NCBI RefSeq assembly: GCF_007830055.1
Contig: NZ_VLLE01000006.1
Span: 310,001-374,000 of the forward strand
DNA length: 64,000 nucleotides
DNA from: Lacibacter cauensis
Lineage (GTDB): Bacteria; Bacteroidota; Bacteroidia; Chitinophagales; Chitinophagaceae
Reading direction: 5' to 3'
Under the pieces are notes generated by a model. It searched no databases, was not told the origin of the DNA, and saw only the letters and a list, made by a program, of their open reading frames with translations. Of this stretch, positions 1-64,000 are shown in pieces; position 1 is the stretch's first letter; the number at the start of each line of letters is the position of its first letter. The position numbers and the translations under genes were made by a program.

Positions 1-456
1 TTGGAATTTATTTTTTACATCTGCACCCGTATTAATAAAGCCAATGGAAAAAGTTACAATTGCGTAAAGTGCTATTACGATGAGAGAAATAATAACTACG
101 TTAAAAAACTTGGCAATAAGAAATTGATTCCTGCTCCAGCCATCAATCACATTCTGGCGGTTTGTTTTATACGTGTACTCGTTTGTAATTAACATGATCA
201 CTAAAAGTGCAGGAACCGTTACAAAACATGAGGACAAAAAAGCGGCTGTTCTAAACACTTCCGGAAATTCAAAAGGATTGCCCAACAGCATTTTCAACAA
301 TTGTGCGGCCTGTTTTGCATTACTTGTTTCTGTTTTGAAAACAAAATAAAACATCCCGTTAATGCCGGGGTAAGATAAAACAGTCATTCCCATCAGCCAC
401 CAAAAGCCCGGATAATTTTTAAGTTTCAGCCATTCTGTTCGCAATAATTGAAGCAT
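1..456 (-). CDS. ABC-2 type transporter permease, N-terminal part (cut by window edge)
   Basis: The frame reads from an ATG at 456 to the first base of the window without a stop, so only the first 152 residues are present. The start reads MLQLLRTEWLKLKNYPGFWW, the classic opening of ABC-2 permeases (a short cytosolic LRTEWLKLK helix before the first membrane span). Hydrophobic spans can be seen near residues 20-40 and 76-93 (SCFVTVPALLVIMLITNEY) and 119-140 (VVIISLIVIALYAIVTFSI). The segment NEYTYKTNRQNVIDGWSR between spans 2 and 3 is typical of the family. It lies 20 bp downstream of the ABC ATPase on the same strand, so the two very probably form one exporter. The substrate cannot be told. 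Confidence 0.85.
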   Translation of the reverse strand, partial: MLQLLRTEWLKLKNYPGFWWLMGMTVLSYPGINGMFYFVFKTETSNAKQAAQLLKMLLGNPFEFPEVFRTAAFLSSCFVTVPALLVIMLITNEYTYKTNRQNVIDGWSRNQFLIAKFFNVVIISLIVIALYAIVTFSIGFINTGADVKNKFQ

Positions 457-476
457 ATGAAATAGAATTGATAAGG

Positions 477-1370
477 TTAATTGTTTGTAAGTTCAAAAAA
501 GCGCTCTTCCAGTCGCTTTTTCTTAATAGATAACTGCTGCAGCGTAATGCCATTATTGAAGCAGAATTGATTCACTTCTTCGGGCTTTGCTGTTCCTTTT
601 GGAAAATGTACATGCAGTGTTTGTTCGGCCATGTGTACTTTTGTTTGACCGGGTATTGTAAGCAACAATGATTGCAGTTGCTGCATATCCGAAGCACTTA
701 CTTCCACCACATCTTCATCTATCAATACTTCATCAACCGAGCCGGAAGTAACCAGGGTACCTGTTTTTAAAATAGCTACATGCGTGCAAACTTTTTCTAC
801 TTCATCGAGCAGATGGCTGGCCATGATGATGGTGTGGCCTTTTTTACTCAGCTCAATAATTAGCTCACGGATTTCCATAATACCCACAGGATCCAAACCG
901 TTTGTTGGTTCATCGAGTACCAATATTTTCGGATCGCCCAACAACGCTGCGGCTATCGCTAACCGTTGTTTCATACCTAAACTGTACGTACTGAAACGGC
1001 TTTTGCGGCGTTCGTATAATTTTACCTTTTGCAGCACCGCATCAATCGCTGCAACATCACCACGGCCACTGATGCTGTTGGTGATCTTTAAATTGTTTAC
1101 AGCCGATAAGTAATGATAAAAATTCGGGGTTTCCAGCAAGGAGCCAATGTGCTTCCGTAAATCGGGAGAAGCCGGTTTGCCAAACCAGGAATAATTACCA
1201 CTGTCGGCATTCAGCACATCGAGGATAATGCTGAGCATAGTTGTTTTGCCGCTGCCGTTTGGACCAAGAATGCCAAACACCGAACCTTCCGGCACATCAA
1301 ACGATACGCCTTTCAGCGCCTGAATTTTCCCGTATGTTTTTTTGAGATCCTGAACCTGTAAAATGCTCAT
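477..1370 (-). CDS. ABC transporter ATP-binding protein (ABC-2 exporter partner)
   Basis: This is a 297-residue ATPase that would power the adjacent ABC-2 permease. Walker A is GPNGSGKT (36-43), the signature is YSLGMKQR (129-136), Walker B is ILVLDEP (149-155) and the switch histidine is H186 in ASHLLDE. The C-terminal 80 residues after the nucleotide-binding domain form the alpha/beta extension common in CcmA/NatA-like ATPases. The ATG at 1370 opens directly with MSILQVQDLKKTYG, so the start is well placed. The substrate is unknown. Exporters of this class in Bacteroidota include bacitracin- and gliding-related types, but nothing here decides between them. Confidence 0.9.
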   Translation of the reverse strand: MSILQVQDLKKTYGKIQALKGVSFDVPEGSVFGILGPNGSGKTTMLSIILDVLNADSGNYSWFGKPASPDLRKHIGSLLETPNFYHYLSAVNNLKITNSISGRGDVAAIDAVLQKVKLYERRKSRFSTYSLGMKQRLAIAAALLGDPKILVLDEPTNGLDPVGIMEIRELIIELSKKGHTIIMASHLLDEVEKVCTHVAILKTGTLVTSGSVDEVLIDEDVVEVSASDMQQLQSLLLTIPGQTKVHMAEQTLHVHFPKGTAKPEEVNQFCFNNGITLQQLSIKKKRLEERFFELTNN

Positions 1371-1411
1371 AGATAAATTTGTGATGATAAATGATGTTTA
1401 AATGTAGCAGA

Positions 1412-2071
1412 TTATTTGAATGATTGATAGTTCGGATGATAAATACTGGTAAAATCTCCAAGAACGGCAAAGCCTTTTTCATTAAATCGCAGCTTGTGCA
1501 GTTTTAGTAATTCAATATCATGTAACAATACTTTCCTGTGTCTTGGGTCGAGTGTGCCGCCTGTTACTCCTGCAGCTGCGTTGGGATCGTATTGAAAATG
1601 CGGATCGCAAATAGTTCCCCTGGGATACATCATGCCAGGTATTCCTTTGCCCCGGATATCTAAATTTTTCGGATGATACAAACCGAGCATATGCCCGTAC
1701 TCATGTGCAGCTGTCGTAGAAGTTTGCAACAGGTTGGCTACTTTAAACAAACCGGTATTACTGCCAATGCCATCCACAAACGAAACATCCAACGGTGAAT
1801 ATTCTTCGATGCGGAAGAAAAATAATTTAGGATCGGTATTGTACCACACTTCCTCCGGTTTTAACTGCGGATTATACACTGCTTTAATATCGAAGACCAA
1901 TTTATACCAATCCTGTTTGTATTGAATAGAAGCGTTGGGCTCGTTCCAGTGGCAGGTAATATCATCAGCAATATTTTTGGCGATTGTTGCATCAGCTGCA
2001 TCACCATAGAAATAGAAGTGCGAATAAATGAAAAGTTGACGAGAAGGTTTTATGAGTTGAGCGAGTGCCAT
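1412..2071 (-). CDS. metzincin-like zinc metalloprotease domain protein, no signal peptide
   Basis: The 219-residue protein carries a complete metzincin zinc site: HEYGHMLGLYH at 123-133 (HExxHxxGxxH) followed by a Met-turn candidate GMMYP (146-150). Known metzincins bind zinc with the three histidines and use the glutamate as base, so peptidase activity is plausible. The N-terminus MALAQLIKPSRQ is not a signal peptide and there is no lipobox, which is odd for a family that is normally secreted. The gene sits 41 bp upstream of the ABC ATPase and 21 bp downstream of the DJ-1/PfpI gene, all on the minus strand. I recognise the catalytic motif but not a named family; it may instead be an inactive or intracellular predicted peptidase. 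Confidence 0.75.
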   Translation of the reverse strand: MALAQLIKPSRQLFIYSHFYFYGDAADATIAKNIADDITCHWNEPNASIQYKQDWYKLVFDIKAVYNPQLKPEEVWYNTDPKLFFFRIEEYSPLDVSFVDGIGSNTGLFKVANLLQTSTTAAHEYGHMLGLYHPKNLDIRGKGIPGMMYPRGTICDPHFQYDPNAAAGVTGGTLDPRHRKVLLHDIELLKLHKLRFNEKGFAVLGDFTSIYHPNYQSFK

Positions 2072-2092
2072 AGGTGTTTCGTTAGGTATTCA

Positions 2093-2704
2093 TTATTTCC
2101 AGTAATCATACTGCATATACTTCGCTGTTTCATCTGCTACTTCTTTACCAAACAATTTTCCAACACTATACAAACTCATATCAATACCTGCAGAAATACC
2201 GGCTGAAGTAATAACAGTTCCGTTATCAACAAAACGTATATTTTCTTTTACATGAATCTGATTGGAGATTTCTCTCAATCCATCCATTGCTTTGAAATGT
2301 GTGGTTGCTTCCAGGCCCTCTAACAAGCCGGCTTTGCCTAAGATGAGTGAGCCGGTGCAAACACTCAATACCAGCTTCGCATGTGCGGCCTGTTCTTTTA
2401 CCCAGTTGAGTACAATGGGATTGGTCATTTCTCTTCGACTGCCAAAGGGCGTTCCATCTGCACGTATTCCTCCGCCACCTGGAATGAGAATGATATCAGC
2501 TTTCGGTGCTGTTTCCAATGTATATGTTGGCTTAATAGTCAAATGATTTCTTGCTTCGATAGCTTCAAACTGTGCAACAGTGAATACATCAAAAGGTGCT
2601 TCAGGCAGTGTGCGTAAACCAGCCACACTGAATACTTCAAACGGACCAGCGAAATCCAACACCTCTACTTCATTGAACAGAAAAATGGCGACTTTGTATT
2701 GCAT
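2093..2704 (-). CDS. DJ-1/PfpI family protein (class I glutamine amidotransferase-like)
   Basis: The 203-residue protein shows the DJ-1/PfpI fold: an N-terminal beta strand YKVAIFLF, the acidic EVLDFAGPFEVF motif (14-25), a GGGG turn near 76-79, and the nucleophile-elbow cysteine C116 in SVCTGSLILGKAGLL. This arrangement resembles the isonitrile hydratase / AraC-N-terminal subgroup, where the cysteine is catalytic. The first ATG at 2704 fits the fold. It is followed by the metzincin-like gene in the same direction. The exact reaction (isonitrile hydratase, deglycase or other) cannot be read from sequence. Confidence 0.85.
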   Translation of the reverse strand: MQYKVAIFLFNEVEVLDFAGPFEVFSVAGLRTLPEAPFDVFTVAQFEAIEARNHLTIKPTYTLETAPKADIILIPGGGGIRADGTPFGSRREMTNPIVLNWVKEQAAHAKLVLSVCTGSLILGKAGLLEGLEATTHFKAMDGLREISNQIHVKENIRFVDNGTVITSAGISAGIDMSLYSVGKLFGKEVADETAKYMQYDYWK

Positions 2705-2738
2705 CTGCTAAAATTAGGAAAGTTGATGAAGAAAGCAG

Positions 2739-2769
2739 CACGCCCCGTCTGACGCCCTCGTCTGACGGA
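2739..2769 (+). repeat. REP-like hairpin, left copy of 31-bp inverted repeat
   Basis: The 31-bp sequence folds at 2745-2768 into CCGTC-T-GACG, loop CCCT, CGTC-T-GACGG: nine base pairs interrupted by one T-T mismatch. The unit CGTCTGACG occurs twice. The GC-rich hairpin with an internal mismatch is the known shape of REP elements. It is identical in reverse complement to 3453-3483. Confidence 0.85.
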
Positions 2770-3369
2770 CTAATAATCATCTAATAAATAATCCGGCATT
2801 CTGCCCATAACTAATTCCGGAAAACGCTTTTCATCATATTCACAAACCAGCCGTACTATTTCTTTTGAACAAAAATCATGTTCCCTTAATCCTGCGTAGA
2901 ATCGAAATGCAGAAAACTCCCATTCAGCTAAATCTTTCACCAAACCATGGCGCAAAGGGTTTTGCAGAATGTAATAAAAGCAATTCAGCAAATAATCTTC
3001 CTCTTTAAAACGCAATCGTTCATCACTCAAATCTTTCGCTTTTGTTTTAGGCCGAAACAGAGCACCGCTCCGATTATATTTATCATTAAAATAATGGCTG
3101 TATCCGCTAATTAATTTTCTGACCCCGTTTGTGAGTGGATCGAACCGAAGATTACCTGATTTTACAAATTCACCCGAATCAAATTTAGCTACCAACATTA
3201 TATGAAAATGATTGGGCAGCAAACACCAGCTTACGATATCTGCATACGGAAGAATATAGTCTCGAATAAAACTGATAAACTTCTTATAATCATCACGGGT
3301 ATGAAATAATTGCTGCTTATTATTTCCTTGGTTGAATACATGATAGATATGATCAGGTTCAAATTTCAT
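2770..3369 (-). CDS. REP-associated tyrosine transposase (RAYT, Y1_Tnp/IS200-like)
   Basis: The 199-residue protein belongs to the Y1 transposase (HUH nuclease) family, REP-associated branch. It opens MKFEPDHIYHVFNQGNN and has the metal-binding HUH motif in PNHFHIML (HFH at 54-56). The candidate catalytic tyrosines are Y90/Y93 in SGYSHYFNDKYNRSGALF, and the C-terminal signature is YYILQNPLRHGLV...WEFSAF. These enzymes nick single-stranded DNA at REP hairpins. A longer frame begins at 3393 inside a palindromic terminator, so I prefer the ATG at 3369, which matches family starts. The gene fills the space between the two inverted REP-like repeats. It appears intact, so the module may be active or recently active. 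Confidence 0.88.
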   Translation of the reverse strand: MKFEPDHIYHVFNQGNNKQQLFHTRDDYKKFISFIRDYILPYADIVSWCLLPNHFHIMLVAKFDSGEFVKSGNLRFDPLTNGVRKLISGYSHYFNDKYNRSGALFRPKTKAKDLSDERLRFKEEDYLLNCFYYILQNPLRHGLVKDLAEWEFSAFRFYAGLREHDFCSKEIVRLVCEYDEKRFPELVMGRMPDYLLDDY

Positions 3370-3376
3370 AAGTAAT

Positions 3377-3407
3377 AAAAAAAGGTCTGACAATATTGTC
3401 AGACCTT
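3377..3407 (-). terminator. perfect 26-bp palindrome with T-run just before the RAYT start
   Basis: Positions 3382-3407 form a loopless perfect palindrome (arms AAGGTCTGACAAT). On the minus strand it is followed by a run of T (3381-3377), giving an intrinsic terminator that would stop read-through from the fadN-like gene eight bases before the RAYT ATG. The arms contain the heptamer GTCTGAC that also builds the terminal REP hairpins, so it may additionally be a transposase binding site. Confidence 0.7.
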
Positions 3408-3452
3408 AAAAATAGTTTTCTGTTTTGAAATTTAAAATACAGCTCGCTGTAA

Positions 3453-3483
3453 TCCGTCAGACGAGGGCGTCAGACGGGGCGTG
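3453..3483 (-). repeat. REP-like hairpin, right copy of 31-bp inverted repeat
   Basis: This is the exact reverse complement of 2739-2769. It folds at 3454-3477 into CCGTC-A-GACG, loop AGGG, CGTC-A-GACGG. Identity stops at both sides of the 31 bases, which marks the element ends. Confidence 0.85.
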
Positions 3484-3493
3484 TTCCTTTTCG

Positions 3494-5872
3494 CTAGTTG
3501 CGAACCGGCTTACCTCCCTTCAACACGCTTTGGATGCGCTCCAGCGATTTCTTTTCGCCGCAAAGTGATAAGAAGGCTTCACGTTCCAGATCAAGTAAGT
3601 ATTGTTCGGTTACCAAAGTCGGTTCGCTTAAATCGCCACCGCACATAACGTATGCGAGTTTCTTTGCCACAACTGAATCATGTTCTGTAGCATAGCCTGC
3701 TGTACGCATGCCGTTGATACCTGCAAGCAATGCACCCAATGCCGAACGACCTAACACTTTTACATCGCTGCGTTGTGTGGGGGCGACATAACCGCTATCG
3801 AAAATTTCAATCACTGATTTTTTTGCTTCTGCAATTCTGCGTCCCTGATTCATCACTACTTCATCTAATCCTTTTCTAAACACGCCCATTTCAAAACCTT
3901 CTTTGGCTGAGGTGGCCACTTTTGCGGTGGCAATGGATAAGAATCGATTCTTCAATGTGATGGTTTCCGGTTCATCTTCGTGCATTTCATCGGCCGCACG
4001 CAACACAAATTCTTTGGTGCCACCACCACCGGGTATCAAACCAACACCTAATTCAACCAAGCCAATATACGTTTCGGCAGCTGCACAAACTTTATCGCTG
4101 TGCAAACTCAACTCACATGCACCACCTAATGTTAAACCATGTGGCGCAACTACAACCGGTATGGATGAATAACGTGCACGCATCATGGTATTCTGGAACA
4201 TACGAATGGCCATATCCAGTTCATCGTACTCCTGTTCAATGGCCAACATAAAAATCATACCCACATTTGCACCGGCGCTGAACTGTGCTGCATCATTCGC
4301 TATAACCAATCCTTTGTATTTGTCTTCTGCTAATGCAATCGACTTTTGAATACCTTCCAACACTTCTCCACCAATGCTGCCCATCTTTGTATTCCATTCC
4401 AAACCCAACACATCATCACCTAAATGATAAGTTCTGCAGCTTGCATTTTTCCAAACGGTCTGGTTCTCGAAATTCTTCATCACAATAAATGCATCGCCAC
4501 CAGGAATGACTTTGTACGATTTACTTGCAGGATCGTAACAAACACGTTTGTTGTTTTCTACTTTGTAAAAACTTGTTGCACCACTGGCGATCATCTCATC
4601 AACCCATGCAGCTACTTTGTAACCGGCAGCTTTCATGGCATCCACTGTCTTTGCAACGCCTAACACATCCCAGCTTTCAAATGCACCGATCTCCCAACCA
4701 AAGCCCGCCATCATTGCATCATCTACACGATACAACTCATCACTGATCTCCGGAATACGATGCGAGATATACGAGAACAAACTATAATGAAACTGTTTGT
4801 AAAACTCACCTGCTTTATCGCTGCCGCTGCACAACATTTTCAATCTCGTTTTGAGATCATCAATGGGCTTTGCAGCATCCACACTGCCAAACTTTGGTTT
4901 TACACGTGGGGCATATTCCATTGTTTGCAGGTTGAGCGTGAGAATTTCTTTTTCTCCGCCCGCACCTTTACTCTTCTTAAAAAATCCTTGTCCGGTTTTA
5001 TCGCCCAGCCAGTTATTCTCAATCATTTTATTTAACCAGGATGGTATTGCAAAAATTTCTTTCGCTTCATCGTCGGGACAATTCTCTGCAACACCTTTCG
5101 CAACTTTCACCAATGTATCCAAACCCACCACATCACCAGTGCGGAACGTAGCGGATTTTGGTCGGCCAATGATCGGACCGGATAATGCATCGATCTCATC
5201 AACTGTCAACTTCATCTTGTCCATTAAATTCATAATAGCCATCATCCCAAACACACCAATACGATTGGCAATAAACGCAGGTGTGTCTTTACACAACACT
5301 GTTGTTTTACCAAGGTAGAGATCACCGTAATTCATTAAGAAATCAACAACGGAAGGATCAGTATATTTTGTCGGAATAATTTCGAGCAAACGTAAATAGC
5401 GTGGCGGATTAAAAAAGTGTGTACCGCTGAAATGCTTTTTGAAATCATCGCTTCTTCCTTCTGCCATCATGCTGATGGGAATACCGGACGTATTGGAAGT
5501 AATGAGCGTACCGGGCTTGCGGAATTTTTCTACCTGTTCGAAAATGAGTTGTTTGATATCGAGACGTTCAACCACTACTTCAATCACCCAATCGCAGGAA
5601 GCAATGTCCTTCATATTATCGGTGAAGTTGCCCGTGGTAATTTTCTTTACCACCTCTTTTGTATATACCGGCGATGGATTGCTTTTAATGGCTGCAGCCA
5701 ATGCATCATTCACCAGTTTATTTCGTTCAGCTGGCTTGGTGCTTTCTTCAAAACCCTTCGGCACCATATCGAGCAACAAGGTTTGCAAACCAATTCCTGC
5801 AAAGTGGCAGGCAATGCGGCTACCCATTACACCGCTACCTAAAACGGCAACTTTTTTAATTGTTCTTTTCAT
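3494..5872 (-). CDS. fadN: 3-hydroxyacyl-CoA dehydrogenase / enoyl-CoA hydratase, FadN-like
   Basis: A bifunctional fatty-acid beta-oxidation enzyme of 792 residues. The N-terminal half is a 3-hydroxyacyl-CoA dehydrogenase: NAD-binding GSGVMG (12-17), SNTSG (126-130), HFFNPP (152-157). The C-terminal half is a crotonase domain with oxyanion segment FSAGAN (531-536), E587 in GGACE and E607 in GLVELGVGLIPGGGGT, the two expected catalytic glutamates. Dehydrogenase first and hydratase last is the FadN (YusL) order, the reverse of FadB. A GTG at 5881 is in frame, but the ATG at 5872 (MKRTIKKVAVLGSG) fits better. No thiolase or acyl-CoA dehydrogenase gene lies beside it. Instead it is flanked by two repeat-bounded modules. 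Confidence 0.9.
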   Translation of the reverse strand: MKRTIKKVAVLGSGVMGSRIACHFAGIGLQTLLLDMVPKGFEESTKPAERNKLVNDALAAAIKSNPSPVYTKEVVKKITTGNFTDNMKDIASCDWVIEVVVERLDIKQLIFEQVEKFRKPGTLITSNTSGIPISMMAEGRSDDFKKHFSGTHFFNPPRYLRLLEIIPTKYTDPSVVDFLMNYGDLYLGKTTVLCKDTPAFIANRIGVFGMMAIMNLMDKMKLTVDEIDALSGPIIGRPKSATFRTGDVVGLDTLVKVAKGVAENCPDDEAKEIFAIPSWLNKMIENNWLGDKTGQGFFKKSKGAGGEKEILTLNLQTMEYAPRVKPKFGSVDAAKPIDDLKTRLKMLCSGSDKAGEFYKQFHYSLFSYISHRIPEISDELYRVDDAMMAGFGWEIGAFESWDVLGVAKTVDAMKAAGYKVAAWVDEMIASGATSFYKVENNKRVCYDPASKSYKVIPGGDAFIVMKNFENQTVWKNASCRTYHLGDDVLGLEWNTKMGSIGGEVLEGIQKSIALAEDKYKGLVIANDAAQFSAGANVGMIFMLAIEQEYDELDMAIRMFQNTMMRARYSSIPVVVAPHGLTLGGACELSLHSDKVCAAAETYIGLVELGVGLIPGGGGTKEFVLRAADEMHEDEPETITLKNRFLSIATAKVATSAKEGFEMGVFRKGLDEVVMNQGRRIAEAKKSVIEIFDSGYVAPTQRSDVKVLGRSALGALLAGINGMRTAGYATEHDSVVAKKLAYVMCGGDLSEPTLVTEQYLLDLEREAFLSLCGEKKSLERIQSVLKGGKPVRN

Positions 5873-5876
5873 ATGT

Positions 5877-5900
5877 CTCACTGATTTCGCAGATTTACAC
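5877..5900 (-). repeat. left 24-bp imperfect inverted repeat of the GxxExxY module
   Basis: Read on the minus strand this is GTGTAAATCTGCGAAATC followed by AGTGAG. It matches 6304-6327 on the plus strand at 20 of 24 positions. It lies 4 bp from the fadN-like ATG, inside that gene's leader. The core is a near-tandem TAAATCWGYG / WAATCWGTGA with about 10-bp period. Confidence 0.6.
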
Positions 5901-5923
5901 AGATGCTGTGTATATCTGCATCA

Positions 5924-6301
5924 TTAATTAATAATTCGAATCAAATTCTCTTTATCAAACAAGCTTGCAGTATTAAAATTTACCAGCAAACCAATTTTCG
6001 TATTTGTAAGTTTCAGATAAGTGGGTAATTGTTTTTTATGAACGTCTGCTAATTTCTCAACAGATTTAATTTCAACAATTACACTATCTTCAACAAGGAT
6101 GTCCAATCTGAAGCCAATCTCCAATTGCACATCTTTATAACTTACAGGAATTCCGACTTGCGTTCTTATTTGTAACCCTTGTTGTACCAATTCGTAAGCG
6201 AGGGCAGCTTCGTAAACACTTTCAAAAAGCCCGGGACCAAGTGCATTATGAACCTGGAATATGGCTCCACGAATTTTATATGTCAAGTCGTTAATATCCA
6301 T
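5924..6301 (-). CDS. GxxExxY family protein (PD-(D/E)XK nuclease-like)
   Basis: The 125-residue protein shows the family-naming motif GLFESVY (24-30) after the conserved KIRGAIFQVHNALGPG. A restriction-endonuclease-like core follows: D67, then E77-I-K79 (D-x9-ExK) in RLDILVEDSVIVEIKS. GxxExxY proteins (PF13366) are common and often multi-copy in Bacteroidota; their function is not established, though the fold suggests nucleic-acid cleavage. The ATG at 6301 gives the standard family start MDINDLTYKI. The gene sits between two imperfect inverted 24-bp repeats, so it may travel as a unit. No toxin, antitoxin or methylase partner is visible. Confidence 0.85.
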   Translation of the reverse strand: MDINDLTYKIRGAIFQVHNALGPGLFESVYEAALAYELVQQGLQIRTQVGIPVSYKDVQLEIGFRLDILVEDSVIVEIKSVEKLADVHKKQLPTYLKLTNTKIGLLVNFNTASLFDKENLIRIIN

Positions 6302-6303
6302 CG

Positions 6304-6327
6304 GTGTAAATCAGTGTAATCTGTGAG
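6304..6327 (+). repeat. right 24-bp imperfect inverted repeat of the GxxExxY module
   Basis: The sequence GTGTAAATCAGTGTAATC plus TGTGAG pairs with 5877-5900 in inverted orientation, with four mismatches that all fall at the W/Y positions of the repeated WGYG unit. It begins 2 bp upstream of the GxxExxY start codon. Confidence 0.6.
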
Positions 6328-6434
6328 CAAACACAAATTAGTTAGTTATGCAACTATTTACATCGAAGATAACACGATTTCACATTTCAGGAAGCATCTG
6401 AAAAGAAATTAACAGCAAAATTTTTGACAGGAGA

Positions 6435-7271
6435 TCAGCTCACTTTACCGGCAACTACCAGTGCAGATAAGTCAGGAGTAGGTTTACCACCTTCATCTTC
6501 TAATGTAATCGCAAACATTTGAGCACCCGGCTTGGTCTGCTTCATTTTTTGAATAGCAGCTACATCGGTTAAACTGATCATACCGGCATCGGTTGGTTGC
6601 CCATCAATGAGGAACCACAGCTGGTATTGTTTGCCTTTGGGTGCAGGTGGTAACGAAGAAGGATCGATGAATAACTCGCCGGTTGCTTTATTCCAGAACA
6701 CTTCGGCCTGTTGTTTTACTTCAGGTTTTACAGAAGCCAACATCACTGATGTTAAGGAAGGGTTCGATTTTAACTGGCGATATAATTCGTAAGAAGAAAC
6801 TTTTTTATTGAGTTCAGCAACTTGCTGTTCTGATGTAATAGAAGCTTGTTTTAATTTGGCTACTTCAAATCCAAGCTCCTTTTTTCCATTGTACAAATAA
6901 TATGAAAAAGCAGTAGCCAGCAAAAACAATCCCCATGAAGCAGCGATAGCCAATTTGCTGAACGAAGATTTCTGTTCGGCCACAGGTTTCATCTCCACCA
7001 CTTTGGCAGGTGAACCATTTGCTTCTGGTGTAGCTGTGGTTCCTGTTTTTGCAGGAAGCGAAGCCATTAATTTTTCTTTTACAGATGCAGAGGGCGTTAC
7101 AGCCATTTGCATGGCACCGGCTTCGAAAGTTGCAGCAATGGCATCCACCTCTTGCTGAATTTCAGGAAACAGTTTACACAAAGCTTCAATCTTGCCAGCC
7201 TCTTCGGGAGGAAGCATACCAAGAACATAAAGCTCCAGGTCACCGGATTGTATGATACAACTTAAATCCAC
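6435..7271 (-). CDS. RskA-type anti-sigma factor
   Basis: A 278-residue membrane anti-sigma factor. The N-terminal cytosolic domain (LELYVLGMLPPEEAGKIEAL, 12-31) is the sigma-binding helix bundle, here without a CHCC zinc motif. A membrane span lies at about 106-127, followed by a coiled-coil stretch (130-155) and the C-terminal RskA periplasmic domain (KQYQLWFLIDGQPTDAGMI). It follows the ECF sigma gene with a single base between TGA and its GTG start (7271), so translation is probably coupled. The GTG is needed because the conserved helix begins at residue 12. Such factors hold the sigma at the membrane and release it on an extracytoplasmic signal, usually after proteolysis. Confidence 0.88.
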   Translation of the reverse strand: MDLSCIIQSGDLELYVLGMLPPEEAGKIEALCKLFPEIQQEVDAIAATFEAGAMQMAVTPSASVKEKLMASLPAKTGTTATPEANGSPAKVVEMKPVAEQKSSFSKLAIAASWGLFLLATAFSYYLYNGKKELGFEVAKLKQASITSEQQVAELNKKVSSYELYRQLKSNPSLTSVMLASVKPEVKQQAEVFWNKATGELFIDPSSLPPAPKGKQYQLWFLIDGQPTDAGMISLTDVAAIQKMKQTKPGAQMFAITLEDEGGKPTPDLSALVVAGKVS

Positions 7272-7272
7272 G

Positions 7273-7824
7273 TCAGGTTACATTTAGTTTTTTTCGTAAT
7301 ACAATTAAACTATTCCTGATTTTGGTTTTGACTGTTCCCAACGGCATATTCAATTCCTTGCTTATTTCTTCTTGGGTGTAGCCCATGAAATATGCAAGAC
7401 GCATTAACTGTCGGTTTTCTTCGGGCAGGTGTAAAAGCCAGTTTTGAACATCCATTGTATCAACACTTGCTCCTGCTGAAGGAACGGTTTCGCTAACATA
7501 TACGGAATCTTCCAGAGAAGAGTTTTGCGAACTGTTTTTAAAGTTTTTGGAGCGTGTTTTATCAATGGCCTGGTTACGGGCAATATTGATCATCCAGGTA
7601 AAAAGCCGCCCTTTTGACGTATCAAAGCTGCCGATATTGTTCCAGATCTTCAGCATACTTTCCTGTAAAACATCTTCGGCAGTAGCCTGATCTGTGATGA
7701 TTTTCATGATAACACCCAGAATGGCGCCTGAAAATCGATCATAGAGTTCGGACATTGCCTGCTGATCGCCGTTGTTTAAACGGGCTACCAGATCTGTTTC
7801 ATTATATGTAGCGGCAGTGAACAA
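7273..7824 (-). CDS. ECF RNA polymerase sigma factor, SigK-like
   Basis: The 183-residue sigma-70 family factor has region 2 at about 10-85 (AMSELYDRFSG ... DVLQESMLKIWNNIGSFDTSKGRLFTWMINIARNQ) and region 4 at about 125-180 with the helix-turn-helix YTQEEISKELNMPLGTVKTKIRN. A linker of about 35 residues rich in S and T joins them. The paired RskA-type anti-sigma gene directly follows. The only start before the conserved region is TTG at 7824; an in-frame TGA lies upstream (7852-7850) with no ATG between. A weak start may keep the sigma level low. Targets are unknown, though these systems usually control their own operon. Confidence 0.88.
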   Translation of the reverse strand: MFTAATYNETDLVARLNNGDQQAMSELYDRFSGAILGVIMKIITDQATAEDVLQESMLKIWNNIGSFDTSKGRLFTWMINIARNQAIDKTRSKNFKNSSQNSSLEDSVYVSETVPSAGASVDTMDVQNWLLHLPEENRQLMRLAYFMGYTQEEISKELNMPLGTVKTKIRNSLIVLRKKLNVT

Positions 7825-7965
7825 AGAATGTTGTTTAGCGAATTTAAATAATCACTCAACGAAAAGTTGTAAAGCTGAGTTCAAGAACACTTCAACAAAG
7901 GAATTGTTGAATGATTAATTGAAATTCAGGAACAATAATGGAACTTTTTTTTCAATTAATCAAAC

Positions 7966-10083
7966 TTAACTCACTCCTGCTCCCGGGTTGATGACCGTTG
8001 ATGGTGCAACAAAATGCAGCTTGCCTTCTTTATCCTCTGCCATCAGGATCATACCATTGCTTTCAATGCCACGCATTTTTCGTGGAGCCAGATTGGCTAC
8101 CACTACCACCTGCTTGCCCACAATTTCTTCGGGTTTGAAGTGAAGTGCAATACCACTTACAATGGTTCTTGTTTCAAAACCAAGATCAACCGACAGTTTC
8201 AACAGCTTATCAGCTTTCTCTACTTTTTCAGCAGTTACAATCGTTCCTACTTTGAGATCGATCTTAGCGAAATCATCAAAAATAATTTCCGGTTTCAGAT
8301 TGGCTACTTCAGATTTTGATTCTTCCACTTTTGCAGTTGTTGTTTCAGGTTTTACTAATCCAGACTTTAATTTTTCTACTTGATATTTAATTTCTTCGTC
8401 TTCAATTTTTCTGAAGAGTAATTCAGGTGCACGCAACGCATAACCCACGCTCAACAATTTCAGCTTACCTGCATTTTCCCAATCGAGCATTTTCTCCACC
8501 ACTTTCATCATACCCAACATTTTCTTTGCTGTGTTTGGCAAGAAGGGGTTGATGAGGATCGCAAGATTTGCACTCAACTGCAAACACAAATGCATGGTGT
8601 TATCAATACTCTTTTGTGCTTCCGGATTTTCGGCCAACTGTTTGGCAACAATCCAAGGCTCCTTCTTTTGCATGTATTGATTACCCTTGCGGCTCAAATC
8701 AATTACTTCAAACAATGCTTCACGGAACTTGTATTCTTCTAACAGATTTTCAACTTTCGATTTTGCGTTTTCAATTTCACTGATGATCCATTTATCATCT
8801 TCAACCAACACATCTTCATGCAGCTTCGGTACTTTACCGCCGCAGAGTTTGTGCATCAGCACCCATGTACGGTTTACAAAATTGCCGAAGATATTTCCCA
8901 GTTCGCTGTTCACAGCATCCTGGAAACCTTTCCACATAAATTCACTGTCTTTTGTTTCAGGAGCAATTTGTGTTAAATAATAACGAAGCATATCAACAGC
9001 CTGTCCGCCACCGTTTTCTTTCTCCACAAAATCGTTGATGTAATCACGCATGTCGAGTTTCCAGTTGCGGCTGGTACTCATTTTATCGCCTTCCAGATTT
9101 AAAAACTCGTTGGCCGGAACATTTGTTGGCAAAATATTTCCATGCAGTTTCAGCATGATCGGAAAGATGATGCAATGGAAGACGATATTATCCTTACCAA
9201 TAAAATGCACCAGCTTCGTATCCTGATCGTACCAATACGGTTCCCACTCTTTGTTATTGTCAATAGCCCATTGCTTGGTAGCGCTTACATAACCGATCGG
9301 TGCATCAAACCACACATACAACACTTTTCCTTCTGCATCCTGCAACGGCACTTTAATTCCCCAATCCAGATCACGTGTTACCGCTCTTGATTGCAAACCA
9401 CCCTCGATCCAGCTTTTACATTGTCCAACAACTGTTGGACGCCAATCATCTTTGTGTTCTTTCAAGATCCATTCACGCAAAAATTCTTCGTGCTTACCGA
9501 GTGGCAAATACCAATGCGATGTTTTCTTTTTGATGGGTGCTTTACCGCTGAGTGTACTTACCGGGTTAATCAACTCATCCGGACTCAAAGTACGTCCGCA
9601 GTTCTCACACTGATCACCAAATGCACGGTCGCTGCCGCAATTCGGACAAGTACCTTTTATATAACGATCGGCCAAAAATGTTTTTGCTTCTTCATCGTAA
9701 TACTGTTCAGTTTCTTTTGTTTCCAGTTCACCACGTTCGTGCAGGTATGTAAAAAATTCCTGCGCCGTTTCATGATGAATCGGCTCACTGGTACGGTGGT
9801 AAATATCAAAACTCATGCTCAGGTCTTCAAAATCCTGTTTCATCGCTTCGTGGTACTTATCAATAATAGCTCTCGGCGTTGTACCTTCTTTTGTAGCCTG
9901 GATGGGAATAGCCGTTCCATGCTCATCGCTGCCGCACACAAACACCACATCTCTTTTTTGCGCACGCAGGTAACGGGCATAAATATCTGCCGGAATGTAC
10001 GCACCTGCCAGGTGACCCACATGTTTCAAACCATTGGCATAAGGAAGCGCACTCGTAATTAAATATCGTTTTGGTAAACTCAT
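7966..10083 (-). CDS. metG: methionyl-tRNA synthetase
   Basis: Attaches methionine to tRNA-Met in the cytosol; essential. With the start at 10083 the protein has 705 residues. The class I HIGH motif is HVGH (21-24), the zinc knuckle has cysteines 146, 149, 159 and 162 (CPNCG ... CENCG), and KMSKS is KMSTS (334-338). A C-terminal EMAPII-like tRNA-binding domain covers the last 110 residues (FAKIDLKVGTIV ... NLAPRKMRGIESNGMILMA), as in other Bacteroidota MetG. In-frame GTG (10128) and ATG (10113) lie upstream; I choose 10083 (MSLPKRYLITSALPYANG) because family members begin there. A good promoter precedes it. The nearest same-strand gene upstream is the acyltransferase, cut off by a hairpin. 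Confidence 0.95.
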   Translation of the reverse strand: MSLPKRYLITSALPYANGLKHVGHLAGAYIPADIYARYLRAQKRDVVFVCGSDEHGTAIPIQATKEGTTPRAIIDKYHEAMKQDFEDLSMSFDIYHRTSEPIHHETAQEFFTYLHERGELETKETEQYYDEEAKTFLADRYIKGTCPNCGSDRAFGDQCENCGRTLSPDELINPVSTLSGKAPIKKKTSHWYLPLGKHEEFLREWILKEHKDDWRPTVVGQCKSWIEGGLQSRAVTRDLDWGIKVPLQDAEGKVLYVWFDAPIGYVSATKQWAIDNNKEWEPYWYDQDTKLVHFIGKDNIVFHCIIFPIMLKLHGNILPTNVPANEFLNLEGDKMSTSRNWKLDMRDYINDFVEKENGGGQAVDMLRYYLTQIAPETKDSEFMWKGFQDAVNSELGNIFGNFVNRTWVLMHKLCGGKVPKLHEDVLVEDDKWIISEIENAKSKVENLLEEYKFREALFEVIDLSRKGNQYMQKKEPWIVAKQLAENPEAQKSIDNTMHLCLQLSANLAILINPFLPNTAKKMLGMMKVVEKMLDWENAGKLKLLSVGYALRAPELLFRKIEDEEIKYQVEKLKSGLVKPETTTAKVEESKSEVANLKPEIIFDDFAKIDLKVGTIVTAEKVEKADKLLKLSVDLGFETRTIVSGIALHFKPEEIVGKQVVVVANLAPRKMRGIESNGMILMAEDKEGKLHFVAPSTVINPGAGVS

Positions 10084-10180
10084 TTTGTAGTCGTCTTTAG
10101 AATTTCTGTTCATCGCCTGTTGTGTCACTCACTTGTACGCAAGGTAATTCTATGCGCCAGTGCTTCACTGCAGGGGATTG

Positions 10181-10212
10181 CAAAAGTACCATAAACGCTC
10201 CCATTACCCAAA
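10181..10212 (-). promoter_or_regulatory. Bacteroidota-type promoter of metG
   Basis: On the minus strand TTTG (10212-10209), a 20-base spacer and TACTTTTG (10188-10181) match the Bacteroidota sigma-ABfr consensus TTTG-N19-21-TAnnTTTG exactly. Transcription would begin near 10174, leaving a leader of about 60-90 bases before metG. Confidence 0.7.
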
Positions 10213-10220
10213 CCCGCTAC

Positions 10221-10256
10221 AGAAAGTAGCCCGGCCAAATGGCCGGGCTACTTTCT
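10221..10256. terminator. 16-bp perfect stem-loop after the acyltransferase gene
   Basis: AGAAAGTAGCCCGGCC, loop AAAT, and its exact complement form a very stable hairpin 22 bp past the acyltransferase stop and 9 bp upstream of the metG promoter. There is no strong T-run on the minus strand, but position and stability suit transcription insulation between the two genes. Confidence 0.7.
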
Positions 10257-10277
10257 GTTCTATCAATTCCCCTGCAG

Positions 10278-11336
10278 TTATTTCTTTTTAAGCCAAGCTC
10301 TTACCGGTTCATCGTACAACTTAAGGGCCGCATAAGCCAGTACCATAAATACCATGAACAAACCAATCGCTACCGGAACGATTTCGCTTTTGGCCGGCTT
10401 TTCTACATATACCCAAGCGGTGTACACATATATGAACGGGTAATGCAGGATATAGATGGGGTACGAAATATCGCCGCAGAACTTGCACAGCTTCTCCCAA
10501 ACACCACTGATTTTACTTCCTGCGCCTGCCGCAACAATTACCGGGAATACAAAAATGATTACCGCTGCTTCGTACCAGCCGTTGTACTTAAACGTGGGCA
10601 AAGCAAATAATACAAGCAATGCGACAGAGCACAGTAAGAACGCCATGGGCACCTGTATTTTTTTGCCTAGCCTGAATAATAAAAGCCCTGCCGAAAACGG
10701 AAACATCATCCGTACAAAAGCAATCCAAAAAGTATCATAGGCCCAACCTGTGCCTACATCCCCACGCCAAACGGCTGTTGCCGTTAAAGCAATGGCACTG
10801 ATAACAACGATGACCCACAAAACTGTGTTGCTGAGTTTACGACCAAACAAGGCGTATAATATATTCGCAATATATTCCTGCAACAACGACCAGGTGGGAC
10901 CATTGAGCGGATGTGTTTCATTCCATCCACGAATATCCGGTGCAGGTAAGATGAGTAACCCCAGCACGACAGCAGCAATCAACTTCAACACAAATACTCC
11001 GCTGAATGCTTTCGGTGCAAACGGATCGAGCAGAAAAACAATCAAACCAATCAGAATACCTAGTACAACCAACGGATGTAAACGTACCAATCGTATTTTA
11101 AAAAATTGCTTGATGCTCATTTTACCCCAACGATCATCGTAGGCATAAGCCACTACAAAACCCGACAGCAGAAAGAAAAAATCAACAGCCAGGTAGCCGT
11201 GATGTAAAGGCAGATCCTTCGGCACCGGGAATACCGCTTCAAATAAATGAAAGATGACAACAAGAATGGCGGCGACACCTCGTAGCCCATCAAGAATGGG
11301 GAAATGTGGTTTACCGCTAAGCGTTTGTGTTTGCAT
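10278..11336 (-). CDS. acyltransferase family 3 membrane protein
   Basis: A 352-residue integral membrane acyltransferase (Acyl_transf_3, OafA/NodX-like) with about ten hydrophobic spans. The diagnostic N-terminal block is HFPILDGLRGVAAILVVIFHLFE, where the arginine and histidine are the family's conserved active-site residues, followed by FFLLSGFVVAYAY. Such proteins O-acylate exported sugars, lipids or peptidoglycan at the cytoplasmic membrane. The ATG at 11336 (MQTQTLSGK) is chosen; the frame extends to 11378 only through the upstream terminator region. No sugar-synthesis genes adjoin it, so the acceptor is unknown. Confidence 0.88.
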   Translation of the reverse strand: MQTQTLSGKPHFPILDGLRGVAAILVVIFHLFEAVFPVPKDLPLHHGYLAVDFFFLLSGFVVAYAYDDRWGKMSIKQFFKIRLVRLHPLVVLGILIGLIVFLLDPFAPKAFSGVFVLKLIAAVVLGLLILPAPDIRGWNETHPLNGPTWSLLQEYIANILYALFGRKLSNTVLWVIVVISAIALTATAVWRGDVGTGWAYDTFWIAFVRMMFPFSAGLLLFRLGKKIQVPMAFLLCSVALLVLFALPTFKYNGWYEAAVIIFVFPVIVAAGAGSKISGVWEKLCKFCGDISYPIYILHYPFIYVYTAWVYVEKPAKSEIVPVAIGLFMVFMVLAYAALKLYDEPVRAWLKKK

Positions 11337-11363
11337 GTGGCAAGGGTAATAATAACTGTAATT

Positions 11364-11393
11364 AAAAAAGCGGGGCATTTAAAAATACCCCGC
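11364..11393 (-). terminator. intrinsic terminator of the GH3 gene
   Basis: GCGGGG (11370-11375) pairs with CCCCGC (11388-11393) around an AT-rich stem and loop. On the minus strand the stem is followed by six T (11369-11364). It sits 18 bp past the GH3 stop codon and just before the acyltransferase ATG. Confidence 0.85.
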
Positions 11394-11410
11394 TCTCATC
11401 AAAATGCGGT

Positions 11411-13750
11411 TTATTTTTTCAATTCGTTAATGGTTACTGTTGGCACCAATACTTTATTGACTTTTTCCACCAATATTTCCTTTGCTAAAGTAAACGTTGC
11501 GGTTTGCTTTATTGCAAGTGAAGAAGTTCCAAGTTTTACGGTATAGGTTCCTGCATCAGCAACCCATGCAGAGGCAGCTGTATGAAACGATGCCAATAAT
11601 TTGGCATCAATCACAAACTGCAAGGTTTGTGTTTGGCCGGGTTGCAGTAAATCGGTTTTGGCAAATGCTTTTAATTCTTCATTGGGTTTATCGAGTTTAT
11701 TGGTTGGTGCAGCAATGTAAAGCTGTACCACTTCTTTACCGGCAACAGTACCGGTATTGGTCACTTCCAATGTAATCACCAATTTACCTTTAAAGGTGCT
11801 GCTGCTGAGTTTTACATTTTTATAATCGAAGTTGGTATAGCTTAACCCATAACCAAATTCGTAAGCGGGTTTTACATTAAATGTGTTGTAATAACGATAG
11901 CCTACATACACACCTTCTTCATGTGTTACTTCTGCGGGTATTTCTTTTTGACCCATAAAACCTGTAACAGCTTTCTCTTTAAATTCTTTACCGGGAAAAT
12001 TCTTAGCGGTTATTTCATCTTCATACTTCACCGGAAATGTTACAGCCAGTTTTCCAGAGGGATTTACTTTTCCGCTCAATACATCTGCTACTGCATTACC
12101 TGCTTCCAGACCCGGTTGCCATGCCAGCAATACGGCATCTACTTTGTCTCTCCAGCTGGCTACTTCAATTACTCCACCTGCATTAATAATCACCACTACT
12201 TTCTTCCCTTTTGCATGAAATGCTGTGCTTACTTCATCAATCAGTTGCTGCTCTGCTTTACTCAGGTTAAAATCGTTGAGCACCACTCGGTCTTTCCCTT
12301 CGCCTGCATTACGACCAATGGTTATAACAGCCATATCGCTGCTTGCTGCTTTGCTGCTGATGATTGCATTGTTCAGCAACAATTCCGATGCATTGGGTGT
12401 GGGATTTACAAACTCTTCAATAAATGATTTCTTCGGATGCTTTGCTTTATAGTCGTAGAGATAAGCGGAGTAGATGGTTTTCAATTCTGCATCCACCGTA
12501 TAACCGGCGTTCTGCAAACCTTCCACCAACGAAATGGTGTATTCTTCATTTACATCGCCACTGCCGGTACCACCCGAAATAAAATCGTACGAGGTATTAC
12601 CAAACGCTGCAATATTTTTCGCTGCAATAATGGGCAATGCCGTGTTATTATTTTTCAACAACACCATACCATTCGCTGCAGCTTCACGTGCAAGCACTGC
12701 ATGCTGTTTCAGATCGGGTTTATTACTGAATGCATATTTTTTAAATGCAGGTGTTTCTAAAATATAGGCCACAATACGTGTTGCATTTTCATCCAGCACT
12801 TTTACATCGAGTGTTTTGTTATTGATGGCATCTGTAATTGCCTTACGTTTCTGTGGTGTACCGGGCATCAGTAAATCGTTACCGGCTTTCATTTGCGCTA
12901 CAGCATCTTTACCACCAAACCAATCGGTCATTACCATTCCTTTAAAACCCCAATCTTTACGTAATACAGTTGTCAGCAGATCGTACGATTGTGAAGTATA
13001 GGTTCCGTTTAACAAGTTGTACGAGCTCATCACTGTCCATGGTTTTGCTTCTTTTACCACCAGTTCAAACCCACGCAAATAAATTTCACGCAATGCCCGT
13101 TCGCTTACAATAGCATCTACCGAGTTGCGGTTTGTTTCCTGGTTGTTTACAGCAAAATGTTTTACCGAAGTTCCTACACCATTCCATTGTATACCGTTCA
13201 CCATTGCTGTTGCAATTTTCCCGGTTACCAACGGATCTTCCGAATAGTATTCAAAATTTCTTGCGCCTAAGGGATTACGCATAATGTTCATGCCGGGACC
13301 AAGAATCACATCCACCCCATATTCTTTTACTTCGTTGCCCATTGCTTTACCAACCTGTTCAACAAGTTTCACATCCCATGTAGATGCAAGTAATGTTGCC
13401 ACGGGCCACGCTGTTGCGTAATACGTATTCGCATCGTTTACACGCTTGGGTTCAATACGTAAACCGGCAGGACCATCGGCCACAACAGTTGTTGGTAACC
13501 CGAGTTGTGGTAAAGCAAACGTAGTTCCTGCAGCGCCGGGCACTTTATCCATTGTTTGTCCAACATTGGGTGCACCGCCGGGCATATTCATGGCGCCCAT
13601 TTTCATACCCATACCCACCACAAGATTTATTTTCTCGTCGAGGGTCATTTTACTTACCAGCTCTTTGGCTTTTGTGTAATTATTTTCCTGCGCATTGTTT
13701 ACGAAAGGAAAGAACAGAAGGAGTGCAATACTCTGCATGAGATATTTCAT
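11411..13750 (-). CDS. glycoside hydrolase family 3, secreted beta-glucosidase-like
   Basis: With the start at 13750 (MKYLMQSIALLLFFPFVNNAQ, a signal peptide with no lipobox) the protein has 779 residues and should be periplasmic. The GH3 N-terminal barrel contains the KHF motif (197-199) and the catalytic nucleophile aspartate D276 in MTDWFGG. The second alpha/beta domain and a C-terminal fibronectin-III-like domain (about 650-750) complete the usual three-domain layout. An in-frame start at 13816 would only add a non-signal extension. It is separate from the PUL in this window and only distantly similar to the GH3 at 39670-41901. The natural sugar cannot be fixed; beta-glucoside or xyloside are the common choices. 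Confidence 0.9.
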   Translation of the reverse strand: MKYLMQSIALLLFFPFVNNAQENNYTKAKELVSKMTLDEKINLVVGMGMKMGAMNMPGGAPNVGQTMDKVPGAAGTTFALPQLGLPTTVVADGPAGLRIEPKRVNDANTYYATAWPVATLLASTWDVKLVEQVGKAMGNEVKEYGVDVILGPGMNIMRNPLGARNFEYYSEDPLVTGKIATAMVNGIQWNGVGTSVKHFAVNNQETNRNSVDAIVSERALREIYLRGFELVVKEAKPWTVMSSYNLLNGTYTSQSYDLLTTVLRKDWGFKGMVMTDWFGGKDAVAQMKAGNDLLMPGTPQKRKAITDAINNKTLDVKVLDENATRIVAYILETPAFKKYAFSNKPDLKQHAVLAREAAANGMVLLKNNNTALPIIAAKNIAAFGNTSYDFISGGTGSGDVNEEYTISLVEGLQNAGYTVDAELKTIYSAYLYDYKAKHPKKSFIEEFVNPTPNASELLLNNAIISSKAASSDMAVITIGRNAGEGKDRVVLNDFNLSKAEQQLIDEVSTAFHAKGKKVVVIINAGGVIEVASWRDKVDAVLLAWQPGLEAGNAVADVLSGKVNPSGKLAVTFPVKYEDEITAKNFPGKEFKEKAVTGFMGQKEIPAEVTHEEGVYVGYRYYNTFNVKPAYEFGYGLSYTNFDYKNVKLSSSTFKGKLVITLEVTNTGTVAGKEVVQLYIAAPTNKLDKPNEELKAFAKTDLLQPGQTQTLQFVIDAKLLASFHTAASAWVADAGTYTVKLGTSSLAIKQTATFTLAKEILVEKVNKVLVPTVTINELKK

Positions 13751-13853
13751 TTGACAACATCGTTTTAGGCTTCTAAGGTGCAGAAGATAGCAACCGGTTG
13801 ATTTGATAATTGTCAAATAATATATTCGTAATGCCGGGGTTTCGAAACAGGTT

Positions 13854-14029
13854 GCTCCTAAGGAGCAGGTTTATGTTTATGCAATTGCTATAAATGGGAA
13901 ACACCTCCGGAGTTAATGCAACGTTTAAACAGATTGAAAGACTATTAAAATCTTATATGGATGCCTTGTCCCGTAGGGACACCCTATTTATAGAGATTTT
14001 AGAGCGATGTCCGTCCGCTCCGTAGGAGC
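13854..14029. repeat. cluster of four short CTCC/GGAG-type palindromes
   Basis: The space between GH3 and the Crp-like gene holds GCTCCTAAGGAGC (13854-13866), CTCCGGAG (13905-13912), TGTCCCGTAGGGACA (13967-13981) and GCTCCGTAGGAGC (14017-14029). All share a form of 4-5 G/C bases around a TA, GG or GTA centre, spaced roughly 50 bp apart. No start codon or ORF uses this stretch. It looks like a dispersed intergenic repeat family; I cannot check its copy number in the genome. Confidence 0.55.
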
Positions 14030-14050
14030 AACCGGTTCATTCCAAAATCA

Positions 14051-14659
14051 TTACCGTGCAGAACGGATACGGCTGAGCGTTTCCAGCGTTACCCCCAAAA
14101 AAGAAGCGATATACGAAACAGGAACACGCCTGATCATATCGGGAAACTGCTGCAACAATTTTTCGTAACGCTGCTGAGCTGTTTCAAACTGGATCGAGTC
14201 CATCCGCATTTGCGAAAGAATCAATGAGCCGGTGAGCATTTTGCGAAACAGCGTTTCTACATCATGATACTTTTTTGCCAGCTCCATTAATTTGTTGTGA
14301 TGAATGCCCAACACTTCGGCCGGTTCAATGGTTTGAATGATGAGGTGACTGGGTGTGCGTTGAAAAAAACTGGTGATGGATAAAAAGAACTGTCCATCCA
14401 TCGCTATCCATTCGGTAATTTCTTTACCGCCCTTGTAATAATAAATGCGGGCAATGCCTTTGTTGATGAAAAAAATATAATCGGCTACTTCCTTTTCACG
14501 AACAAGAAAATGATCCTTCGGTACAATCCATTGGTCGAAGGCAGCAAGAAACAGTTCTCTGCTTTCGGGAGATAATTTTGAAAGTTGGTCGACTGCTTGC
14601 TGTAACTGTTCCACTGTTTTGAAAAAAGAAAGATAAGAAATTAACGAACCTGTCAACAT
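14051..14659 (-). CDS. Crp/Fnr family transcriptional regulator
   Basis: A 202-residue regulator with a cyclic-nucleotide-binding-like beta-roll at about 30-120 (DHFLVREKEVADYIFFINKGIARIYYYKGGKEI) and a C-terminal winged helix (VPVSYIASFLGVTLETLSRIRSAR). The binding pocket lacks the arginine and serine of true cAMP receptors, as is usual for the many Bacteroidota members, so its signal is unknown. It is transcribed away from the S66 carboxypeptidase pair; the two start codons are only 43 bp apart, which makes those genes possible targets. Confidence 0.88.
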   Translation of the reverse strand: MLTGSLISYLSFFKTVEQLQQAVDQLSKLSPESRELFLAAFDQWIVPKDHFLVREKEVADYIFFINKGIARIYYYKGGKEITEWIAMDGQFFLSITSFFQRTPSHLIIQTIEPAEVLGIHHNKLMELAKKYHDVETLFRKMLTGSLILSQMRMDSIQFETAQQRYEKLLQQFPDMIRRVPVSYIASFLGVTLETLSRIRSAR

Positions 14660-14702
14660 ACGGGCAGCAGAAGTTTGTATCTTTTACCTGTAAAGATTGT
14701 AC

Positions 14703-15722
14703 ATGAACCGTAAAACATTTGTCTCCTCATTAGCAGCAGCAGGTGCGGCTATCCCTTCACTGGCTTCGGGTTTACACGAAGAAGTTGATGCAAGTGGTAT
14801 TATTCCGCATTACCTGAAGCAAGGCGATACCATCGGCATTACATCGCCTGCCGGTTACATTACCGAAAAAGAAATTCAACCGACCATTCAACAAATTGAA
14901 AGCTGGGGATTGAAAGTAAAGATCGGTTCAACCATTGGCAAGCGTGATCATACATTCGGCGGCACCGATGCAGAACGCATTGCCGATTTTCAACAACTCA
15001 TTGATGATGCAACAGTAAAAGCCATTCTTTGTGCAAGAGGTGGCTATGGTTTCGTACGCATCATCGATCAACTCGATTTTTCAGCAATGAAAGTGCATCC
15101 CAAGTGGATGATCGGCTTCAGTGATATTACTGTACTGCACAGCCACCTCAACCGCAACTTTGGTATCGCTTCTATTCATTCAAAAATGTGTAACAGTTTT
15201 CCGGATGATTGGAGTAAGGCCGAACCGATACAGGTTGAAACCATTCTTTCCATCCGTGATGCATTAACAGGCATAAACATGAAATACACGGCACCTGCGA
15301 ATGAACATAATAAAACAGGTGTGGCAAAAGGAACCTTGGTTGGTGGTAATTTAAAAACATTGGAATCGCTTGCCGGCAGTAAAAGCGATTTACGCACCAC
15401 CAATAAAATTCTGTTTGTAGAAGATACGGGTGAGTACCTGTACAGCATCGATCGTATGTTCTGGAATTTAAAACGAAGCGGCAAGCTCGATCATTTAGCC
15501 GGATTAATTATCGGCGGCTTTAAAATAAAACCCAGCGAGGATCCTGCAGAAGAGTTTGGTAAAAACCTCTATGAAATTGTGATGGAAAAAATTCCCGATT
15601 GCAGCTACCCAGTTTGTTTTGATTTTCCGGTGGGCCATCAGAAAAATAATTTCGCACTCAAATGCGGCGTGCAACATAAATTGCAGGTTACAACAAACGG
15701 AACAACCTTAACCGAAGTATAA
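14703..15722 (+). CDS. LD-carboxypeptidase (peptidase family S66), exported form
   Basis: Cuts the L,D bond of muropeptide tetrapeptides during peptidoglycan recycling (LdcA-like). The catalytic serine is S140 in GFSDIT, the glutamate E240 in LFVEDTGE and the histidine H312 in FPVGHQ. The start at 14703 (MNRKTFVSSLAAAGAAIPSLASG) looks like an export signal with an NRKTF n-region, so this copy should act outside the cytosol, unlike classic LdcA. An in-frame TTG at 14697 is less likely. Its stop overlaps the start of the next gene (TAATG), so the pair is translated together. The two proteins are clearly paralogous. Confidence 0.88.
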   Translation: MNRKTFVSSLAAAGAAIPSLASGLHEEVDASGIIPHYLKQGDTIGITSPAGYITEKEIQPTIQQIESWGLKVKIGSTIGKRDHTFGGTDAERIADFQQLIDDATVKAILCARGGYGFVRIIDQLDFSAMKVHPKWMIGFSDITVLHSHLNRNFGIASIHSKMCNSFPDDWSKAEPIQVETILSIRDALTGINMKYTAPANEHNKTGVAKGTLVGGNLKTLESLAGSKSDLRTTNKILFVEDTGEYLYSIDRMFWNLKRSGKLDHLAGLIIGGFKIKPSEDPAEEFGKNLYEIVMEKIPDCSYPVCFDFPVGHQKNNFALKCGVQHKLQVTTNGTTLTEV

Positions 15723-16630
15723 TGAAGATTCCTCCTTACTTACAACAAGGCGATACCATTGCCATAACATGCCCTGCAGGTTATATGCCGCTCGAAAAAG
15801 CAGAAACCTGTATTCATGTTTTGCAACAATGGGGTTATGAAGTATTGGTAGGCAAAACGCTCGGCAGTAAATCGAAAACTTATTTCAGCGGAACGGATGA
15901 AGAACGCCTGAATGAATTCCAGGCGATGCTGGATGCGCCGGAAATAAAAGCGATTCTTTGCGGTCGTGGTGGTTATGGTGTTGGGCGAATTATTGATCAG
16001 CTGGATTTTACTGCATTCAAAAAAAATCCCAAATGGATTATTGGTTTTAGTGACATCACTGTACTTCATGCACACATCAACCGGAATTATAAAATTGCCA
16101 CCCTGCATTCATCCATGGCATCAGCGTTTAATGGTGGTGGTTATAAAAACAAATATGTGCAATCCATTAAAGCGGCAGTAGAAGGTATCAAAGCCGATTA
16201 CAGTTGCAAAACACATAAGCTCAACCATACCGGTACAGCAACAGCCGAACTTGTGGGCGGTAATCTTGCATTGATCGCCCACCTCATCGGCACCAAAAGC
16301 GATTACCAGACAAAAGGAAAAATCCTCTTTATAGAAGATGTGGGTGAACAGCATTACAATGTTGATCGTATGCTGCACCAGCTAAAACGCAGCGGGAAAT
16401 TGGATGCGCTTGCGGGATTGATCATTGGTGGCTTTACCGATATGCAGGATACCGAACGGCCTTTTGGTAAAAAGGTATACGATTTAATACACGACCTCAT
16501 CAGTGAATACAAGTACCCTGTTTGTTTTGGCTTTCCGGTTAGTCACGATAAAGAAAATCTTGCTTTAAAAGTGGGCGCAACCTATCAATTACAGGTAAAT
16601 CATGAGCAGGTACGCTTAAGAGAGAAATAA
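15722..16630 (+). CDS. LD-carboxypeptidase (peptidase family S66), cytosolic form
   Basis: The 302-residue paralogue of the preceding gene, with S110 (GFSDIT), E205 (LFIEDVGE) and H275 (FPVSHD) as the expected Ser-Glu-His triad. There is no signal peptide: it begins MKIPPYLQQGDTIAITCPAG, right at the domain. It is probably the standard cytosolic muramoyl-tetrapeptide carboxypeptidase. The one-base overlap with the upstream gene shows coupling. A stem-loop terminator follows. Confidence 0.9.
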   Translation: MKIPPYLQQGDTIAITCPAGYMPLEKAETCIHVLQQWGYEVLVGKTLGSKSKTYFSGTDEERLNEFQAMLDAPEIKAILCGRGGYGVGRIIDQLDFTAFKKNPKWIIGFSDITVLHAHINRNYKIATLHSSMASAFNGGGYKNKYVQSIKAAVEGIKADYSCKTHKLNHTGTATAELVGGNLALIAHLIGTKSDYQTKGKILFIEDVGEQHYNVDRMLHQLKRSGKLDALAGLIIGGFTDMQDTERPFGKKVYDLIHDLISEYKYPVCFGFPVSHDKENLALKVGATYQLQVNHEQVRLREK

Positions 16631-16658
16631 GATTACTAAGTGTATACACGTACAGAAT

Positions 16659-16697
16659 GAAAAGCTTTTTGCCTTTGCAGAAAGCTTTTCTGTTTTT
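16659..16697 (+). terminator. intrinsic terminator after the S66 pair
   Basis: GAAAAGCTTT (16659-16668) and AAAGCTTTTC (16681-16690) form a 10-bp stem with a 12-base loop, followed by TGTTTTT. It lies 28 bp past the stop of the second carboxypeptidase. Confidence 0.75.
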
Positions 16698-16852
16698 CAT
16701 CAGTTTTTGATCATGTGGTTTACTGATGCCCGTCAGAAATACCCGTGACACAAGTCACTCAAAACACTGTAATCGATCATTCTGCGGCAAACGAGGCGTT
16801 CCAATATTTGTGGAGTCAAATTAATTAAACGTTCACAAATAAATCAAGCATC

Positions 16853-17434
16853 ATGAAACGCCAATCAATTCTACTGATTATTGCTATGTTCCTGGTTGCA
16901 GGCATAGCAAACGCACAAAGCAAATACACTACAAAATCATTTCAACTGCTTATAAACGGCACATCTAACGTTCACGACTGGAGCTCTAAAGCAACCAATG
17001 TAACAGTTACCGGCGATTTTCTGGTAAACAACAATATCCCTGAAAAAATCAACAGTGCTACCGTTAAGGTGCAAACCAAATCACTGAAAAGCACCAAGGA
17101 TTCTGACCTGATGGATGACCGCACATACAGCACGCTGAAAGCAGATAAGTTTCCTGAAATCGTTTACGTTTTTACAAAAATCATCAACGTACAGCAAAGT
17201 GGCGGCGAAACCATCATGAACGTAAGCGGCAACTTAACCCTGGGTGGTGTTACTAAACCTACCGATCTCACCTTGCGTATTAAAACACTGCCTAATGGCG
17301 ATCTTGAAATTAAAGGCAGCAAAAAAATTACAATGAGTACTTATGGCATTAAACCTCCAAGCTTCATGCTGGGTGCCATGAAAGTTGCTGATGAAGTAAC
17401 ACTCAGTTACGATGTAATTCTTAAAAAAGCTTAA
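16853..17434 (+). CDS. YceI family secreted lipid-binding-like protein
   Basis: A 193-residue protein with a signal peptide (MKRQSILLIIAMFLVAGIANAQ) and the YceI/lipocalin-like barrel: NGTSNVHDWSSKATNVTVTGDF at the start, LMDDRTYSTLKADKFPEIVY in the middle and GNLTLGGVTKPTDLTLRI late. YceI proteins bind long polyisoprenoid or fatty-amide ligands in the periplasm; a role in respiratory quinone handling or stress has been proposed for the family. It stands 40 bp upstream of a barrel gene and close to a second YceI gene, which suggests a joint function. Confidence 0.9.
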   Translation: MKRQSILLIIAMFLVAGIANAQSKYTTKSFQLLINGTSNVHDWSSKATNVTVTGDFLVNNNIPEKINSATVKVQTKSLKSTKDSDLMDDRTYSTLKADKFPEIVYVFTKIINVQQSGGETIMNVSGNLTLGGVTKPTDLTLRIKTLPNGDLEIKGSKKITMSTYGIKPPSFMLGAMKVADEVTLSYDVILKKA

Positions 17435-17474
17435 CCCATAACAATTATTCATTAACTCAATTAAAACAAAGTAT

Positions 17475-18830
17475 ATGAAACGTTTCCTTACAAACTGTCT
17501 GAGAAAAACTGCAGTAACTGCACTTATTCTATCTCCTTTAGCCTTACAGGCTCAGCAGCCAAAAATTCAAAACCTCAGAGCTTACGACCAAAGCGGTATC
17601 AATGTATTTGAAACTCCAAAAGAAACAGATGTTAAGTTCGATGGACTTAAAGTTCGTTTCGGCGCAGGCTTTACACAACAATTCCAGGCAATCAAAAGCG
17701 AAAACCCCGGCGCATTAAACAGCGGTGGTACTTCTGTTGCAACAGCTGGAGCAAATAAACTCTATCCATTAAAACCCGGTTTCATGACTGCGCAAGCCAA
17801 TTTATTTATGGATGTACAGTTGGCAGATGGTATCCGCTTAAACTTAACCAGTTACCTGTCTGCACGTCACCACAACGAAACATGGGTAAAGGGTGGTTAT
17901 ATCCAATTCGATAAACTTCCTTTCAAAGGAAAAGTATGGGATGACATTATGAAAGTTACCACTATTAAAGTGGGTCACTTTGAAGTAAACTATGGCGATG
18001 CGCACTACCGCAGACCCGATGGCGGACAAACACTCTACAGTCCTTTCATGGAAGGTAATGTAATGGATGCCTTTGCAACTGAAATTGGTGGCGAAGTATA
18101 TGTTCAGAAAAATGGTTTATTCGGAATGGTTGGTTTAACCAACGGTATGATCAAAGGAAACATTGATACTGTTTTTGCATCAGCTGATGGAAAAACTACC
18201 AGAAAACCTTCTATTTACCTGAAAGCTGGTATCGACAAACAAGTTACAGACAATGTACGTCTTCGTTTAAGCGGTAGCTATTATCACAACGGTGGTAACT
18301 ATGGCAGTGGTCTTACACTTTATGGTGGCGACCGTACCGGTTCTAACTATCAAAATGCGTACGACCAGTGGGTTAAATCAGGTGCAGCTCAGGCATCAAC
18401 TGCAGCAGCATTCTCTGGCCGTTTCAACCCAGGTTTCAGCAATAAAGTTGACGCTGTTATGCTGAACGGATTTGCTAAAATCTACGGATTTGAATTCTTC
18501 GGAACTTACGAATCTGCAAACGGAAGAAGCAAAACTGAAACTAAACCCCGTCATGCATCACAATATGCAGTAGAAGGTATCTACAGAATAGGTAAAGAAG
18601 AAAACCTTTTCTTAGGTGTTCGTTACAACGGTGTAAGTTCTGATATGGTTGGCTATACTAACGAAGTTGAAGTAAACCGTTTCTGCTTAGCAGGTGGCTG
18701 GTTCATTACCAAAAACGTGTTGATGAAAGCAGAAGTAGTAAACCAACAGTATAAAAACTTCTTACAATCAGACTATCGTTACAACGGTAAATTCAATGGC
18801 TTTGTTCTTGAAGCAGTAGTAGGATTCTAA
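17475..18830 (+). CDS. outer-membrane beta-barrel protein, porin-like
   Basis: A 451-residue protein with a signal peptide ending LALQAQQ and a body of alternating amphipathic strands (VRFGAGFTQQF, IRLNLTSYLSARHHNE, VRLRLSGSYYHNGG, LFLGVRYNGVSS), closing with an aromatic-ended strand FVLEAVVGF typical for BamA insertion. I do not recognise a named family; it resembles porins for small solutes. It lies between two YceI genes on the same strand, so it may pass the ligand those proteins carry. A terminator follows. Confidence 0.75.
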   Translation: MKRFLTNCLRKTAVTALILSPLALQAQQPKIQNLRAYDQSGINVFETPKETDVKFDGLKVRFGAGFTQQFQAIKSENPGALNSGGTSVATAGANKLYPLKPGFMTAQANLFMDVQLADGIRLNLTSYLSARHHNETWVKGGYIQFDKLPFKGKVWDDIMKVTTIKVGHFEVNYGDAHYRRPDGGQTLYSPFMEGNVMDAFATEIGGEVYVQKNGLFGMVGLTNGMIKGNIDTVFASADGKTTRKPSIYLKAGIDKQVTDNVRLRLSGSYYHNGGNYGSGLTLYGGDRTGSNYQNAYDQWVKSGAAQASTAAAFSGRFNPGFSNKVDAVMLNGFAKIYGFEFFGTYESANGRSKTETKPRHASQYAVEGIYRIGKEENLFLGVRYNGVSSDMVGYTNEVEVNRFCLAGGWFITKNVLMKAEVVNQQYKNFLQSDYRYNGKFNGFVLEAVVGF

Positions 18831-18848
18831 TCAGATACAACAACTAAG

Positions 18849-18882
18849 CAAGGCTCTGTGAATAACGGAGCCTTGTTTCTTC
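18849..18882 (+). terminator. intrinsic terminator after the barrel gene
   Basis: CAAGGCTC (18849-18856) pairs with GAGCCTTG (18868-18875) around an 11-base loop and is followed by TTTCTTCT. It stands 10 bp before the second YceI gene, which may therefore be expressed at a lower level. Confidence 0.75.
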
Positions 18883-18892
18883 TCAACCAACT

Positions 18893-19495
18893 ATGTTACG
18901 TCTGCTGTTTATATTACCTCTTTTTTTCCTGGCAACAGATAAAGCTGTTCCGGTAAAACTGGTTTATCATATTGATGATAAAAGCCAGCTCTTCTTAACA
19001 GGTACTACCAGCGTCAACGATTTTTCCTGCGATTGTAAAGACAAATTTCAACCAGCCGTACTCGAAGGCGAAATTAATCCTGCCAACCGGCAGCTTTCAT
19101 TTAAAAATGCAAAGCTCAGCATTAAAACCAAACTCCTCAGTTGTAAAAATAACCTCATGAACAGGGATATGCACAAGGCCCTGAAAGCTGATGAACACCC
19201 TTATATTTTCGTAGATATTGTAAACGCAACTCCGCTCCATAACGAAAAAGAACTGCAAACAGGCCGGCAATACAGTTACAATGTTGTTACTGTTATACAC
19301 ATTGCAGGCATTGCCAAGGCTCAATTGATACAGGTAAAAATGCAACGCATAAAAGACCACTACTACAAGCTTACTGCAGAGAAACAAATTAAAATGAGCG
19401 AGTACGATATTAAACCCCGCACTCCTTTCAACATCATCAAAATCGATGACACCATTACCATCCACTTCGAATTACTGGTGGATGCAGATAAATAA
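18893..19495 (+). CDS. YceI-like domain protein, divergent
   Basis: A 200-residue secreted protein (signal MLRLLFILPLFFLATDKA). The body follows the YceI pattern: FLTGTTSVNDFSCDC, LSIKTKLLSCKNNLMNRDMHKALKADEHPYIFV, and IKMSEYDIKPRTPFNIIKIDD. It differs from 16853-17434 by a Cys pair (CDC) near the front and another cysteine at LLSCKN, absent from the first copy. The resemblance in order of motifs is clear although overall identity is low. It ends the YceI-barrel-YceI group and converges with the hydrolase gene at 19517. Confidence 0.8.
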   Translation: MLRLLFILPLFFLATDKAVPVKLVYHIDDKSQLFLTGTTSVNDFSCDCKDKFQPAVLEGEINPANRQLSFKNAKLSIKTKLLSCKNNLMNRDMHKALKADEHPYIFVDIVNATPLHNEKELQTGRQYSYNVVTVIHIAGIAKAQLIQVKMQRIKDHYYKLTAEKQIKMSEYDIKPRTPFNIIKIDDTITIHFELLVDADK

Positions 19496-19516
19496 TGATA
19501 CAATAAGCAGCTGGCT

Positions 19517-20338
19517 TCATTTCCGCAATAAACTATCCAGCTTTTTTGTAAACAGTTCGTACTTCGCCAGGTTATTATGGCTTCCTTTCTCAATTGTTAC
19601 AAACACATCTGTTTTTTTCAGCAAAGGTTTTAACCTTACTGCATGTTTATACGGAATAATGCCATCGGCTGTTCCATGAAAAACAGTTACCGGCGCTTTT
19701 ACCTGCTGCAAAAATTCGTACAACGGAAAATGATACCGGATAATGGTTGCTGTAGGATAGATAGGGAAATGCGCACTTGCCAGCTCGGGCATGCTGTAGT
19801 AAGGTGTTTCAAGAATTAATTGTTTGCAAGGCGCATAACTTGCCAGTTCTGTTGCAACAGCTGTACCTAACGACCGGCCATAGATAGTAATAGCATCAGC
19901 TGCATATTTTTTAGCGGCGAGCTTGTACAAAGCAGCTGCATCTGCATACACACGCTCTTCTTTAAATATCCCTGTAGCTTTTCCAAAACCCGGGTATTCC
20001 AACATCCACACTTCATAACCATAACCAGTAAGCAATGTGGCTGCTTCTGCGTAATGTGTAATATTGTCTTTGTTGCCATGAAAATAAAGCACTACCCCTT
20101 TGCAGCCAGTCGTATCTGCAGGAAACAACTTAACAGCATGCATGATTTCGTTTTCACTTACAGGAATATTCAACTCTTCGAAACGTTGTTGAAACCGGTA
20201 AGCATAGCCTGCTTTTAACTTTTTCGGCTGCAGAAAAATACTGTCTTGTAAATACCATAAGGCGATGCCAATACCACAGTATAAAATAATCAAGAGTTTA
20301 ATTGCGCCCTTTATCCGTCGTTTTGTTTTTACTTCCAT
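19517..20338 (-). CDS. alpha/beta hydrolase with N-terminal membrane anchor (copy 2)
   Basis: A 273-residue serine hydrolase. Residues 10-32 form a membrane span; the catalytic domain has the oxyanion block YFHGN (85-89), nucleophile S156 in GRSLG, acid D225 in HGTADG and base H254 in GSHNN. It resembles the ABHD12/13-like (BEM46) group, which deacylate lipids or lysolipids. It begins 2 bp after the stop of a paralogue, so the two are a tandem duplication read as one unit. Confidence 0.85.
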   Translation of the reverse strand: MEVKTKRRIKGAIKLLIILYCGIGIALWYLQDSIFLQPKKLKAGYAYRFQQRFEELNIPVSENEIMHAVKLFPADTTGCKGVVLYFHGNKDNITHYAEAATLLTGYGYEVWMLEYPGFGKATGIFKEERVYADAAALYKLAAKKYAADAITIYGRSLGTAVATELASYAPCKQLILETPYYSMPELASAHFPIYPTATIIRYHFPLYEFLQQVKAPVTVFHGTADGIIPYKHAVRLKPLLKKTDVFVTIEKGSHNNLAKYELFTKKLDSLLRK

Positions 20339-20340
20339 AC

Positions 20341-21168
20341 CTATACTTTCAGAATATCACGGATAAAATTATGATACTCCGGGAAAGAAGGCAGATTATT
20401 ATGTCCGCCACCATGTATACGAATGAGTGTAATACGTCTTGGATTGATCTGTTGCAGCCGTTCGCTGTGTGCTAATGGAATTAAACGGTCTTTGGTGCCG
20501 TGCAGAATATAGGTATGGCATTTTACATTTTCAATCCATTGATCGGTTCTTAAATGATAACGCAGTACAAAACGTATGGGTAAAAACGGCAGAAAGCGTT
20601 CCACTACTTTGCGAAAACTGTAATACGGCGCATCCAGAATTAAGTAGCGTGGCAAATTATCGGCAGCCAGTTTGGTAGCAAAACCGCTGCCCATGCTGCG
20701 GCCATACACCAGTATATGATCTTCCGGGTACTGCAAACAAAGCTGATCGTACACAAACTGCATATCGTTGAGCATGGCTTGTTCACTTCGTTTACCAATG
20801 CTTTTTCCAAAACCACGATAATCGACCAGCACCACATCGTACCCGAAACGAAAAAAATCACGGGCATACTTACCCCAGCCTTTAATACTACGGGTGTTGC
20901 CATGAAAATAAAGAATCAGTCCATGTGGTTTCTTTACATGAAAATGAATACCGCTGATAGTTACACCTGGTTCGGGCTGAAAACTGATTTCTTTAAACGG
21001 TGCATCGTATTTGAATTCAAAATCGGCAGCCAGCTTCTCGGGTTTAAAAATAAATTTCTCCTGTATGAAATAAGCAATCACCATTAACAGGATGTAGCCG
21101 ATGATGATATAAAGAACAGTTAATGACAATGCAGTGTTGGTTTGAAGTTGACTGTACCGGTTTTTCAA
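20341..21168 (-). CDS. alpha/beta hydrolase with N-terminal membrane anchor (copy 1)
   Basis: The 275-residue paralogue of the downstream gene. It has a membrane span at about 13-35, YFHGN (87-91), nucleophile S158 in GRSMG, acid D227 in HGTKDR and base H256 in GGGHNN. The start is TTG at 21168: no in-frame ATG or GTG lies between it and the upstream stop, and the next ATG would cut the membrane anchor. The catalytic domain probably faces the periplasm; the substrate is unknown (lysophospholipid or acyl-ester are family options). Confidence 0.82.
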   Translation of the reverse strand: MKNRYSQLQTNTALSLTVLYIIIGYILLMVIAYFIQEKFIFKPEKLAADFEFKYDAPFKEISFQPEPGVTISGIHFHVKKPHGLILYFHGNTRSIKGWGKYARDFFRFGYDVVLVDYRGFGKSIGKRSEQAMLNDMQFVYDQLCLQYPEDHILVYGRSMGSGFATKLAADNLPRYLILDAPYYSFRKVVERFLPFLPIRFVLRYHLRTDQWIENVKCHTYILHGTKDRLIPLAHSERLQQINPRRITLIRIHGGGHNNLPSFPEYHNFIRDILKV

Positions 21169-21185
21169 GTTAACGAGAATAAACG

Positions 21186-21224
21186 AAATAAAAACGTCAT
21201 TGCTCTTTTACCTGCAATGACGTT
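21186..21224 (-). terminator. intrinsic terminator of kup
   Basis: AACGTCATTGC (21193-21203) and GCAATGACGTT (21214-21224) form an 11-bp stem with a 10-base loop. On the minus strand a T-rich run follows (TTTATTT). It sits 26 bp past the kup stop and just before the TTG of the hydrolase. Confidence 0.85.
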
Positions 21225-21249
21225 GAAAAAATTTGAAAGCGTATACTCT

Positions 21250-23238
21250 CTATTCCTCCTCATCTTCCTCACGGAAAATGCGTCTCAGCTTCAGGTTACT
21301 GATAGGCGATACAATAAGCGGAAATTTCTCCACTGCCACATTGCTCATATCCAATCCAAAGCCCTTTTCTTCGCTTAAGCCAATCTTCTTCACCAGGAAA
21401 TAAATACGCATAATAATCCGTTCGAAGAATGGCAGCTCGTTATCCTGGCTCAGGAATTTTTCCATTACCACAAACTGAAAATCGCCCACCACATTATTGC
21501 GTTGTAAACTTTCGTAACGGCTGGTGATATTCACTTCCTTATTTGCCACCATATCTTCCACTACTTTACGGAACATGAGGTTAATCCTTGGCTGCATACG
21601 GAAACCTAAACGGAACTCCACACGAATGACTTCATTTGGAATAATGGTGGTTACTTCATACTCGCAGGTATAGGGATCATCCAGTGTATCTACATGCACA
21701 AACCAATAAATATCGGCACGTTTGGGTTTGCGGTTCAAAATTGAATAGATGATCTTATGCTCAATTTCCTTCGGGTTATTGGCACTGGTAAGATATACAA
21801 GGTGTGTGGCATGTTTGGTTACCGTCATATCATTACTCAACTCCTGCAACATGGGCAGGTAATGATCGAGCCGTACAAATTCCACGTAACGATTTTTGAT
21901 TTTTCGTGCACGATACCACACATACATGATGATGAATAAGCCGCCCCCAACAATTAAAGCAATATAACCACCATGTGAAAACTTCGAAAGATTGGCAGCA
22001 AGGAACCCAAGCTCAATCGACAGATAAACAATAAGGAATATGTAAATCAAGAATGAGTTGATGCGATGTGCTACCAGGTAGTTGGCAAATAAAACGGTTG
22101 TAGCCAACATACAAAGTGTAATGGCCAAACCATAGGCAGATTCCATATGTGCTGCCGACCTGAAATATAAAGTAATACCTACGCAACCAATAAATAACAA
22201 CAGGTTTACGGCAGGTATAAACAACTGTCCACGTTCTTCGCTCGGGTAAACAATTTTTACACGTGGCCACAGATTCAAACGCATGGCCTCACTGATGAGT
22301 GTAAACGAACCGCTGATCAAGGCCTGGCTGGCAATAATGGCTGCCGATGTTGCAATAATTAAACCTACCAACCGGAACCACTCCGGCATTACACCGTAAA
22401 AAGGGTTAAACCCGCTTGAAATCATATCGGCAGTAATTACATCGCCGGTGTGGTTTGCCAGCAACCAGGCACCCTGCCCGAAATAGTTGAAGATTAAACA
22501 GGTTTTTACAAATATCCAGGAGGTACGTATGTTTTCTCTTCCGCAATGTCCAAGATCGCTGTACAATGCTTCAGCACCCGTAGTACAAAGAAACACGCCG
22601 CCCAGTATCCAGAAACCGTTGGGGTATTTTACCAACAGTTCAATGGCGTAATAGGGATTGAGCGCTTTAAATACGTGTACCTCATCGGCAAAGTGAATAA
22701 CGCCCATCAACGCCAGCATCAAAAACCAAATCATCATAATAGGCCCAAATGCCTTACCAATATAATTGGTACCGAATTGCTGTATCAGAAACAACAGTAC
22801 CAGGATGCCTATAACAATATAAACGATGGTGTCTTGCTCAATGTGTTTAAAAACATCAATCTGTTTTAAACCCTCGATAGCAGAGGTAACAGAGATAGGC
22901 GGAGTTATCATACCATCGGCCAGTAAAGCTGCACCACCAATCATGGCGGGTATAACCAACCATTTTCTGCGACGGCGAACGAGTGTGTACAAGGCAAAAA
23001 TGCCCCCTTCACCCCTGTTATCGGCCCGCAGGGTGAGCCATACATACTTGAGTGTGGTTTGCAGTGTAAGCGTCCATATTACACAAGACAATGCACCAAC
23101 AATTAAAAACTCTGAAATTTCTTTTCCGGTAATGATGGCATTTAACACGTACAGGGGAGAAGTTCCGATGTCGCCGTAAATAATACCTAACGCAATTAAT
23201 AAGCCAGCTGCTGTGACTTTGGATGTGTGCTTTCCCAC
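21250..23238 (-). CDS. kup: KUP family potassium uptake permease
   Basis: A 662-residue potassium/proton symporter in the cytoplasmic membrane. The family motif GDIGTSPLYV is at 22-31, about twelve membrane spans fill residues 10-440, and a long C-terminal cytosolic domain follows (ADIYWFVHVDTLDDPYTCEYEV). The start is GTG at 23238: an in-frame TAA stands four codons upstream, so no longer form exists. A promoter matching the Bacteroidota consensus lies upstream and a terminator follows, so it is probably a single-gene transcript. Confidence 0.92.
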   Translation of the reverse strand: MGKHTSKVTAAGLLIALGIIYGDIGTSPLYVLNAIITGKEISEFLIVGALSCVIWTLTLQTTLKYVWLTLRADNRGEGGIFALYTLVRRRRKWLVIPAMIGGAALLADGMITPPISVTSAIEGLKQIDVFKHIEQDTIVYIVIGILVLLFLIQQFGTNYIGKAFGPIMMIWFLMLALMGVIHFADEVHVFKALNPYYAIELLVKYPNGFWILGGVFLCTTGAEALYSDLGHCGRENIRTSWIFVKTCLIFNYFGQGAWLLANHTGDVITADMISSGFNPFYGVMPEWFRLVGLIIATSAAIIASQALISGSFTLISEAMRLNLWPRVKIVYPSEERGQLFIPAVNLLLFIGCVGITLYFRSAAHMESAYGLAITLCMLATTVLFANYLVAHRINSFLIYIFLIVYLSIELGFLAANLSKFSHGGYIALIVGGGLFIIMYVWYRARKIKNRYVEFVRLDHYLPMLQELSNDMTVTKHATHLVYLTSANNPKEIEHKIIYSILNRKPKRADIYWFVHVDTLDDPYTCEYEVTTIIPNEVIRVEFRLGFRMQPRINLMFRKVVEDMVANKEVNITSRYESLQRNNVVGDFQFVVMEKFLSQDNELPFFERIIMRIYFLVKKIGLSEEKGFGLDMSNVAVEKFPLIVSPISNLKLRRIFREEDEEE

Positions 23239-23296
23239 AAATAGAATTTAAGTGAGGATACGAACCAATTGGTCGATTGGTTGATCTTACAAAAAT

Positions 23297-23326
23297 CAAA
23301 GTTAATAGAAGGAAACATATGAGCAA
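23297..23326 (-). promoter_or_regulatory. candidate promoter of kup
   Basis: On the minus strand TTG (23326-23324), a 19-base spacer and TAACTTTG (23304-23297) match the Bacteroidota promoter form. The start of transcription would be near 23290. The leader then contains AACCAAT/ATTGGTT arms (23263-23282), a small hairpin close to the 5' end. Confidence 0.6.
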
Positions 23327-23342
23327 GAAAAATCAACACAAA

Positions 23343-23360
23343 GCAGCCTCAGCAGGCTAC
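23343..23360 (-). terminator. weak stem-loop after queA
   Basis: GCAGCCT and AGGCTAC form a 7-bp stem (one G-U pair) with loop CAGC. On the minus strand it is followed by TTTGTGTTGATTTTT. It lies about 50 bp past the queA stop. Confidence 0.4.
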
Positions 23361-23412
23361 GAATTGTTAGTAATTCTTTAGCTGAAAGATGAGAGAAAGC
23401 AGTCACTTCTTG

Positions 23413-24642
23413 TCAAGTTTTATTCACCCACAACAAACTGCCATCGCCATAGCTGAGGAAACGGTAATCGTTGGCAAGTGCATAACGGTACACCTTACGC
23501 CAGTCTTCGCCAATTAAAGCGGCCACGAGTAACAATAAAGTTGAGCTGGGTTGATGAAAATTGGTAAGTATAGCACCAGCCACTCTTGCTGTGTAGCCCG
23601 GCGCAATTAATACCTGGGTATGGCAGATGATTTTTTGCAGCTTTTGTTGCTGCATCCAGTCAAGCAATGCCTGCAATGCATCTTTTGCCGATGCATTTTG
23701 TAAAGGCAGATCATACGCATCCCATTGTTGTACTTCCAGTTGATGAATTGTTGCATTGGGGTTGAGCAAAACTTTTACACCCATCCAGTATAAACTTTCA
23801 ATGGTGCGGAGCGATGTTGTACCAACCGGAATAACGGGCCTGGGCAGTTGCTGCAGTAATTCTTCAATGGCATCTGCATCAACTTCAATCCACTCCCGGT
23901 GCATGTGATGATCCTGCATGGTGGTACTTTTTACCGGCTGAAAGGTACCGGCTCCCACATGCAGTGTAACAAATGAATGTTTAATGCCTTTTTCCTGTAG
24001 TTGCAGTAACAGCTGCGGTGTAAAATGTAAACCGGCTGTTGGTGCAGCCACACTTCCTTCTTGCCGTGCATACACTGTTTGATAACGGTCATAGTCAGCC
24101 GCTTCTGTCTGGCGTTGCAGGTAAGGCGGCAAGGGCAACACACCGGCATAATGCAACAGTTCTGCAAAGGTGAAATAAGTGTTATCCCAGCTGAATTCAA
24201 TTTCAAAACATCCCTGTTGTACATTCATTTTTTCTGCCTTCAGCAACACCGCTCCTTTTGGTGTTTGCAAAGGCTTTTCCAAAAACTGTTGCTTCCATTT
24301 ACCGGCTCCTCCAACCAGGCAAGTCCACCGTACGTTCCCCTGGCTCATCATAGCCTGTGTAAGTTCCACACCTGCAGCAGGCTCCAGGCAAAAAATTTCG
24401 ATTTTACTGCCGGTATCTTTCTGAAACAGGATGCGTGCTTCGATCACTTTGGTATTGTTAAACACCAGTAATGCATCGGCAGGTAAATGTTGCGGTAAAT
24501 GACGGTACACATCGCTGATGATTGTTCCTTCTTTATAAATAAGCAATTTGCTGAGATCCCTTTCTGTGAGAGGGTAACGGGCAATACGCTCATCGGGCAG
24601 ATCGTATGTAAAATCACTGATTTGTAGTTGCGAAGGATGCAT
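23413..24642 (-). CDS. queA: tRNA preQ1(34) S-adenosylmethionine ribosyltransferase-isomerase
   Basis: Adds the ribosyl group of S-adenosylmethionine to preQ1 at tRNA position 34, forming epoxyqueuosine in queuosine synthesis. The 409-residue protein shows the family landmarks DALLVFNNTKVIEARI (about 54-70), APTAGLHFT, HVGAGTFQPV, and the late ILTNFHQPSSTLLLLVAA block. The length is longer than E. coli QueA (about 356), as is common in Bacteroidota. The ATG at 24642 fits the opening MHPSQLQISDFTYDLPDERIA. No other queuosine gene is near. Confidence 0.95.
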   Translation of the reverse strand: MHPSQLQISDFTYDLPDERIARYPLTERDLSKLLIYKEGTIISDVYRHLPQHLPADALLVFNNTKVIEARILFQKDTGSKIEIFCLEPAAGVELTQAMMSQGNVRWTCLVGGAGKWKQQFLEKPLQTPKGAVLLKAEKMNVQQGCFEIEFSWDNTYFTFAELLHYAGVLPLPPYLQRQTEAADYDRYQTVYARQEGSVAAPTAGLHFTPQLLLQLQEKGIKHSFVTLHVGAGTFQPVKSTTMQDHHMHREWIEVDADAIEELLQQLPRPVIPVGTTSLRTIESLYWMGVKVLLNPNATIHQLEVQQWDAYDLPLQNASAKDALQALLDWMQQQKLQKIICHTQVLIAPGYTARVAGAILTNFHQPSSTLLLLVAALIGEDWRKVYRYALANDYRFLSYGDGSLLWVNKT

Positions 24643-24789
24643 GCTGCAAAGAAAATGAAATTGCAGGAATAGCTGCCAGCCGAACAGTGAAGAAAAAATT
24701 GAAAGCAGAGGAGGACCGCTTCAATTATTATTTAGCAGCAACCGTACCCAGCTGTTCATGCAATAAATAAAAAAAGCTAACTTGGCTAT

Positions 24790-25206
24790 ATGCCCAAAGC
24801 CATTACTACTGCACTAAAATATGTATTGCTCATTTTTGCAGGCATTGCACTTTTTTTACTTGTTAGTATCCTGCAAAAAGTTACACCTCCCAGTCCCGGC
24901 GAATATTATTACTCCGATTTTTTGCGGAATAACTATACTCTTCTTGCAGGCATCATCTTCTTTCTTGCAGGATCGCTGGTGGGGTATTTCTTTCAACTCA
25001 ATCCGTGGCTGGCCGGTATTGCGCTGGTAGCCGCATTACCCGTTGCAAGTTTTTACGAAGCAGGAGTTTACAGGGGCAGTCATAACCTTATTCCGCTTGA
25101 ACTTGTTATTTACTTTTTCTTTTCAGTTCCGCCCATTGCAGGTGTATACCTCGGCAGGTACATTGCCCGCCGTAAAAAACAGGCAAAGCAACAAACAACC
25201 GAATAG
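24790..25206 (+). CDS. small integral membrane protein, unrecognised
   Basis: The 138-residue protein has four hydrophobic spans at about 9-27, 48-69, 72-91 and 103-125, and a lysine-rich cytosolic tail (RRKKQAKQQ). No catalytic or ligand motif is visible. The ATG at 24790 starts directly before the first span. It stands alone between queA (opposite strand) and a histidine kinase. The span pattern and normal codon use argue for a real gene, but I can give no function. Confidence 0.65.
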   Translation: MPKAITTALKYVLLIFAGIALFLLVSILQKVTPPSPGEYYYSDFLRNNYTLLAGIIFFLAGSLVGYFFQLNPWLAGIALVAALPVASFYEAGVYRGSHNLIPLELVIYFFFSVPPIAGVYLGRYIARRKKQAKQQTTE

Positions 25207-25514
25207 TCTTCAACGGGTTAACAGCAAAAATCAATTGTAAAAGACGCCGAATAAACCAAAGATGTGGCGTACGAATAAGCGTTTACACTTATTTCTTTTA
25301 ATCAATTCAACCGTTTATCCGTTATAGCGTAAGAACTGACTTGAAATAATTGAAATCTGTTTAATATTGCCCAATCCATTATACTATAAACCCAACATTT
25401 TCACATGGATTTGAGTTTAGGCAGGTTGAGTTCGTACAGCAGACCATCCGGATGCTTTTGCAGATTGCAGAGCCTTTTTTTCATTACCGGACAATCTAAA
25501 ACCAACCTACAGCA
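25207..25514. other. 308-bp non-coding stretch, nothing recognised
   Basis: Between the small membrane protein and the histidine kinase I see no ORF of credible length, no strong stem-loop and no consensus promoter. Only weak inverted repeats occur (for example AATAAG/CTTATT near 25273-25294). Regulatory signals for the kinase must lie here but are not readable. Confidence 0.5.
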
Positions 25515-27440
25515 TTGAACCGGATTACCACAAGTATTACAAATGCAGCAGCAACACTCGTTACCGGCATTGGCGTACTGGTATTAATTGGCTGGCAGGC
25601 AAACATTGCTTTTCTAAAACAGGTTTTTCCAAAATTAGTTGCCATGAACCCCATGGTAGCTGTTGCCTTTATTTTTTGCGGCACAGCGTTGTTGTTACGC
25701 AATCAACAAGGTTATCAACGCATCATTGCAAAAAGCTGTGCGGGCATTGTTATCCTTTTTGCTTTGCTGCGCATAGGTGATGTCATGGGCCTTATTAACC
25801 TGAGGGTAGATCATTTGTTGTATGCGAAAGGTGTGGATGCTACTTTGTACAACGGCATGGCCAACCAGGTTGTACCCCATGCTGCCATTGCTTTTTTATT
25901 GTGCGGCATTTCCTTGCTGTTATTGGAGAGCAACCGCATTACTGCCGCACAATGGATCGTTCTGCCCGTTAATGGAATAGGTATCCTTTCTTTTACAGGG
26001 TATATCTATCATCTCAGTTCGTACTATGTAGTTACTTCGTTTGTTCCACTGTCGTTTCATACAGGCATTGGTTTTATTCTTTTATCAACCGCATTGTTGC
26101 TGGCAAGAAGCGACAAAGGTTTTATGGCGGCCATTACCAACCAACATGCGGGAGGTAAAGCAGCACGTTTACTGTTACCTGCCATGGTTGTTATTTCTGT
26201 ATGGCTGGGTTATTATGTATTAAACGGTGTATTGCGTGAACGTTTTTCAGTAGCCGTTTGGGTAACCTTATTCGTTTGTGCTGTTATTTTCATGTTCGGT
26301 ATTCTTATCTGGATCACTGCATACATCATTAATAAAGTTGAACAAAAACGTATTGCCGAAAAACAGGCTGCCGACGAACAACGACGTTTATTGGCTGAAT
26401 ACAAATACCGGGAATCGCAAGAGCGTTACCAACAGCTGATGAATACCATCGACGGCATTGTTTGGGAAGCCGATGCGCAAACCTTTGCCTTTACATTTGT
26501 GAGCGAGCAGGCCGAACGGATTCTTGGCTATCCGCTGGAGCGCTGGCTGAATGAGCCTGATTTCTGGCCCGCTCATATACATGAAGACGACCGCACCTGG
26601 GCTGTAAACTATTGTGCACAAACAACAGCGCAGGGACAAGCACACCAGTTTGAATACCGGATGCATGCAGCTGATGGCAGAATTATCTGGATGCGGGACA
26701 TTGTTGCTGTTGTAATGGAAGGAAATAAACCGGTACGTTTAAGCGGCATTATGGTAGATATTACCGAGCAGAAAAAGATGGAGGAAGAGCTGCACAGGAA
26801 AGAACTGTCGCAACAAAAACTCATTACCGAAATTACCATCCTTGCACAGGAAAAAGAACGCAACGAATTAGGGCTGGAACTGCACGATAATATTAATCAA
26901 TTGCTGAGTGTTGTTAAACTGTATCTCGGATTGATTAAAACAGAAAAAAAATACAACGAAGAACTGGTTGACAAGAGCTATGCTCATCTTATGGATGCGA
27001 TGAACGATATCCGTAAGCTTTCGCACTCGCTGGTAGCACCTTCGCTTGGTCACGATGGTTTAAAAGAGGCATTGGAAGATTTGATTGAAAGTATTCAGCA
27101 ACCGCACCAGCTAACTATTCAACTGCTGCTGGATGAAGATTACGATGCACTTGAAGTTGATAAAGACAAAGAGCTGATGCTTTACCGTATCGTACAGGAA
27201 CAACTCAACAATATCATCAAATACGCCTACGCTAGTAACATTCGCATTGAACTGAAACAAAAAGGCAACCAGCTGCATCTTACAATAAGCGATAATGGTA
27301 TTGGCTTCGACACAAAACAATCGGTCAATGGTATTGGCCTAAAAAACATCAACAGCCGGGTTAACTTTTACTCCGGTAATATGAAACTTACTTCGGCGCC
27401 CGGGCAAGGCTGTACACTCGAAGTAGCAATCCCTAACTGA
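25515..27440 (+). CDS. membrane PAS-domain sensor histidine kinase (NarL/DesK-type)
   Basis: A 641-residue kinase. About eight membrane spans occupy residues 8-270, then a short coiled coil (275-300), a PAS_3 domain (about 300-420; ILGYPLERW, EDDRTW, FEYRMHAADGRIIWMRDI), a HisKA_3-like dimerisation helix with phosphoacceptor H457 in ELHDNINQLLS, and a C-terminal ATPase domain with LNNIIKYAY (N box) and DNGIGFD. This histidine region normally partners with LuxR-type response regulators, but none is adjacent. The start is TTG at 25515; the first ATG would remove the first span. The signal is unknown. Confidence 0.85.
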   Translation: MNRITTSITNAAATLVTGIGVLVLIGWQANIAFLKQVFPKLVAMNPMVAVAFIFCGTALLLRNQQGYQRIIAKSCAGIVILFALLRIGDVMGLINLRVDHLLYAKGVDATLYNGMANQVVPHAAIAFLLCGISLLLLESNRITAAQWIVLPVNGIGILSFTGYIYHLSSYYVVTSFVPLSFHTGIGFILLSTALLLARSDKGFMAAITNQHAGGKAARLLLPAMVVISVWLGYYVLNGVLRERFSVAVWVTLFVCAVIFMFGILIWITAYIINKVEQKRIAEKQAADEQRRLLAEYKYRESQERYQQLMNTIDGIVWEADAQTFAFTFVSEQAERILGYPLERWLNEPDFWPAHIHEDDRTWAVNYCAQTTAQGQAHQFEYRMHAADGRIIWMRDIVAVVMEGNKPVRLSGIMVDITEQKKMEEELHRKELSQQKLITEITILAQEKERNELGLELHDNINQLLSVVKLYLGLIKTEKKYNEELVDKSYAHLMDAMNDIRKLSHSLVAPSLGHDGLKEALEDLIESIQQPHQLTIQLLLDEDYDALEVDKDKELMLYRIVQEQLNNIIKYAYASNIRIELKQKGNQLHLTISDNGIGFDTKQSVNGIGLKNINSRVNFYSGNMKLTSAPGQGCTLEVAIPN

Positions 27441-27513
27441 CAAACAACCATCAACCTTAACTATCAACCTCGGCCTTAACCTCAACCCTTTTCTCTTCCC
27501 GCTCATCCTCGCC

Positions 27514-27521
27514 TATCTTTG
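27514..27521 (+). promoter_or_regulatory. -7 element upstream of the LLM oxidoreductase gene
   Basis: TATCTTTG matches the Bacteroidota TAnnTTTG -7 box exactly and lies 18 bp before the ATG at 27540. The -33 position (near 27491) reads TTTTC rather than TTTG, so the match is partial. Confidence 0.5.
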
Positions 27522-27539
27522 CAGCTAAATTGAATTGTT

Positions 27540-28568
27540 ATGGAATTAGGCCTTGGCATGTTTGGCGATAATCATTATGCAAATGGCAAACCGTTACCTG
27601 TTGGTCAGCGGTTACAGGAGCTGATGGAAGAAATAAAACTAATGGATGAACTGGGGCTCGACTTCTATGGCATTGGCGAACATCATCGACCCGATTATGC
27701 AGTATCTGTTCCCGAAATTATTTTAGCTGCCGCTGCATCGGTTACAAAACATATTAAGCTTGGCAGTGCTGTAACTGTTTTGAGTTCGGCAGATCCGGTG
27801 CGTGTGTACCAGCAGTTTGCAACAATTGATCAACTAAGCAATGGCCGTGCTGAAATAACAGCCGGTCGTGGCAGTTTTATTGAATCGTTTCCGGTGTATG
27901 GTTACAACCTCAACGATTACGATGCGTTGTTTGAAGAGAAACTCGAACTGCTGCAAAAAATCAATAACGAAAACCCCATTACCTGGAAAGGAAAATTCCG
28001 TGCAGCGTTAAACAAGCAGGAAATTTTTCCACGGGCAGTAAATGACCAACTCAACATTTGGGTTGCAGTAGGCGGCACACCCGAATCGGTTGTACGTGCA
28101 GGTAAAGCTGGTTTACCGGTAATCTTTGCCATTATTGGCGGAAGCCCGGTACAGTTTCAACCGTTGTTTCAATACTATCGTGATGTGTACAAACACTTCA
28201 AACACGATGCAACAAAATTCCAGGTAGGCGTGCACATGCATTGCTTTTTTGGTGAAGACAGCAAGCAAACTGCAGATGAGTATTATCCGTATTACTCTGC
28301 ACAAATGGATCGTGTGGGCCGCAGCCGTGGATGGCCTGCTTACCAACGCAACCAGTTTGATTTTGGCAGAAGTAAAGATGGTGCGTTGATTATAGGCGAT
28401 GCTAACGAAGCCATTGATAAAATTCTGCAGATGCAGGAACTGTTTGGCCTTACACGTTTTTCGGCACACATGGATGTGGGTGGACCATCGCATAAAGCCT
28501 TGATGAAGTCGATTGAAATTTACGGAACAAAGATTGCACCGAAGGTGCGGGAGGCATTGAAGAAATGA
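27540..28568 (+). CDS. LLM-class (luciferase-like) flavin-dependent oxidoreductase
   Basis: A 342-residue bacterial-luciferase-like barrel. It opens MELGLGMFGDNHYANGKP and shows DFYGIGEHHRPDYAVSVPE (about 40-58), IKLGSAVTVLSSADPVRVYQQFATIDQLSNGRAE and VGGTPESVVRAGKAGLP, which define the FMN-using monooxygenase group found in many Bacteroidota. It would oxidise an unknown organic substrate in the cytosol with reduced flavin. Its stop overlaps the next gene by four bases (ATGA), implying translational coupling although that gene encodes an apparently secreted protein. Confidence 0.9.
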   Translation: MELGLGMFGDNHYANGKPLPVGQRLQELMEEIKLMDELGLDFYGIGEHHRPDYAVSVPEIILAAAASVTKHIKLGSAVTVLSSADPVRVYQQFATIDQLSNGRAEITAGRGSFIESFPVYGYNLNDYDALFEEKLELLQKINNENPITWKGKFRAALNKQEIFPRAVNDQLNIWVAVGGTPESVVRAGKAGLPVIFAIIGGSPVQFQPLFQYYRDVYKHFKHDATKFQVGVHMHCFFGEDSKQTADEYYPYYSAQMDRVGRSRGWPAYQRNQFDFGRSKDGALIIGDANEAIDKILQMQELFGLTRFSAHMDVGGPSHKALMKSIEIYGTKIAPKVREALKK

Positions 28569-29224
28569 AACGCATCATTAGCCTATTAATCTCTATTTAT
28601 ACATGTCAGTTTGCAAAAGCGCAAAGCAATCTTGTACCTAAACATTATAAATTGATTAATGAAGCAACCGGCGATCTGAACAAAGATGGTATTGCGGAAA
28701 AAGCTTTTGTTTACAACATGTCACAATCTCCGGATGATGACGAAGAAGGAATAAATCGTGAGCTGATTATTTATAAAAAACAAAAAGATAAATGGATTAT
28801 CTGGCATCGATCTACAACCGCCATTGGCAATAGTAAAAGCGGAGGCATGATGGGTGATCCGTTTGAGAGTATAGAAATCAATAAAGGTATTTTGCTTGTT
28901 TATCAATCTGGTGGCAGCAGCTGGAAATGGAATACAACTGACAAATACCGTTTTCAAAATAACCGTTTTGAACTGATTGGCTACAAAAGTTACTATGGTA
29001 AGTTATGCGAGTATTGGCTGCTATTCGAATACAATATTTCAACACAAACTGTCTTTTGTAAAAAAGAATATGAAGTCTGTGATGAGAAAGGCGATCAGTT
29101 AATATCTAAAACAGAAGCAGAAAAATTTACCTACAAGCTTAAACAGCCAATTACTTTGCAAAACAGAAATAAAGAAGAAATTAAAATAGAATCGCTTAAA
29201 TACAAGTTTGAGCTTTATTTATAA
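28565..29224 (+). CDS. secreted protein of unknown function
   Basis: The 219-residue protein has a signal peptide (MKRIISLLISIYTCQFAKAQ) and a short acidic motif GDLNKDGIAEKAFVY (36-50) that resembles the calcium-binding DxNxDG loop of FG-GAP/VCBS repeats; only one copy is present. The rest is strand-rich with lysines and aromatic residues. It overlaps the LLM oxidoreductase by four bases. I do not recognise a family. Confidence 0.65.
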   Translation: MKRIISLLISIYTCQFAKAQSNLVPKHYKLINEATGDLNKDGIAEKAFVYNMSQSPDDDEEGINRELIIYKKQKDKWIIWHRSTTAIGNSKSGGMMGDPFESIEINKGILLVYQSGGSSWKWNTTDKYRFQNNRFELIGYKSYYGKLCEYWLLFEYNISTQTVFCKKEYEVCDEKGDQLISKTEAEKFTYKLKQPITLQNRNKEEIKIESLKYKFELYL

Positions 29225-29398
29225 TTATGCATAATCTGGCGGCCTTTCGTTTTCATAAAAGCATACTCAACTTTTCTTTTAGTTTTCTACACATAACCTA
29301 AATGAAACATAAATACAATAAATGTATTGTTGCAAGTACATTATTGCAAAATAGAATTGCTTTTTGTAATATAGCCTTCAATTAAGTACCGCAAGTCA

Positions 29399-30298
29399 AT
29401 GCTAAGATTTTCTATTCTTTCATTATTTCTGCTTTTACTAGTTGGGTGCGGTCGAAAAAACCGAAATATTGGTTTTGAATACATCAAAGTAATTTATTCT
29501 TGCAATGGTAGCGGCTTAGATGGTTATGCCTACTTTGATCCTGTAAAAGATTCCCTCATCTGTCAAATGACTTTTACACAAAATTCAGTATCGCATAAAA
29601 CGCTTACGGGAAGAATAGCTAATTCCAATTTGCTTGATACGTTCATCAATACCGTTCGAACATTAAAACAGTTTAAGAACGGCAGTATTACGATACCAAT
29701 GAACGAGGGCGACTTCTGCTGCGGACCCTCCATTTACACTGAATTTAAAGATGCACAGGGTATACATTTTTACAGTTATGATCTGGAAATAAATGATACA
29801 CTTGATCAATTCATTCATTTTATTGAAAATTTACAAAGGCTGAACTGGAGCTTACGTGAATCAAAAAACGAGCTTGTAAATTTCGAAGGAGAATTAAAAT
29901 CTGCCAACTCTAAAATGCTTTCAACATTTAAAAAAGGAACTTTTTATTTCGCTCTACCCTGCAGTACAGGAATAGATTTTACAAAGCTCAATGGGTCTTG
30001 GAGATTTGTTGCTGATTCGATTTCGAGAGCCAAAGATGAATATAGTAAACTAACTATTAGGAAAAATGGCACATGTATATTTGAACGGATGCTTCAGGAT
30101 TCGGTGCTGAAAAGAGATCATGGAATGGTATCACTAAACACAGCAGACAGCAGTCTCGTGTTTACAGAAAATGGCAAGAAGTACCGTTATAAACTTACTC
30201 AGCTTTGTGCCAACTGCCTGCAATATCAGACTGAAAAAACAGGTACCATCATCCGATTAGATCGTTTACCAGAAACAAAAGCATTCGTAGATAAGTAA
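29399..30298 (+). CDS. lipoprotein of unknown function
   Basis: The 299-residue product has a lipoprotein signal (MLRFSILSLFLLLLVGCGRK; lipobox LVGC, Cys 17). The middle contains a cysteine pair in GDFCCGPS. The C-terminal 110 residues (LNGSWRFVADSI ... LTIRKNGTCIFER ... LVFTENGKKYRYKL ... LCANCLQY) look like a small lipocalin-type barrel, a common module in Bacteroidota lipoproteins; this is a pattern reading only. It stands alone 174 bp after the previous gene. Confidence 0.65.
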   Translation: MLRFSILSLFLLLLVGCGRKNRNIGFEYIKVIYSCNGSGLDGYAYFDPVKDSLICQMTFTQNSVSHKTLTGRIANSNLLDTFINTVRTLKQFKNGSITIPMNEGDFCCGPSIYTEFKDAQGIHFYSYDLEINDTLDQFIHFIENLQRLNWSLRESKNELVNFEGELKSANSKMLSTFKKGTFYFALPCSTGIDFTKLNGSWRFVADSISRAKDEYSKLTIRKNGTCIFERMLQDSVLKRDHGMVSLNTADSSLVFTENGKKYRYKLTQLCANCLQYQTEKTGTIIRLDRLPETKAFVDK

Positions 30299-30403
30299 AA
30301 TCATGAATATGGTTTCAGTAATGAATCAAGTGCAACCATTTCACTATTAAATAAGATGTATTCACGAATCTCAAATTAAGAATCGTTTTAAAGTCAACCC
30401 CAA

Positions 30404-30853
30404 ATGAAAGCATGCTCACTCTTTATTCTTGCGTTTCTATTTTGTCATCAGCTCACTGCACAAAAACTAACCAAGGAACAATATCTCGATACCGGCAGGT
30501 ACATCTGGCAAACCTATGTACCCAAATCGGGACAGGCCAAAACAGTACAGGGCGAACTGCTGCGTGCTATTGAAAAACTTGCCGATGAAGCACAACGCAA
30601 CGGCAACATCAACTTCAACCCCAAATGCCACGGCCTGCTTATTACTTACTTACGCAGGTATTTAACAGATGAAAAGATTTTTGACAAAGCAACAATTCAA
30701 CAGATCAGGAAAGACCTGGACCGCCTCAGTGACGGAAACCATCCTTATACGGAAGATGATCTGTACGATCGTTTACGGGAACGGGTAATTGATTGGTACA
30801 TGCACAACAGAACTCCTGTTGCACATAACGAAAACAAACAACTGTATTGCTGA
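30404..30853 (+). CDS. small secreted protein of unknown function
   Basis: A 149-residue product with a signal peptide (MKACSLFILAFLFCHQLTAQ). The mature part is helical and charged (LLRAIEKLADEAQRNG, QQIRKDLDRLSDG, YDRLRERVIDWYMHN). Sequence motifs for an enzyme or binding site are absent. It converges with the lectin/CHU_C gene. The clean signal peptide supports a real gene; the function is unknown. Confidence 0.6.
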   Translation: MKACSLFILAFLFCHQLTAQKLTKEQYLDTGRYIWQTYVPKSGQAKTVQGELLRAIEKLADEAQRNGNINFNPKCHGLLITYLRRYLTDEKIFDKATIQQIRKDLDRLSDGNHPYTEDDLYDRLRERVIDWYMHNRTPVAHNENKQLYC

Positions 30854-30891
30854 CTCGTTTTTTGAAATGTTTATTGAAAACATACTGCTAT

Positions 30892-32736
30892 TTATCGCAG
30901 CAATGTAAATGTTCCTTTCACCACACTTGCCTCGCCAATAAGATTGGTATACCGGATATAGTACACATACATGCCTGCATCTTGCTGCATACCCCTGAAT
31001 GTTCCATCCCATCCAACAAACGGATTGGTATTGCTGTACAGGCGTTGGCCCCAGCGGTTAAATACTTCCATTGAAAAAGTTCGGATATAGGAAGCGCCCA
31101 TTACACGGAAGAAATCATTCAATCCATCGCTGTTAGGTGTAAAGGCAGTTGGGATATAAATATTACAAACCGATTTCGCCAATGTAGCCGAAGCTGTAGT
31201 GCTTCCACAGGCATTACTTACCGTAACGGTATATGTACCCGGCGTTGTTGCATTGTAAACAGGAGCTGTACTTCCATCCTGCCACAGATACGAAAGACTA
31301 TAACCTGTTGCTTTCGGATCAAGTACAATCACCTCTCCTGTGCAGATTGTTTTAAATGCACTTAAGTCGGCGGCAGGTATATTGTTTACTACAACCGTTA
31401 CTCTTTTTGTATAGGCACACACATTACCTGCGGGCGTAAACGTATAAGTAGTGGTGGTTTGGTTATTAGGAGCAGGCGACCATGTTCCTGTAATTCCGTT
31501 GTCGGATGTTAAAGGAAATGAAGCCAACACACTACCACGGCAAATGGTATCGGGTATAGAACTAAATACAGGATCAATTGCAGGAGCTGTAATAACATTA
31601 CCTGTTGCTGGTGCACTTGCACAGCCTGTAGTTGGATTTGTTATTATCACCGTATACGCTCCAGGCACAAGTGTTGTAAACGAAGCCACATTACCGGGGT
31701 TTGTTGCACCGGCAGGAACGGTCCACACATAATTATAAGTGCCGGCTACTGCAGGTGTTGCTTTTAATGGTGGTGGATTTAATTCGCACACATTAATATC
31801 CTGAACACTAACCACTGGATTGGGGTTAGCTGTAATGGTAAAATTTACAGTACGGCTTATGCCGCAATAATCTCTATAGCTGCAGGAAATGGTAGAATTG
31901 GTTGTAAACGTATACGTGGCAGTATTGGTTGTAGAAGTTGAACCACCCGTCCATACATAATTGCTGCCAAGCGTTGGCGCATTCAGCGTAACGGTACTGC
32001 CGGAACAAACAGCAAAATTATTATTGTTGTTATCTACTACACGAAACTGTTGCAGGTTGCTGGCAGCACCGGTAGAACCTGAAACCGACCAGAACACATT
32101 GGTATTGTTTGCAAAACGTTGCGCAATATGGTTACGGGTAGAAGTAGCCCGTAATTCACCATCAAATAAAATACTGATGCGCTGTGATGTGGCACTCAAA
32201 TACTCCCATGTAATCCGCACATCGTGCCAGGCTCCATCTTCCATATTGGCACAACTGCTGCGCAAACAAACCGGCAAACCGGTCCCCCCATCCATAATAT
32301 TTCCACCGGCATTTAATTGACCATCGGCATAAATACCGGTATGATCACCATCAATATCGTTCATAGTGGGGCCATTCGTATAGGTGTCAAATTCGATAAC
32401 AATAGAGTTGGGTATGCCTGAAGCGCCTAACCCTTGGCCACTTACCAGAGTAGGGGAACAAATATTGCTGAGAACGAATGCAAGCCCGTCGGCACCACCG
32501 GCATCATTTACACCAAGATTGATTTTAAAATTGATCGTGAAATTTTGCGCCAGGTTTACAGGATAAAGATTGGTTATCATCCCTGTTTTACCCCCTTGGC
32601 TGGGTGTTATGCGATAGGTGATCGGATCTACCAGCACCGCATCACCCTGAGTAAAAAACTGCTGGGCGTAACTGTTAATACTGCAAAAAATAAACAGGAA
32701 AAAACAAAGAAAGAGTACAAATGGTTTCATAAGCAT
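30892..32736 (-). CDS. secreted L-type lectin protein with CHU_C (gliding-motility-associated) C-terminus
   Basis: A 614-residue surface protein. After the signal peptide (ending NSYAQ) residues 25-240 form an L-type lectin-like domain (FTINFKINLGVNDAGGADGLAFVLSN, IVIEFDTYTNG, HTGIYADG, DVRITWEY, ISILFDG), followed by three or four Ig/PKD-like modules (245-520). The last 90 residues are the CHU_C domain (IPTAFTPNSDGLNDFFRV ... FNRWGQRLY ... WDGTFRG ... GMYVYYIRYT), which marks substrates of the type IX secretion system. It probably binds glycans at the cell surface or in the matrix. It lies downstream of the barrel/DUF4270/Kelch genes on the same strand, with a 230-bp gap that holds no ORF or clear signal. 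Confidence 0.88.
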   Translation of the reverse strand: MLMKPFVLFLCFFLFIFCSINSYAQQFFTQGDAVLVDPITYRITPSQGGKTGMITNLYPVNLAQNFTINFKINLGVNDAGGADGLAFVLSNICSPTLVSGQGLGASGIPNSIVIEFDTYTNGPTMNDIDGDHTGIYADGQLNAGGNIMDGGTGLPVCLRSSCANMEDGAWHDVRITWEYLSATSQRISILFDGELRATSTRNHIAQRFANNTNVFWSVSGSTGAASNLQQFRVVDNNNNNFAVCSGSTVTLNAPTLGSNYVWTGGSTSTTNTATYTFTTNSTISCSYRDYCGISRTVNFTITANPNPVVSVQDINVCELNPPPLKATPAVAGTYNYVWTVPAGATNPGNVASFTTLVPGAYTVIITNPTTGCASAPATGNVITAPAIDPVFSSIPDTICRGSVLASFPLTSDNGITGTWSPAPNNQTTTTYTFTPAGNVCAYTKRVTVVVNNIPAADLSAFKTICTGEVIVLDPKATGYSLSYLWQDGSTAPVYNATTPGTYTVTVSNACGSTTASATLAKSVCNIYIPTAFTPNSDGLNDFFRVMGASYIRTFSMEVFNRWGQRLYSNTNPFVGWDGTFRGMQQDAGMYVYYIRYTNLIGEASVVKGTFTLLR

Positions 32737-32966
32737 CTTGGTATGGTTCTTTAGGTTTGGATGGGCCTGTGTGCCCTATATCAATAGCCTTCGCTCTCAA
32801 ATCTAGTGCTAATAACGAAAAACCTGTATACGAAAGTATAAAAATCGGTAAAAACATTTGTTTCCCGCATAATAAAGACCCCCTGTTAACGGAGGCTACC
32901 TCAAAATGGTGCCCAAAACTCTTTATCAGCCCGCTTTACTACCTGCAAACACCTGAACCAACATTA

Positions 32967-34217
32967 CTACCGGTACAACCCAAACTTCTTCGAGCTGTAC
33001 CAGATATCTTTCAGCGTAACGCCAATGGAAAACTGGAAGTAATTCTCCCGTACCTGGTTCAGCGAACTATTCCCTTTTTTGCCCGCCTCCATGCTGATAT
33101 TAATGCCCATTGTTGGTGTAATATTTTTGCCCCCGCCAAACGTAATGGCATAATCAACTAAACGGTTGCTGCCGGTGGCGAGATAACTTTGATCGTAACG
33201 TAAACCAAGAGCCAGGTAATACTTCTCAACTGTGTAGTCGTTTATTTTTACCTTGTTGCTGTACTCCATGCCGGCATTAAAACCAACCGCATCCTGTATA
33301 GAGATGTTCTTGTAAGCGATTTTTTGTAAGGGCCATTGTTGATAAGTACCCTGTACATGAAACGATAACCCATTACGGTTTGCAAGACTATAACCCAGGC
33401 TACCTGATACCGGCATTGCAAAGCTGATATCTTCGGCTTTAGTTCTACTCAGCATTGTATCCGCTTCAATATATTCGATCTGGCTGTACCCTTTCAATTT
33501 GCTGAACAACGACACGGTTGCACCAACACTGTGTTGCCATTTCTTTTTATCGGATGAATAATACTGTAACCCAGCAGTAATACCGGCACTGTTGTAAAAT
33601 TTTGTTTCCTTTTTATCAATCGTAAGAGCGTATGCATCGCTGTAAAAACTGGTAGTGTTTTGTAACGAACCAAATAACCATGATGTAGTAATACCTGCTG
33701 AAAATTGTTTACCCAATGTATGTGCATACGAAAAGTAGGTTTGATAGATACCACCTGTGCCTTGCGTGTAACGGAGGTAATCAAGATTGGGATCGTTAAG
33801 ATTGGAGCTGCTTACATACTGATAATCGACCGTACTATATGGCCGCAACCCTATTGCAAAAGCCGACTTCGGTGTCATTTTATATGCCAACGAAACTTTC
33901 TTCACAATAAAATCACTGGCCGGGCCAATAATCGTATCGGCACCCGGCATTTTGTATTTGCTGCTTCGTCCACGAAACGACATATCGAGATTGATATTCT
34001 TATACGGTATGACAGTTAAAGAAGCTGGATTGGAAAAATTATAGTACCCCACTTCTCTTCTCGAAACCGATGCACTGCCACTGGCAGCATAACGTCCGTG
34101 ATCGGTTATTTCCAGATCGCCGATTCCTAATACGGAGTAAGGCGATGAAATATTTTGTGCCATGCTGCTGCCTGCTAACAGCAGTGCAGTAGATAGAAAA
34201 ATATATTGTTGTTTCAT
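32967..34217 (-). CDS. outer-membrane beta-barrel protein of the DUF4270/Kelch cluster
   Basis: The 416-residue protein has a signal peptide (MKQQYIFLSTALLLAGSSMAQ) and then SSPYSVLGIGDLE, followed by FadL/PorV-like features: YYNFSNPASL, repeated amphipathic strands, and a strand-rich end (NYFQFSIGVTL). The NPASL block is characteristic for FadL-type barrels that carry hydrophobic molecules and for PorV-like T9SS barrels. It is 54 bp downstream of the DUF4270 lipoprotein gene. The true cargo is unknown. Confidence 0.75.
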   Translation of the reverse strand: MKQQYIFLSTALLLAGSSMAQNISSPYSVLGIGDLEITDHGRYAASGSASVSRREVGYYNFSNPASLTVIPYKNINLDMSFRGRSSKYKMPGADTIIGPASDFIVKKVSLAYKMTPKSAFAIGLRPYSTVDYQYVSSSNLNDPNLDYLRYTQGTGGIYQTYFSYAHTLGKQFSAGITTSWLFGSLQNTTSFYSDAYALTIDKKETKFYNSAGITAGLQYYSSDKKKWQHSVGATVSLFSKLKGYSQIEYIEADTMLSRTKAEDISFAMPVSGSLGYSLANRNGLSFHVQGTYQQWPLQKIAYKNISIQDAVGFNAGMEYSNKVKINDYTVEKYYLALGLRYDQSYLATGSNRLVDYAITFGGGKNITPTMGINISMEAGKKGNSSLNQVRENYFQFSIGVTLKDIWYSSKKFGLYR

Positions 34218-34271
34218 GTATGTATGATTGTTGCTTTGGAAAGCTTATTCACCAAAGTGGATACATCTGCA

Positions 34272-35585
34272 TTAAAGTCCAAGTACATAAAGCTGTAACT
34301 GCACAGCATCATCTCCCTGCAGAATAAGCCGGTGAAACCCATCGTTGAATCCACTCGATGCAGGTGCAATTAAAATGGCCGATTGTGAAAACTGTCCTTC
34401 GGCAATTTTTGAATTGATAAACCCTGTTACATCGTAACTGTAATGCGTATCCCTTCCGTATAACTGATCAATAACAAGGTTGCCTGTTAACATTACAGGA
34501 TTACTGGCATCACCATTGGTAAATCCTGCAACCGGCAAATTGGTATTATCGGTAGAATACAAATACAGTGTTGATGGCAACCGGTACGGTAATGTCCGGG
34601 TACTGCTGTGTGGTTTCACCAAAAGTTTTGCGCTGAGTACACGCAGGTTTGGACTTTTCTCTTTCAACGTAAGTAAAGCAGGAAAACCAACCCTGATGTA
34701 CGAGCCAAAACTGCTGTTGAGATAACTATACCCTCCTGTAATTCTGCTGCTGATCAATTGCGATCTTCCTGTTACTGCAGCTGCAAGATTTGTGGTAGTG
34801 GTACGAAATTGAATGCGGTTAAACTGCCGTGTATTTGTAAACATAAAATCGAGATGCTTATACGTAGTGTATAATCCCTTTTCATGATAAGTTAACCGAA
34901 CCAATGCATCTGTTCCGCTGCTAAACGATGTTACAGCCTTTGTTGAAACAGAATCCGCAGCAATACAAATACCTTTAAAATATTCGTAAAAATTACTGGA
35001 GTCCGATACTTCCACAGCACTTTTAACAAAGTGCTGCAGTATTTCCTGGCCTAAAGCATCGCTTAACCTTACAGCAATAGCTGTTCCTGCTTTACCGGAA
35101 AGATTAAAGATTTGCGAACCGATCTTTTCGCTGTAATGTGCAAAGGAAGAAGTATTAAAGAAGTTTGTACTGTTTTTATTGCGGATGTTTTGCGACAGCC
35201 GATACACATTGATCGTGAACGGCAATGTACTGTCGCCTAAAAAACTTCCTTTGGGTGTTAACAGTAATTGTAACGAATCAAATACAACTCCGGCATTCGC
35301 CACCGGGTTTTCACCCGGCAGCTGCAGCTCGGCATAGGAGGCCGCCGTTGTTACTCCCATATAAGGATCATTGTTATAACCAACAGTAAACAGCGAACTA
35401 CCCGACGTAACAAATGAATCAACTTTAAATGTTCCTGTTTCTGTTTCAAAATTGTTGTAGTAGGTTACATTCGGATCGTTGGTATAATCTGGTTCAGCAA
35501 AATTAATACCCACCTTTTGGCACCCCTGTAACAACAACAGTACTGCAACCAGTATTGCACCTGATTGAACCGGCCATTTGCGCAT
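34272..35585 (-). CDS. DUF4270 family lipoprotein
   Basis: A 437-residue lipoprotein (lipobox LLQGC, Cys 22) with the DUF4270 hallmarks: TFKVDSFVTSGSSLFTVGYNNDPYMGVTTAASYAELQLP (opening strands) and a later ITGGYSYLNSSFGSY and VKPHSSTRTLPYRLP. The family is restricted to Bacteroidota and has no assigned function; members usually sit on the outer membrane. It lies between the Kelch gene (29 bp) and the barrel gene (54 bp) in the same direction, an arrangement that suggests a surface complex. Confidence 0.85.
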   Translation of the reverse strand: MRKWPVQSGAILVAVLLLLQGCQKVGINFAEPDYTNDPNVTYYNNFETETGTFKVDSFVTSGSSLFTVGYNNDPYMGVTTAASYAELQLPGENPVANAGVVFDSLQLLLTPKGSFLGDSTLPFTINVYRLSQNIRNKNSTNFFNTSSFAHYSEKIGSQIFNLSGKAGTAIAVRLSDALGQEILQHFVKSAVEVSDSSNFYEYFKGICIAADSVSTKAVTSFSSGTDALVRLTYHEKGLYTTYKHLDFMFTNTRQFNRIQFRTTTTNLAAAVTGRSQLISSRITGGYSYLNSSFGSYIRVGFPALLTLKEKSPNLRVLSAKLLVKPHSSTRTLPYRLPSTLYLYSTDNTNLPVAGFTNGDASNPVMLTGNLVIDQLYGRDTHYSYDVTGFINSKIAEGQFSQSAILIAPASSGFNDGFHRLILQGDDAVQLQLYVLGL

Positions 35586-35614
35586 AGCTAAAATTTTAAA
35601 GAAGTAAAAGGATA

Positions 35615-36643
35615 TTAATTATCGTCATCGCTCTGTTCTGTAAACGGAAAGAACTCCCACAGATCATCAAACCGTGAACTGCTGTTATGACCTGTTGTAA
35701 CAAACCCTCTGCTGTTTACGGCAAATCCAACAGCGCCTTCACGTGCTGTTCCTTCCAATCCTGTTTTAGCTTCCCATGTATCGTTAGCTATATTATATGC
35801 CCATGTTGTATTGAGTACCGAACTCATATTCCCTGTTGATAGATAAGCAATATCATTTATCACAAATACTACTGCGTTACTCCGGGTAATATTGTTGCCA
35901 TAGTAATCATCATAATCCTCATCACTTACACTGGTAATTTTTCTTTTTTCTGTCCACGCATTTGCTGTTGCATCGTACACCCAAAAATCGTTGAGATAGC
36001 TGCCGTTGTTAATACCTGTTACAACATACGCTTTATCGTTATGTACAAACGCTACTGCATCGGTACGTTTACTTCCTGCCAAACTTGCTTTCTGTGTCCA
36101 TGTATCGGTTAACGGATCGTACTGCCACAGATCTTTTAAATAGTTGCCATCGTATCCTGTACCTACATACCCTTTATCGGCAATGGTAAAAGCAACAGCA
36201 CCATAACGTTCGCTGCCACCAAAATCGGCTACCTGCTTCCATGTATTTGTTACAGGATCGTACTCCCAGAAATCTTTTAGTTTTTTGATACCATCATAAC
36301 CCGTACCAACGTAACCCTTGCCGTTTGCTGCAAATGCTACTGCACTGTTGCGTGCAACTCCGGGAAAATCGGCACGTTTGTACCATGTGCCTGTTGCCTG
36401 ATCGAATTCCCAGAAATCCACCAGGCGATCGGTTCCATCATAACCTAAGCCAACAAATACTTTGTTAGCAATGGTGAATGTTACGGCTTCTGTACGGCCA
36501 ACGCCTTCAAACTCGTAACTGCGTTTCCAGTTACCTGTTGCATCATCGTCATCATCATTCGATGCTTTGCTGCAGGCATTAAGCGATACGAGTGCGGCCA
36601 GCAAAAACAAGTACATAACTGTGCTAAAAACCTTCTTGTGCAT
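35615..36643 (-). CDS. Kelch-repeat beta-propeller lipoprotein
   Basis: With the ATG at 36643 the product is a 342-residue lipoprotein (MHKKVFSTVMYLFLLAALVSLNACSK; lipobox LNAC, Cys 24). An acidic linker (NDDDDD) leads into six Kelch-type blades, each with a pattern like KGYVGTGYDG-x-LKDFWEYDP-x-TWKQ, making a galactose-oxidase-like propeller. It has no catalytic copper site, so it is probably a binding protein on the outer membrane. The in-frame start at 36664 would precede the signal peptide by seven residues. It heads the DUF4270/barrel unit. Confidence 0.88.
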   Translation of the reverse strand: MHKKVFSTVMYLFLLAALVSLNACSKASNDDDDDATGNWKRSYEFEGVGRTEAVTFTIANKVFVGLGYDGTDRLVDFWEFDQATGTWYKRADFPGVARNSAVAFAANGKGYVGTGYDGIKKLKDFWEYDPVTNTWKQVADFGGSERYGAVAFTIADKGYVGTGYDGNYLKDLWQYDPLTDTWTQKASLAGSKRTDAVAFVHNDKAYVVTGINNGSYLNDFWVYDATANAWTEKRKITSVSDEDYDDYYGNNITRSNAVVFVINDIAYLSTGNMSSVLNTTWAYNIANDTWEAKTGLEGTAREGAVGFAVNSRGFVTTGHNSSSRFDDLWEFFPFTEQSDDDN

Positions 36644-36951
36644 TGCAATAAATTGAATTGTCATTCCTGAAAAAGTTTAGTGAAGATGTATGCTGCCTGC
36701 AACGGCACAGCAGCCTGTTCTGATGGGCAAATATTTTTTAAACCTGTACGAAAGAAAATGTTAAAGGGGCTGAAATGGACAAAAGCGGAAGTAAAGTGTA
36801 CACGAAACCAGTTAAAGAGAAATAGTGATTTCTGCTGCAAAAAAACGAACACCAAATCCTAAAACTGTTAACAGTAAAGATTGTTAAAGCCCATTGTCAA
36901 TATTGAAAAAACAACCAGCAGCCTGCAACTTTGCCGCTTTAGCTACTGTGT
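36644..36951. other. 308-bp divergent promoter region between Kelch and LytS-type kinase genes
   Basis: This stretch separates two divergent transcription units. The only readable signal is the plus-strand promoter candidate at 36903-36933. On the minus strand AATATTTG (36735-36728) is one base from a -7 box but has no -33 partner. A 60-codon plus-strand frame inside it shows no protein features. Confidence 0.5.
36903..36933 (+). promoter_or_regulatory. candidate promoter of the LytS/LytTR operon
   Basis: TTG (36903-36905), 20 bases, then CAACTTTG (36926-36933), one base from the TAnnTTTG box. The ATG of the kinase gene follows 18 bp later. Confidence 0.45.
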
Positions 36952-38124
36952 ATGAATGAAATTTTAAAAAACAAAAAACTACGGAACAAACTTTTACTCA
37001 CTATACTCATCACCACTCCTTTATTTGGCTTACTAGCAGGTATTCCATTTGTTCGTTTTGAGTTCAACAGGTTCTCGGTTTTTATTCCGGGTATCGCATT
37101 TATTACAGGTATTACTTTTTTATTCTGGGTTATAAACATCACACTACTGGTACTTGAGCAGCGTATTCCGTTTCTGCAAAAGATTATTGTCCGTTCGGTA
37201 ATCAGTGTTTGTCTTTCGTTTTTTATTGCAATGGGTTTGTCAGATATTATGCGCACTTACTTTCCTCCTCCACAAATTAAACTTGCAGATCGAAAACTTG
37301 TCAAACCCGATTTACATCAAAAATCAGTGATCGGATTTTCAAACATGCAAATGCCTTTACCTGTAACATCGTCAGATGAAACTAAAACAGTGCGTTTGCT
37401 TAATGTAAAAGACCGGCTCAATCACCGTGGCTTCTTCTTTCCGCAGTTTATACATGCACTCACCATCAACATGATTATCCTTGTTGTGTGTGAACTTTTT
37501 TTATTGACACTTCGCAAACAAAAAATAGAACTCGAAAACCAGACTTTGCGTCAAAGTAATCTTGAAGCAAGAAACAACCAGTTAAAAATGCAGCTGCATC
37601 CGCATTTCCTGTTCAACTCACTTAATACACTAAGGTTACTGATGAAAAAGGATCTGCAAAAAGCCGAACATTATTTATTACAGCTGGCCGATGTTTTACG
37701 CTTTTCCACCAGTACCGCACACGACTCGTTGGTAAACTTAAATGATGAGCTGCGGTTTTGTCTTACCTATCTCGATATGCAGCAAACAAGGTTTCAATCG
37801 ATGTTAACCTACGCAGTTACAAATTCCGAACTCTATGAAGCATCAGGAAAATTACCGGTATATGCTTTATTGACGTTGGTTGAAAACGCTATTAAACACA
37901 ATGCACTTTCCAGTGAAAAACCTCTGCATATCTCGATTGAATATAAACAAGAAAAAAACAGCATCAGCATCAAAAACAACAGGCAGCCGAAAGCGTATTC
38001 CGAAGAATCTACCGGCATCGGTCTGCAAAACCTTGCTGAGCGTTACCGCTTGCTGGCCAACGAAACAGTTGTAGTACAAACCAGCAACAAGGAATTTGCT
38101 GTAACCATTAAAATACTTTCCTGA
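36952..38124 (+). CDS. LytS-type sensor histidine kinase
   Basis: A 390-residue kinase of the His_kinase (PF06580) group. Four membrane spans lie at about 14-32, 43-66, 79-99 and 160-185, then a coiled coil (190-212), the phosphoacceptor region LHPHFLFNSLNTLRLL (likely H218), and an ATPase domain ending with YALLTLVENAIKHNA and GIGLQNLAERY. The next gene is its LytTR response regulator, 30 bp on. Systems of this type sense envelope or nutrient cues; the ligand is unknown. Confidence 0.9.
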   Translation: MNEILKNKKLRNKLLLTILITTPLFGLLAGIPFVRFEFNRFSVFIPGIAFITGITFLFWVINITLLVLEQRIPFLQKIIVRSVISVCLSFFIAMGLSDIMRTYFPPPQIKLADRKLVKPDLHQKSVIGFSNMQMPLPVTSSDETKTVRLLNVKDRLNHRGFFFPQFIHALTINMIILVVCELFLLTLRKQKIELENQTLRQSNLEARNNQLKMQLHPHFLFNSLNTLRLLMKKDLQKAEHYLLQLADVLRFSTSTAHDSLVNLNDELRFCLTYLDMQQTRFQSMLTYAVTNSELYEASGKLPVYALLTLVENAIKHNALSSEKPLHISIEYKQEKNSISIKNNRQPKAYSEESTGIGLQNLAERYRLLANETVVVQTSNKEFAVTIKILS

Positions 38125-38154
38125 TAAAACTATAACACTAAATCACTACTGCAC

Positions 38155-38916
38155 ATGCGTATTGTTTTAATTGAAGACGAGCAACTGGTTTCGGATGAGC
38201 TTTGCGAACTGCTTACGCAAATTGATCCGTCAATTACAATTACGGCTGTACTCAGTTCGGTAAAAGAAGCACTCTCCTATTTTTCTGAACACCCACAAAA
38301 TACAGATTTAATTTTCAGCGACATTCAGCTTGGCGATGGGTACAGTTTTGAAATTTTCAAGACTGTACAACCAACCATACCGGTTATTTACTGCACAGCT
38401 TATCACGATCATGCATTGCAGGCTTTCGATTACAACGGTATTGCTTATGTACTGAAGCCATACTCCAGAACAAGCATTAAAAATGCGCTCAGTAAGTACA
38501 AAATGCTGGTGCAGAACAACAGTAAGCAGCCTGCAATTAACTACGAAGCGTTGTTGGCAAACATTACCGGTCAGCAAACCAAAGTACCTGTATTACTCAT
38601 CAGCAATGGCAATAAAATTATACCGGTTAAAACAACCGAAGTAGCCTGCTTTAAAGTAGAGCATAAACTCACTTCTTTAACAACCATTCTAAATCAGCGC
38701 TACCACACCAATTATACATTGGAAGAGCTGGAGCATTTATGCGGCAATGTATTTTTTCGTGCCAACAGGCAATTTCTTATCAACAAAGAGAGTGTAAAAG
38801 AAGTGGAACATTACAGTTTACGTAAACTCTTCATTAAACTGCATGTTAAAACAGAAGAAGAAATCATCATTAATAAAACAAAAGCGTCCGCTTTCCTCAA
38901 CTGGCTGAAAAGTTAA
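38155..38916 (+). CDS. LytTR-family response regulator
   Basis: A 253-residue regulator with a receiver domain (1-120; acidic pocket E7/D8, phosphoacceptor D56 in IFSDIQLG, lysine K103 in VLKPYS) and a LytTR DNA-binding domain (about 145-250; ISNGNKIIPVKTTEVACFKVEHKLT ... NVFFRANRQFLINKESVKEVE). It is the partner of the kinase just upstream. Its targets are not known; the DUF4136 lipoprotein gene 108 bp downstream is a candidate. Confidence 0.92.
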   Translation: MRIVLIEDEQLVSDELCELLTQIDPSITITAVLSSVKEALSYFSEHPQNTDLIFSDIQLGDGYSFEIFKTVQPTIPVIYCTAYHDHALQAFDYNGIAYVLKPYSRTSIKNALSKYKMLVQNNSKQPAINYEALLANITGQQTKVPVLLISNGNKIIPVKTTEVACFKVEHKLTSLTTILNQRYHTNYTLEELEHLCGNVFFRANRQFLINKESVKEVEHYSLRKLFIKLHVKTEEEIIINKTKASAFLNWLKS

Positions 38917-39012
38917 AATTCCGTTCAAAAAATCAGGTTTTTCACAATGCTTTAATAAACGACAGTAATCCGCCGCAGTCAGTGGTACGTTAATTGAACA
39001 TACTACTTAAAC

Positions 39013-39020
39013 AAAGGAGG
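39013..39020 (+). promoter_or_regulatory. strong Shine-Dalgarno sequence AAAGGAGG before the DUF4136 gene
   Basis: AAAGGAGG ends four bases before the ATG at 39025. Bacteroidota ribosomes rarely use such sites because their anti-Shine-Dalgarno is sequestered, and no other gene start examined in this window has one. Confidence 0.65.
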
Positions 39021-39024
39021 TTAT

Positions 39025-39612
39025 ATGAAAAACTATTGGAGCAGATGGATGTTTGTCCCGGCACTTATCTTTCTTTTCTCGAGCTGCGGACCATCGGCAC
39101 ATATCGAAAAAGATAAGTCTGTCGATTTCAGCCGTTACAAAACTTTTGCATGGGTTGATAAAGATGGTGAAGGACGAAAAGACCGTAATAACCGTAACGA
39201 TATTACGGAAAGCAATATTCGCACAGCCGTAAACAAGCAGTTACAAAAAGCAGGCTTTGAGGAAACAAAACGCCGACCCGATATTTTACTCAGTTACGAT
39301 TTACTGGTTGAACGTTCTACCGTACAAAACAATGATCCGGTTTACTCACAACCATTTACAAGAGCCTTTTACAGTCCGTATTACCGTCGTTACTTTTTTG
39401 TAAACTACCCTTCGCAGTTTATTGGTTACGACAGAAGTGAACGCAGTATTAAAGAGGGTACCGTAACCATTAGCATGATTGATGCAAGAAGCGGCAAGAC
39501 TGTTTGGCAAGGATGGGCAACAGATGAAGTGAGCAGCCGTAATCTTACATCGAAAGAAATTGATGCAGTGGTACGCTCCATTTTCAAAAAAGCCGATTTG
39601 GCGAAACGATAA
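39025..39612 (+). CDS. DUF4136 family lipoprotein
   Basis: A 195-residue lipoprotein (MKNYWSRWMFVPALIFLFSSCG; lipobox FSSC, Cys 21) with the DUF4136 pattern: DFSRYKTFAWVD, NIRTAVNKQLQKAGFEETKRRPDILLSYDL, and SGKTVWQGWATDEVSSRN. The family is a periplasmic or outer-membrane lipoprotein of unknown role, widespread in Gram-negative bacteria. It follows the LytTR regulator gene. The unusual feature is its consensus Shine-Dalgarno site. Confidence 0.88.
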   Translation: MKNYWSRWMFVPALIFLFSSCGPSAHIEKDKSVDFSRYKTFAWVDKDGEGRKDRNNRNDITESNIRTAVNKQLQKAGFEETKRRPDILLSYDLLVERSTVQNNDPVYSQPFTRAFYSPYYRRYFFVNYPSQFIGYDRSERSIKEGTVTISMIDARSGKTVWQGWATDEVSSRNLTSKEIDAVVRSIFKKADLAKR

Positions 39613-39618
39613 AAGAAC

Positions 39619-39650
39619 AAACCCTTTCATTACTGAAAGGGTTTTGTTTT
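39619..39650. terminator. bidirectional terminator between DUF4136 and GH3 genes
   Basis: AAACCCTTTCA (39619-39629), loop TTAC, TGAAAGGGTTT (39634-39644), then TGTTTT on the plus strand; on the minus strand TTGTTCTTTT follows. It lies between convergent genes and can serve both. Confidence 0.85.
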
Positions 39651-39669
39651 GTTCAAAATCAATAGTCGG

Positions 39670-41901
39670 TTATTTTTTCAATTCGAATTTTACTTTTTTA
39701 CCATCCCGGCTGTTACCACCGATGAACAGGTGAAACTCGCCCGGCTCGTAAATGTATTGCAGCTGCCCGTTGTAAAAACGCAGATCGTTTGCGGTAAGCG
39801 TAAACTGTACCTGCTTGCTTTCGCCTTTTTTCAGCTTAATTTTTTGAAACGCTTTTAATTCCTTCACCGGACGAACAACCGAACCGGTAATATCTCTTGT
39901 GTACAACTGTACCACTTCTTCACCATCGTAATTGCCGTTGTTGATCACAGTAACAGTTGCTGTTAATGTTTCGCCTGCTTTGAAAGAAGACTTGTTCAGC
40001 TGAATGTCGCTGTATTCAAATTGTGTATAGCTCAAGCCAAAACCAAATGGATACTGCGGACTATTGAGCAGATCAGTATAAGCCGAAACATAGTTAACAT
40101 CTGTTTCGCTTTTTGCCGGACGGCCGGTATTGTAATGATTGTAGTAAACAGGAATCTGTCCTTCGCTTCTGGGAAACGTCATGGGCAATTTACCCGAAGG
40201 ATTATAATCACCAAACAACACATCGGCAATGGCATCGGCGCCTTTTGTACCCAACCACCAGGTATAAAGAATTGCAGGAACATTTTCTGCCGTCCAGTTA
40301 AACACCAATGGACGACCGGCAGCAATTAATACCACAACTGGTTTTCCTGTTGCAACAACTGCTTTGATCAACTCTTCCTGTACACCGGGTATGTGAATAT
40401 TACTGCGGCTTTTTGCTTCGCCACTCATATCTCTTTTTTCACCCACATACATTACCACCACATCTGCATTAGCGGCAGTGTTTACTGCTTCTGCAAATCC
40501 TGTACTACTTGTATCGGTGAGTTCACAACCTTTTGCATATAGCAATTGTGTTGCACTGCTCACTTTATTTTGTACGGCTTGGTAAAGGCTAGGCACACGA
40601 ACGGAATCATCATCCCAATCGTAGCTCCAGAAACCGAGATGTTCTTTTACAGCTTTTACCAGCGGACCAATAAGTGCGATCTTCTTTGTCTGTTTTGAAA
40701 TGGGTAACAGTTGCTTTTCGTTCTTCAGCAACACAATACTTTTTGCTGCAATTTCTTTTGCTGCTGCAAGATGCTGCGGATTATTCCATTGCTGTTTCTC
40801 CCGTTCTACGTTGCTGAACTTATATGGATCGGTAAACAAACCCAACTCATATTTCTTCCGCAGAATACGACGCACGGCATCATCAATAACACTCATCTTC
40901 ACCTTGCCTTCTTTTACCAAACGAGCAAGATGCTGTATGTAAGCACGGCTTTCCATATCCATATCGCTGCCTGCATTTGCAGCAAGCATCGCTGCTTCGT
41001 AATTATCTTTTGCGTAACCATGATTGACCATTTCACCAACACTTCCCCAATCGCTCACTACAAAACCGGTAAACTTCCACTGGCCTTTTAAAATATCACG
41101 CTGTAAAAAGCGATTACCTGTAGCCGGTATGCCATTGAGATCGTTAAAGGAATTCATAAACGTTGCAGCACCTGCATCGGCTGCTGCTTTAAACGGAGGG
41201 AGGTATGTTTCATACAGCATACGGTTACTCATGTCAACCGAATTATAATCTCTACCACCAACTGCTGCACCATACGCTGCAAAATGTTTTACGCAGGCCA
41301 GCACGGCATCGGTATAACCAAAACCTTTTCCCTGGAAACCTTTTACTCTTGCTTTTGCAATAAACGAACCAAGCAACGGATCTTCACCTGCACCTTCCAT
41401 TACACGACCCCAACGTGGATCACGACTGATATCAACCATCGGCGCAAACGTCCAATGTATACCTGCTGCACTTGCTTCAATAGCTGCAATGCGTGCACTC
41501 AACTCTATAGCATCCATATCCCAGCTGGCAGCTTCTGCCAGGGGCAAAGGAAAGATGGTGCGGTAACCATGAATCACATCCTGCCCGAACAGTAACGGAA
41601 TTTTCAAGCGACTCTGCATAGCAATTTCCTGTAATGAACGGGTACGTTCGGCACCGGTAACGTTGAGGTAAGAACCGATGAGTCCTTTACGTATCTGTGT
41701 TTGCTTATCGCCATCTTTTGTAATAGGACCTGTTGCAGCAAAATCGCTGCTGTACTGGTTCATCTGTCCGATCTTTTCTTCCAATGTCATTATCCGTAGT
41801 AACGAATCGAGAAAACGATTCATCTTGGCTACATTGGTTGTTTGCGCAGAAAGAAGTACAGTACTTAACGAAAAAACGAGTAAGAGTGCAACACGTTTCA
41901 T
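39670..41901 (-). CDS. bglX: glycoside hydrolase family 3 beta-glucosidase (BglX-like) of the PUL
   Basis: A 743-residue periplasmic enzyme (signal MKRVALLLVFSLSTVLLSAQ, no lipobox) that releases glucose from beta-gluco-oligosaccharides. BglX landmarks are present: LLFGQDVIHGYRT (104-116), KHFAAYGA (205-212), and the nucleophile D284 in VVSDWGS. The second domain (LLPISKQTKKIALIGP) and the C-terminal fibronectin-III-like domain (LTATVTVINNGNYDGEEVVQLY) are complete. It is the last gene of the PUL on the minus strand, 30 bp after the GH16 gene, and fits the final step of beta-glucan breakdown. Confidence 0.92.
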   Translation of the reverse strand: MKRVALLLVFSLSTVLLSAQTTNVAKMNRFLDSLLRIMTLEEKIGQMNQYSSDFAATGPITKDGDKQTQIRKGLIGSYLNVTGAERTRSLQEIAMQSRLKIPLLFGQDVIHGYRTIFPLPLAEAASWDMDAIELSARIAAIEASAAGIHWTFAPMVDISRDPRWGRVMEGAGEDPLLGSFIAKARVKGFQGKGFGYTDAVLACVKHFAAYGAAVGGRDYNSVDMSNRMLYETYLPPFKAAADAGAATFMNSFNDLNGIPATGNRFLQRDILKGQWKFTGFVVSDWGSVGEMVNHGYAKDNYEAAMLAANAGSDMDMESRAYIQHLARLVKEGKVKMSVIDDAVRRILRKKYELGLFTDPYKFSNVEREKQQWNNPQHLAAAKEIAAKSIVLLKNEKQLLPISKQTKKIALIGPLVKAVKEHLGFWSYDWDDDSVRVPSLYQAVQNKVSSATQLLYAKGCELTDTSSTGFAEAVNTAANADVVVMYVGEKRDMSGEAKSRSNIHIPGVQEELIKAVVATGKPVVVLIAAGRPLVFNWTAENVPAILYTWWLGTKGADAIADVLFGDYNPSGKLPMTFPRSEGQIPVYYNHYNTGRPAKSETDVNYVSAYTDLLNSPQYPFGFGLSYTQFEYSDIQLNKSSFKAGETLTATVTVINNGNYDGEEVVQLYTRDITGSVVRPVKELKAFQKIKLKKGESKQVQFTLTANDLRFYNGQLQYIYEPGEFHLFIGGNSRDGKKVKFELKK

Positions 41902-41931
41902 AATTGTGTTGATTAAGAGTTAAAACAATCG

Positions 41932-42738
41932 TTATTGATACACACGAACATAATCAATTTCCATACGCTGCGAAAAGATGGCATCATCTACACCAAACTT
42001 ACCGCCCCAGTTACCACCAACAGCAATATTCAGCAGCAAATGAAATTCTTTATCGAAAGGCCATGCTTCGCTGCCTGCTTTTTTATTATTGAAACGGTGG
42101 TATTCTTTTCCATCGAGTAAGAAAATAATTCTATCGGCTGTCCATTCAATCGCATACACATGAAATGCAGTTGACAGATCTTTTACTGATACAGCTCTGC
42201 CCACCTGTGTACCCTGTCCGTGGTTATATGCACCCGTATGTACTGTTGCAAATAACGAATCGGGCCAGTAACCTACATTTTCCATAATATCAATTTCGCC
42301 ACTGTGCGGCCATCCGCCGTATTCCCAGTTGGTAGGCAACATCCAGATGGCGGGCCATATACCACGACCTGCAGGCAACTTGGCTTTTACTTCAATACGT
42401 CCGTACTTCCAGTCGCCTTTATTTTTTGATACTAAACGTGCAGATGTATAATTAGCATCACCCATTTTTTCTTTGTGCGCTTCAATAATAAGTTTACCGT
42501 TTTCTACTCGTGCATTTTCTTTTCGCTTCTCTGTGTAATACTGTAATTCGTTATTGCCCCATCCGCAATTGTTCGGGCAACCACGGCCAAGATCGTAGCT
42601 CCATTTTGCACTGTCGGGCAAACCACTGGTTGTAAACTCATCGCTCCAAACCAGTTTTCTCTTTTTCTGCGCCTTTGCATCTGTTATGCCAATGCATAAC
42701 AACAGCAGCAGCATAACTTGTAATGTGCTTGTTTTCAT
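41932..42738 (-). CDS. glycoside hydrolase family 16 endo-beta-glucanase (laminarinase-like)
   Basis: A 268-residue secreted enzyme with a signal peptide (ending DAKAQ). The GH16 catalytic motif is EIDIME (148-153; E148 nucleophile, E153 acid/base), preceded by GRIEVKAKLPAGRGIWPAIWMLP, typical for beta-1,3-glucanases. It lies between the second GH16 gene (232 bp upstream) and the GH3 gene (30 bp downstream), so it should feed oligosaccharides to the GH3. The lack of a lipobox puts it in the periplasm or outside, unlike its lipidated neighbour. Confidence 0.92.
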   Translation of the reverse strand: MKTSTLQVMLLLLLCIGITDAKAQKKRKLVWSDEFTTSGLPDSAKWSYDLGRGCPNNCGWGNNELQYYTEKRKENARVENGKLIIEAHKEKMGDANYTSARLVSKNKGDWKYGRIEVKAKLPAGRGIWPAIWMLPTNWEYGGWPHSGEIDIMENVGYWPDSLFATVHTGAYNHGQGTQVGRAVSVKDLSTAFHVYAIEWTADRIIFLLDGKEYHRFNNKKAGSEAWPFDKEFHLLLNIAVGGNWGGKFGVDDAIFSQRMEIDYVRVYQ

Positions 42739-42970
42739 GTGCTAATTTTTATTTGATTTCGGCCACATGTTATTCGCCACAATAAAATAGTCATTCAGGT
42801 AGGTAAGAAAATGAACATTTTATGATGGCTCATTTCATAAAAAAGATATTCATGCAAGGCGTAAGGCAAGCAAAAAGCAAAACAGAAGATATTTGATTTA
42901 AGAAAGAAATACGATCTGCTTTTGCTATTGATTATGGGAATGACCTTACCATTCCTGCTGTATGAATGAT
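42739..42970. other. 232-bp gap inside the PUL with a weak stem-loop
   Basis: GGAATG (42937-42942) and CATTCC (42950-42955) form a small hairpin 16 bp past the stop of the lipidated GH16 gene on the minus strand, without a T-run. There is no ORF. The gap may hold a processing site or a separate promoter for the last two PUL genes; I see no consensus promoter. Confidence 0.35.
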
Positions 42971-44002
42971 TTACTGATAAACACGGATATAATCTACTTC
43001 CATTACCGCTTCCGTTACATTTGGATCAATTGCACCGCCAAACGTACCACCCATGGCTACATTCATAATTAAAAAGAAATTATGATTGAACGGTATGGCA
43101 TTGGAATTGGCAACGGTATGATACAGCACATCATCAACATAAATTTTTATTGCTGCGGCTGTCCACTCAACTTTATAAAGATGAAATTCAGTAGATGCAT
43201 TGCTGATGATACGTGAACTGCCATCGGCACTTCCACCCGAACGACCGGGATAATGCAGTGTACCAAATATGCGGTTCAAATCATTACCCTTGTGCTCCAT
43301 AATATCTATTTCGCCACAAGCAGGCCAACCCACCGAACCAATGTTTGCACCCAACGACCAGATAGCCGGCCATGTACCACCACCTGCAGGCAACTTTGCT
43401 CTTGCTTCTACAATACCATACTTGAACGAAAACTTATTGGCAGTAAGCAAACGTGCCGATGTGTAATTAAAACCGCTGAAATTTTCTTTCTTCAACACAA
43501 TACGCAGTACCCCGTTTTGTACTACAGCATTATCGGTGCGGTTGGTATAGTATTGCTTTTCCTGGTTGCCCCAGCCATCGGTACCATTACCAATATCGTA
43601 ACCCCACTTGGCAGGATCGGGCGCTCCGTTGGTATTAAACTCATCGCTGAAGATGAGCGACAAACCAACTGTTACCGTTACCTGTATGGACTTTGAAATG
43701 GTTTTACCGGATGCACTTTTTGCAACAACTGTAACCGTATACGTACCTGTTGCCGGATACTTATAGGTTACCTTACCCGAAGGCACCAGAGCAAATACAC
43801 CATTGCCATAACCAAATTCGTATGTAGTTGCATTGGTTGCAGTAGCAGTAAACTCTACGTTTCCACTGTTATCGGTACTAACCAGTGCACTAAGTGCAAG
43901 GTTTACCGGACTTACATCTGTATTACCGGTATTGCCGCCCTTTTTGCAGGAAAGGGACGACAACACGGTAACGATTGCTATGAAAGCTATTTGTCGTAAC
44001 AT
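42971..44002 (-). CDS. lipoprotein with PKD-like domain and GH16 catalytic domain
   Basis: A 343-residue lipoprotein (lipobox SLSC, Cys 19). Residues 30-112 form a PKD-like module (FGYGNGVFALVPSGKVTYKYPATGTYTVTVVAK), followed by a GH16 domain with EIDIME at 231-236 and ARAKLPAGGGTWPAIWSLG upstream. Anchored at the cell surface, it would make the first cuts in the glucan. Its PKD module resembles those of the next two lipoproteins, so the three share a common domain that may have spread within the locus. It begins 3 bp after the stop of its upstream neighbour. Confidence 0.92.
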   Translation of the reverse strand: MLRQIAFIAIVTVLSSLSCKKGGNTGNTDVSPVNLALSALVSTDNSGNVEFTATATNATTYEFGYGNGVFALVPSGKVTYKYPATGTYTVTVVAKSASGKTISKSIQVTVTVGLSLIFSDEFNTNGAPDPAKWGYDIGNGTDGWGNQEKQYYTNRTDNAVVQNGVLRIVLKKENFSGFNYTSARLLTANKFSFKYGIVEARAKLPAGGGTWPAIWSLGANIGSVGWPACGEIDIMEHKGNDLNRIFGTLHYPGRSGGSADGSSRIISNASTEFHLYKVEWTAAAIKIYVDDVLYHTVANSNAIPFNHNFFLIMNVAMGGTFGGAIDPNVTEAVMEVDYIRVYQ

Positions 44003-44005
44003 GAA

Positions 44006-44905
44006 TTACGGTTTCAATTTTAATTTTTGATACCATGCGTTTCCATCAATACCGATGTTACGCAAATGAATTGTTGTTGCAGTAAGCGACAATATTTCGT
44101 ACGTAGTACCGCCGGTACCAAAGTTAATAATTCCATTACCCGGCACTTCAAACTGGATGCGCGTTGAAATGGCTGGTGTTGATGCTGATGTTGCATTCAT
44201 AAAGGCCAGCTTTTTATTGCCGCCTGTATTAATACCCAAGCAGGCATCGCCGCCGCCAAAACCATAAAATGTAGATGCGGCACCAATTGAAAAGGACTGA
44301 CCTTTGTTATCGATGCTCATATAAATGTTATTGTTGGCATCTTTTGAGAAAGTGATCTCGTCATCGTACAAACAGGCATCACGCTGGTTTGGTGTTGCTG
44401 CATACCAGATTGGAGAAAACTCATTGGCCGGACCTACACCCACATGACCAGGTGCTTCGTTATCGGTTACCCATTTTTTGGAAGAACCACCTGTAAGATT
44501 CTGAACAATATCGGCAGGTATTTCAAATGCTACAAATACTTTTACCTTTTTGCTGATGGTAGAAGTAACACCACCTGTACCAATCGCATTCACGGTAATT
44601 ACATATTCAAATGTTCCGGGGTTGTTGTATTTATAATTGATTGTACCCGACGGAACAATCAACGACTTACCATCACCAAAATCAATTTTATATGTAATGG
44701 CGTTGGTAGCCGTTGTTGTAACGGTTACATTACCTGTACCATTTCCATCGGGATTACTGGCATTTACACCTGCTACGGTTGCAGTAAGCGTAAGATCGAC
44801 CGGCGTTTTAATAGCACCAAGCGTGTATTCTTTTTTCTCACATCCTGCTGCAACAAATGCTGCAAACAAAGCAATGAGTAAAAATGACTTTATTGAGAGT
44901 TGCAT
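44006..44905 (-). CDS. PKD-domain lipoprotein, probable surface glycan-binding protein
   Basis: A 299-residue lipoprotein (lipobox VAAGC, Cys 22). A PKD-like domain covers 35-130 (TYKIDFGDGKSLIVPSGTINYKYNNPGTFEYVITV), then a C-terminal domain starts at LTGGSSKKWVTDNEAPGHVGVGP and contains the DACLYDDEITF and GDACLGINTGG segments. Such proteins in PULs of beta-glucans bind the polymer at the surface and pass it to SusC/SusD and the endoglucanase. It sits 18 bp after the SGBP gene and 3 bp before the lipidated GH16. No catalytic residues are visible. Confidence 0.85.
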   Translation of the reverse strand: MQLSIKSFLLIALFAAFVAAGCEKKEYTLGAIKTPVDLTLTATVAGVNASNPDGNGTGNVTVTTTATNAITYKIDFGDGKSLIVPSGTINYKYNNPGTFEYVITVNAIGTGGVTSTISKKVKVFVAFEIPADIVQNLTGGSSKKWVTDNEAPGHVGVGPANEFSPIWYAATPNQRDACLYDDEITFSKDANNNIYMSIDNKGQSFSIGAASTFYGFGGGDACLGINTGGNKKLAFMNATSASTPAISTRIQFEVPGNGIINFGTGGTTYEILSLTATTIHLRNIGIDGNAWYQKLKLKP

Positions 44906-44923
44906 ATACTTTGATTTAAAATG

Positions 44924-46996
44924 TTATTGAAGACGGATATCGTCGATTAAGAACGTAAAGTTGGCTGAACCATCACCCACTGTACCTAAATCGAAAATGA
45001 GTACCACTTTCTGATAAGTGTTAGCTGTATTGATTGCACTGTAATCAAAAGTTAGTTCCTCCCAACCATTGGCAACGGTTGTGCTTACTTCTTTTTCGAA
45101 GTTGAGAGCCCCATTGGTAAGGTTTTCAACTTTCAGTAACACTTTTGCACCTACACGTGGCGAATACACTTTCATTTTAAAAGTTTTCTTTACAGAAAAA
45201 TCAATAACCTGGTCAAGTGTAATAAAACTACCGCCCCATGGTTGTCCGCCATTTTTTACCATGCGTGCAACTTTTGCACTGGTGTTAATACCACCCGATT
45301 GCGGATTGTTGATGATGGTTAAGTTACCACCGTCGAAATCGGTAATCGTATAAGGCGAGCTTGATTCAAAATCCAGCGGAATAGCAATCCCGGCTGCACT
45401 TGGTGCTACCATTTGCACATCATCCCAACGGAAGACTTTACCTGATCCTCCATTTCCAAAATCGAAGAATACCGATGCTTTGTGGTAATTGGTTGCAAGG
45501 TTTAATGCTGGTGTACCACTTACGTTATTGGTAAAATCAAACGTGAGTGTTTCCCATGCATTGGCAACAGTTGTGTTAACCTGTGTTTCTACCGATTTCG
45601 TACCATCTGCTCTGTCTTCTACTTTCAAACGTACAGGAATTCCGGCAGCAGGCGAATACACACGCATACTCATTTTAGTTGCATTGGCAGCAAACGGAAT
45701 TTTAGTAGCAAACCCGTTAGCTGTACCAATGGTTGTACCTGCCCATGTTTCTGCTCCGTTTGTTTTGGTAGTTACTTTTATTTTGTTTGCATTGTTATCC
45801 GGATCAACACCATCAACAGTAGCATTGCCACCAAAATCTGTCATTGTATAATTTACACCTGCTGCATCAAACGTTACTGGTAAATCAATTTGTGCAGATG
45901 GCAAACTGTTCGTCAATCGGATATCATCAAAGTAGAATGTAAAGTTTGCAGAACCATCACCAACTGTACCCAATTCGAAAATGAGTACAACTTTTTGATA
46001 ACTGTTGCTTGTATTGATGGCACTGTAATCGAACACAAGATCTTCCCAACCATTCGCAACGGTTGTACTTACTTCTTTTTCGAAGTTAATACTGCCGTCA
46101 GTTGCATTTTCTACCTTCAACAATACCTTTGCACCCGCACGTGGCGAATACACTTTCATGCGGAAGATTTTATTTGCAGAAAAATCAATAGGTGCACCTA
46201 ATGTAATTACGCTGCCGCCCCAAACCTCCGGTGCGTTCTTTACCATCTTTCCTACTTTATTACTTGTATTAATGCCTGTTTTAAACGGGTTATCAATTAA
46301 AGTAACAACACCACCACCAAAGTTGGTAAAGTTGTATTGTAAGGTTGAAGACTCAAATGTTAATGGCAGTAACACCGGATCAACAATGGTAATGGTTTTT
46401 GTAAACTGCGTTGTTGCAGCGCCTCCGCTTAATGCAACCACTTTTACAGTATATGTACCAACAGCAGCGTACGTATGACTAACTGTTTCACCTTCCATAA
46501 ACGATACCGGTACTTCGTTAGGCACATCGCCAAAATACACACGAAACATGGTTTCGTATTTAGCCTTGGCACTTACGTTTACCTTAAAGTTATTGGCAAC
46601 ATCCACATCGGCTGTTACTTCTAAATTTTCAGGAGCACGGAACGATACAGTTAACTGTTGTGTTGCTTCGGTTGTTTTGCCGGTTATGTTGTAACCAACA
46701 ATTTTCACATTGTACACACCCTCAGCATACTTGTGTGTAGTGTTTTTGCCCGCCTGTACTTTGGCAGGCACCGCTGTACCATCACCATAATAGATGTCGT
46801 ACGATACAGCACCTTCACCATTTGGTGTAATGGTAACATTCCCTGTATTGTCTTGTGTAATTTCAAACAACGCCGACAGCTTTGCAGAGTTGGTTACCGT
46901 TGTAAGAAATGAGAGATCATCGTTCAGCTCCGGCTTACAACCCGTTACCACGAGCAGCAGAACCGCAACCTGTAATATATTTTTAATTGTACGCAT
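44924..46996 (-). CDS. surface glycan-binding lipoprotein with two PKD-like domains and three tandem repeats
   Basis: A 690-residue lipoprotein (lipobox VTGC, Cys 20). Two PKD-like domains (about 35-125 and 125-212) precede three repeats of about 155 residues. Each repeat is built as (I/L)P(L/V)(T/D)F(E/D) ... INTS..V..MVKN ... WGGS.ITL ... FRMKVYSPRAGAKVLLKVE ... STTVANGWE.L.FDYS. Repeats 1 and 3 are nearly alike; repeat 2 is more diverged. The fold is probably a carbohydrate-binding jelly roll. Position directly after susD is that of a SusE/SusF-type protein. The lipidated multi-repeat form fits several binding sites for one long glucan chain. Confidence 0.88.
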   Translation of the reverse strand: MRTIKNILQVAVLLLVVTGCKPELNDDLSFLTTVTNSAKLSALFEITQDNTGNVTITPNGEGAVSYDIYYGDGTAVPAKVQAGKNTTHKYAEGVYNVKIVGYNITGKTTEATQQLTVSFRAPENLEVTADVDVANNFKVNVSAKAKYETMFRVYFGDVPNEVPVSFMEGETVSHTYAAVGTYTVKVVALSGGAATTQFTKTITIVDPVLLPLTFESSTLQYNFTNFGGGVVTLIDNPFKTGINTSNKVGKMVKNAPEVWGGSVITLGAPIDFSANKIFRMKVYSPRAGAKVLLKVENATDGSINFEKEVSTTVANGWEDLVFDYSAINTSNSYQKVVLIFELGTVGDGSANFTFYFDDIRLTNSLPSAQIDLPVTFDAAGVNYTMTDFGGNATVDGVDPDNNANKIKVTTKTNGAETWAGTTIGTANGFATKIPFAANATKMSMRVYSPAAGIPVRLKVEDRADGTKSVETQVNTTVANAWETLTFDFTNNVSGTPALNLATNYHKASVFFDFGNGGSGKVFRWDDVQMVAPSAAGIAIPLDFESSSPYTITDFDGGNLTIINNPQSGGINTSAKVARMVKNGGQPWGGSFITLDQVIDFSVKKTFKMKVYSPRVGAKVLLKVENLTNGALNFEKEVSTTVANGWEELTFDYSAINTANTYQKVVLIFDLGTVGDGSANFTFLIDDIRLQ
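44930..45395 (-). repeat. internal DNA repeat (third glycan-binding repeat)
   Basis: This coding stretch of the glycan-binding protein is closely similar over several hundred bases to 45913-46370, offset about 980 bp. Runs such as CTTACTTCTTTTTCGAAGTT and GTGGCGAATACACTTTCAT are shared unchanged. The intervening copy (about 45400-45890) is more diverged. Confidence 0.7.
45913..46370 (-). repeat. internal DNA repeat (first glycan-binding repeat)
   Basis: The partner of 44930-45395 in direct orientation. High identity at DNA level between first and third copies but not the middle one points to a recent duplication or gene conversion inside the gene. Confidence 0.7.
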
Positions 46997-47023
46997 GATG
47001 CTTCAATTTTTAATTAAGGAAGA

Positions 47024-48529
47024 TTAATAACCGTTGTTTTGTGTTAATCCGGAAATTTCCACTTCACGTTGCGGAATAGGGAACACTTCGTGTTTACCTG
47101 TAACGAAGCCGGTAATTTTTGATGCGGCCTGTCCGGTACGAACGAGATCAAAAAAGCGATCGCCTTCCATACCTAATTCCAAACGGCGTTCATCCCAAAT
47201 TGCCTGACGCAGTGTGTTACCTGTTGCACTGATGTCGTGCAGGTTATCGCCAAATGCACGGCGGCGAACAAGGTTCAGATACGTTTGCGCTTTGGTATCG
47301 TTTGGTGTTGTTGAACGGTTGAATGCTTCAGCTGCCATTAACAATACTTCTGCATAACGGATGATGCGGAAGTTGTTGGTGTAGTTCAATTCAAGCTGAC
47401 CACTTGTTTCACCTTTACGTGGTAAATACTTTTGATTATATAAACCTGTATTCTTGTAAGGTGCAACCTGGTAAGTAATACCAAACGATGGGTTGGCTGC
47501 TTTGTATGCTTCAATATCCAACACGGTTACTGCTTTACGCTGATCGCCTGCTGCATACGCATTTGCCAGGTTTTGCGTTGGCAAATTGGTACTCCATCCT
47601 GCTGCATAAGGCATTGCTGCAGAACCATTCAATCCACGGATACCGCATTGTTGCACGGCGTAGTTACCCTGGCCTCTTGTAGCACCACCCCAGTTGTAAT
47701 AAGGAGAGTTGTTAGAGTATTGAATTTCGAAAACAGATTCAGGACCATTTTCGCCGCTCGACAGGTACATCGAAGCAAAATTTGTTACCAATGAAAATGC
47801 ATTGGCAGTAATTACACTCTCGAGTACTGTTGCTGCAGCATCAAATTTGTTTTGATACAGTAACACTTTTCCCAGCAACGCTTGTGCTGCATATTTGGTA
47901 ATGCGGCCTTTCTGTTGTTGCACTGCAGGCAGTACAGCAATAGCTGCATTTAAATCGGCTTCTATTTGCTTGTACACTTCTGCTTTAGGAGCACGTGTGA
48001 GCGATTTACTGTCGCTGAGGCTTAAACGTTTGTCAACAAACAAAGGCACATCGCCAAACATTTTTACCAACGTGAAATAGTAATAGGCACGAATGAAATA
48101 TACTTCGCCATACAATGCTTCTTTACCTGCAAAATCAACGGCGTTGCCTGCAAGGTTTTTGTCTTTGTACTGCGTCATATAATTGGCACGGTTTACACCT
48201 TCGTAAGCCGATTGCCAGATTTCGGTAAGCGTTGAGTTTACCGGAGTATGTGTATAATCATCGATCTGTTGCAGCGATAATACATCCGATGCATTTTCGC
48301 CACCGCTTACTGCATTATCAGAAGCAATATCACCAATCGGTACTACCTGGTTAATCCATTGCAGCGGTGTGTACACACTCACCACCATGGTACGGTAATC
48401 TGATTCTGATTGCAGGTAATCGAGTTCTGTAATTCTGAAATCTTCACGTGGATTATAGTCCACCCATTTTTTACAGGAAGCAAGCGTAAGCAGCAGCACA
48501 CCTGATATATAGAATAACGTCTTCTTCAT
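47024..48529 (-). CDS. susD: SusD/RagB-family nutrient-binding outer-membrane lipoprotein
   Basis: A 501-residue lipoprotein (lipobox TLASC, Cys 19) with the SusD features: N-terminal YNPREDF, a tetratricopeptide-like helical body (YGEVYFIRAYYYFTLVKMFGDVPLF), and the C-terminal NFRIIRYAEVLLMAAEAFNRS and LEGDRFFDLVRTG type segment (MEGDRFFDLVRTGQA). It forms the lid over the SusC transporter and captures oligosaccharides. It is 24 bp downstream of susC. Confidence 0.95.
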   Translation of the reverse strand: MKKTLFYISGVLLLTLASCKKWVDYNPREDFRITELDYLQSESDYRTMVVSVYTPLQWINQVVPIGDIASDNAVSGGENASDVLSLQQIDDYTHTPVNSTLTEIWQSAYEGVNRANYMTQYKDKNLAGNAVDFAGKEALYGEVYFIRAYYYFTLVKMFGDVPLFVDKRLSLSDSKSLTRAPKAEVYKQIEADLNAAIAVLPAVQQQKGRITKYAAQALLGKVLLYQNKFDAAATVLESVITANAFSLVTNFASMYLSSGENGPESVFEIQYSNNSPYYNWGGATRGQGNYAVQQCGIRGLNGSAAMPYAAGWSTNLPTQNLANAYAAGDQRKAVTVLDIEAYKAANPSFGITYQVAPYKNTGLYNQKYLPRKGETSGQLELNYTNNFRIIRYAEVLLMAAEAFNRSTTPNDTKAQTYLNLVRRRAFGDNLHDISATGNTLRQAIWDERRLELGMEGDRFFDLVRTGQAASKITGFVTGKHEVFPIPQREVEISGLTQNNGY

Positions 48530-48553
48530 TGTAATATAGTTTTAATGGAAGAA

Positions 48554-51500
48554 TTATAATTTAATATCGAGACCAAGTGAATAAGTTCTGGCTTGTGGAT
48601 ACGCACCACGATCTACACCTGTATCGAGAATACCGCCTGAAATTTCAGGATCGAAACCGGTGTATTTAGTAAAGGTGAATGCGTTACGTACCTGTGCATA
48701 CAGGCGTACACGGCTGAAAACTTTCTTCGTCATTTTTTCTGGGAAGGTGTAACCCAACTGCAGGTTCTTGATCTTTACAAACGAACCATCTTCCACATAT
48801 CTTTCCGATACACGGATGTTGCTGTTTGCATCGGTAAACGAGTAACGTGGTGTACGTGCATCGTTGGTTGAACCGGCACCTGTCCAACGGCCTAAAATTT
48901 CTCTTGGCTTGTTGCTGAAGTTGGCATTACGATCGAATGCTTTGTACACATCGTTACCAACAGAAGCATACGTAAACATGTTAAAGTCGAAACCTTTGTA
49001 TTCGAGTGTAAGGTTCCAGCCCATAGTAAAATCGGGGAACGGATCGCCGATCTTGGTTTGATCGCTGGCGTTAATTACACCATCATTATTTACATCTACA
49101 AAACGGATATCGCCGGGTTGTGCACCTGCCTGTGCGGGAGCTTTGGAAATTTCATCAAAGCTTTGGAACAAACCGTTTGTTTTATAACCGTAGAAATAAC
49201 CAGGGGTTTGTCCTTTTTCAAATACAGTTACACTTTGCGACTGACCATTGAAGTAATAACCACCAAGAATCTTGGCTGTACCATCGCTGTTAGTTGCTGT
49301 TACTTCATTCTTCGCTGTTGTAAATGTGATTGAAGTTGAAAGACGGAAATCTTTACCAATGTTTTCGTTATAACCTAAGGTTAAATCAATACCTCTGCTC
49401 GATGTTGAACCGATGTTGGCAGTAGGAATAGGAACTGTACCGAGGTATAAAGAAGCAGAAGGTGTAAACAACAAACCATCCACATTCTTCTGGAAATAAT
49501 CAGCACTTAAGTTGAATTTCTTTTTAAAGAAGGTAATGTCGAATCCTGCGTTTACCTGTAATTGTTTTTCCCAACGCAATGCATTGTTGGCAGCAGAACC
49601 TACAGTTGAACCTGGATAAAATACATCACCAAATGTATAACCGTTACTGTTGGCTGTTGGGCCATAGCTTGGACCGCCGGTGATGATGCCCACAAACTGC
49701 GGACTTACATTTTCGTTACCGATTGAACCATAGCTTCCACGGATTTTTAAATAATCAACAAAACCCGGTTTGAAAAAATCTTCGTTTGACACAACCCAAC
49801 CCACTGAACCGGAGAAGAAGTTGGCAAACTTGTTATCAATACCAAATGCATACGAACCATCACGACGTGCGGTAAACGATGCCAGGTATTTGTTATCGTA
49901 ATCGTAGTTAATACGGCTGAAGTAAGAAAGGTTACGACGGAAGTACTGGTAATAGTAACCTGTTACTGCATTGGTATTGGTAGCTGTGTTGGTTCCTGTT
50001 GCTGCTGTAAAATCTGCAAACTCCCAGCTGTTAAAAGGTACATCCTGGCGGGTTGCACCTGCTGCATTTCCGGTTGTTTTTGCCAACGAAAAACCAAGTA
50101 CAGTTTCAAAATTATTTTTATCGCCAATATTGAAATTGTAGTTACCAAATGTTTCCCATGTGTAATTGAAGTTGCTGGTTTTTTCGTGTGCTACGCTGTT
50201 AAAACGTCCTGCAACCTGCGAACCATCAGCATTCATGGTATTCTCTACGTTCAATGGACCATAGAATACCAACGGGGTAAAGCTCTTGGCATTACCATCG
50301 TACTTCGTGTAACCAAAACGGCTGGTTAACACCAGGTCTTTAATAACAGTGTACTGAAACTCGAACTTACCATACAGTTTATTACCTATGTTCTTATTAT
50401 AAGTATTATCGAGTTTAGTTAACGGGTTGAAAATTTCAGATAACAACAGGTTACTGAAACCATACTTGCCTGCAGTGTTTGGTACATTATTATATACAGG
50501 TACTGTTGGATCGAAGTTGAGAGCGCTACCTAACACACTGTTGAAGGAGTTCTCCTGTACACCTTTCGAATCGAGCAGTACAGCTGTAGTATTAACGATG
50601 AACTTTAATTTATTGGTAAGATTAAAGTTGAGGTTGGCCGTGAAGTTGCCACGGTTAAAACGAGACTTATCGTTACCACCAACAATACCCCCCTGGTTTA
50701 AAAAACCTGCAGAGAGGAAGTACGACATTTTATCGCTGCCACCTCTTGCGGCAATATTGTGCGTTTGAAACGTTGCATTTTTAAACACTTCGTTTTGCCA
50801 GTTGGTACCAACGCCCAATGTGCTGAGGTTGGGGAAGATGAGGTTACCACCTGCGGTAACACTTCCTTCGTTGATCATAGCAGCATACTCGGCTGCATTT
50901 AATACACCAATTGTATTCATAACCTGCTGCACACCATAATTGGTGCTGAAAGTAATGTCGGTCTTTTGATTTTTACGACCGCTCTTGGTTGTAACCACAA
51001 TTACACCGTTCCCACCTTTTACACCATAAATGGCTGTGGTAGCAGCGTCTTTTAATACGCTGATGGATTCAATGTCGGCTGCATTAATGGAGTTGAAATC
51101 GGTTAAAGTTTGCGGCACACCATCAATAATCACCACCGGATCAGTTCCGGAGAAAGAAGGAATACCACGGATGAGTACGGTTGGTTTTGAACCGGGTGAA
51201 CCGCTTTGGATCACATTCACACCTGAAGCACGGCCCTGCAATGCCTCTTCGGTACGAACCGGTTTCAATTTTTCGATGTCGGCAGCTTTAATAGTGGCAA
51301 TAGCACCGGAAACCTTGGTTACCTTTTGCGTACCATAACCTACTACAATTACCTCACCGAGGCTTGAGGCTGCACTTTCTTCGAGCAAAATAGCAATGGG
51401 TGTAGTTCCGGTCACAGTATGCCGATAAGTGGTCATTCCTGTGTAGGAAATTACCAGTACCGAACCCTGTGTTGCTGAGATGCTGAACGAACCCTGTACG

Positions 51501-51673
51501 TCTGTAAGGGTTGAGGAGGAACTACCCTCCACCTGAACAGTTGCGCCAAATAAGGCTTCACCTGTTACTTTGTTTTTTACGCTTCCGGTCACAGTTAGAC
51601 TCTGTGCGAAAGACTGCTGCAGAAAAGTGCCAAGGAAAAGAACAAGACACAAAATTGTGTGCTTACATTTCAT
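48554..51673 (-). CDS. susC: SusC/RagA-family TonB-linked outer-membrane transporter
   Basis: A 1039-residue TonB-dependent transporter. The signal peptide (ending QQSFAQ) leads to a carboxypeptidase-like regulatory domain (26-105; GSVKNKVTGEALFGATVQV), the SusC motif GEVIVVGYGTQ, a plug domain (about 120-235; VNVIQSGSPGSKPTVLIRGIPS, DAATTAIYGVKGGNGVIVVTTK), and a large barrel that ends TYSLGLDIKL. It imports glucan oligosaccharides with the SusD lid, driven by TonB. It is the first gene of the PUL operon; the regulator is transcribed from the opposite side of a 198-bp gap. Confidence 0.95.
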   Translation of the reverse strand: MKCKHTILCLVLFLGTFLQQSFAQSLTVTGSVKNKVTGEALFGATVQVEGSSSSTLTDVQGSFSISATQGSVLVISYTGMTTYRHTVTGTTPIAILLEESAASSLGEVIVVGYGTQKVTKVSGAIATIKAADIEKLKPVRTEEALQGRASGVNVIQSGSPGSKPTVLIRGIPSFSGTDPVVIIDGVPQTLTDFNSINAADIESISVLKDAATTAIYGVKGGNGVIVVTTKSGRKNQKTDITFSTNYGVQQVMNTIGVLNAAEYAAMINEGSVTAGGNLIFPNLSTLGVGTNWQNEVFKNATFQTHNIAARGGSDKMSYFLSAGFLNQGGIVGGNDKSRFNRGNFTANLNFNLTNKLKFIVNTTAVLLDSKGVQENSFNSVLGSALNFDPTVPVYNNVPNTAGKYGFSNLLLSEIFNPLTKLDNTYNKNIGNKLYGKFEFQYTVIKDLVLTSRFGYTKYDGNAKSFTPLVFYGPLNVENTMNADGSQVAGRFNSVAHEKTSNFNYTWETFGNYNFNIGDKNNFETVLGFSLAKTTGNAAGATRQDVPFNSWEFADFTAATGTNTATNTNAVTGYYYQYFRRNLSYFSRINYDYDNKYLASFTARRDGSYAFGIDNKFANFFSGSVGWVVSNEDFFKPGFVDYLKIRGSYGSIGNENVSPQFVGIITGGPSYGPTANSNGYTFGDVFYPGSTVGSAANNALRWEKQLQVNAGFDITFFKKKFNLSADYFQKNVDGLLFTPSASLYLGTVPIPTANIGSTSSRGIDLTLGYNENIGKDFRLSTSITFTTAKNEVTATNSDGTAKILGGYYFNGQSQSVTVFEKGQTPGYFYGYKTNGLFQSFDEISKAPAQAGAQPGDIRFVDVNNDGVINASDQTKIGDPFPDFTMGWNLTLEYKGFDFNMFTYASVGNDVYKAFDRNANFSNKPREILGRWTGAGSTNDARTPRYSFTDANSNIRVSERYVEDGSFVKIKNLQLGYTFPEKMTKKVFSRVRLYAQVRNAFTFTKYTGFDPEISGGILDTGVDRGAYPQARTYSLGLDIKL

Positions 51674-51761
51674 AAAGCAATCGTTTTAGTTAATAAATAA
51701 TCAATGGGGATTGACGGCATAAAATTAGCCGCCACCTCTACAGCAAAGAAAAAAAGCCCTT

Positions 51762-51831
51762 CATCATTACTACATCATTAAAATCAAATCATTGATTTTC
51801 AATGACTATCTACTACATCATTACTACATCA
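51762..51831. promoter_or_regulatory. phased direct repeats ACTACATCA between susC and the PUL regulator
   Basis: ACTACATCA occurs at 51769-51777, 51812-51820 and 51823-51831. The last two start 11 bp apart (one helical turn) and the first starts 43 bp earlier (about four turns). A 16-bp block CATCATTACTACATCA is repeated perfectly at 51762 and 51816. Between them AAAATCA/TGATTTT arms (51780-51799) form an inverted repeat. This is where an operator for the PUL regulator would be expected. Confidence 0.55.
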
Positions 51832-51871
51832 ACAATATTTTATACTTTCATCATTCGTATACTTGCCTTCC

Positions 51872-54763
51872 ATGAAAAAGTTATTCCTGTTATTATTATT
51901 ACCCCTTGCTCTTGGTGCCCAAAACACCATTGGCCTGCCCGATGTTATCAATTATTCCAAGCAATCGTACAGTGCCGGATTGCAGAACTGGGATATCAAA
52001 CAGGATAAAAACGGCATTATTTACTTTGCCAATAACGAAGGACTGTTGAGTTTCGATGGCCGCTACTGGAACCTTTACCCCCTGCCCAACCGCACCATTG
52101 TACGCTCCATAGAAATTGGCAGCGACAACAGAATTTATGTTGGCGGACAGGATGAGCTCGGTTATTTCGCCCCCGGTACAAATGGCCGGCTGGTTTACCA
52201 CCCGTTGAACCAGTTACTGCCGGCCAGAGATCAATCGTTCGGCGATGTGTGGGATATTGTTTCGTTTAAAAAGGATGTGTTCTTCCGTACCAATAACCGC
52301 ATTTTCAAATTCAGCAATGAGGCCGTGGCCACATTTAAAGCCGCATCGGAATGGTCGTTCCTGGGTATTTGCAACAACAAACTGTACGCACACGATTTTT
52401 CGGGCGGGTTGATGCAGTTTGAAAACAACGTAATGATGCCATTGGTACTTACGGGCAGTTTTCCGAAAACCGATCCTGTTACAGCTGTATTACCGGCTGC
52501 AAACGGCAACATCCTTGTTACCACTTTAAAAAACGGTATCTATACCATTACAGGTACTACGCTCAACAAATTTTCATCGCCCAATAACAGTCTGTTCGAA
52601 AATGAACGTATTTATGCAGCAACACGCATTAATAAAGACTGGATTGCCCTGGCTACCAACAACAGCGGTGTATATATTATTGATGCGTTGGGCAACATCA
52701 TCCAGAGTTTTGCAAAAGCAGAAGGATTACAGAACAACAATGTGCTGAGTATTTTTCTCGATAACCAAAGTAATCTCTGGCTGGGGCTCGATAATGGCAT
52801 TGATTTTATTGCCTACAACAGCGCTGTAAAACATCTTACCCCTTACGGACAGGATGGCTCGGGCTATACGGCACGTATTTATAACAATAGGCTATACACC
52901 GGTACCTCAAACGGCGTGTTTAGTGTTAGCCTGCAGCAAATGCAGGATCTCAGTTTCAGTAAAGGAAATTTTACACCGGTTAGCAATACCAAAGGGCAAA
53001 CATGGAACCTTACAGAAATTAATAACCAGCTTTTACTGGGCCATCACGAAGGTGCATTCATTATTAAAGACAATACAGCCGTTCCTTTTTCAAGTACACC
53101 CGGCTTCTGGAATTTCATTCCCCTGTCAACCACTTTTCCAACACAAAAAATAGTATCGGGTACTTACCGTAACCTGCAGTTCTTCGACTATAAGAATGGC
53201 CAGTTTATTTCTGCAGGTGAAGTCAACGATTTAATTGAGTCGTGCAGGTTTGTAACCATTGATGAAAACGATCATATCTGGGTATCGCATCCCTATCATG
53301 GGGTGTACGAGGTTAGCCCTGCTGCAAATGGTTTTACCAATAAGATTTATACAGACAAAGACGGTTTACCCTCTATCCTCAATAACCATGTGTACAATGT
53401 AAAAAGCGAAGTGGTTGTTGCTACAGAAAAAGGTGTGTACAGTTTCAACCGTACAAAAAAACAATTTGAGCCTTCTGCTTTCTACAAAAAAATATTGGGC
53501 GATCAGAGTATCCGTTATCTGAAAGAAGATGCAGCCGGCAACATCTGGTTCATCCACGAAAAAACATTGGGTGTAATTGATCTGTCGGGTAAGCAACCGG
53601 TAATTATTTATTTGCCGGAGTTGAATAACAAGATGCTGAGCGGGTTTGAATTTATTTACCCGGTTAATGAAAATAATATTTTTTTGGGTGGTGAAAAAGG
53701 ATTCTACCACATCAACTACGAAAAATATAAACAACATGTTTCCAACCTGCGTGTACAGGTGCGTACTGTACGCATCATCAGCGATCAGGATAGTCTTTTG
53801 TTTGGCGGCTACTTTACCAATGTAAACGAAAAACAGGAGCAGGATGCAGCTGCTGCACCAAACGTAGCCAACCGCTTTAAAACAATCCGCTTTGAATTTG
53901 CTTCGCCTCTTTTTGGCTTGCAACCTAATCTTGAATACAGCTACCGTTTGAAAGGATTTGATAATAACTGGAGCGAATGGAACAAACGAACTGAAAAAGA
54001 ATACACCAACCTGCCTGCAGGCAACTACATTTTTGAAGTGAAAGTGCGCAACAACCTTGGCAACGAAAGTGCAGCTGCCGTATATGCTTTTGAAATGTTA
54101 CCACCCTGGTACGAAACTACCTGGGCTTACCTGTTATACTTTGTGCTTTTTGCAGCTGGTATTTACACGTTGTACAAATGGCAGATAAAGAAATTTAAAG
54201 AGCAGCAGGCCAAGCACGAAGAAGAGCAGAAACGTTTACTCTACATACACGAACTGGAACGCAGCAAAACCGAAACAGAACTGGTTACACTACGTAACGA
54301 AAAACTGGAAGTAGAAATCAATTTCAAAAACTCGGAGTTAGCATCATCGGCCATGCACCTGGTAAAAAAAGGCGAGTTGCTGACAAAAATTAAATCGGAA
54401 CTGGAGCATGTAATGAAGGGGCTCGATAATCCCAAAGCCATCCAGGAGCTGAAGAAAATGATCAAGACTTTGAGCGAAGATGACCAGATGGACCAGGAAT
54501 GGGAAAACTTCACCAAACACTTCGATAAAGTGCACAGCGACTTTGTGGTTAGCCTCAAAGAAAAACATCCATCCATTACGAATAATGAAATTAAACTTTG
54601 TGCATACCTGCGTATGAATTTATCAACGAAGGAAATTGCCCAACTGATGAACATTTCCGTGCGTGGGGTAGAAATAAGCCGCTATCGTCTGCGCAAAAAG
54701 CTCGGCATTGCATCGGAAGTAAGCCTGTTCGATTACCTCATTAACCTGCACAGCGAAAGCTAA
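51872..54763 (+). CDS. membrane-spanning PUL regulator: beta-propeller sensor, Y_Y_Y domain and LuxR-type HTH
   Basis: A 963-residue sensor-regulator. It opens with a signal/anchor (MKKLFLLLLLPLALGAQ), then a periplasmic Reg_prop beta-propeller region (about 30-665; repeats such as GLLSFDGRYWNLYPL, LQNNNVLSIFLDNQSNLWLGLDNGIDFI), a Y_Y_Y domain (670-735; LEYSYRLKGFDNNWSEWN), one membrane span (about 750-770), a coiled coil, and a C-terminal LuxR/GerE-type helix-turn-helix (ITNNEIKLCAYLRMNLSTKEIAQLMNISVRGVEISRYRLRKKL). It has neither kinase nor receiver domain, so it resembles SusR-like one-component regulators rather than hybrid two-component systems. It probably senses glucan fragments and switches on the divergent susC operon. 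The ATG at 51872 is preferred to an in-frame TTG at 51863. Confidence 0.9.
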   Translation: MKKLFLLLLLPLALGAQNTIGLPDVINYSKQSYSAGLQNWDIKQDKNGIIYFANNEGLLSFDGRYWNLYPLPNRTIVRSIEIGSDNRIYVGGQDELGYFAPGTNGRLVYHPLNQLLPARDQSFGDVWDIVSFKKDVFFRTNNRIFKFSNEAVATFKAASEWSFLGICNNKLYAHDFSGGLMQFENNVMMPLVLTGSFPKTDPVTAVLPAANGNILVTTLKNGIYTITGTTLNKFSSPNNSLFENERIYAATRINKDWIALATNNSGVYIIDALGNIIQSFAKAEGLQNNNVLSIFLDNQSNLWLGLDNGIDFIAYNSAVKHLTPYGQDGSGYTARIYNNRLYTGTSNGVFSVSLQQMQDLSFSKGNFTPVSNTKGQTWNLTEINNQLLLGHHEGAFIIKDNTAVPFSSTPGFWNFIPLSTTFPTQKIVSGTYRNLQFFDYKNGQFISAGEVNDLIESCRFVTIDENDHIWVSHPYHGVYEVSPAANGFTNKIYTDKDGLPSILNNHVYNVKSEVVVATEKGVYSFNRTKKQFEPSAFYKKILGDQSIRYLKEDAAGNIWFIHEKTLGVIDLSGKQPVIIYLPELNNKMLSGFEFIYPVNENNIFLGGEKGFYHINYEKYKQHVSNLRVQVRTVRIISDQDSLLFGGYFTNVNEKQEQDAAAAPNVANRFKTIRFEFASPLFGLQPNLEYSYRLKGFDNNWSEWNKRTEKEYTNLPAGNYIFEVKVRNNLGNESAAAVYAFEMLPPWYETTWAYLLYFVLFAAGIYTLYKWQIKKFKEQQAKHEEEQKRLLYIHELERSKTETELVTLRNEKLEVEINFKNSELASSAMHLVKKGELLTKIKSELEHVMKGLDNPKAIQELKKMIKTLSEDDQMDQEWENFTKHFDKVHSDFVVSLKEKHPSITNNEIKLCAYLRMNLSTKEIAQLMNISVRGVEISRYRLRKKLGIASEVSLFDYLINLHSES

Positions 54764-54803
54764 GCAACTACCTGTTAAGTTCTGACGGGCATCACAGCAA
54801 CTG

Positions 54804-54828
54804 CTGACTGTCTTCATTTCACAGTCAG
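54804..54828 (+). terminator. stem-loop after the PUL regulator
   Basis: CTGACTGT (54804-54811) pairs with ACAGTCAG (54821-54828) with a 9-base loop, 41 bp past the regulator stop. A short AT-rich stretch (GAATATTT) follows rather than a T-run, so termination strength is doubtful. Confidence 0.5.
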
Positions 54829-54864
54829 GAATATTTGTACACATTTGAGTACAAGTAGCCGTGT

Positions 54865-55629
54865 ATGTTTGCCAATCTAAAACAGCTTCTCACCGAAACA
54901 GGGCGCTTGGGACGATTTGCTTCGCACTTCTTTCCGCAAACATTCCAGGCACGTTTTGAACTTGCAGAGTTTATACGGCAATGCTATATCATCGGCTACA
55001 AATCATTTCCACTTGTTGGGCTTACAGGTTTTATTATGGGCCTGGTGTTAACCATGCAACTGCGGCCTGCTTTACTCGATTACGGTGTTGCAACCGAACT
55101 GCCCGAAATGGTAGGCATTGCCATTGTGCGTGAAATTGGTCCTGTTATTACCGCACTCATTTTTGCAGGAAAAATAGGTAGCAGTATTGGTGCAGAACTC
55201 GGAAGCATGCGTGTTACCGAACAAATTGATGCCATGGAAGTAAGTGGCACCAACCCTTATAAATTTTTGGTGGTAACAAGAGTATTGGCTGCAACAGTTA
55301 TGCTGCCGTTATTGGTTATTACCGGCGATGCCATTTCGCTGTATGGTTCGTACGTGGGTGTAAATATCAGGGGTACTACCAGCTTTCAACTGTTTTTTAA
55401 AATGGTGTTCGATGGTCTTGCTTTCAGCGATGTAATGCCGGCTGTTATTAAATCGTTCTTTTTTGGATTTGCAGTGGGTATGATTGGTTGTTACAAAGGT
55501 TTTAATGCAGACAAAGGAACGGAAGGTGTTGGACGTGCAGCCAACTCTGCAGTTGTTATTAGTTCCGTGGCCGTTTTCATACTCGATTTGCTGGCAGTAC
55601 AAATAACCGATCTGTTTGGTCTTAATTAA
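54865..55629 (+). CDS. mlaE: MlaE-family lipid ABC transporter permease
   Basis: A 254-residue permease with five to six membrane spans and the MlaE signature VREIGPVITALIFAGKIGSSIGAELGSMRVTEQIDAMEV (about 90-130). In the Mla system MlaE, MlaF and MlaD move phospholipids between the inner and outer membranes. The ATG at 54865 starts MFANLKQLLTETG. The stop lies 7 bp before the mlaF ATG, so the three genes form an operon. mlaB and mlaC are absent here, as usual for Bacteroidota. Confidence 0.93.
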   Translation: MFANLKQLLTETGRLGRFASHFFPQTFQARFELAEFIRQCYIIGYKSFPLVGLTGFIMGLVLTMQLRPALLDYGVATELPEMVGIAIVREIGPVITALIFAGKIGSSIGAELGSMRVTEQIDAMEVSGTNPYKFLVVTRVLAATVMLPLLVITGDAISLYGSYVGVNIRGTTSFQLFFKMVFDGLAFSDVMPAVIKSFFFGFAVGMIGCYKGFNADKGTEGVGRAANSAVVISSVAVFILDLLAVQITDLFGLN

Positions 55630-55636
55630 AATAGAA

Positions 55637-56434
55637 ATGACAGGTGATCAAACCATATTCAACAGCAACACAGATGATACAATACCTGTCATTCGTATTG
55701 AACATCTGTACAAATCGTTTGGCAACAATGCCGTGCTGAAAGATTTTACCATGCAGTTGTACAAAGGTGAAAATCTGGTTGTGCTGGGCAAATCCGGTTC
55801 GGGTAAATCAGTATTGATCAAATGCATCATTGGCTTACTGGAACAAGACAGCGGAACGATTGATGTGTTGGGAAGTGATGTGCAGAATTTAGATGAAAAA
55901 GAACTCGATGAGCTGCGTGCAAAAGTGGGCTTTCTTTTTCAAAGCAATGCATTATATGATAGCATGACGGTGCGGGAAAATCTAGAATTTCCGTTACGCC
56001 GGCACTGGATAAAAATGAGTACAGAAGAAACCAATGAACGGGTGAAAGAAGTGCTGCACAATGTTGGCCTGGAACATACAGTTGATATGATGCCATCGGA
56101 ACTTTCGGGTGGTATGCGGAAACGCATCGCCTTGGCCCGTACATTGATCTTGAATCCGGATATTATGTTGTACGATGAACCGACCACCGGCCTCGACCCT
56201 ATCACTGCAAAAGAAATCAGTGAGCTGATTCTGAACCTCGGTGAAAAATACAACACCTCCTCCATCATCATATCGCACGACATGAACTGCATACGCATGA
56301 CCGCCGACCGTATTGTAATGCTGATTGATGGTTGCTGTTATGCACAGGGAACCTTTACCCAACTGGAACAAAACAATGATGCATCTGTAAAACAATTTTT
56401 TGAACAATGGCAAAGCAAACATTCAATAATATAA
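55637..56434 (+). CDS. mlaF: MlaF-family lipid ABC transporter ATP-binding protein
   Basis: A 265-residue ATPase that powers the MlaE permease. It has Walker A GKSGSGKS (about 51-58), signature LSGGMRKR, Walker B IMLYDEPTTGLDP and the switch histidine in IIISHDM. The ATG at 55637 is preferred to an upstream in-frame TTG at 55616 that overlaps mlaE. Its 3' end overlaps the mlaD start by 28 bp. Confidence 0.93.
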   Translation: MTGDQTIFNSNTDDTIPVIRIEHLYKSFGNNAVLKDFTMQLYKGENLVVLGKSGSGKSVLIKCIIGLLEQDSGTIDVLGSDVQNLDEKELDELRAKVGFLFQSNALYDSMTVRENLEFPLRRHWIKMSTEETNERVKEVLHNVGLEHTVDMMPSELSGGMRKRIALARTLILNPDIMLYDEPTTGLDPITAKEISELILNLGEKYNTSSIIISHDMNCIRMTADRIVMLIDGCCYAQGTFTQLEQNNDASVKQFFEQWQSKHSII

Positions 56435-57381
56435 AGCTGGGCCTGTTTATACTGGCCGGCTTACTGCTGCTGATAATTGGCTTATATCTTATTGGCAGAG
56501 ACAGTAATCTGTTTGGCCGCAACTATACGTTGCACGTACAGTTTGCACATGTACAAGGGCTTACTCCCGGTAACAATGTACGTTATGCGGGCATACAGGT
56601 AGGTACCGTTAAAAAAATAAAAATCCTGAACGATACGCTCATAGATGTAAGCATGTTGATTGAAAAACGCATGCAGCAGTTTATAAGAATAAACGACCAG
56701 GTAATCATTTCAACCGATGGTTTGATGGGCAATAAAATGCTGCAGATTACGGCAGCAAAAGATGGCTCTGCATTTGCAAAAGAAGGCGATGTACTCCGCA
56801 GTAAAACCATGCTTAATATTGATGAGATGCTTGTGGTATTGAACAAGAGTAACCAGAACATTGCTGTAATATCGGAAGAATTAAAAGCAGCCGTTATACG
56901 ACTTAACAACAGCGAAGCATTGTGGAACCTGCTCAACAATAAATTACTGCCGCAGCAATTATTGGCATCAACTGCAAACATCCGTGCAGCCACAGCAAAA
57001 GCAAATCTGCTGGCAAACGATCTGCATACCATTATTGCTGATGTAAAAGCTAGTAAAGGATCAATGGGGCAACTGCTGAGAGATACTGCTATTGCTTACC
57101 ATCTTACAACAGCCATCGACAAAATAAAAACTGTAGGCGACGAAGCCGATTCGCTGGCGAATGAATTAAATGCATTGACACATTCTGTTCAAAACGATGT
57201 CAACAATGGTAAGGGCACCATCCATGCACTGCTGAAAGATTCATCGTTGGTGAAAAAACTGAACAACAGTCTGCAGAATATTGAAAAAGGAACAGAAGGC
57301 TTTAACCAGAACATGGAAGCACTGAAAAGTAATTTCCTGTTTCGGGGATATTTTAAAAGACTGGAGAAAAAGAAAAAGTAA
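56407..57381 (+). CDS. mlaD: MlaD-family (MCE domain) substrate-binding protein
   Basis: A 324-residue protein with one membrane anchor (10-30; LGLFILAGLLLLIIGLYLI) and an MCE domain (about 38-115; FAHVQGLTPGNNVRYAGIQVGTVKKIKI, STDGLMGNKML). A long helical C-terminal part (150-310) would extend toward the outer membrane. It completes the mlaEFD operon. The lipid carried is unknown. Confidence 0.92.
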   Translation: MAKQTFNNIKLGLFILAGLLLLIIGLYLIGRDSNLFGRNYTLHVQFAHVQGLTPGNNVRYAGIQVGTVKKIKILNDTLIDVSMLIEKRMQQFIRINDQVIISTDGLMGNKMLQITAAKDGSAFAKEGDVLRSKTMLNIDEMLVVLNKSNQNIAVISEELKAAVIRLNNSEALWNLLNNKLLPQQLLASTANIRAATAKANLLANDLHTIIADVKASKGSMGQLLRDTAIAYHLTTAIDKIKTVGDEADSLANELNALTHSVQNDVNNGKGTIHALLKDSSLVKKLNNSLQNIEKGTEGFNQNMEALKSNFLFRGYFKRLEKKKK

Positions 57382-57407
57382 TTTCGATAGTACGATAGAT
57401 CTATTTT

Positions 57408-57794
57408 TTACACCGCCCATTTCCCTTTCAGCTGCCAGGTAAGCAACAACATCATTATTGCAATAAACAGGTACACAAACTGCAGCCAATGCAGTGTATT
57501 AATCAATAACATCTGTGCCAGTATCCAGCCAATTAAAACAACAGAAGAAGCCATTGCCCAGCTGTAACGAAACGGATGCGACAGCATATTAAAAACAGCT
57601 GCCACAAGATTTATTCCACCAACAATTACCGCCAAAATAATACCCGGCACAAGAAAAGAACGGAATGGAGTTCCGCTAAGCAATGTTGTTGAAAGTTGCA
57701 GCAACGAACCATCGGGGTAACTCACCAGTAATAACCCGGAAATGCTGGCTGTAAGTGCTGTAAAAGCAAGCAGCAAAAAAAGAAGCCATCGCAT
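57408..57794 (-). CDS. small membrane protein, unrecognised
   Basis: From the ATG at 57794 the product has 128 residues and four hydrophobic spans (about 3-22, 40-62, 68-88, 98-120). The frame continues upstream to 57896, but that part (MMSVSRCNTTTHRNN) lacks any feature and overlaps the divergent gene. No family is recognised. It converges with mlaD, with ATAGATCTATTTTTT in the gap as a possible weak terminator. Confidence 0.6.
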   Translation of the reverse strand: MRWLLFLLLAFTALTASISGLLLVSYPDGSLLQLSTTLLSGTPFRSFLVPGIILAVIVGGINLVAAVFNMLSHPFRYSWAMASSVVLIGWILAQMLLINTLHWLQFVYLFIAIMMLLLTWQLKGKWAV

Positions 57795-57947
57795 AACTGT
57801 ACTATTTAGATGAACAATACAAAAATTATACAAAACAAGTGAGGCCCTGGGGTTATTTCTATGAGTTGTTGTATTGCAACGGCTGACACTCATCATTGGA
57901 AATCACATCTTCTGCAGTTTAACTTACGGATGCTAAAACCAAAAATT

Positions 57948-58469
57948 ATGGTACAGGAAAATCAAACCATCAGCACACTGCATCAGTTGCTCGATTACGA
58001 AGCAGGTAAATTTTCAAGTGCAGAACATCAACTTCACCGTGAACTGCAGCAATGGATCAACACAGCCAGTTCTGTAAAACTGAAAGCTGTACTGCAGCGT
58101 TACCTGCACGACATTGAAAACCACCTGCAACAGATGGATGAGTTCATTAAACAGGAAAGCCTCATGTCGGTTCGTTTAAATAGCCGACTGATGAAAGCCT
58201 ATATTGATGAAACCAACGAAACGCTGCTTGTTTGCAGCGATCCTGAAGTAAAGGATGCCTGTTTGCTTGCAGGTATTCAGCTTATTAATCATTACAAAAT
58301 AAGTGCATACGGTACGGCTGCTGCATTTGCCAATGCACTGGAAATGGGAAAAGCTGCACAGTTTTTTCACCAGGCCGAAGTAAACGAAAAACAAATCGAC
58401 GACAGGTTATCGCAACTCGCACTGTATGAAATCAACAGCAGAGCAAAAGCACCCATTACATTGCCCTAA
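57948..58469 (+). CDS. DUF892 (YciE/YciF-like) ferritin-like protein
   Basis: The 173-residue protein is all-helical and matches the DUF892 family: LHQLLDYEAGKFSSAEHQLHRELQQWI near the start and LLAGIQLINHYKISAYGTAAAFANALEMGKAAQFFHQAEVNEKQIDDRL near the end. YciE/YciF proteins are ferritin-like dimers induced in stress; metal binding in them is variable. The ATG at 57948 (MVQENQT) is chosen; another is at 57930. The 3' end overlaps nothing and the hydrolase gene begins 10 bp later. Confidence 0.8.
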   Translation: MVQENQTISTLHQLLDYEAGKFSSAEHQLHRELQQWINTASSVKLKAVLQRYLHDIENHLQQMDEFIKQESLMSVRLNSRLMKAYIDETNETLLVCSDPEVKDACLLAGIQLINHYKISAYGTAAAFANALEMGKAAQFFHQAEVNEKQIDDRLSQLALYEINSRAKAPITLP

Positions 58470-58479
58470 ACCCATTATT

Positions 58480-59151
58480 ATGAATTTCAGATTCAACAAC
58501 GAAGTAGATATTCCACTGGCCGATGTATTGCTGAAAGGTGAATTAACGATTCCACTTTCCGCAGAAGCCATTGTTATTTTTTCGCATGGAAGCGGCAGCA
58601 GCAGAAACAGTCCACGTAATAAAATGGTAGCGTCTTACCTGCACCAGCATAACATCGGCACATTGCTGTTCGATTTGCTTACGCCGGATGAAGACTTGCA
58701 ATACCAAACCCGCTTTGATATTGCTTTACTTGCCCAACGCCTGTATGGCGCAACAAGATGGCTGCAGAAACAACCTGCTGCACACAACTGCACACTCGGT
58801 TTTTTTGGTGCAAGTACAGGTGCAGCTTCTGCATTAAAAGCATCGGTACGCCTGTCCGAAATTGAAGCAGTGGTTTGCAGAGGCGGACGACCCGATCTTG
58901 CAGCGCAGGATCTTCCACAGGTAAAAGCTCCTGTATTGCTGATTGTTGGCAGTTACGATACCGATGTACTGGCACTGAACCGCAATGCCTACAACATGCT
59001 CACCTGCAGAAGAAGACTGGATATTGTTGAAAATGCAACACACCTGTTTGAAGAAGACGGTAAAATGGAAATAGTAGAAAAGCTGGCCTGTAAATGGTTC
59101 GAACAGCATTTGCTCATGGCCGATCATCATGTTCACAAATCAGCTTTATGA
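58480..59151 (+). CDS. dienelactone-hydrolase-like alpha/beta hydrolase
   Basis: A 223-residue cytosolic hydrolase. SHGSGSSRNSPRN (35-47) forms the oxyanion region, the nucleophile is S112 in GASTGA, the acid D160 or D162 in VGSYDTD, and the base H188 in ATHLF. The ATG at 58480 (MNFRFNNEVD) is chosen over an earlier in-frame start at 58426 that lies inside the DUF892 gene. Its TGA overlaps the start of the phosphoribosyltransferase gene (ATGA). In other phyla, this hydrolase type and a phosphoribosyltransferase are found fused into one protein, which supports a joint role. Confidence 0.85.
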   Translation: MNFRFNNEVDIPLADVLLKGELTIPLSAEAIVIFSHGSGSSRNSPRNKMVASYLHQHNIGTLLFDLLTPDEDLQYQTRFDIALLAQRLYGATRWLQKQPAAHNCTLGFFGASTGAASALKASVRLSEIEAVVCRGGRPDLAAQDLPQVKAPVLLIVGSYDTDVLALNRNAYNMLTCRRRLDIVENATHLFEEDGKMEIVEKLACKWFEQHLLMADHHVHKSAL

Positions 59152-59801
59152 CCTATGCAGACAGAAAAGATGCCGGGCTGAAACTGGCTTTCCAGTTACG
59201 CAAGTTTGTAATGGACGATTGCGTGATTTGTGCTATACCACGTGGCGGCGTACCGGTGGCATTTGAAGTAGCAGCATCGCTGCACTTTCCTTTGCAATTG
59301 GTGCTAACAAAAAAGATTGGTCACCCGGTAAATAAAGAGTACGCCATTGGTGCAGCCAGTTTACACAGCTACTTTGTATGGGCCGATGAACATGTTAGTG
59401 AAGACTATGTAAAAGCCGAAGTAGAACGCATACAAACACGGTTACGGGAAATGCAGGATAAGTTCATTACAGGCAAAACGAAATTCAGCTTAAAAGGAAA
59501 AACCGTAATAATCGTCGACGATGGAGTTGCTACCGGCAATACCATACTGGCTACTATTCAACTGTTGCGAAAGGATGAGCCATTAAAAATTGTGGTAGCT
59601 GTACCGGTAGCTTCATCGCAGGCGTATCAACATTTACAAAAAGATGCCGACGAAGTAGTGTGTCTGCACATTGCCGAATACTTTACCGGTGTTGGTGCGT
59701 TTTACGACGACTTTGCACAAGTAACTGATGAAGAAGTAAACAACTACCTTAACGAAATGGAGCACATCTATCAACACACCGAAACAAACAGCAATCAGTG
59801 A
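59148..59801 (+). CDS. phosphoribosyltransferase-like protein
   Basis: A 217-residue type I phosphoribosyltransferase fold. It starts MTYADRKDAGLKLAFQL and has CAIPRGGVPVAFEVA (28-42) and the PRPP-binding motif VIIVDDGVATGNT (120-132). This subgroup has no proven base substrate and is often located next to hydrolases, Hsp20 or erythromycin-esterase genes in stress islands. The start overlaps the hydrolase stop by four bases. A small Hsp20-like gene follows. Confidence 0.88.
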   Translation: MTYADRKDAGLKLAFQLRKFVMDDCVICAIPRGGVPVAFEVAASLHFPLQLVLTKKIGHPVNKEYAIGAASLHSYFVWADEHVSEDYVKAEVERIQTRLREMQDKFITGKTKFSLKGKTVIIVDDGVATGNTILATIQLLRKDEPLKIVVAVPVASSQAYQHLQKDADEVVCLHIAEYFTGVGAFYDDFAQVTDEEVNNYLNEMEHIYQHTETNSNQ

Positions 59802-59866
59802 TGCGTTAATCCGTCCGTTGAAAAGAAAATACAGGTTTGCAATTGCTCTCCACTAAAAACAACGGT

Positions 59867-60316
59867 ATGGAATACTATGCGCCCAAACAAGAAGTACATT
59901 ATTGTTACCCCGGCGAATACAAACTTCTTCCTGATCTGGAGTTGCTTTCAGATGAATTACGGAAACACCGGGAAGGAATTGTTTTACAGCCGCTCATTAA
60001 TATGAAAGAAGATGAAACTGCTGTTGTAATAGATGCAGCGGTACCCGGAGCCCGGCGGGAACATTTTTTAATTGAAGCAGAAGATCATGTTTTATCCATT
60101 GCATTGCTGATGAAATGTACTGCTGAGGAAGAACAGGATAATCACTTTCAGCTGCACGAGTTTAACTATGCCTGCTTTAACCGGCAGGTTGTGTTACCCC
60201 CAAATGCAAATCCTGAATTAGCTGTTGCCAGTTACAACAACGGCATGCTGCATGTATACCTGCCAAAAGAAAAAGAATCTGCTCCCAAACAAAAACTGCG
60301 TATTGTATTGTATTAG
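59867..60316 (+). CDS. Hsp20/alpha-crystallin-like small heat shock protein
   Basis: A 149-residue protein with an alpha-crystallin-like domain in the C-terminal two-thirds: DETAVVIDAAVPGARREHFLIEAEDHVLSIAL, then FNRQVVLPPNANPELAVASYNNGMLHVYLPK. The typical Hsp20 pattern (A-x-x-x-NGxL-x-V-x-xPK) is met by ASYNNGMLHVYLPK. The ATG at 59867 starts MEYYAPKQEVHY. It probably acts as an ATP-independent chaperone. It belongs to the stress-like group from 57948 to 61006. Confidence 0.82.
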   Translation: MEYYAPKQEVHYCYPGEYKLLPDLELLSDELRKHREGIVLQPLINMKEDETAVVIDAAVPGARREHFLIEAEDHVLSIALLMKCTAEEEQDNHFQLHEFNYACFNRQVVLPPNANPELAVASYNNGMLHVYLPKEKESAPKQKLRIVLY

Positions 60317-60367
60317 AACAATCCTGCACCAATTGAGTTGCTGAAGAACAATTTAAAAAGCAATTAT

Positions 60368-61006
60368 ATGAAAACGATTCAACAGATCGGTTTGTTGCTG
60401 CTGGCATCGTTGTTTGTAACAGCATGCAGCACCACAAAAATTACCAGCAGCTGGAAGGCTGCCAATGTTCAACCCAAACACTACAGCAAAATACTGGTGC
60501 TGGGGTTAATTAAAGACAGCGACCGCAGCCTGCAGGAAAAAATGGAAGCACATTTGGTGGATGATTTGAAAAGCAAAGGCTACAATGCTGTGGGCAGTTT
60601 GCAGGAGTTTGGCCCAAAAGCATTCAGCAATGTAACCGAAGCAGAAGCGCTTGCAAGACTAAAGCAAAGCAATATTGATGCAGTGGTAACCATTGTGCTA
60701 CTCGACAAACAAAAAGAACGCAACTATGTGCCCGGCCGCATGTACTACTCACCTTATGTGATGTACTATAACCGTTTCTGGCCATATTACGGTACATTGA
60801 ACTATCGTATTTACGAACCCGGCTATTATGTAACCGATACACGGTATTTCTGGGAAAGCAATGTGTACGAAGTAAGCACACAATCCTTGTTGTACTCGGT
60901 ACAAACAAAATCGTTCGACCCTGCAAATTCCGAAAGCCTGGGACATGAATACGGCAGATTGATTATTGCAGACATTGTGAAGAATAATATTCTGCTGCAA
61001 CAATAA
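60368..61006 (+). CDS. lipoprotein of the stress-like cluster (DUF4136-like)
   Basis: A 212-residue lipoprotein (MKTIQQIGLLLLASLFVTACS; lipobox VTAC, Cys 20). It begins TTKITSSWKAANVQPKHYSKILVLGLIKDSDRSLQEKMEAHLVDDLKSKGYNAVGS, a pattern shared with small Gram-negative lipoproteins that resemble DUF4136/LPS-assembly folds. A tyrosine-rich loop follows (YYSPYVMYYNRFWPYYGT). The ATG at 60368 precedes the signal. It follows the Hsp20-like gene by 51 bp and converges with the barrel gene on the minus strand. The function is unknown. Confidence 0.75.
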   Translation: MKTIQQIGLLLLASLFVTACSTTKITSSWKAANVQPKHYSKILVLGLIKDSDRSLQEKMEAHLVDDLKSKGYNAVGSLQEFGPKAFSNVTEAEALARLKQSNIDAVVTIVLLDKQKERNYVPGRMYYSPYVMYYNRFWPYYGTLNYRIYEPGYYVTDTRYFWESNVYEVSTQSLLYSVQTKSFDPANSESLGHEYGRLIIADIVKNNILLQQ

Positions 61007-61025
61007 ACACTTGCAGCGAGTGATT

Positions 61026-62177
61026 CTAAAAATTCCATTTGATCCGTAAAAAGCACCGGGTGCTGATTGCACGAAACCTGTTTTCCTGTTGGGCAAAAAA
61101 ACTCTGCCCGATAAGATCGGCGGTTAAATTGGTTGCAAGATCGTAACGCAGTGAAGGCAACAGGATTAGTAAATTGGTACCCGGTGTATACAACACACTT
61201 GTATTCGCTGATAATAACGGAGTTATTTCTTTCGAAGCGGTAGCAATCAGATTCCATTTGGTAGGCATCAGGTTTTGTGGTGACAGTTTGAGATCGATTG
61301 TATAAAAATTATTAACTACTGTATCGATACCCAGGCTGTTGTACAAAACACTTGCATTGGTATACCAGCCTTTTTTAAACACCCTGTCCCATTCCAGCAC
61401 AATATTCAATCGCTCCTTCAGGGCATGATGCGTAAAATAATATTGTAACTCGCCTTTAAATCCACTCTCCTTTATACTTCCGGCCCATCCTGCTCCAATG
61501 GTTATTTGCTGTTGCACTACTCCGGTTATTGCATGCAAATCATAATTCCATTTGTTTGCAGAAAAACGTGTTGCTACAATATCGCTTTTTTTTCCTGCAG
61601 AAGAAGCATAAGCCAACTCCACCGTTCCAAAATCGCTGAACTGGTATTGCAGTTTTGCGGCATCTACTCCGGGACGTTCTTCATAATCAAAATCGAGAAA
61701 GTTGTACGAGTTAAACACATCATTCGGATTCCAGGTAGTGCTTACACCCCAGTTGATGCGTTGCCTTCCAAGCCGTGCATTCCACTTTTCTTTACGGTAG
61801 TCGATATACAAACGCTCGGTGTTGCTGTGCATTATTACTGACGGGCTGTTGATCCAAAGCACCTGCATGTTCAGTTTCTCATTGCTGTTTCGGAGCAAGG
61901 TTGCAAACTGAGGCGTACGTTTTATTTCCTCACCCCAAAACATACGGTTACGCAACTGTGCTACGACAGTTATTTCATCAGCAGGCATCCATTTCAGATT
62001 GATGCGGTTGTGCAGCAGGTTACCCGATACATCCTGTTTGTACAAATGATCGAAACTGATGTGTTGCATATTTTTGAGATAGCCGTTTACTTCCCATTTT
62101 GATTTTTGTGAAGCACTATCCTGCCCGTAACAAACTGCAGCAAGACAAACAACTGCTATCAAACATATCGTTTTCAT
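61026..62177 (-). CDS. outer-membrane beta-barrel partner of the ABC transporter
   Basis: A 383-residue protein with a signal peptide (MKTICLIAVVCLAAVCYGQ) and a barrel built of amphipathic strands (INLKWMPADEITVVAQLRNRMFWG, RLYIDYRKEKWNARLGRQRINWG, TVELAYASSAGKK). The segment RLGRQRINWGVSTTWNPNDVFN is shared by proteobacterial DUF1302-type barrels. It starts directly after the ABC ATPase stop (1 bp), so ATPase, permease and barrel are one operon. A joint role in moving a lipid or lipoprotein to the outer membrane is plausible but unproven. Confidence 0.78.
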   Translation of the reverse strand: MKTICLIAVVCLAAVCYGQDSASQKSKWEVNGYLKNMQHISFDHLYKQDVSGNLLHNRINLKWMPADEITVVAQLRNRMFWGEEIKRTPQFATLLRNSNEKLNMQVLWINSPSVIMHSNTERLYIDYRKEKWNARLGRQRINWGVSTTWNPNDVFNSYNFLDFDYEERPGVDAAKLQYQFSDFGTVELAYASSAGKKSDIVATRFSANKWNYDLHAITGVVQQQITIGAGWAGSIKESGFKGELQYYFTHHALKERLNIVLEWDRVFKKGWYTNASVLYNSLGIDTVVNNFYTIDLKLSPQNLMPTKWNLIATASKEITPLLSANTSVLYTPGTNLLILLPSLRYDLATNLTADLIGQSFFAQQENRFRAISTRCFLRIKWNF

Positions 62178-62903
62178 TTATACCGTTTCAAACTTATGCG
62201 GTTGACTGATATCAACTGCTGCAGTATCGGAAGCAATCTTGCCATCAACCAATGTAATTACACGCCTTGCCCTGTTAATAACCCGTTGATCGTGTGTTGA
62301 AAAAAGAAAAGTGATGTTTTCGTCTGCATTCAGCAGCGCCATAATATCTAATAGGTTAGCAGCAGATTTTGAATCAAGATTAGCTGTTGGCTCATCGGCT
62401 AAAATAAACTGTGGTTTCGAAGCCAATGCTCTTGCAACTGCTACACGTTGCTGCTGACCACTGGATAATTGTGCAGGACGTACATTGAGTTTATCTTCCA
62501 TTCCAATTTCTTTAAACAGCTGTTGTACACGTTGGTCCCGTTCTTGTTTGCTTTTCCCTTGCAGCAACATAATAAACTCCACATTTTCTTTTGCTGTTAA
62601 CACAGGAATTAAATTGTACGACTGAAACACAAAGCCAATATTGTGTAAACGAAAATCAACCAGCTCACGAGGCGACAGTTCTGTAATATTCATTCCGTTG
62701 ATGATAATGGTGCCTGCATCGGGCTTATCTAATCCGCCAATCATGTTCAGCAATGTTGTTTTACCCGAACCCGAAGGACCAACCAACGCAGTAAACTCAC
62801 CACGTTGCAAATGCAGATGCACATTGTTTACAGCATATACAGGTATGGTATCGGGGTTGTAAACCCGGCTGATATTATGTACATCAATGACTGTGTTGTT
62901 CAT
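62178..62903 (-). CDS. LolD/MacB-type ABC transporter ATP-binding protein
   Basis: A 241-residue ATPase with Walker A GPSGSGKT (about 42-49), Q-loop FVFQSYNLIPVLTAKENVEF, signature LSSGQQQRVAVARAL, and Walker B FILADEPTANLDSKSA. The FVFQSYNLIP and ANLDS blocks are typical of the LolD/MacB group, which work with FtsX-type permeases. The permease gene is directly upstream (10 bp). It may serve lipoprotein or antibiotic-peptide export. Confidence 0.92.
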   Translation of the reverse strand: MNNTVIDVHNISRVYNPDTIPVYAVNNVHLHLQRGEFTALVGPSGSGKTTLLNMIGGLDKPDAGTIIINGMNITELSPRELVDFRLHNIGFVFQSYNLIPVLTAKENVEFIMLLQGKSKQERDQRVQQLFKEIGMEDKLNVRPAQLSSGQQQRVAVARALASKPQFILADEPTANLDSKSAANLLDIMALLNADENITFLFSTHDQRVINRARRVITLVDGKIASDTAAVDISQPHKFETV

Positions 62904-62913
62904 GTTCTGTAGT

Positions 62914-64000
62914 TTATCTTCTTAATGCTTCAACAGGTTGCAGCTTCAATGCTTTTACAGCAGGAAACAAACAGGAAACAAGTGCAGTAGCTGTTACAAT
63001 CAGCAGTACAGCCGGTAATCGTTCGGCAGGAAATTCGGGATAAATCATAGTGCCAAAACCAAAATTGCTCATCATCTCTTTTCCCCAGCCGGAAAGATCA
63101 AGCCCTTTTGTATGAAAGTAAGCAGTAAGCAACCAACCCATCAGCACTCCAATGGGTGTACCTGCCAGCGTAAGCAACAATGTTTCACATAATACCAGGA
63201 TAAAAAGCTTTGAACGATTGGTGCCAAGCGCCATCATCATTCCTATTTCCCGAGTGCGTTCAAGAATAGCCATCAGCATGGTATTGATAATGCCAAAGGC
63301 CAATGCCAGCATAATAATGATCATGATGATGTACGAATACTGATCTACCGTATCAACCATCAGATCTGTTTCAGGCGAAATATCTTTCCACGATTCAACC
63401 AATACAGAAGGGAACAGCTGCTGCATGTTTTGCTGTACAGTTTTCAACGTTTCATCTTTGCTCAGCAACACCGCTATTTCATGAAAAGAAGCGTTGCTTA
63501 ACAACAATTCGTTGAGCTCATTCATACGCACATACACATTGCGTTCATCAAGTGGCGCATTAGCACTTTCATAAATGGCTGCAACCCGAAATGCTGCTGA
63601 AACAATGGCGCCTGATGTATCGGTAAACGTCAGCACTAATTTTGATCCCGGCTTTAATTTCATTTTTACTGCCAGTTTTTTCCCGATCATCACCTGGCTT
63701 TTTTTATTTTCATCGAACAACTTCCCGGCTGTTAACTTTTGTTTTAACTGCGACACCTTGTATTCTTCTTCCGGTATAATTCCGTTAATGGTTACCCCTG
63801 CACTACCGGTTGCAGTTGCCAGCATACCTGTCGTAATACTTCGTGCCGTTGCTGCTTTTACCTGCGGCATTTTTTTTATTGCCTGCAACACGTCATCGCC
63901 ATTGGCAATAACATACTTCGGATCGTAATCTTTTTTAAAGTTGGTATGATGCAGTTGAATATGTGCCACTTCTGAATCAATCACTGTACGCACACGGCTG
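62914..64000 (-). CDS. FtsX/MacB-type ABC transporter permease, N-terminus outside the window
   Basis: The frame is open to the right edge; a GTG at 63993 is internal, since the usual first membrane span and signal are missing. The visible 362 residues begin in a periplasmic domain (VIANGDDVLQAIKKMPQVKAATARSI) and end with three membrane spans (about 220-250, 275-300, 320-345) plus the FtsX motif GIINTMLMAILERTREIGMMMALGTNRSKLF. It pairs with the LolD-like ATPase and the barrel gene downstream. Lipoprotein transport (LolE-like) or small-molecule export are both possible. Confidence 0.88.
   Translation of the reverse strand, partial: SRVRTVIDSEVAHIQLHHTNFKKDYDPKYVIANGDDVLQAIKKMPQVKAATARSITTGMLATATGSAGVTINGIIPEEEYKVSQLKQKLTAGKLFDENKKSQVMIGKKLAVKMKLKPGSKLVLTFTDTSGAIVSAAFRVAAIYESANAPLDERNVYVRMNELNELLLSNASFHEIAVLLSKDETLKTVQQNMQQLFPSVLVESWKDISPETDLMVDTVDQYSYIIMIIIMLALAFGIINTMLMAILERTREIGMMMALGTNRSKLFILVLCETLLLTLAGTPIGVLMGWLLTAYFHTKGLDLSGWGKEMMSNFGFGTMIYPEFPAERLPAVLLIVTATALVSCLFPAVKALKLQPVEALRR

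Follow-up and report, generated by a model that had tools for sequence, protein, structure and literature searches.

The unit at positions 2739–3483 of the window, the 64,000-nucleotide stretch of Lacibacter cauensis DNA analysed here, is a real RAYT/REP pair. We read it, with a probability of roughly 0.85, as part of a resident RAYT/REP system (REPtron) of Chitinophagaceae, in which the REPs are mismatched hairpins of GTC-N-GAC type and the RAYT gene is fixed at one locus.

The two ends of this 745-bp unit are inverted copies of each other. The left REP (2739–2769, plus strand, outer sequence CACGCC) carries a hairpin at 2745–2768 with a T·T mismatch on the plus strand, and the right REP (3453–3483, minus strand, outer sequence GGCGTG) carries its hairpin at 3454–3477. 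The 31 bases of 2739–2769 are the exact reverse complement of 3453–3483, the next base differs at both ends, and the looser arms of the unit span 41 nt at 93% complementarity. Each arm folds as CCGTC-T-GACG-CCCT-CGTC-T-GACGG, with –9.8 kcal/mol as single-stranded DNA (z –5.3), and the opposite strand folds with an A·A mismatch at –8.9 kcal/mol (z –3.3); the perfect 31-bp inverted hairpin ends with T-T or A-A mismatches described in an earlier note on this DNA were thus confirmed for both folds. The 22-base core occurs twice in the 64-kb window at up to three mismatches, with 0 expected, and an Rfam search of the window returned 0 matches. Outside the unit lie a DJ-1/PfpI family gene (2093–2704, minus strand) and a FadB-like 3-hydroxyacyl-CoA dehydrogenase (3HCDH)/enoyl-CoA hydratase gene (3494–5881, minus strand), whose stop at 3494 places the unit against a metabolic gene, as had been said.

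The RAYT gene between the REPs (2770–3369, minus strand) is an open frame running from an ATG at 3369 to a stop codon 1 nt from the left hairpin, and encodes 199 amino acids with HFH at residues 54–56 and Tyr133 followed by QNPLRHG. H54, H56 and Y133, corresponding to the HUH motif and the single catalytic tyrosine, are invariant across 23 aligned sequences. Profile matches are below the models' own cut-offs (NCBIfam REP_Tyr_transpos, E 6.3e-11, 42.3 bits against a cut-off of 80; Pfam Y1_Tnp, 13.8 bits against 23), and a phmmer comparison with PDB 4er8 gives E 2.7e-4 with the tyrosine aligned. An AlphaFold model built from the 23 sequences has a mean pLDDT of 90.9, replacing an earlier model from 4 sequences (pLDDT 49); its best PDB match is 4er8, the E. 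coli TnpA_REP bound to a REP hairpin (E 7.8e-8, 19% identity), followed by ISDra2 chains. The open frame and the closeness of the HUH/Y1 model to TnpA_REP support the claim of an intact Y1 transposase of the RAYT group, and from motifs and modelled fold the protein would be a single-strand HUH/Y1 endonuclease. An NP(L/V)(R/K)xG motif next to the tyrosine is described as a RAYT hallmark (PMC2817692); the window RAYT has NPLRHG at 137–142, and the RAYTs of all three in-genus relatives, which do not keep the motif, have NAWRHG. A second hallmark described there is a conserved threonine near the N terminus; the 23-sequence alignment shows no invariant threonine near the N terminus.

Upstream of the gene, 12 nt 5′ of the ATG, lies a perfect 26-nt palindrome, AAGGTCTGAC-AATATT-GTCAGACCTT (3382–3407, minus strand), followed by a T run and scored as intrinsic-terminator-like. 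It contains two paired GTCNGAC half-sites, and all six GTCNGAC words of the window (5.96 expected by chance) fall within this palindrome and the two REPs. A palindrome in the same place is found in the RAYT loci of G002 (L036) and G011 (L037), and a scan of 110-nt leaders found no palindrome with a T run at the remaining 15 of 18 RAYT loci. This placement suggests that the palindrome is REP-derived and possibly self-regulating, and such a terminator-like element would probably hold RAYT expression low.

Cognate hairpins are dispersed through the genome. Searching for the 18-base perfect core CGTCNGACG-NNNN-CGTCNGACG, we found 31 copies in the 4.95-Mb genome of the window (G000), along with 21 CCGTCNGACG pairs and 29 copies at up to three mismatches, each against 0 in the reversed control. 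Most of the 31 stand without a RAYT, which answers the check for solitary genome-wide copies proposed in the earlier note and, together with the flanked gene, supports a RAYT with cognate REPs in Bacteroidota. REPs are usually present in more than 100 copies per genome according to PMC2817692, so that 31 is fewer. Perfect cores are present in 10 of 14 genus genomes (the others with copies being G001 with 4, G002 with 4, G003 with 7, G004 with 15, G007 with 3, G009 with 29, G011 with 33, G012 with 22 and G013 with 8) and number 0 in G005, G006, G008 and G010, with the reversed control at 0 throughout. From nine core-bearing genomes we collected 170 instances at up to two core mismatches; the three perfect cores of G007 and 3 of the 15 from G004, either unfetched or lying too close to the end of a contig, are not among them. 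Several local peculiarities were seen along the way: REP half-units recurring in tandem every 13 nt (as CGTCAGACGGGGG) at L128 (G009 C111:5916–5963), degenerate 7-nt-period runs (GAAGTAC, GTGAGTG and similar) near some REPs (L028 1432, L017 2164, L109 1078), these low-complexity runs being a weak signal, and a RAYT-like stretch with internal stop codons in the window's own genome (L009/L010, G000:C1:527654–528137).

At the level of sequence, the REP signal consists of two GTC-N-GAC half-sites that form a hairpin in which both N stay unpaired. Among 150 perfect-core copies, which are not independent of one another, 145 have no Watson-Crick pairing between the two N, a position at which independent columns would give 38.6 pairs. 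The combinations on one strand are CT 71, AA 62, TC 4, AT 3, AG 2, TA 2, CA 2, AC 2, GA 1 and TT 1; the unpaired N are thus mostly A·A/T·T or C·T/A·G, depending on the strand, and the four CA/AC copies would read as G·T wobbles on the opposite strand. Complementary outer pairs, as C-G, T-A or A-T, occur in 107 of 150 copies (70.9 expected); the core search fixed all other positions, leaving the N, the loop and the outer pair as the informative ones. A classical GT[AG]G head, the canonical element of GTAG REPs, within 8 nt 5′ of the hairpin foot was found in 0 of 155 copies on one strand and 2 of 155 on the other. No GTAG-like guide was found; the side that has a conserved flank reads GGCGTG, which we only suspect to be a guide; GGCGT occurs there in 21 of 29 copies in G009 and 3 of 33 in G000. 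A literature search for GTCTGACG with palindrome and transposase gave nothing related by title. Judging from this conservation, the RAYT would recognise hairpins in which two GTC-N-GAC half-sites keep an internal mismatch.

The RAYT gene itself occupies a shared locus. We sought the 3HCDH gene in 12 genus relatives (G013 left out) and found it in 11, three of which (G002, G009 and G011) have a related RAYT beside it; DJ-1/PfpI lies on the other side of the RAYT in G009 and G011, and G002 was matched on the 3HCDH side. Hairpins of the same kind surround all three RAYTs, the one at the RAYT 3′ side in G009 being truncated with an intact hairpin next to it. The fetched 3HCDH flank of the other eight relatives (1500 nt; ~430 nt for G005) contains no RAYT. 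Behind the RAYT unit of G011 we observed a 43-nt piece (L071 695–737) that resembles the 3HCDH 3′ end at 81% and, after it, one more REP pair in inverted orientation, indicating that this locus has been rearranged. In the three same-site relatives, the RAYT is 46–50% identical to that of the window and 3HCDH 85–94%, and dN is 0.43–0.46 for the RAYT versus 0.05–0.12 for 3HCDH; the RAYTs of G002 and G011 are 86% alike. The gene therefore stays at one locus between two inverted hairpins while its protein changes much faster than its neighbours, and the RAYT/REP system of the 3HCDH locus is real and long-resident. Fast RAYT evolution at a fixed locus has been reported in Proteobacteria (PMC2817692).

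The same divergence could be explained differently, if the window RAYT had come from elsewhere and displaced the resident RAYT at this site together with its REP type. The RAYT trees place G000 outside (G009,(G002,G011)), with support 99/93 and 96/93, whereas the 3HCDH tree places it nearer G011 than G009 or G002, and besides the high RAYT dN, dS to G011 is 2.05 for the RAYT versus 0.92 for 3HCDH. However, dS to G002 (1.31 for the RAYT versus 1.16 for 3HCDH) and to G009 (1.25 versus 1.53) is near saturation, so fast protein change alone, known for RAYTs from PMC2817692, could account for the divergence; the species tree also comes from one gene, with a long G000 branch. We regard replacement as possible but rather unlikely.

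In G000, G009 and G011, REP type goes with the RAYT. The majority type (AA in 21 of 31 copies in G000 and 25 of 29 in G009, CT in 24 of 33 in G011) is the type that flanks the RAYT in each of these genomes, counting the RAYT's own copies; in G002, two of the 4 copies are at the RAYT. The AA/CT ratio is 46/11 in G000 and G009 versus 4/41 in G011 and G012 (Fisher p 7.5e-14, for copies that are not independent and with G012 having no RAYT at the 3HCDH locus). Orthologous sites, defined by one flank at least 60% alike, form 34 groups, of which 16 hold a copy from G000 or G009 as well as one from G011, G012 or G002; in 12 of these the types are unlike and in 4 they match. The RAYT's own REPs account for two of the 12, three others contrast TA with AA, AG with CT and GA with CT, and several represent both arms of a single locus. 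Counted by locus, type differs between the lineages at 8 of 11 shared loci, the RAYT locus included. Between the sisters G011 and G012 the type is the same at 12 of 13 sites, and G000 agrees/differs at 6/2 sites with G004, 2/2 with G001, 3/1 with G003 and 3/2 with G009. Marks in the form of an unusual outer pair are kept while the mismatch differs between species (G..C at L125/L149/L179/L186, T..A at L024/L111/L174), which argues against fresh insertion, and the hairpins may have changed type in place. Tentatively, and with more doubt than confidence, we suggest that after a change in RAYT preference the REPs at fixed sites did not simply decay but were converted where they stood to the new mismatch type, through RAYT-driven REP-to-REP copying or selection for binding at each site; the sites of differing type would also be explained by point mutations arising stepwise under selection.

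The signal extends beyond the genus. A single-protein scan of genome contigs found no RAYT relatives, and an alignment scan found 17 RAYT loci. L228–L230 among them are the RAYT genes of G002, G011 and G009 again and were left out; with the four in-genus RAYTs included, there were 18 for examination. Thirteen of these have mismatched GTC-N-GAC pairs on both flanks within 600 nt; L235 has the signal on one side only, L236 has a paired C·G form with a longer loop, and L238, L242 and L244 have no GTC-N-GAC pairs within 600 nt. In a midpoint-rooted tree of the 18 with five other RAYTs, nine form a Chitinophagales clade (support 100/99) made up of the four in-genus RAYTs, L231 (Terrimonas), L232 (a Ferruginibacter bin) and L233, L234 and L237 (Chitinophagales bins). 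Mismatched GTC-N-GAC pairs flank 9/9 of this clade, nearly always as T·T/A·A outside G002 and G011, bearing out the expectation that the unit would help define the REP signal of a Bacteroidota branch. The signal is also present at 4/4 RAYTs of Lacihabitans and a Leadbetterella bin, with type A·G/C·T. These RAYTs group elsewhere in the tree, nearer RAYTs without the motif, and the 18 relatives are not one clade excluding such RAYTs; the signal is thus either older than the nine-member clade or arose twice.

Abundance goes with such RAYTs, though with exceptions. We counted GTCNGAC-N3..8-GTCNGAC pairs in 34 genomes, that of L231 not among them. The 14 genomes with a relative have 34, 6, 7, 1, 2, 0, 21, 0, 12, 16, 7, 0, 5 and 2 pairs more than 600 nt from the RAYT, versus 0 in 15 and 3, 2, 29, 1 and 1 in the rest of 20 hand-picked genomes without such a relative, more distant RAYTs being present in two of these 20 (G014, G036); a Mann-Whitney test gives p 0.0006, uncorrected for kinship. 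The reversed control of this loose pattern gave 0 to 23 hits, the highest in a genome with 0 true hits. Several counts weigh against the system as read here: in G061, 8 of 9 pairs flank the RAYT, and G063, G065 and G069 have 0 pairs. Within the genus, G012 (22 REPs) and G004 (15 REPs) have no RAYT at the 3HCDH locus, the best RAYTs of G012, G004, G001 and G013 belong to another branch, and G002 has the RAYT but only 4 REPs. Separately, G026, of the same family, has 29 GTCNGAC pairs, most with a 7-nt loop (e.g. C26:13274–13466), and no RAYT match at E 0.001; these are either orphan REPs or the RAYT was missed. A different RAYT in G004 (L041) lies between two copies of a perfect hairpin, ATAGGTATGCCATACCTAT (1335–1353 and 2106–2124), a candidate REP of the same genus unrelated to the GTC-N-GAC type.

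The placement of the hairpins raises the question of whether they are ordinary terminators or mRNA-stabilising hairpins of the genus, with the RAYT merely lying between two of them. Of 155 copies, 36 fell within an ORF call or at the edge of a locus and were left unplaced; 97 of the 119 placed copies have the GGCGTG side toward a gene's 3′ end, at a median distance of 21 nt, and 80 are in one arrangement between co-directed genes, counts that rest on crude ORF calls and include orthologous copies more than once. This orientation fits insertion bias, a transcript role, or both. A terminator, however, requires neither a fixed mismatch nor GTC-N-GAC, and the same half-sites flank RAYTs in other families, hairpin abundance goes with such RAYTs and hairpin type goes with the RAYT, making this explanation improbable; terminator co-option on top of the RAYT system is possible.

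Presence and absence between species are displayed by the dispersed hairpins and not by the 745-bp unit. The window genome's REP L011 (1502) has no counterpart at the aligned G001 site, and its REP L017 (1502) has none in G011, where the stretch is poorly conserved. Three REP sites were used in the empty-site search; the L016 query matched one flank only and was uninformative. No REP is present at the L014 site in the seven relatives aligned (of eight found), with both flanks matching in G003, G007, G011, G012 and G013 and one in G001 and G004. At the L019 site the REP is decayed in G007 and reduced to a remnant in G003, and G001 (L206) carries a different inverted sequence there, CCGACAGGGTT...CTGTCGG. 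Since the L014 and L019 flanks are 75–91% alike, gain and loss are not always distinguishable. A RAYT search at E 0.001 gave no match in G003 or G007. Such differences are consistent with a RAYT that would spread or renew the hairpins as short non-autonomous intergenic elements.

For the unit itself, the check for an empty site yielded the absent and decayed sites of dispersed REPs just described and no clean empty site among the genus relatives examined. Only 59 nt separate 3HCDH from PfpI in G003 and G007, a gap not matchable by eye to the unit's edges, and G001 has no PfpI near 3HCDH either, so RAYT loss is as likely as absence. The earlier note held that the same site shared by all distant relatives, with none empty, would refute its reading; this applies only in part, since G009, G011 and G002 do share the site and eight relatives lack the unit there. 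Its suggestion of recent insertion fails on those three relatives, G002 on the 3HCDH side, and we rejected a recent whole-unit insertion on finding a related module at the same site in several species. That the unit arrived recently as an autonomous IS200-like insertion sequence, as its exact inverted ends around one intact Y1 gene and the 59-nt gap might suggest, is very improbable, being largely contradicted by the related units in three other species and further by a RAYT gene that is single-copy in the genome (other RAYT matches 31–39% identical) and hairpins that mostly stand without a RAYT. IS200/IS605 elements move as a whole, with several copies or sites; here there is one full unit at a locus common to species.

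In its indirect features, the resident RAYT/REP system resembles the Bacteroidetes REPtrons of TnpA_Y1 subclass 2.6/RAYT group 5, in which RAYTs with atypical hairpins were described earlier (PMC6006769). Shared features in that account are the phylum, flanking atypical structures without GT[AG]G and with copies elsewhere in the genome, a long HUH-to-Tyr distance (77 residues from H56 to Y133 here, median 82 there) and a conserved downstream serine (S153 here); that account gives no consensus for the structures, whereas here they are paired GTC-N-GAC with a kept mismatch. E. coli TnpA_REP, as described in PMC8266576 and PDB 4er8, shares the fold, the HUH motif, the tyrosine and a mismatched zone inside the REP stem, reported there as required for activity. 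Unlike the E. coli GTAG REPs of that study, those here have no GTAG/GTGG head and the mismatch is one N·N pair; the proteins are 19% identical. Syntenic RAYTs with different REP classes, and mixed classes per genome, recall the orthoswitch described in Pseudomonas and Stenotrophomonas (PMC3686654), a model in which old REPs remain and decay, its authors also allowing partial replacement by new variants; here, by contrast, the shared sites themselves differ in type. CGTC-tagged REPs (PMC3733652) are likewise short CGTC-containing palindromes, also reported from Bacteroidetes, but are described with CGTC as an unpaired tag and no transposase gene flanked, while here CGTC is in the stem and a RAYT is flanked. 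IS200/IS605 insertion sequences share the Y1 HUH fold and hairpin ends, and differ from this system in its unit fixed at one locus, inverted ends and dispersed solitary hairpins.

Over known REPtrons, the analysis adds a spelled-out signal that extends in part beyond the genus and goes with the RAYT. The REP signal of a Bacteroidota RAYT clade can now be searched for by a plain definition, where that account in the broad survey speaks only of atypical secondary structures (PMC6006769). With two discrete mismatch types tracking the RAYT, RAYT-REP specificity becomes directly testable by protein and hairpin swaps in vitro, and the shared sites that differ in type offer a natural test of REP population renewal.
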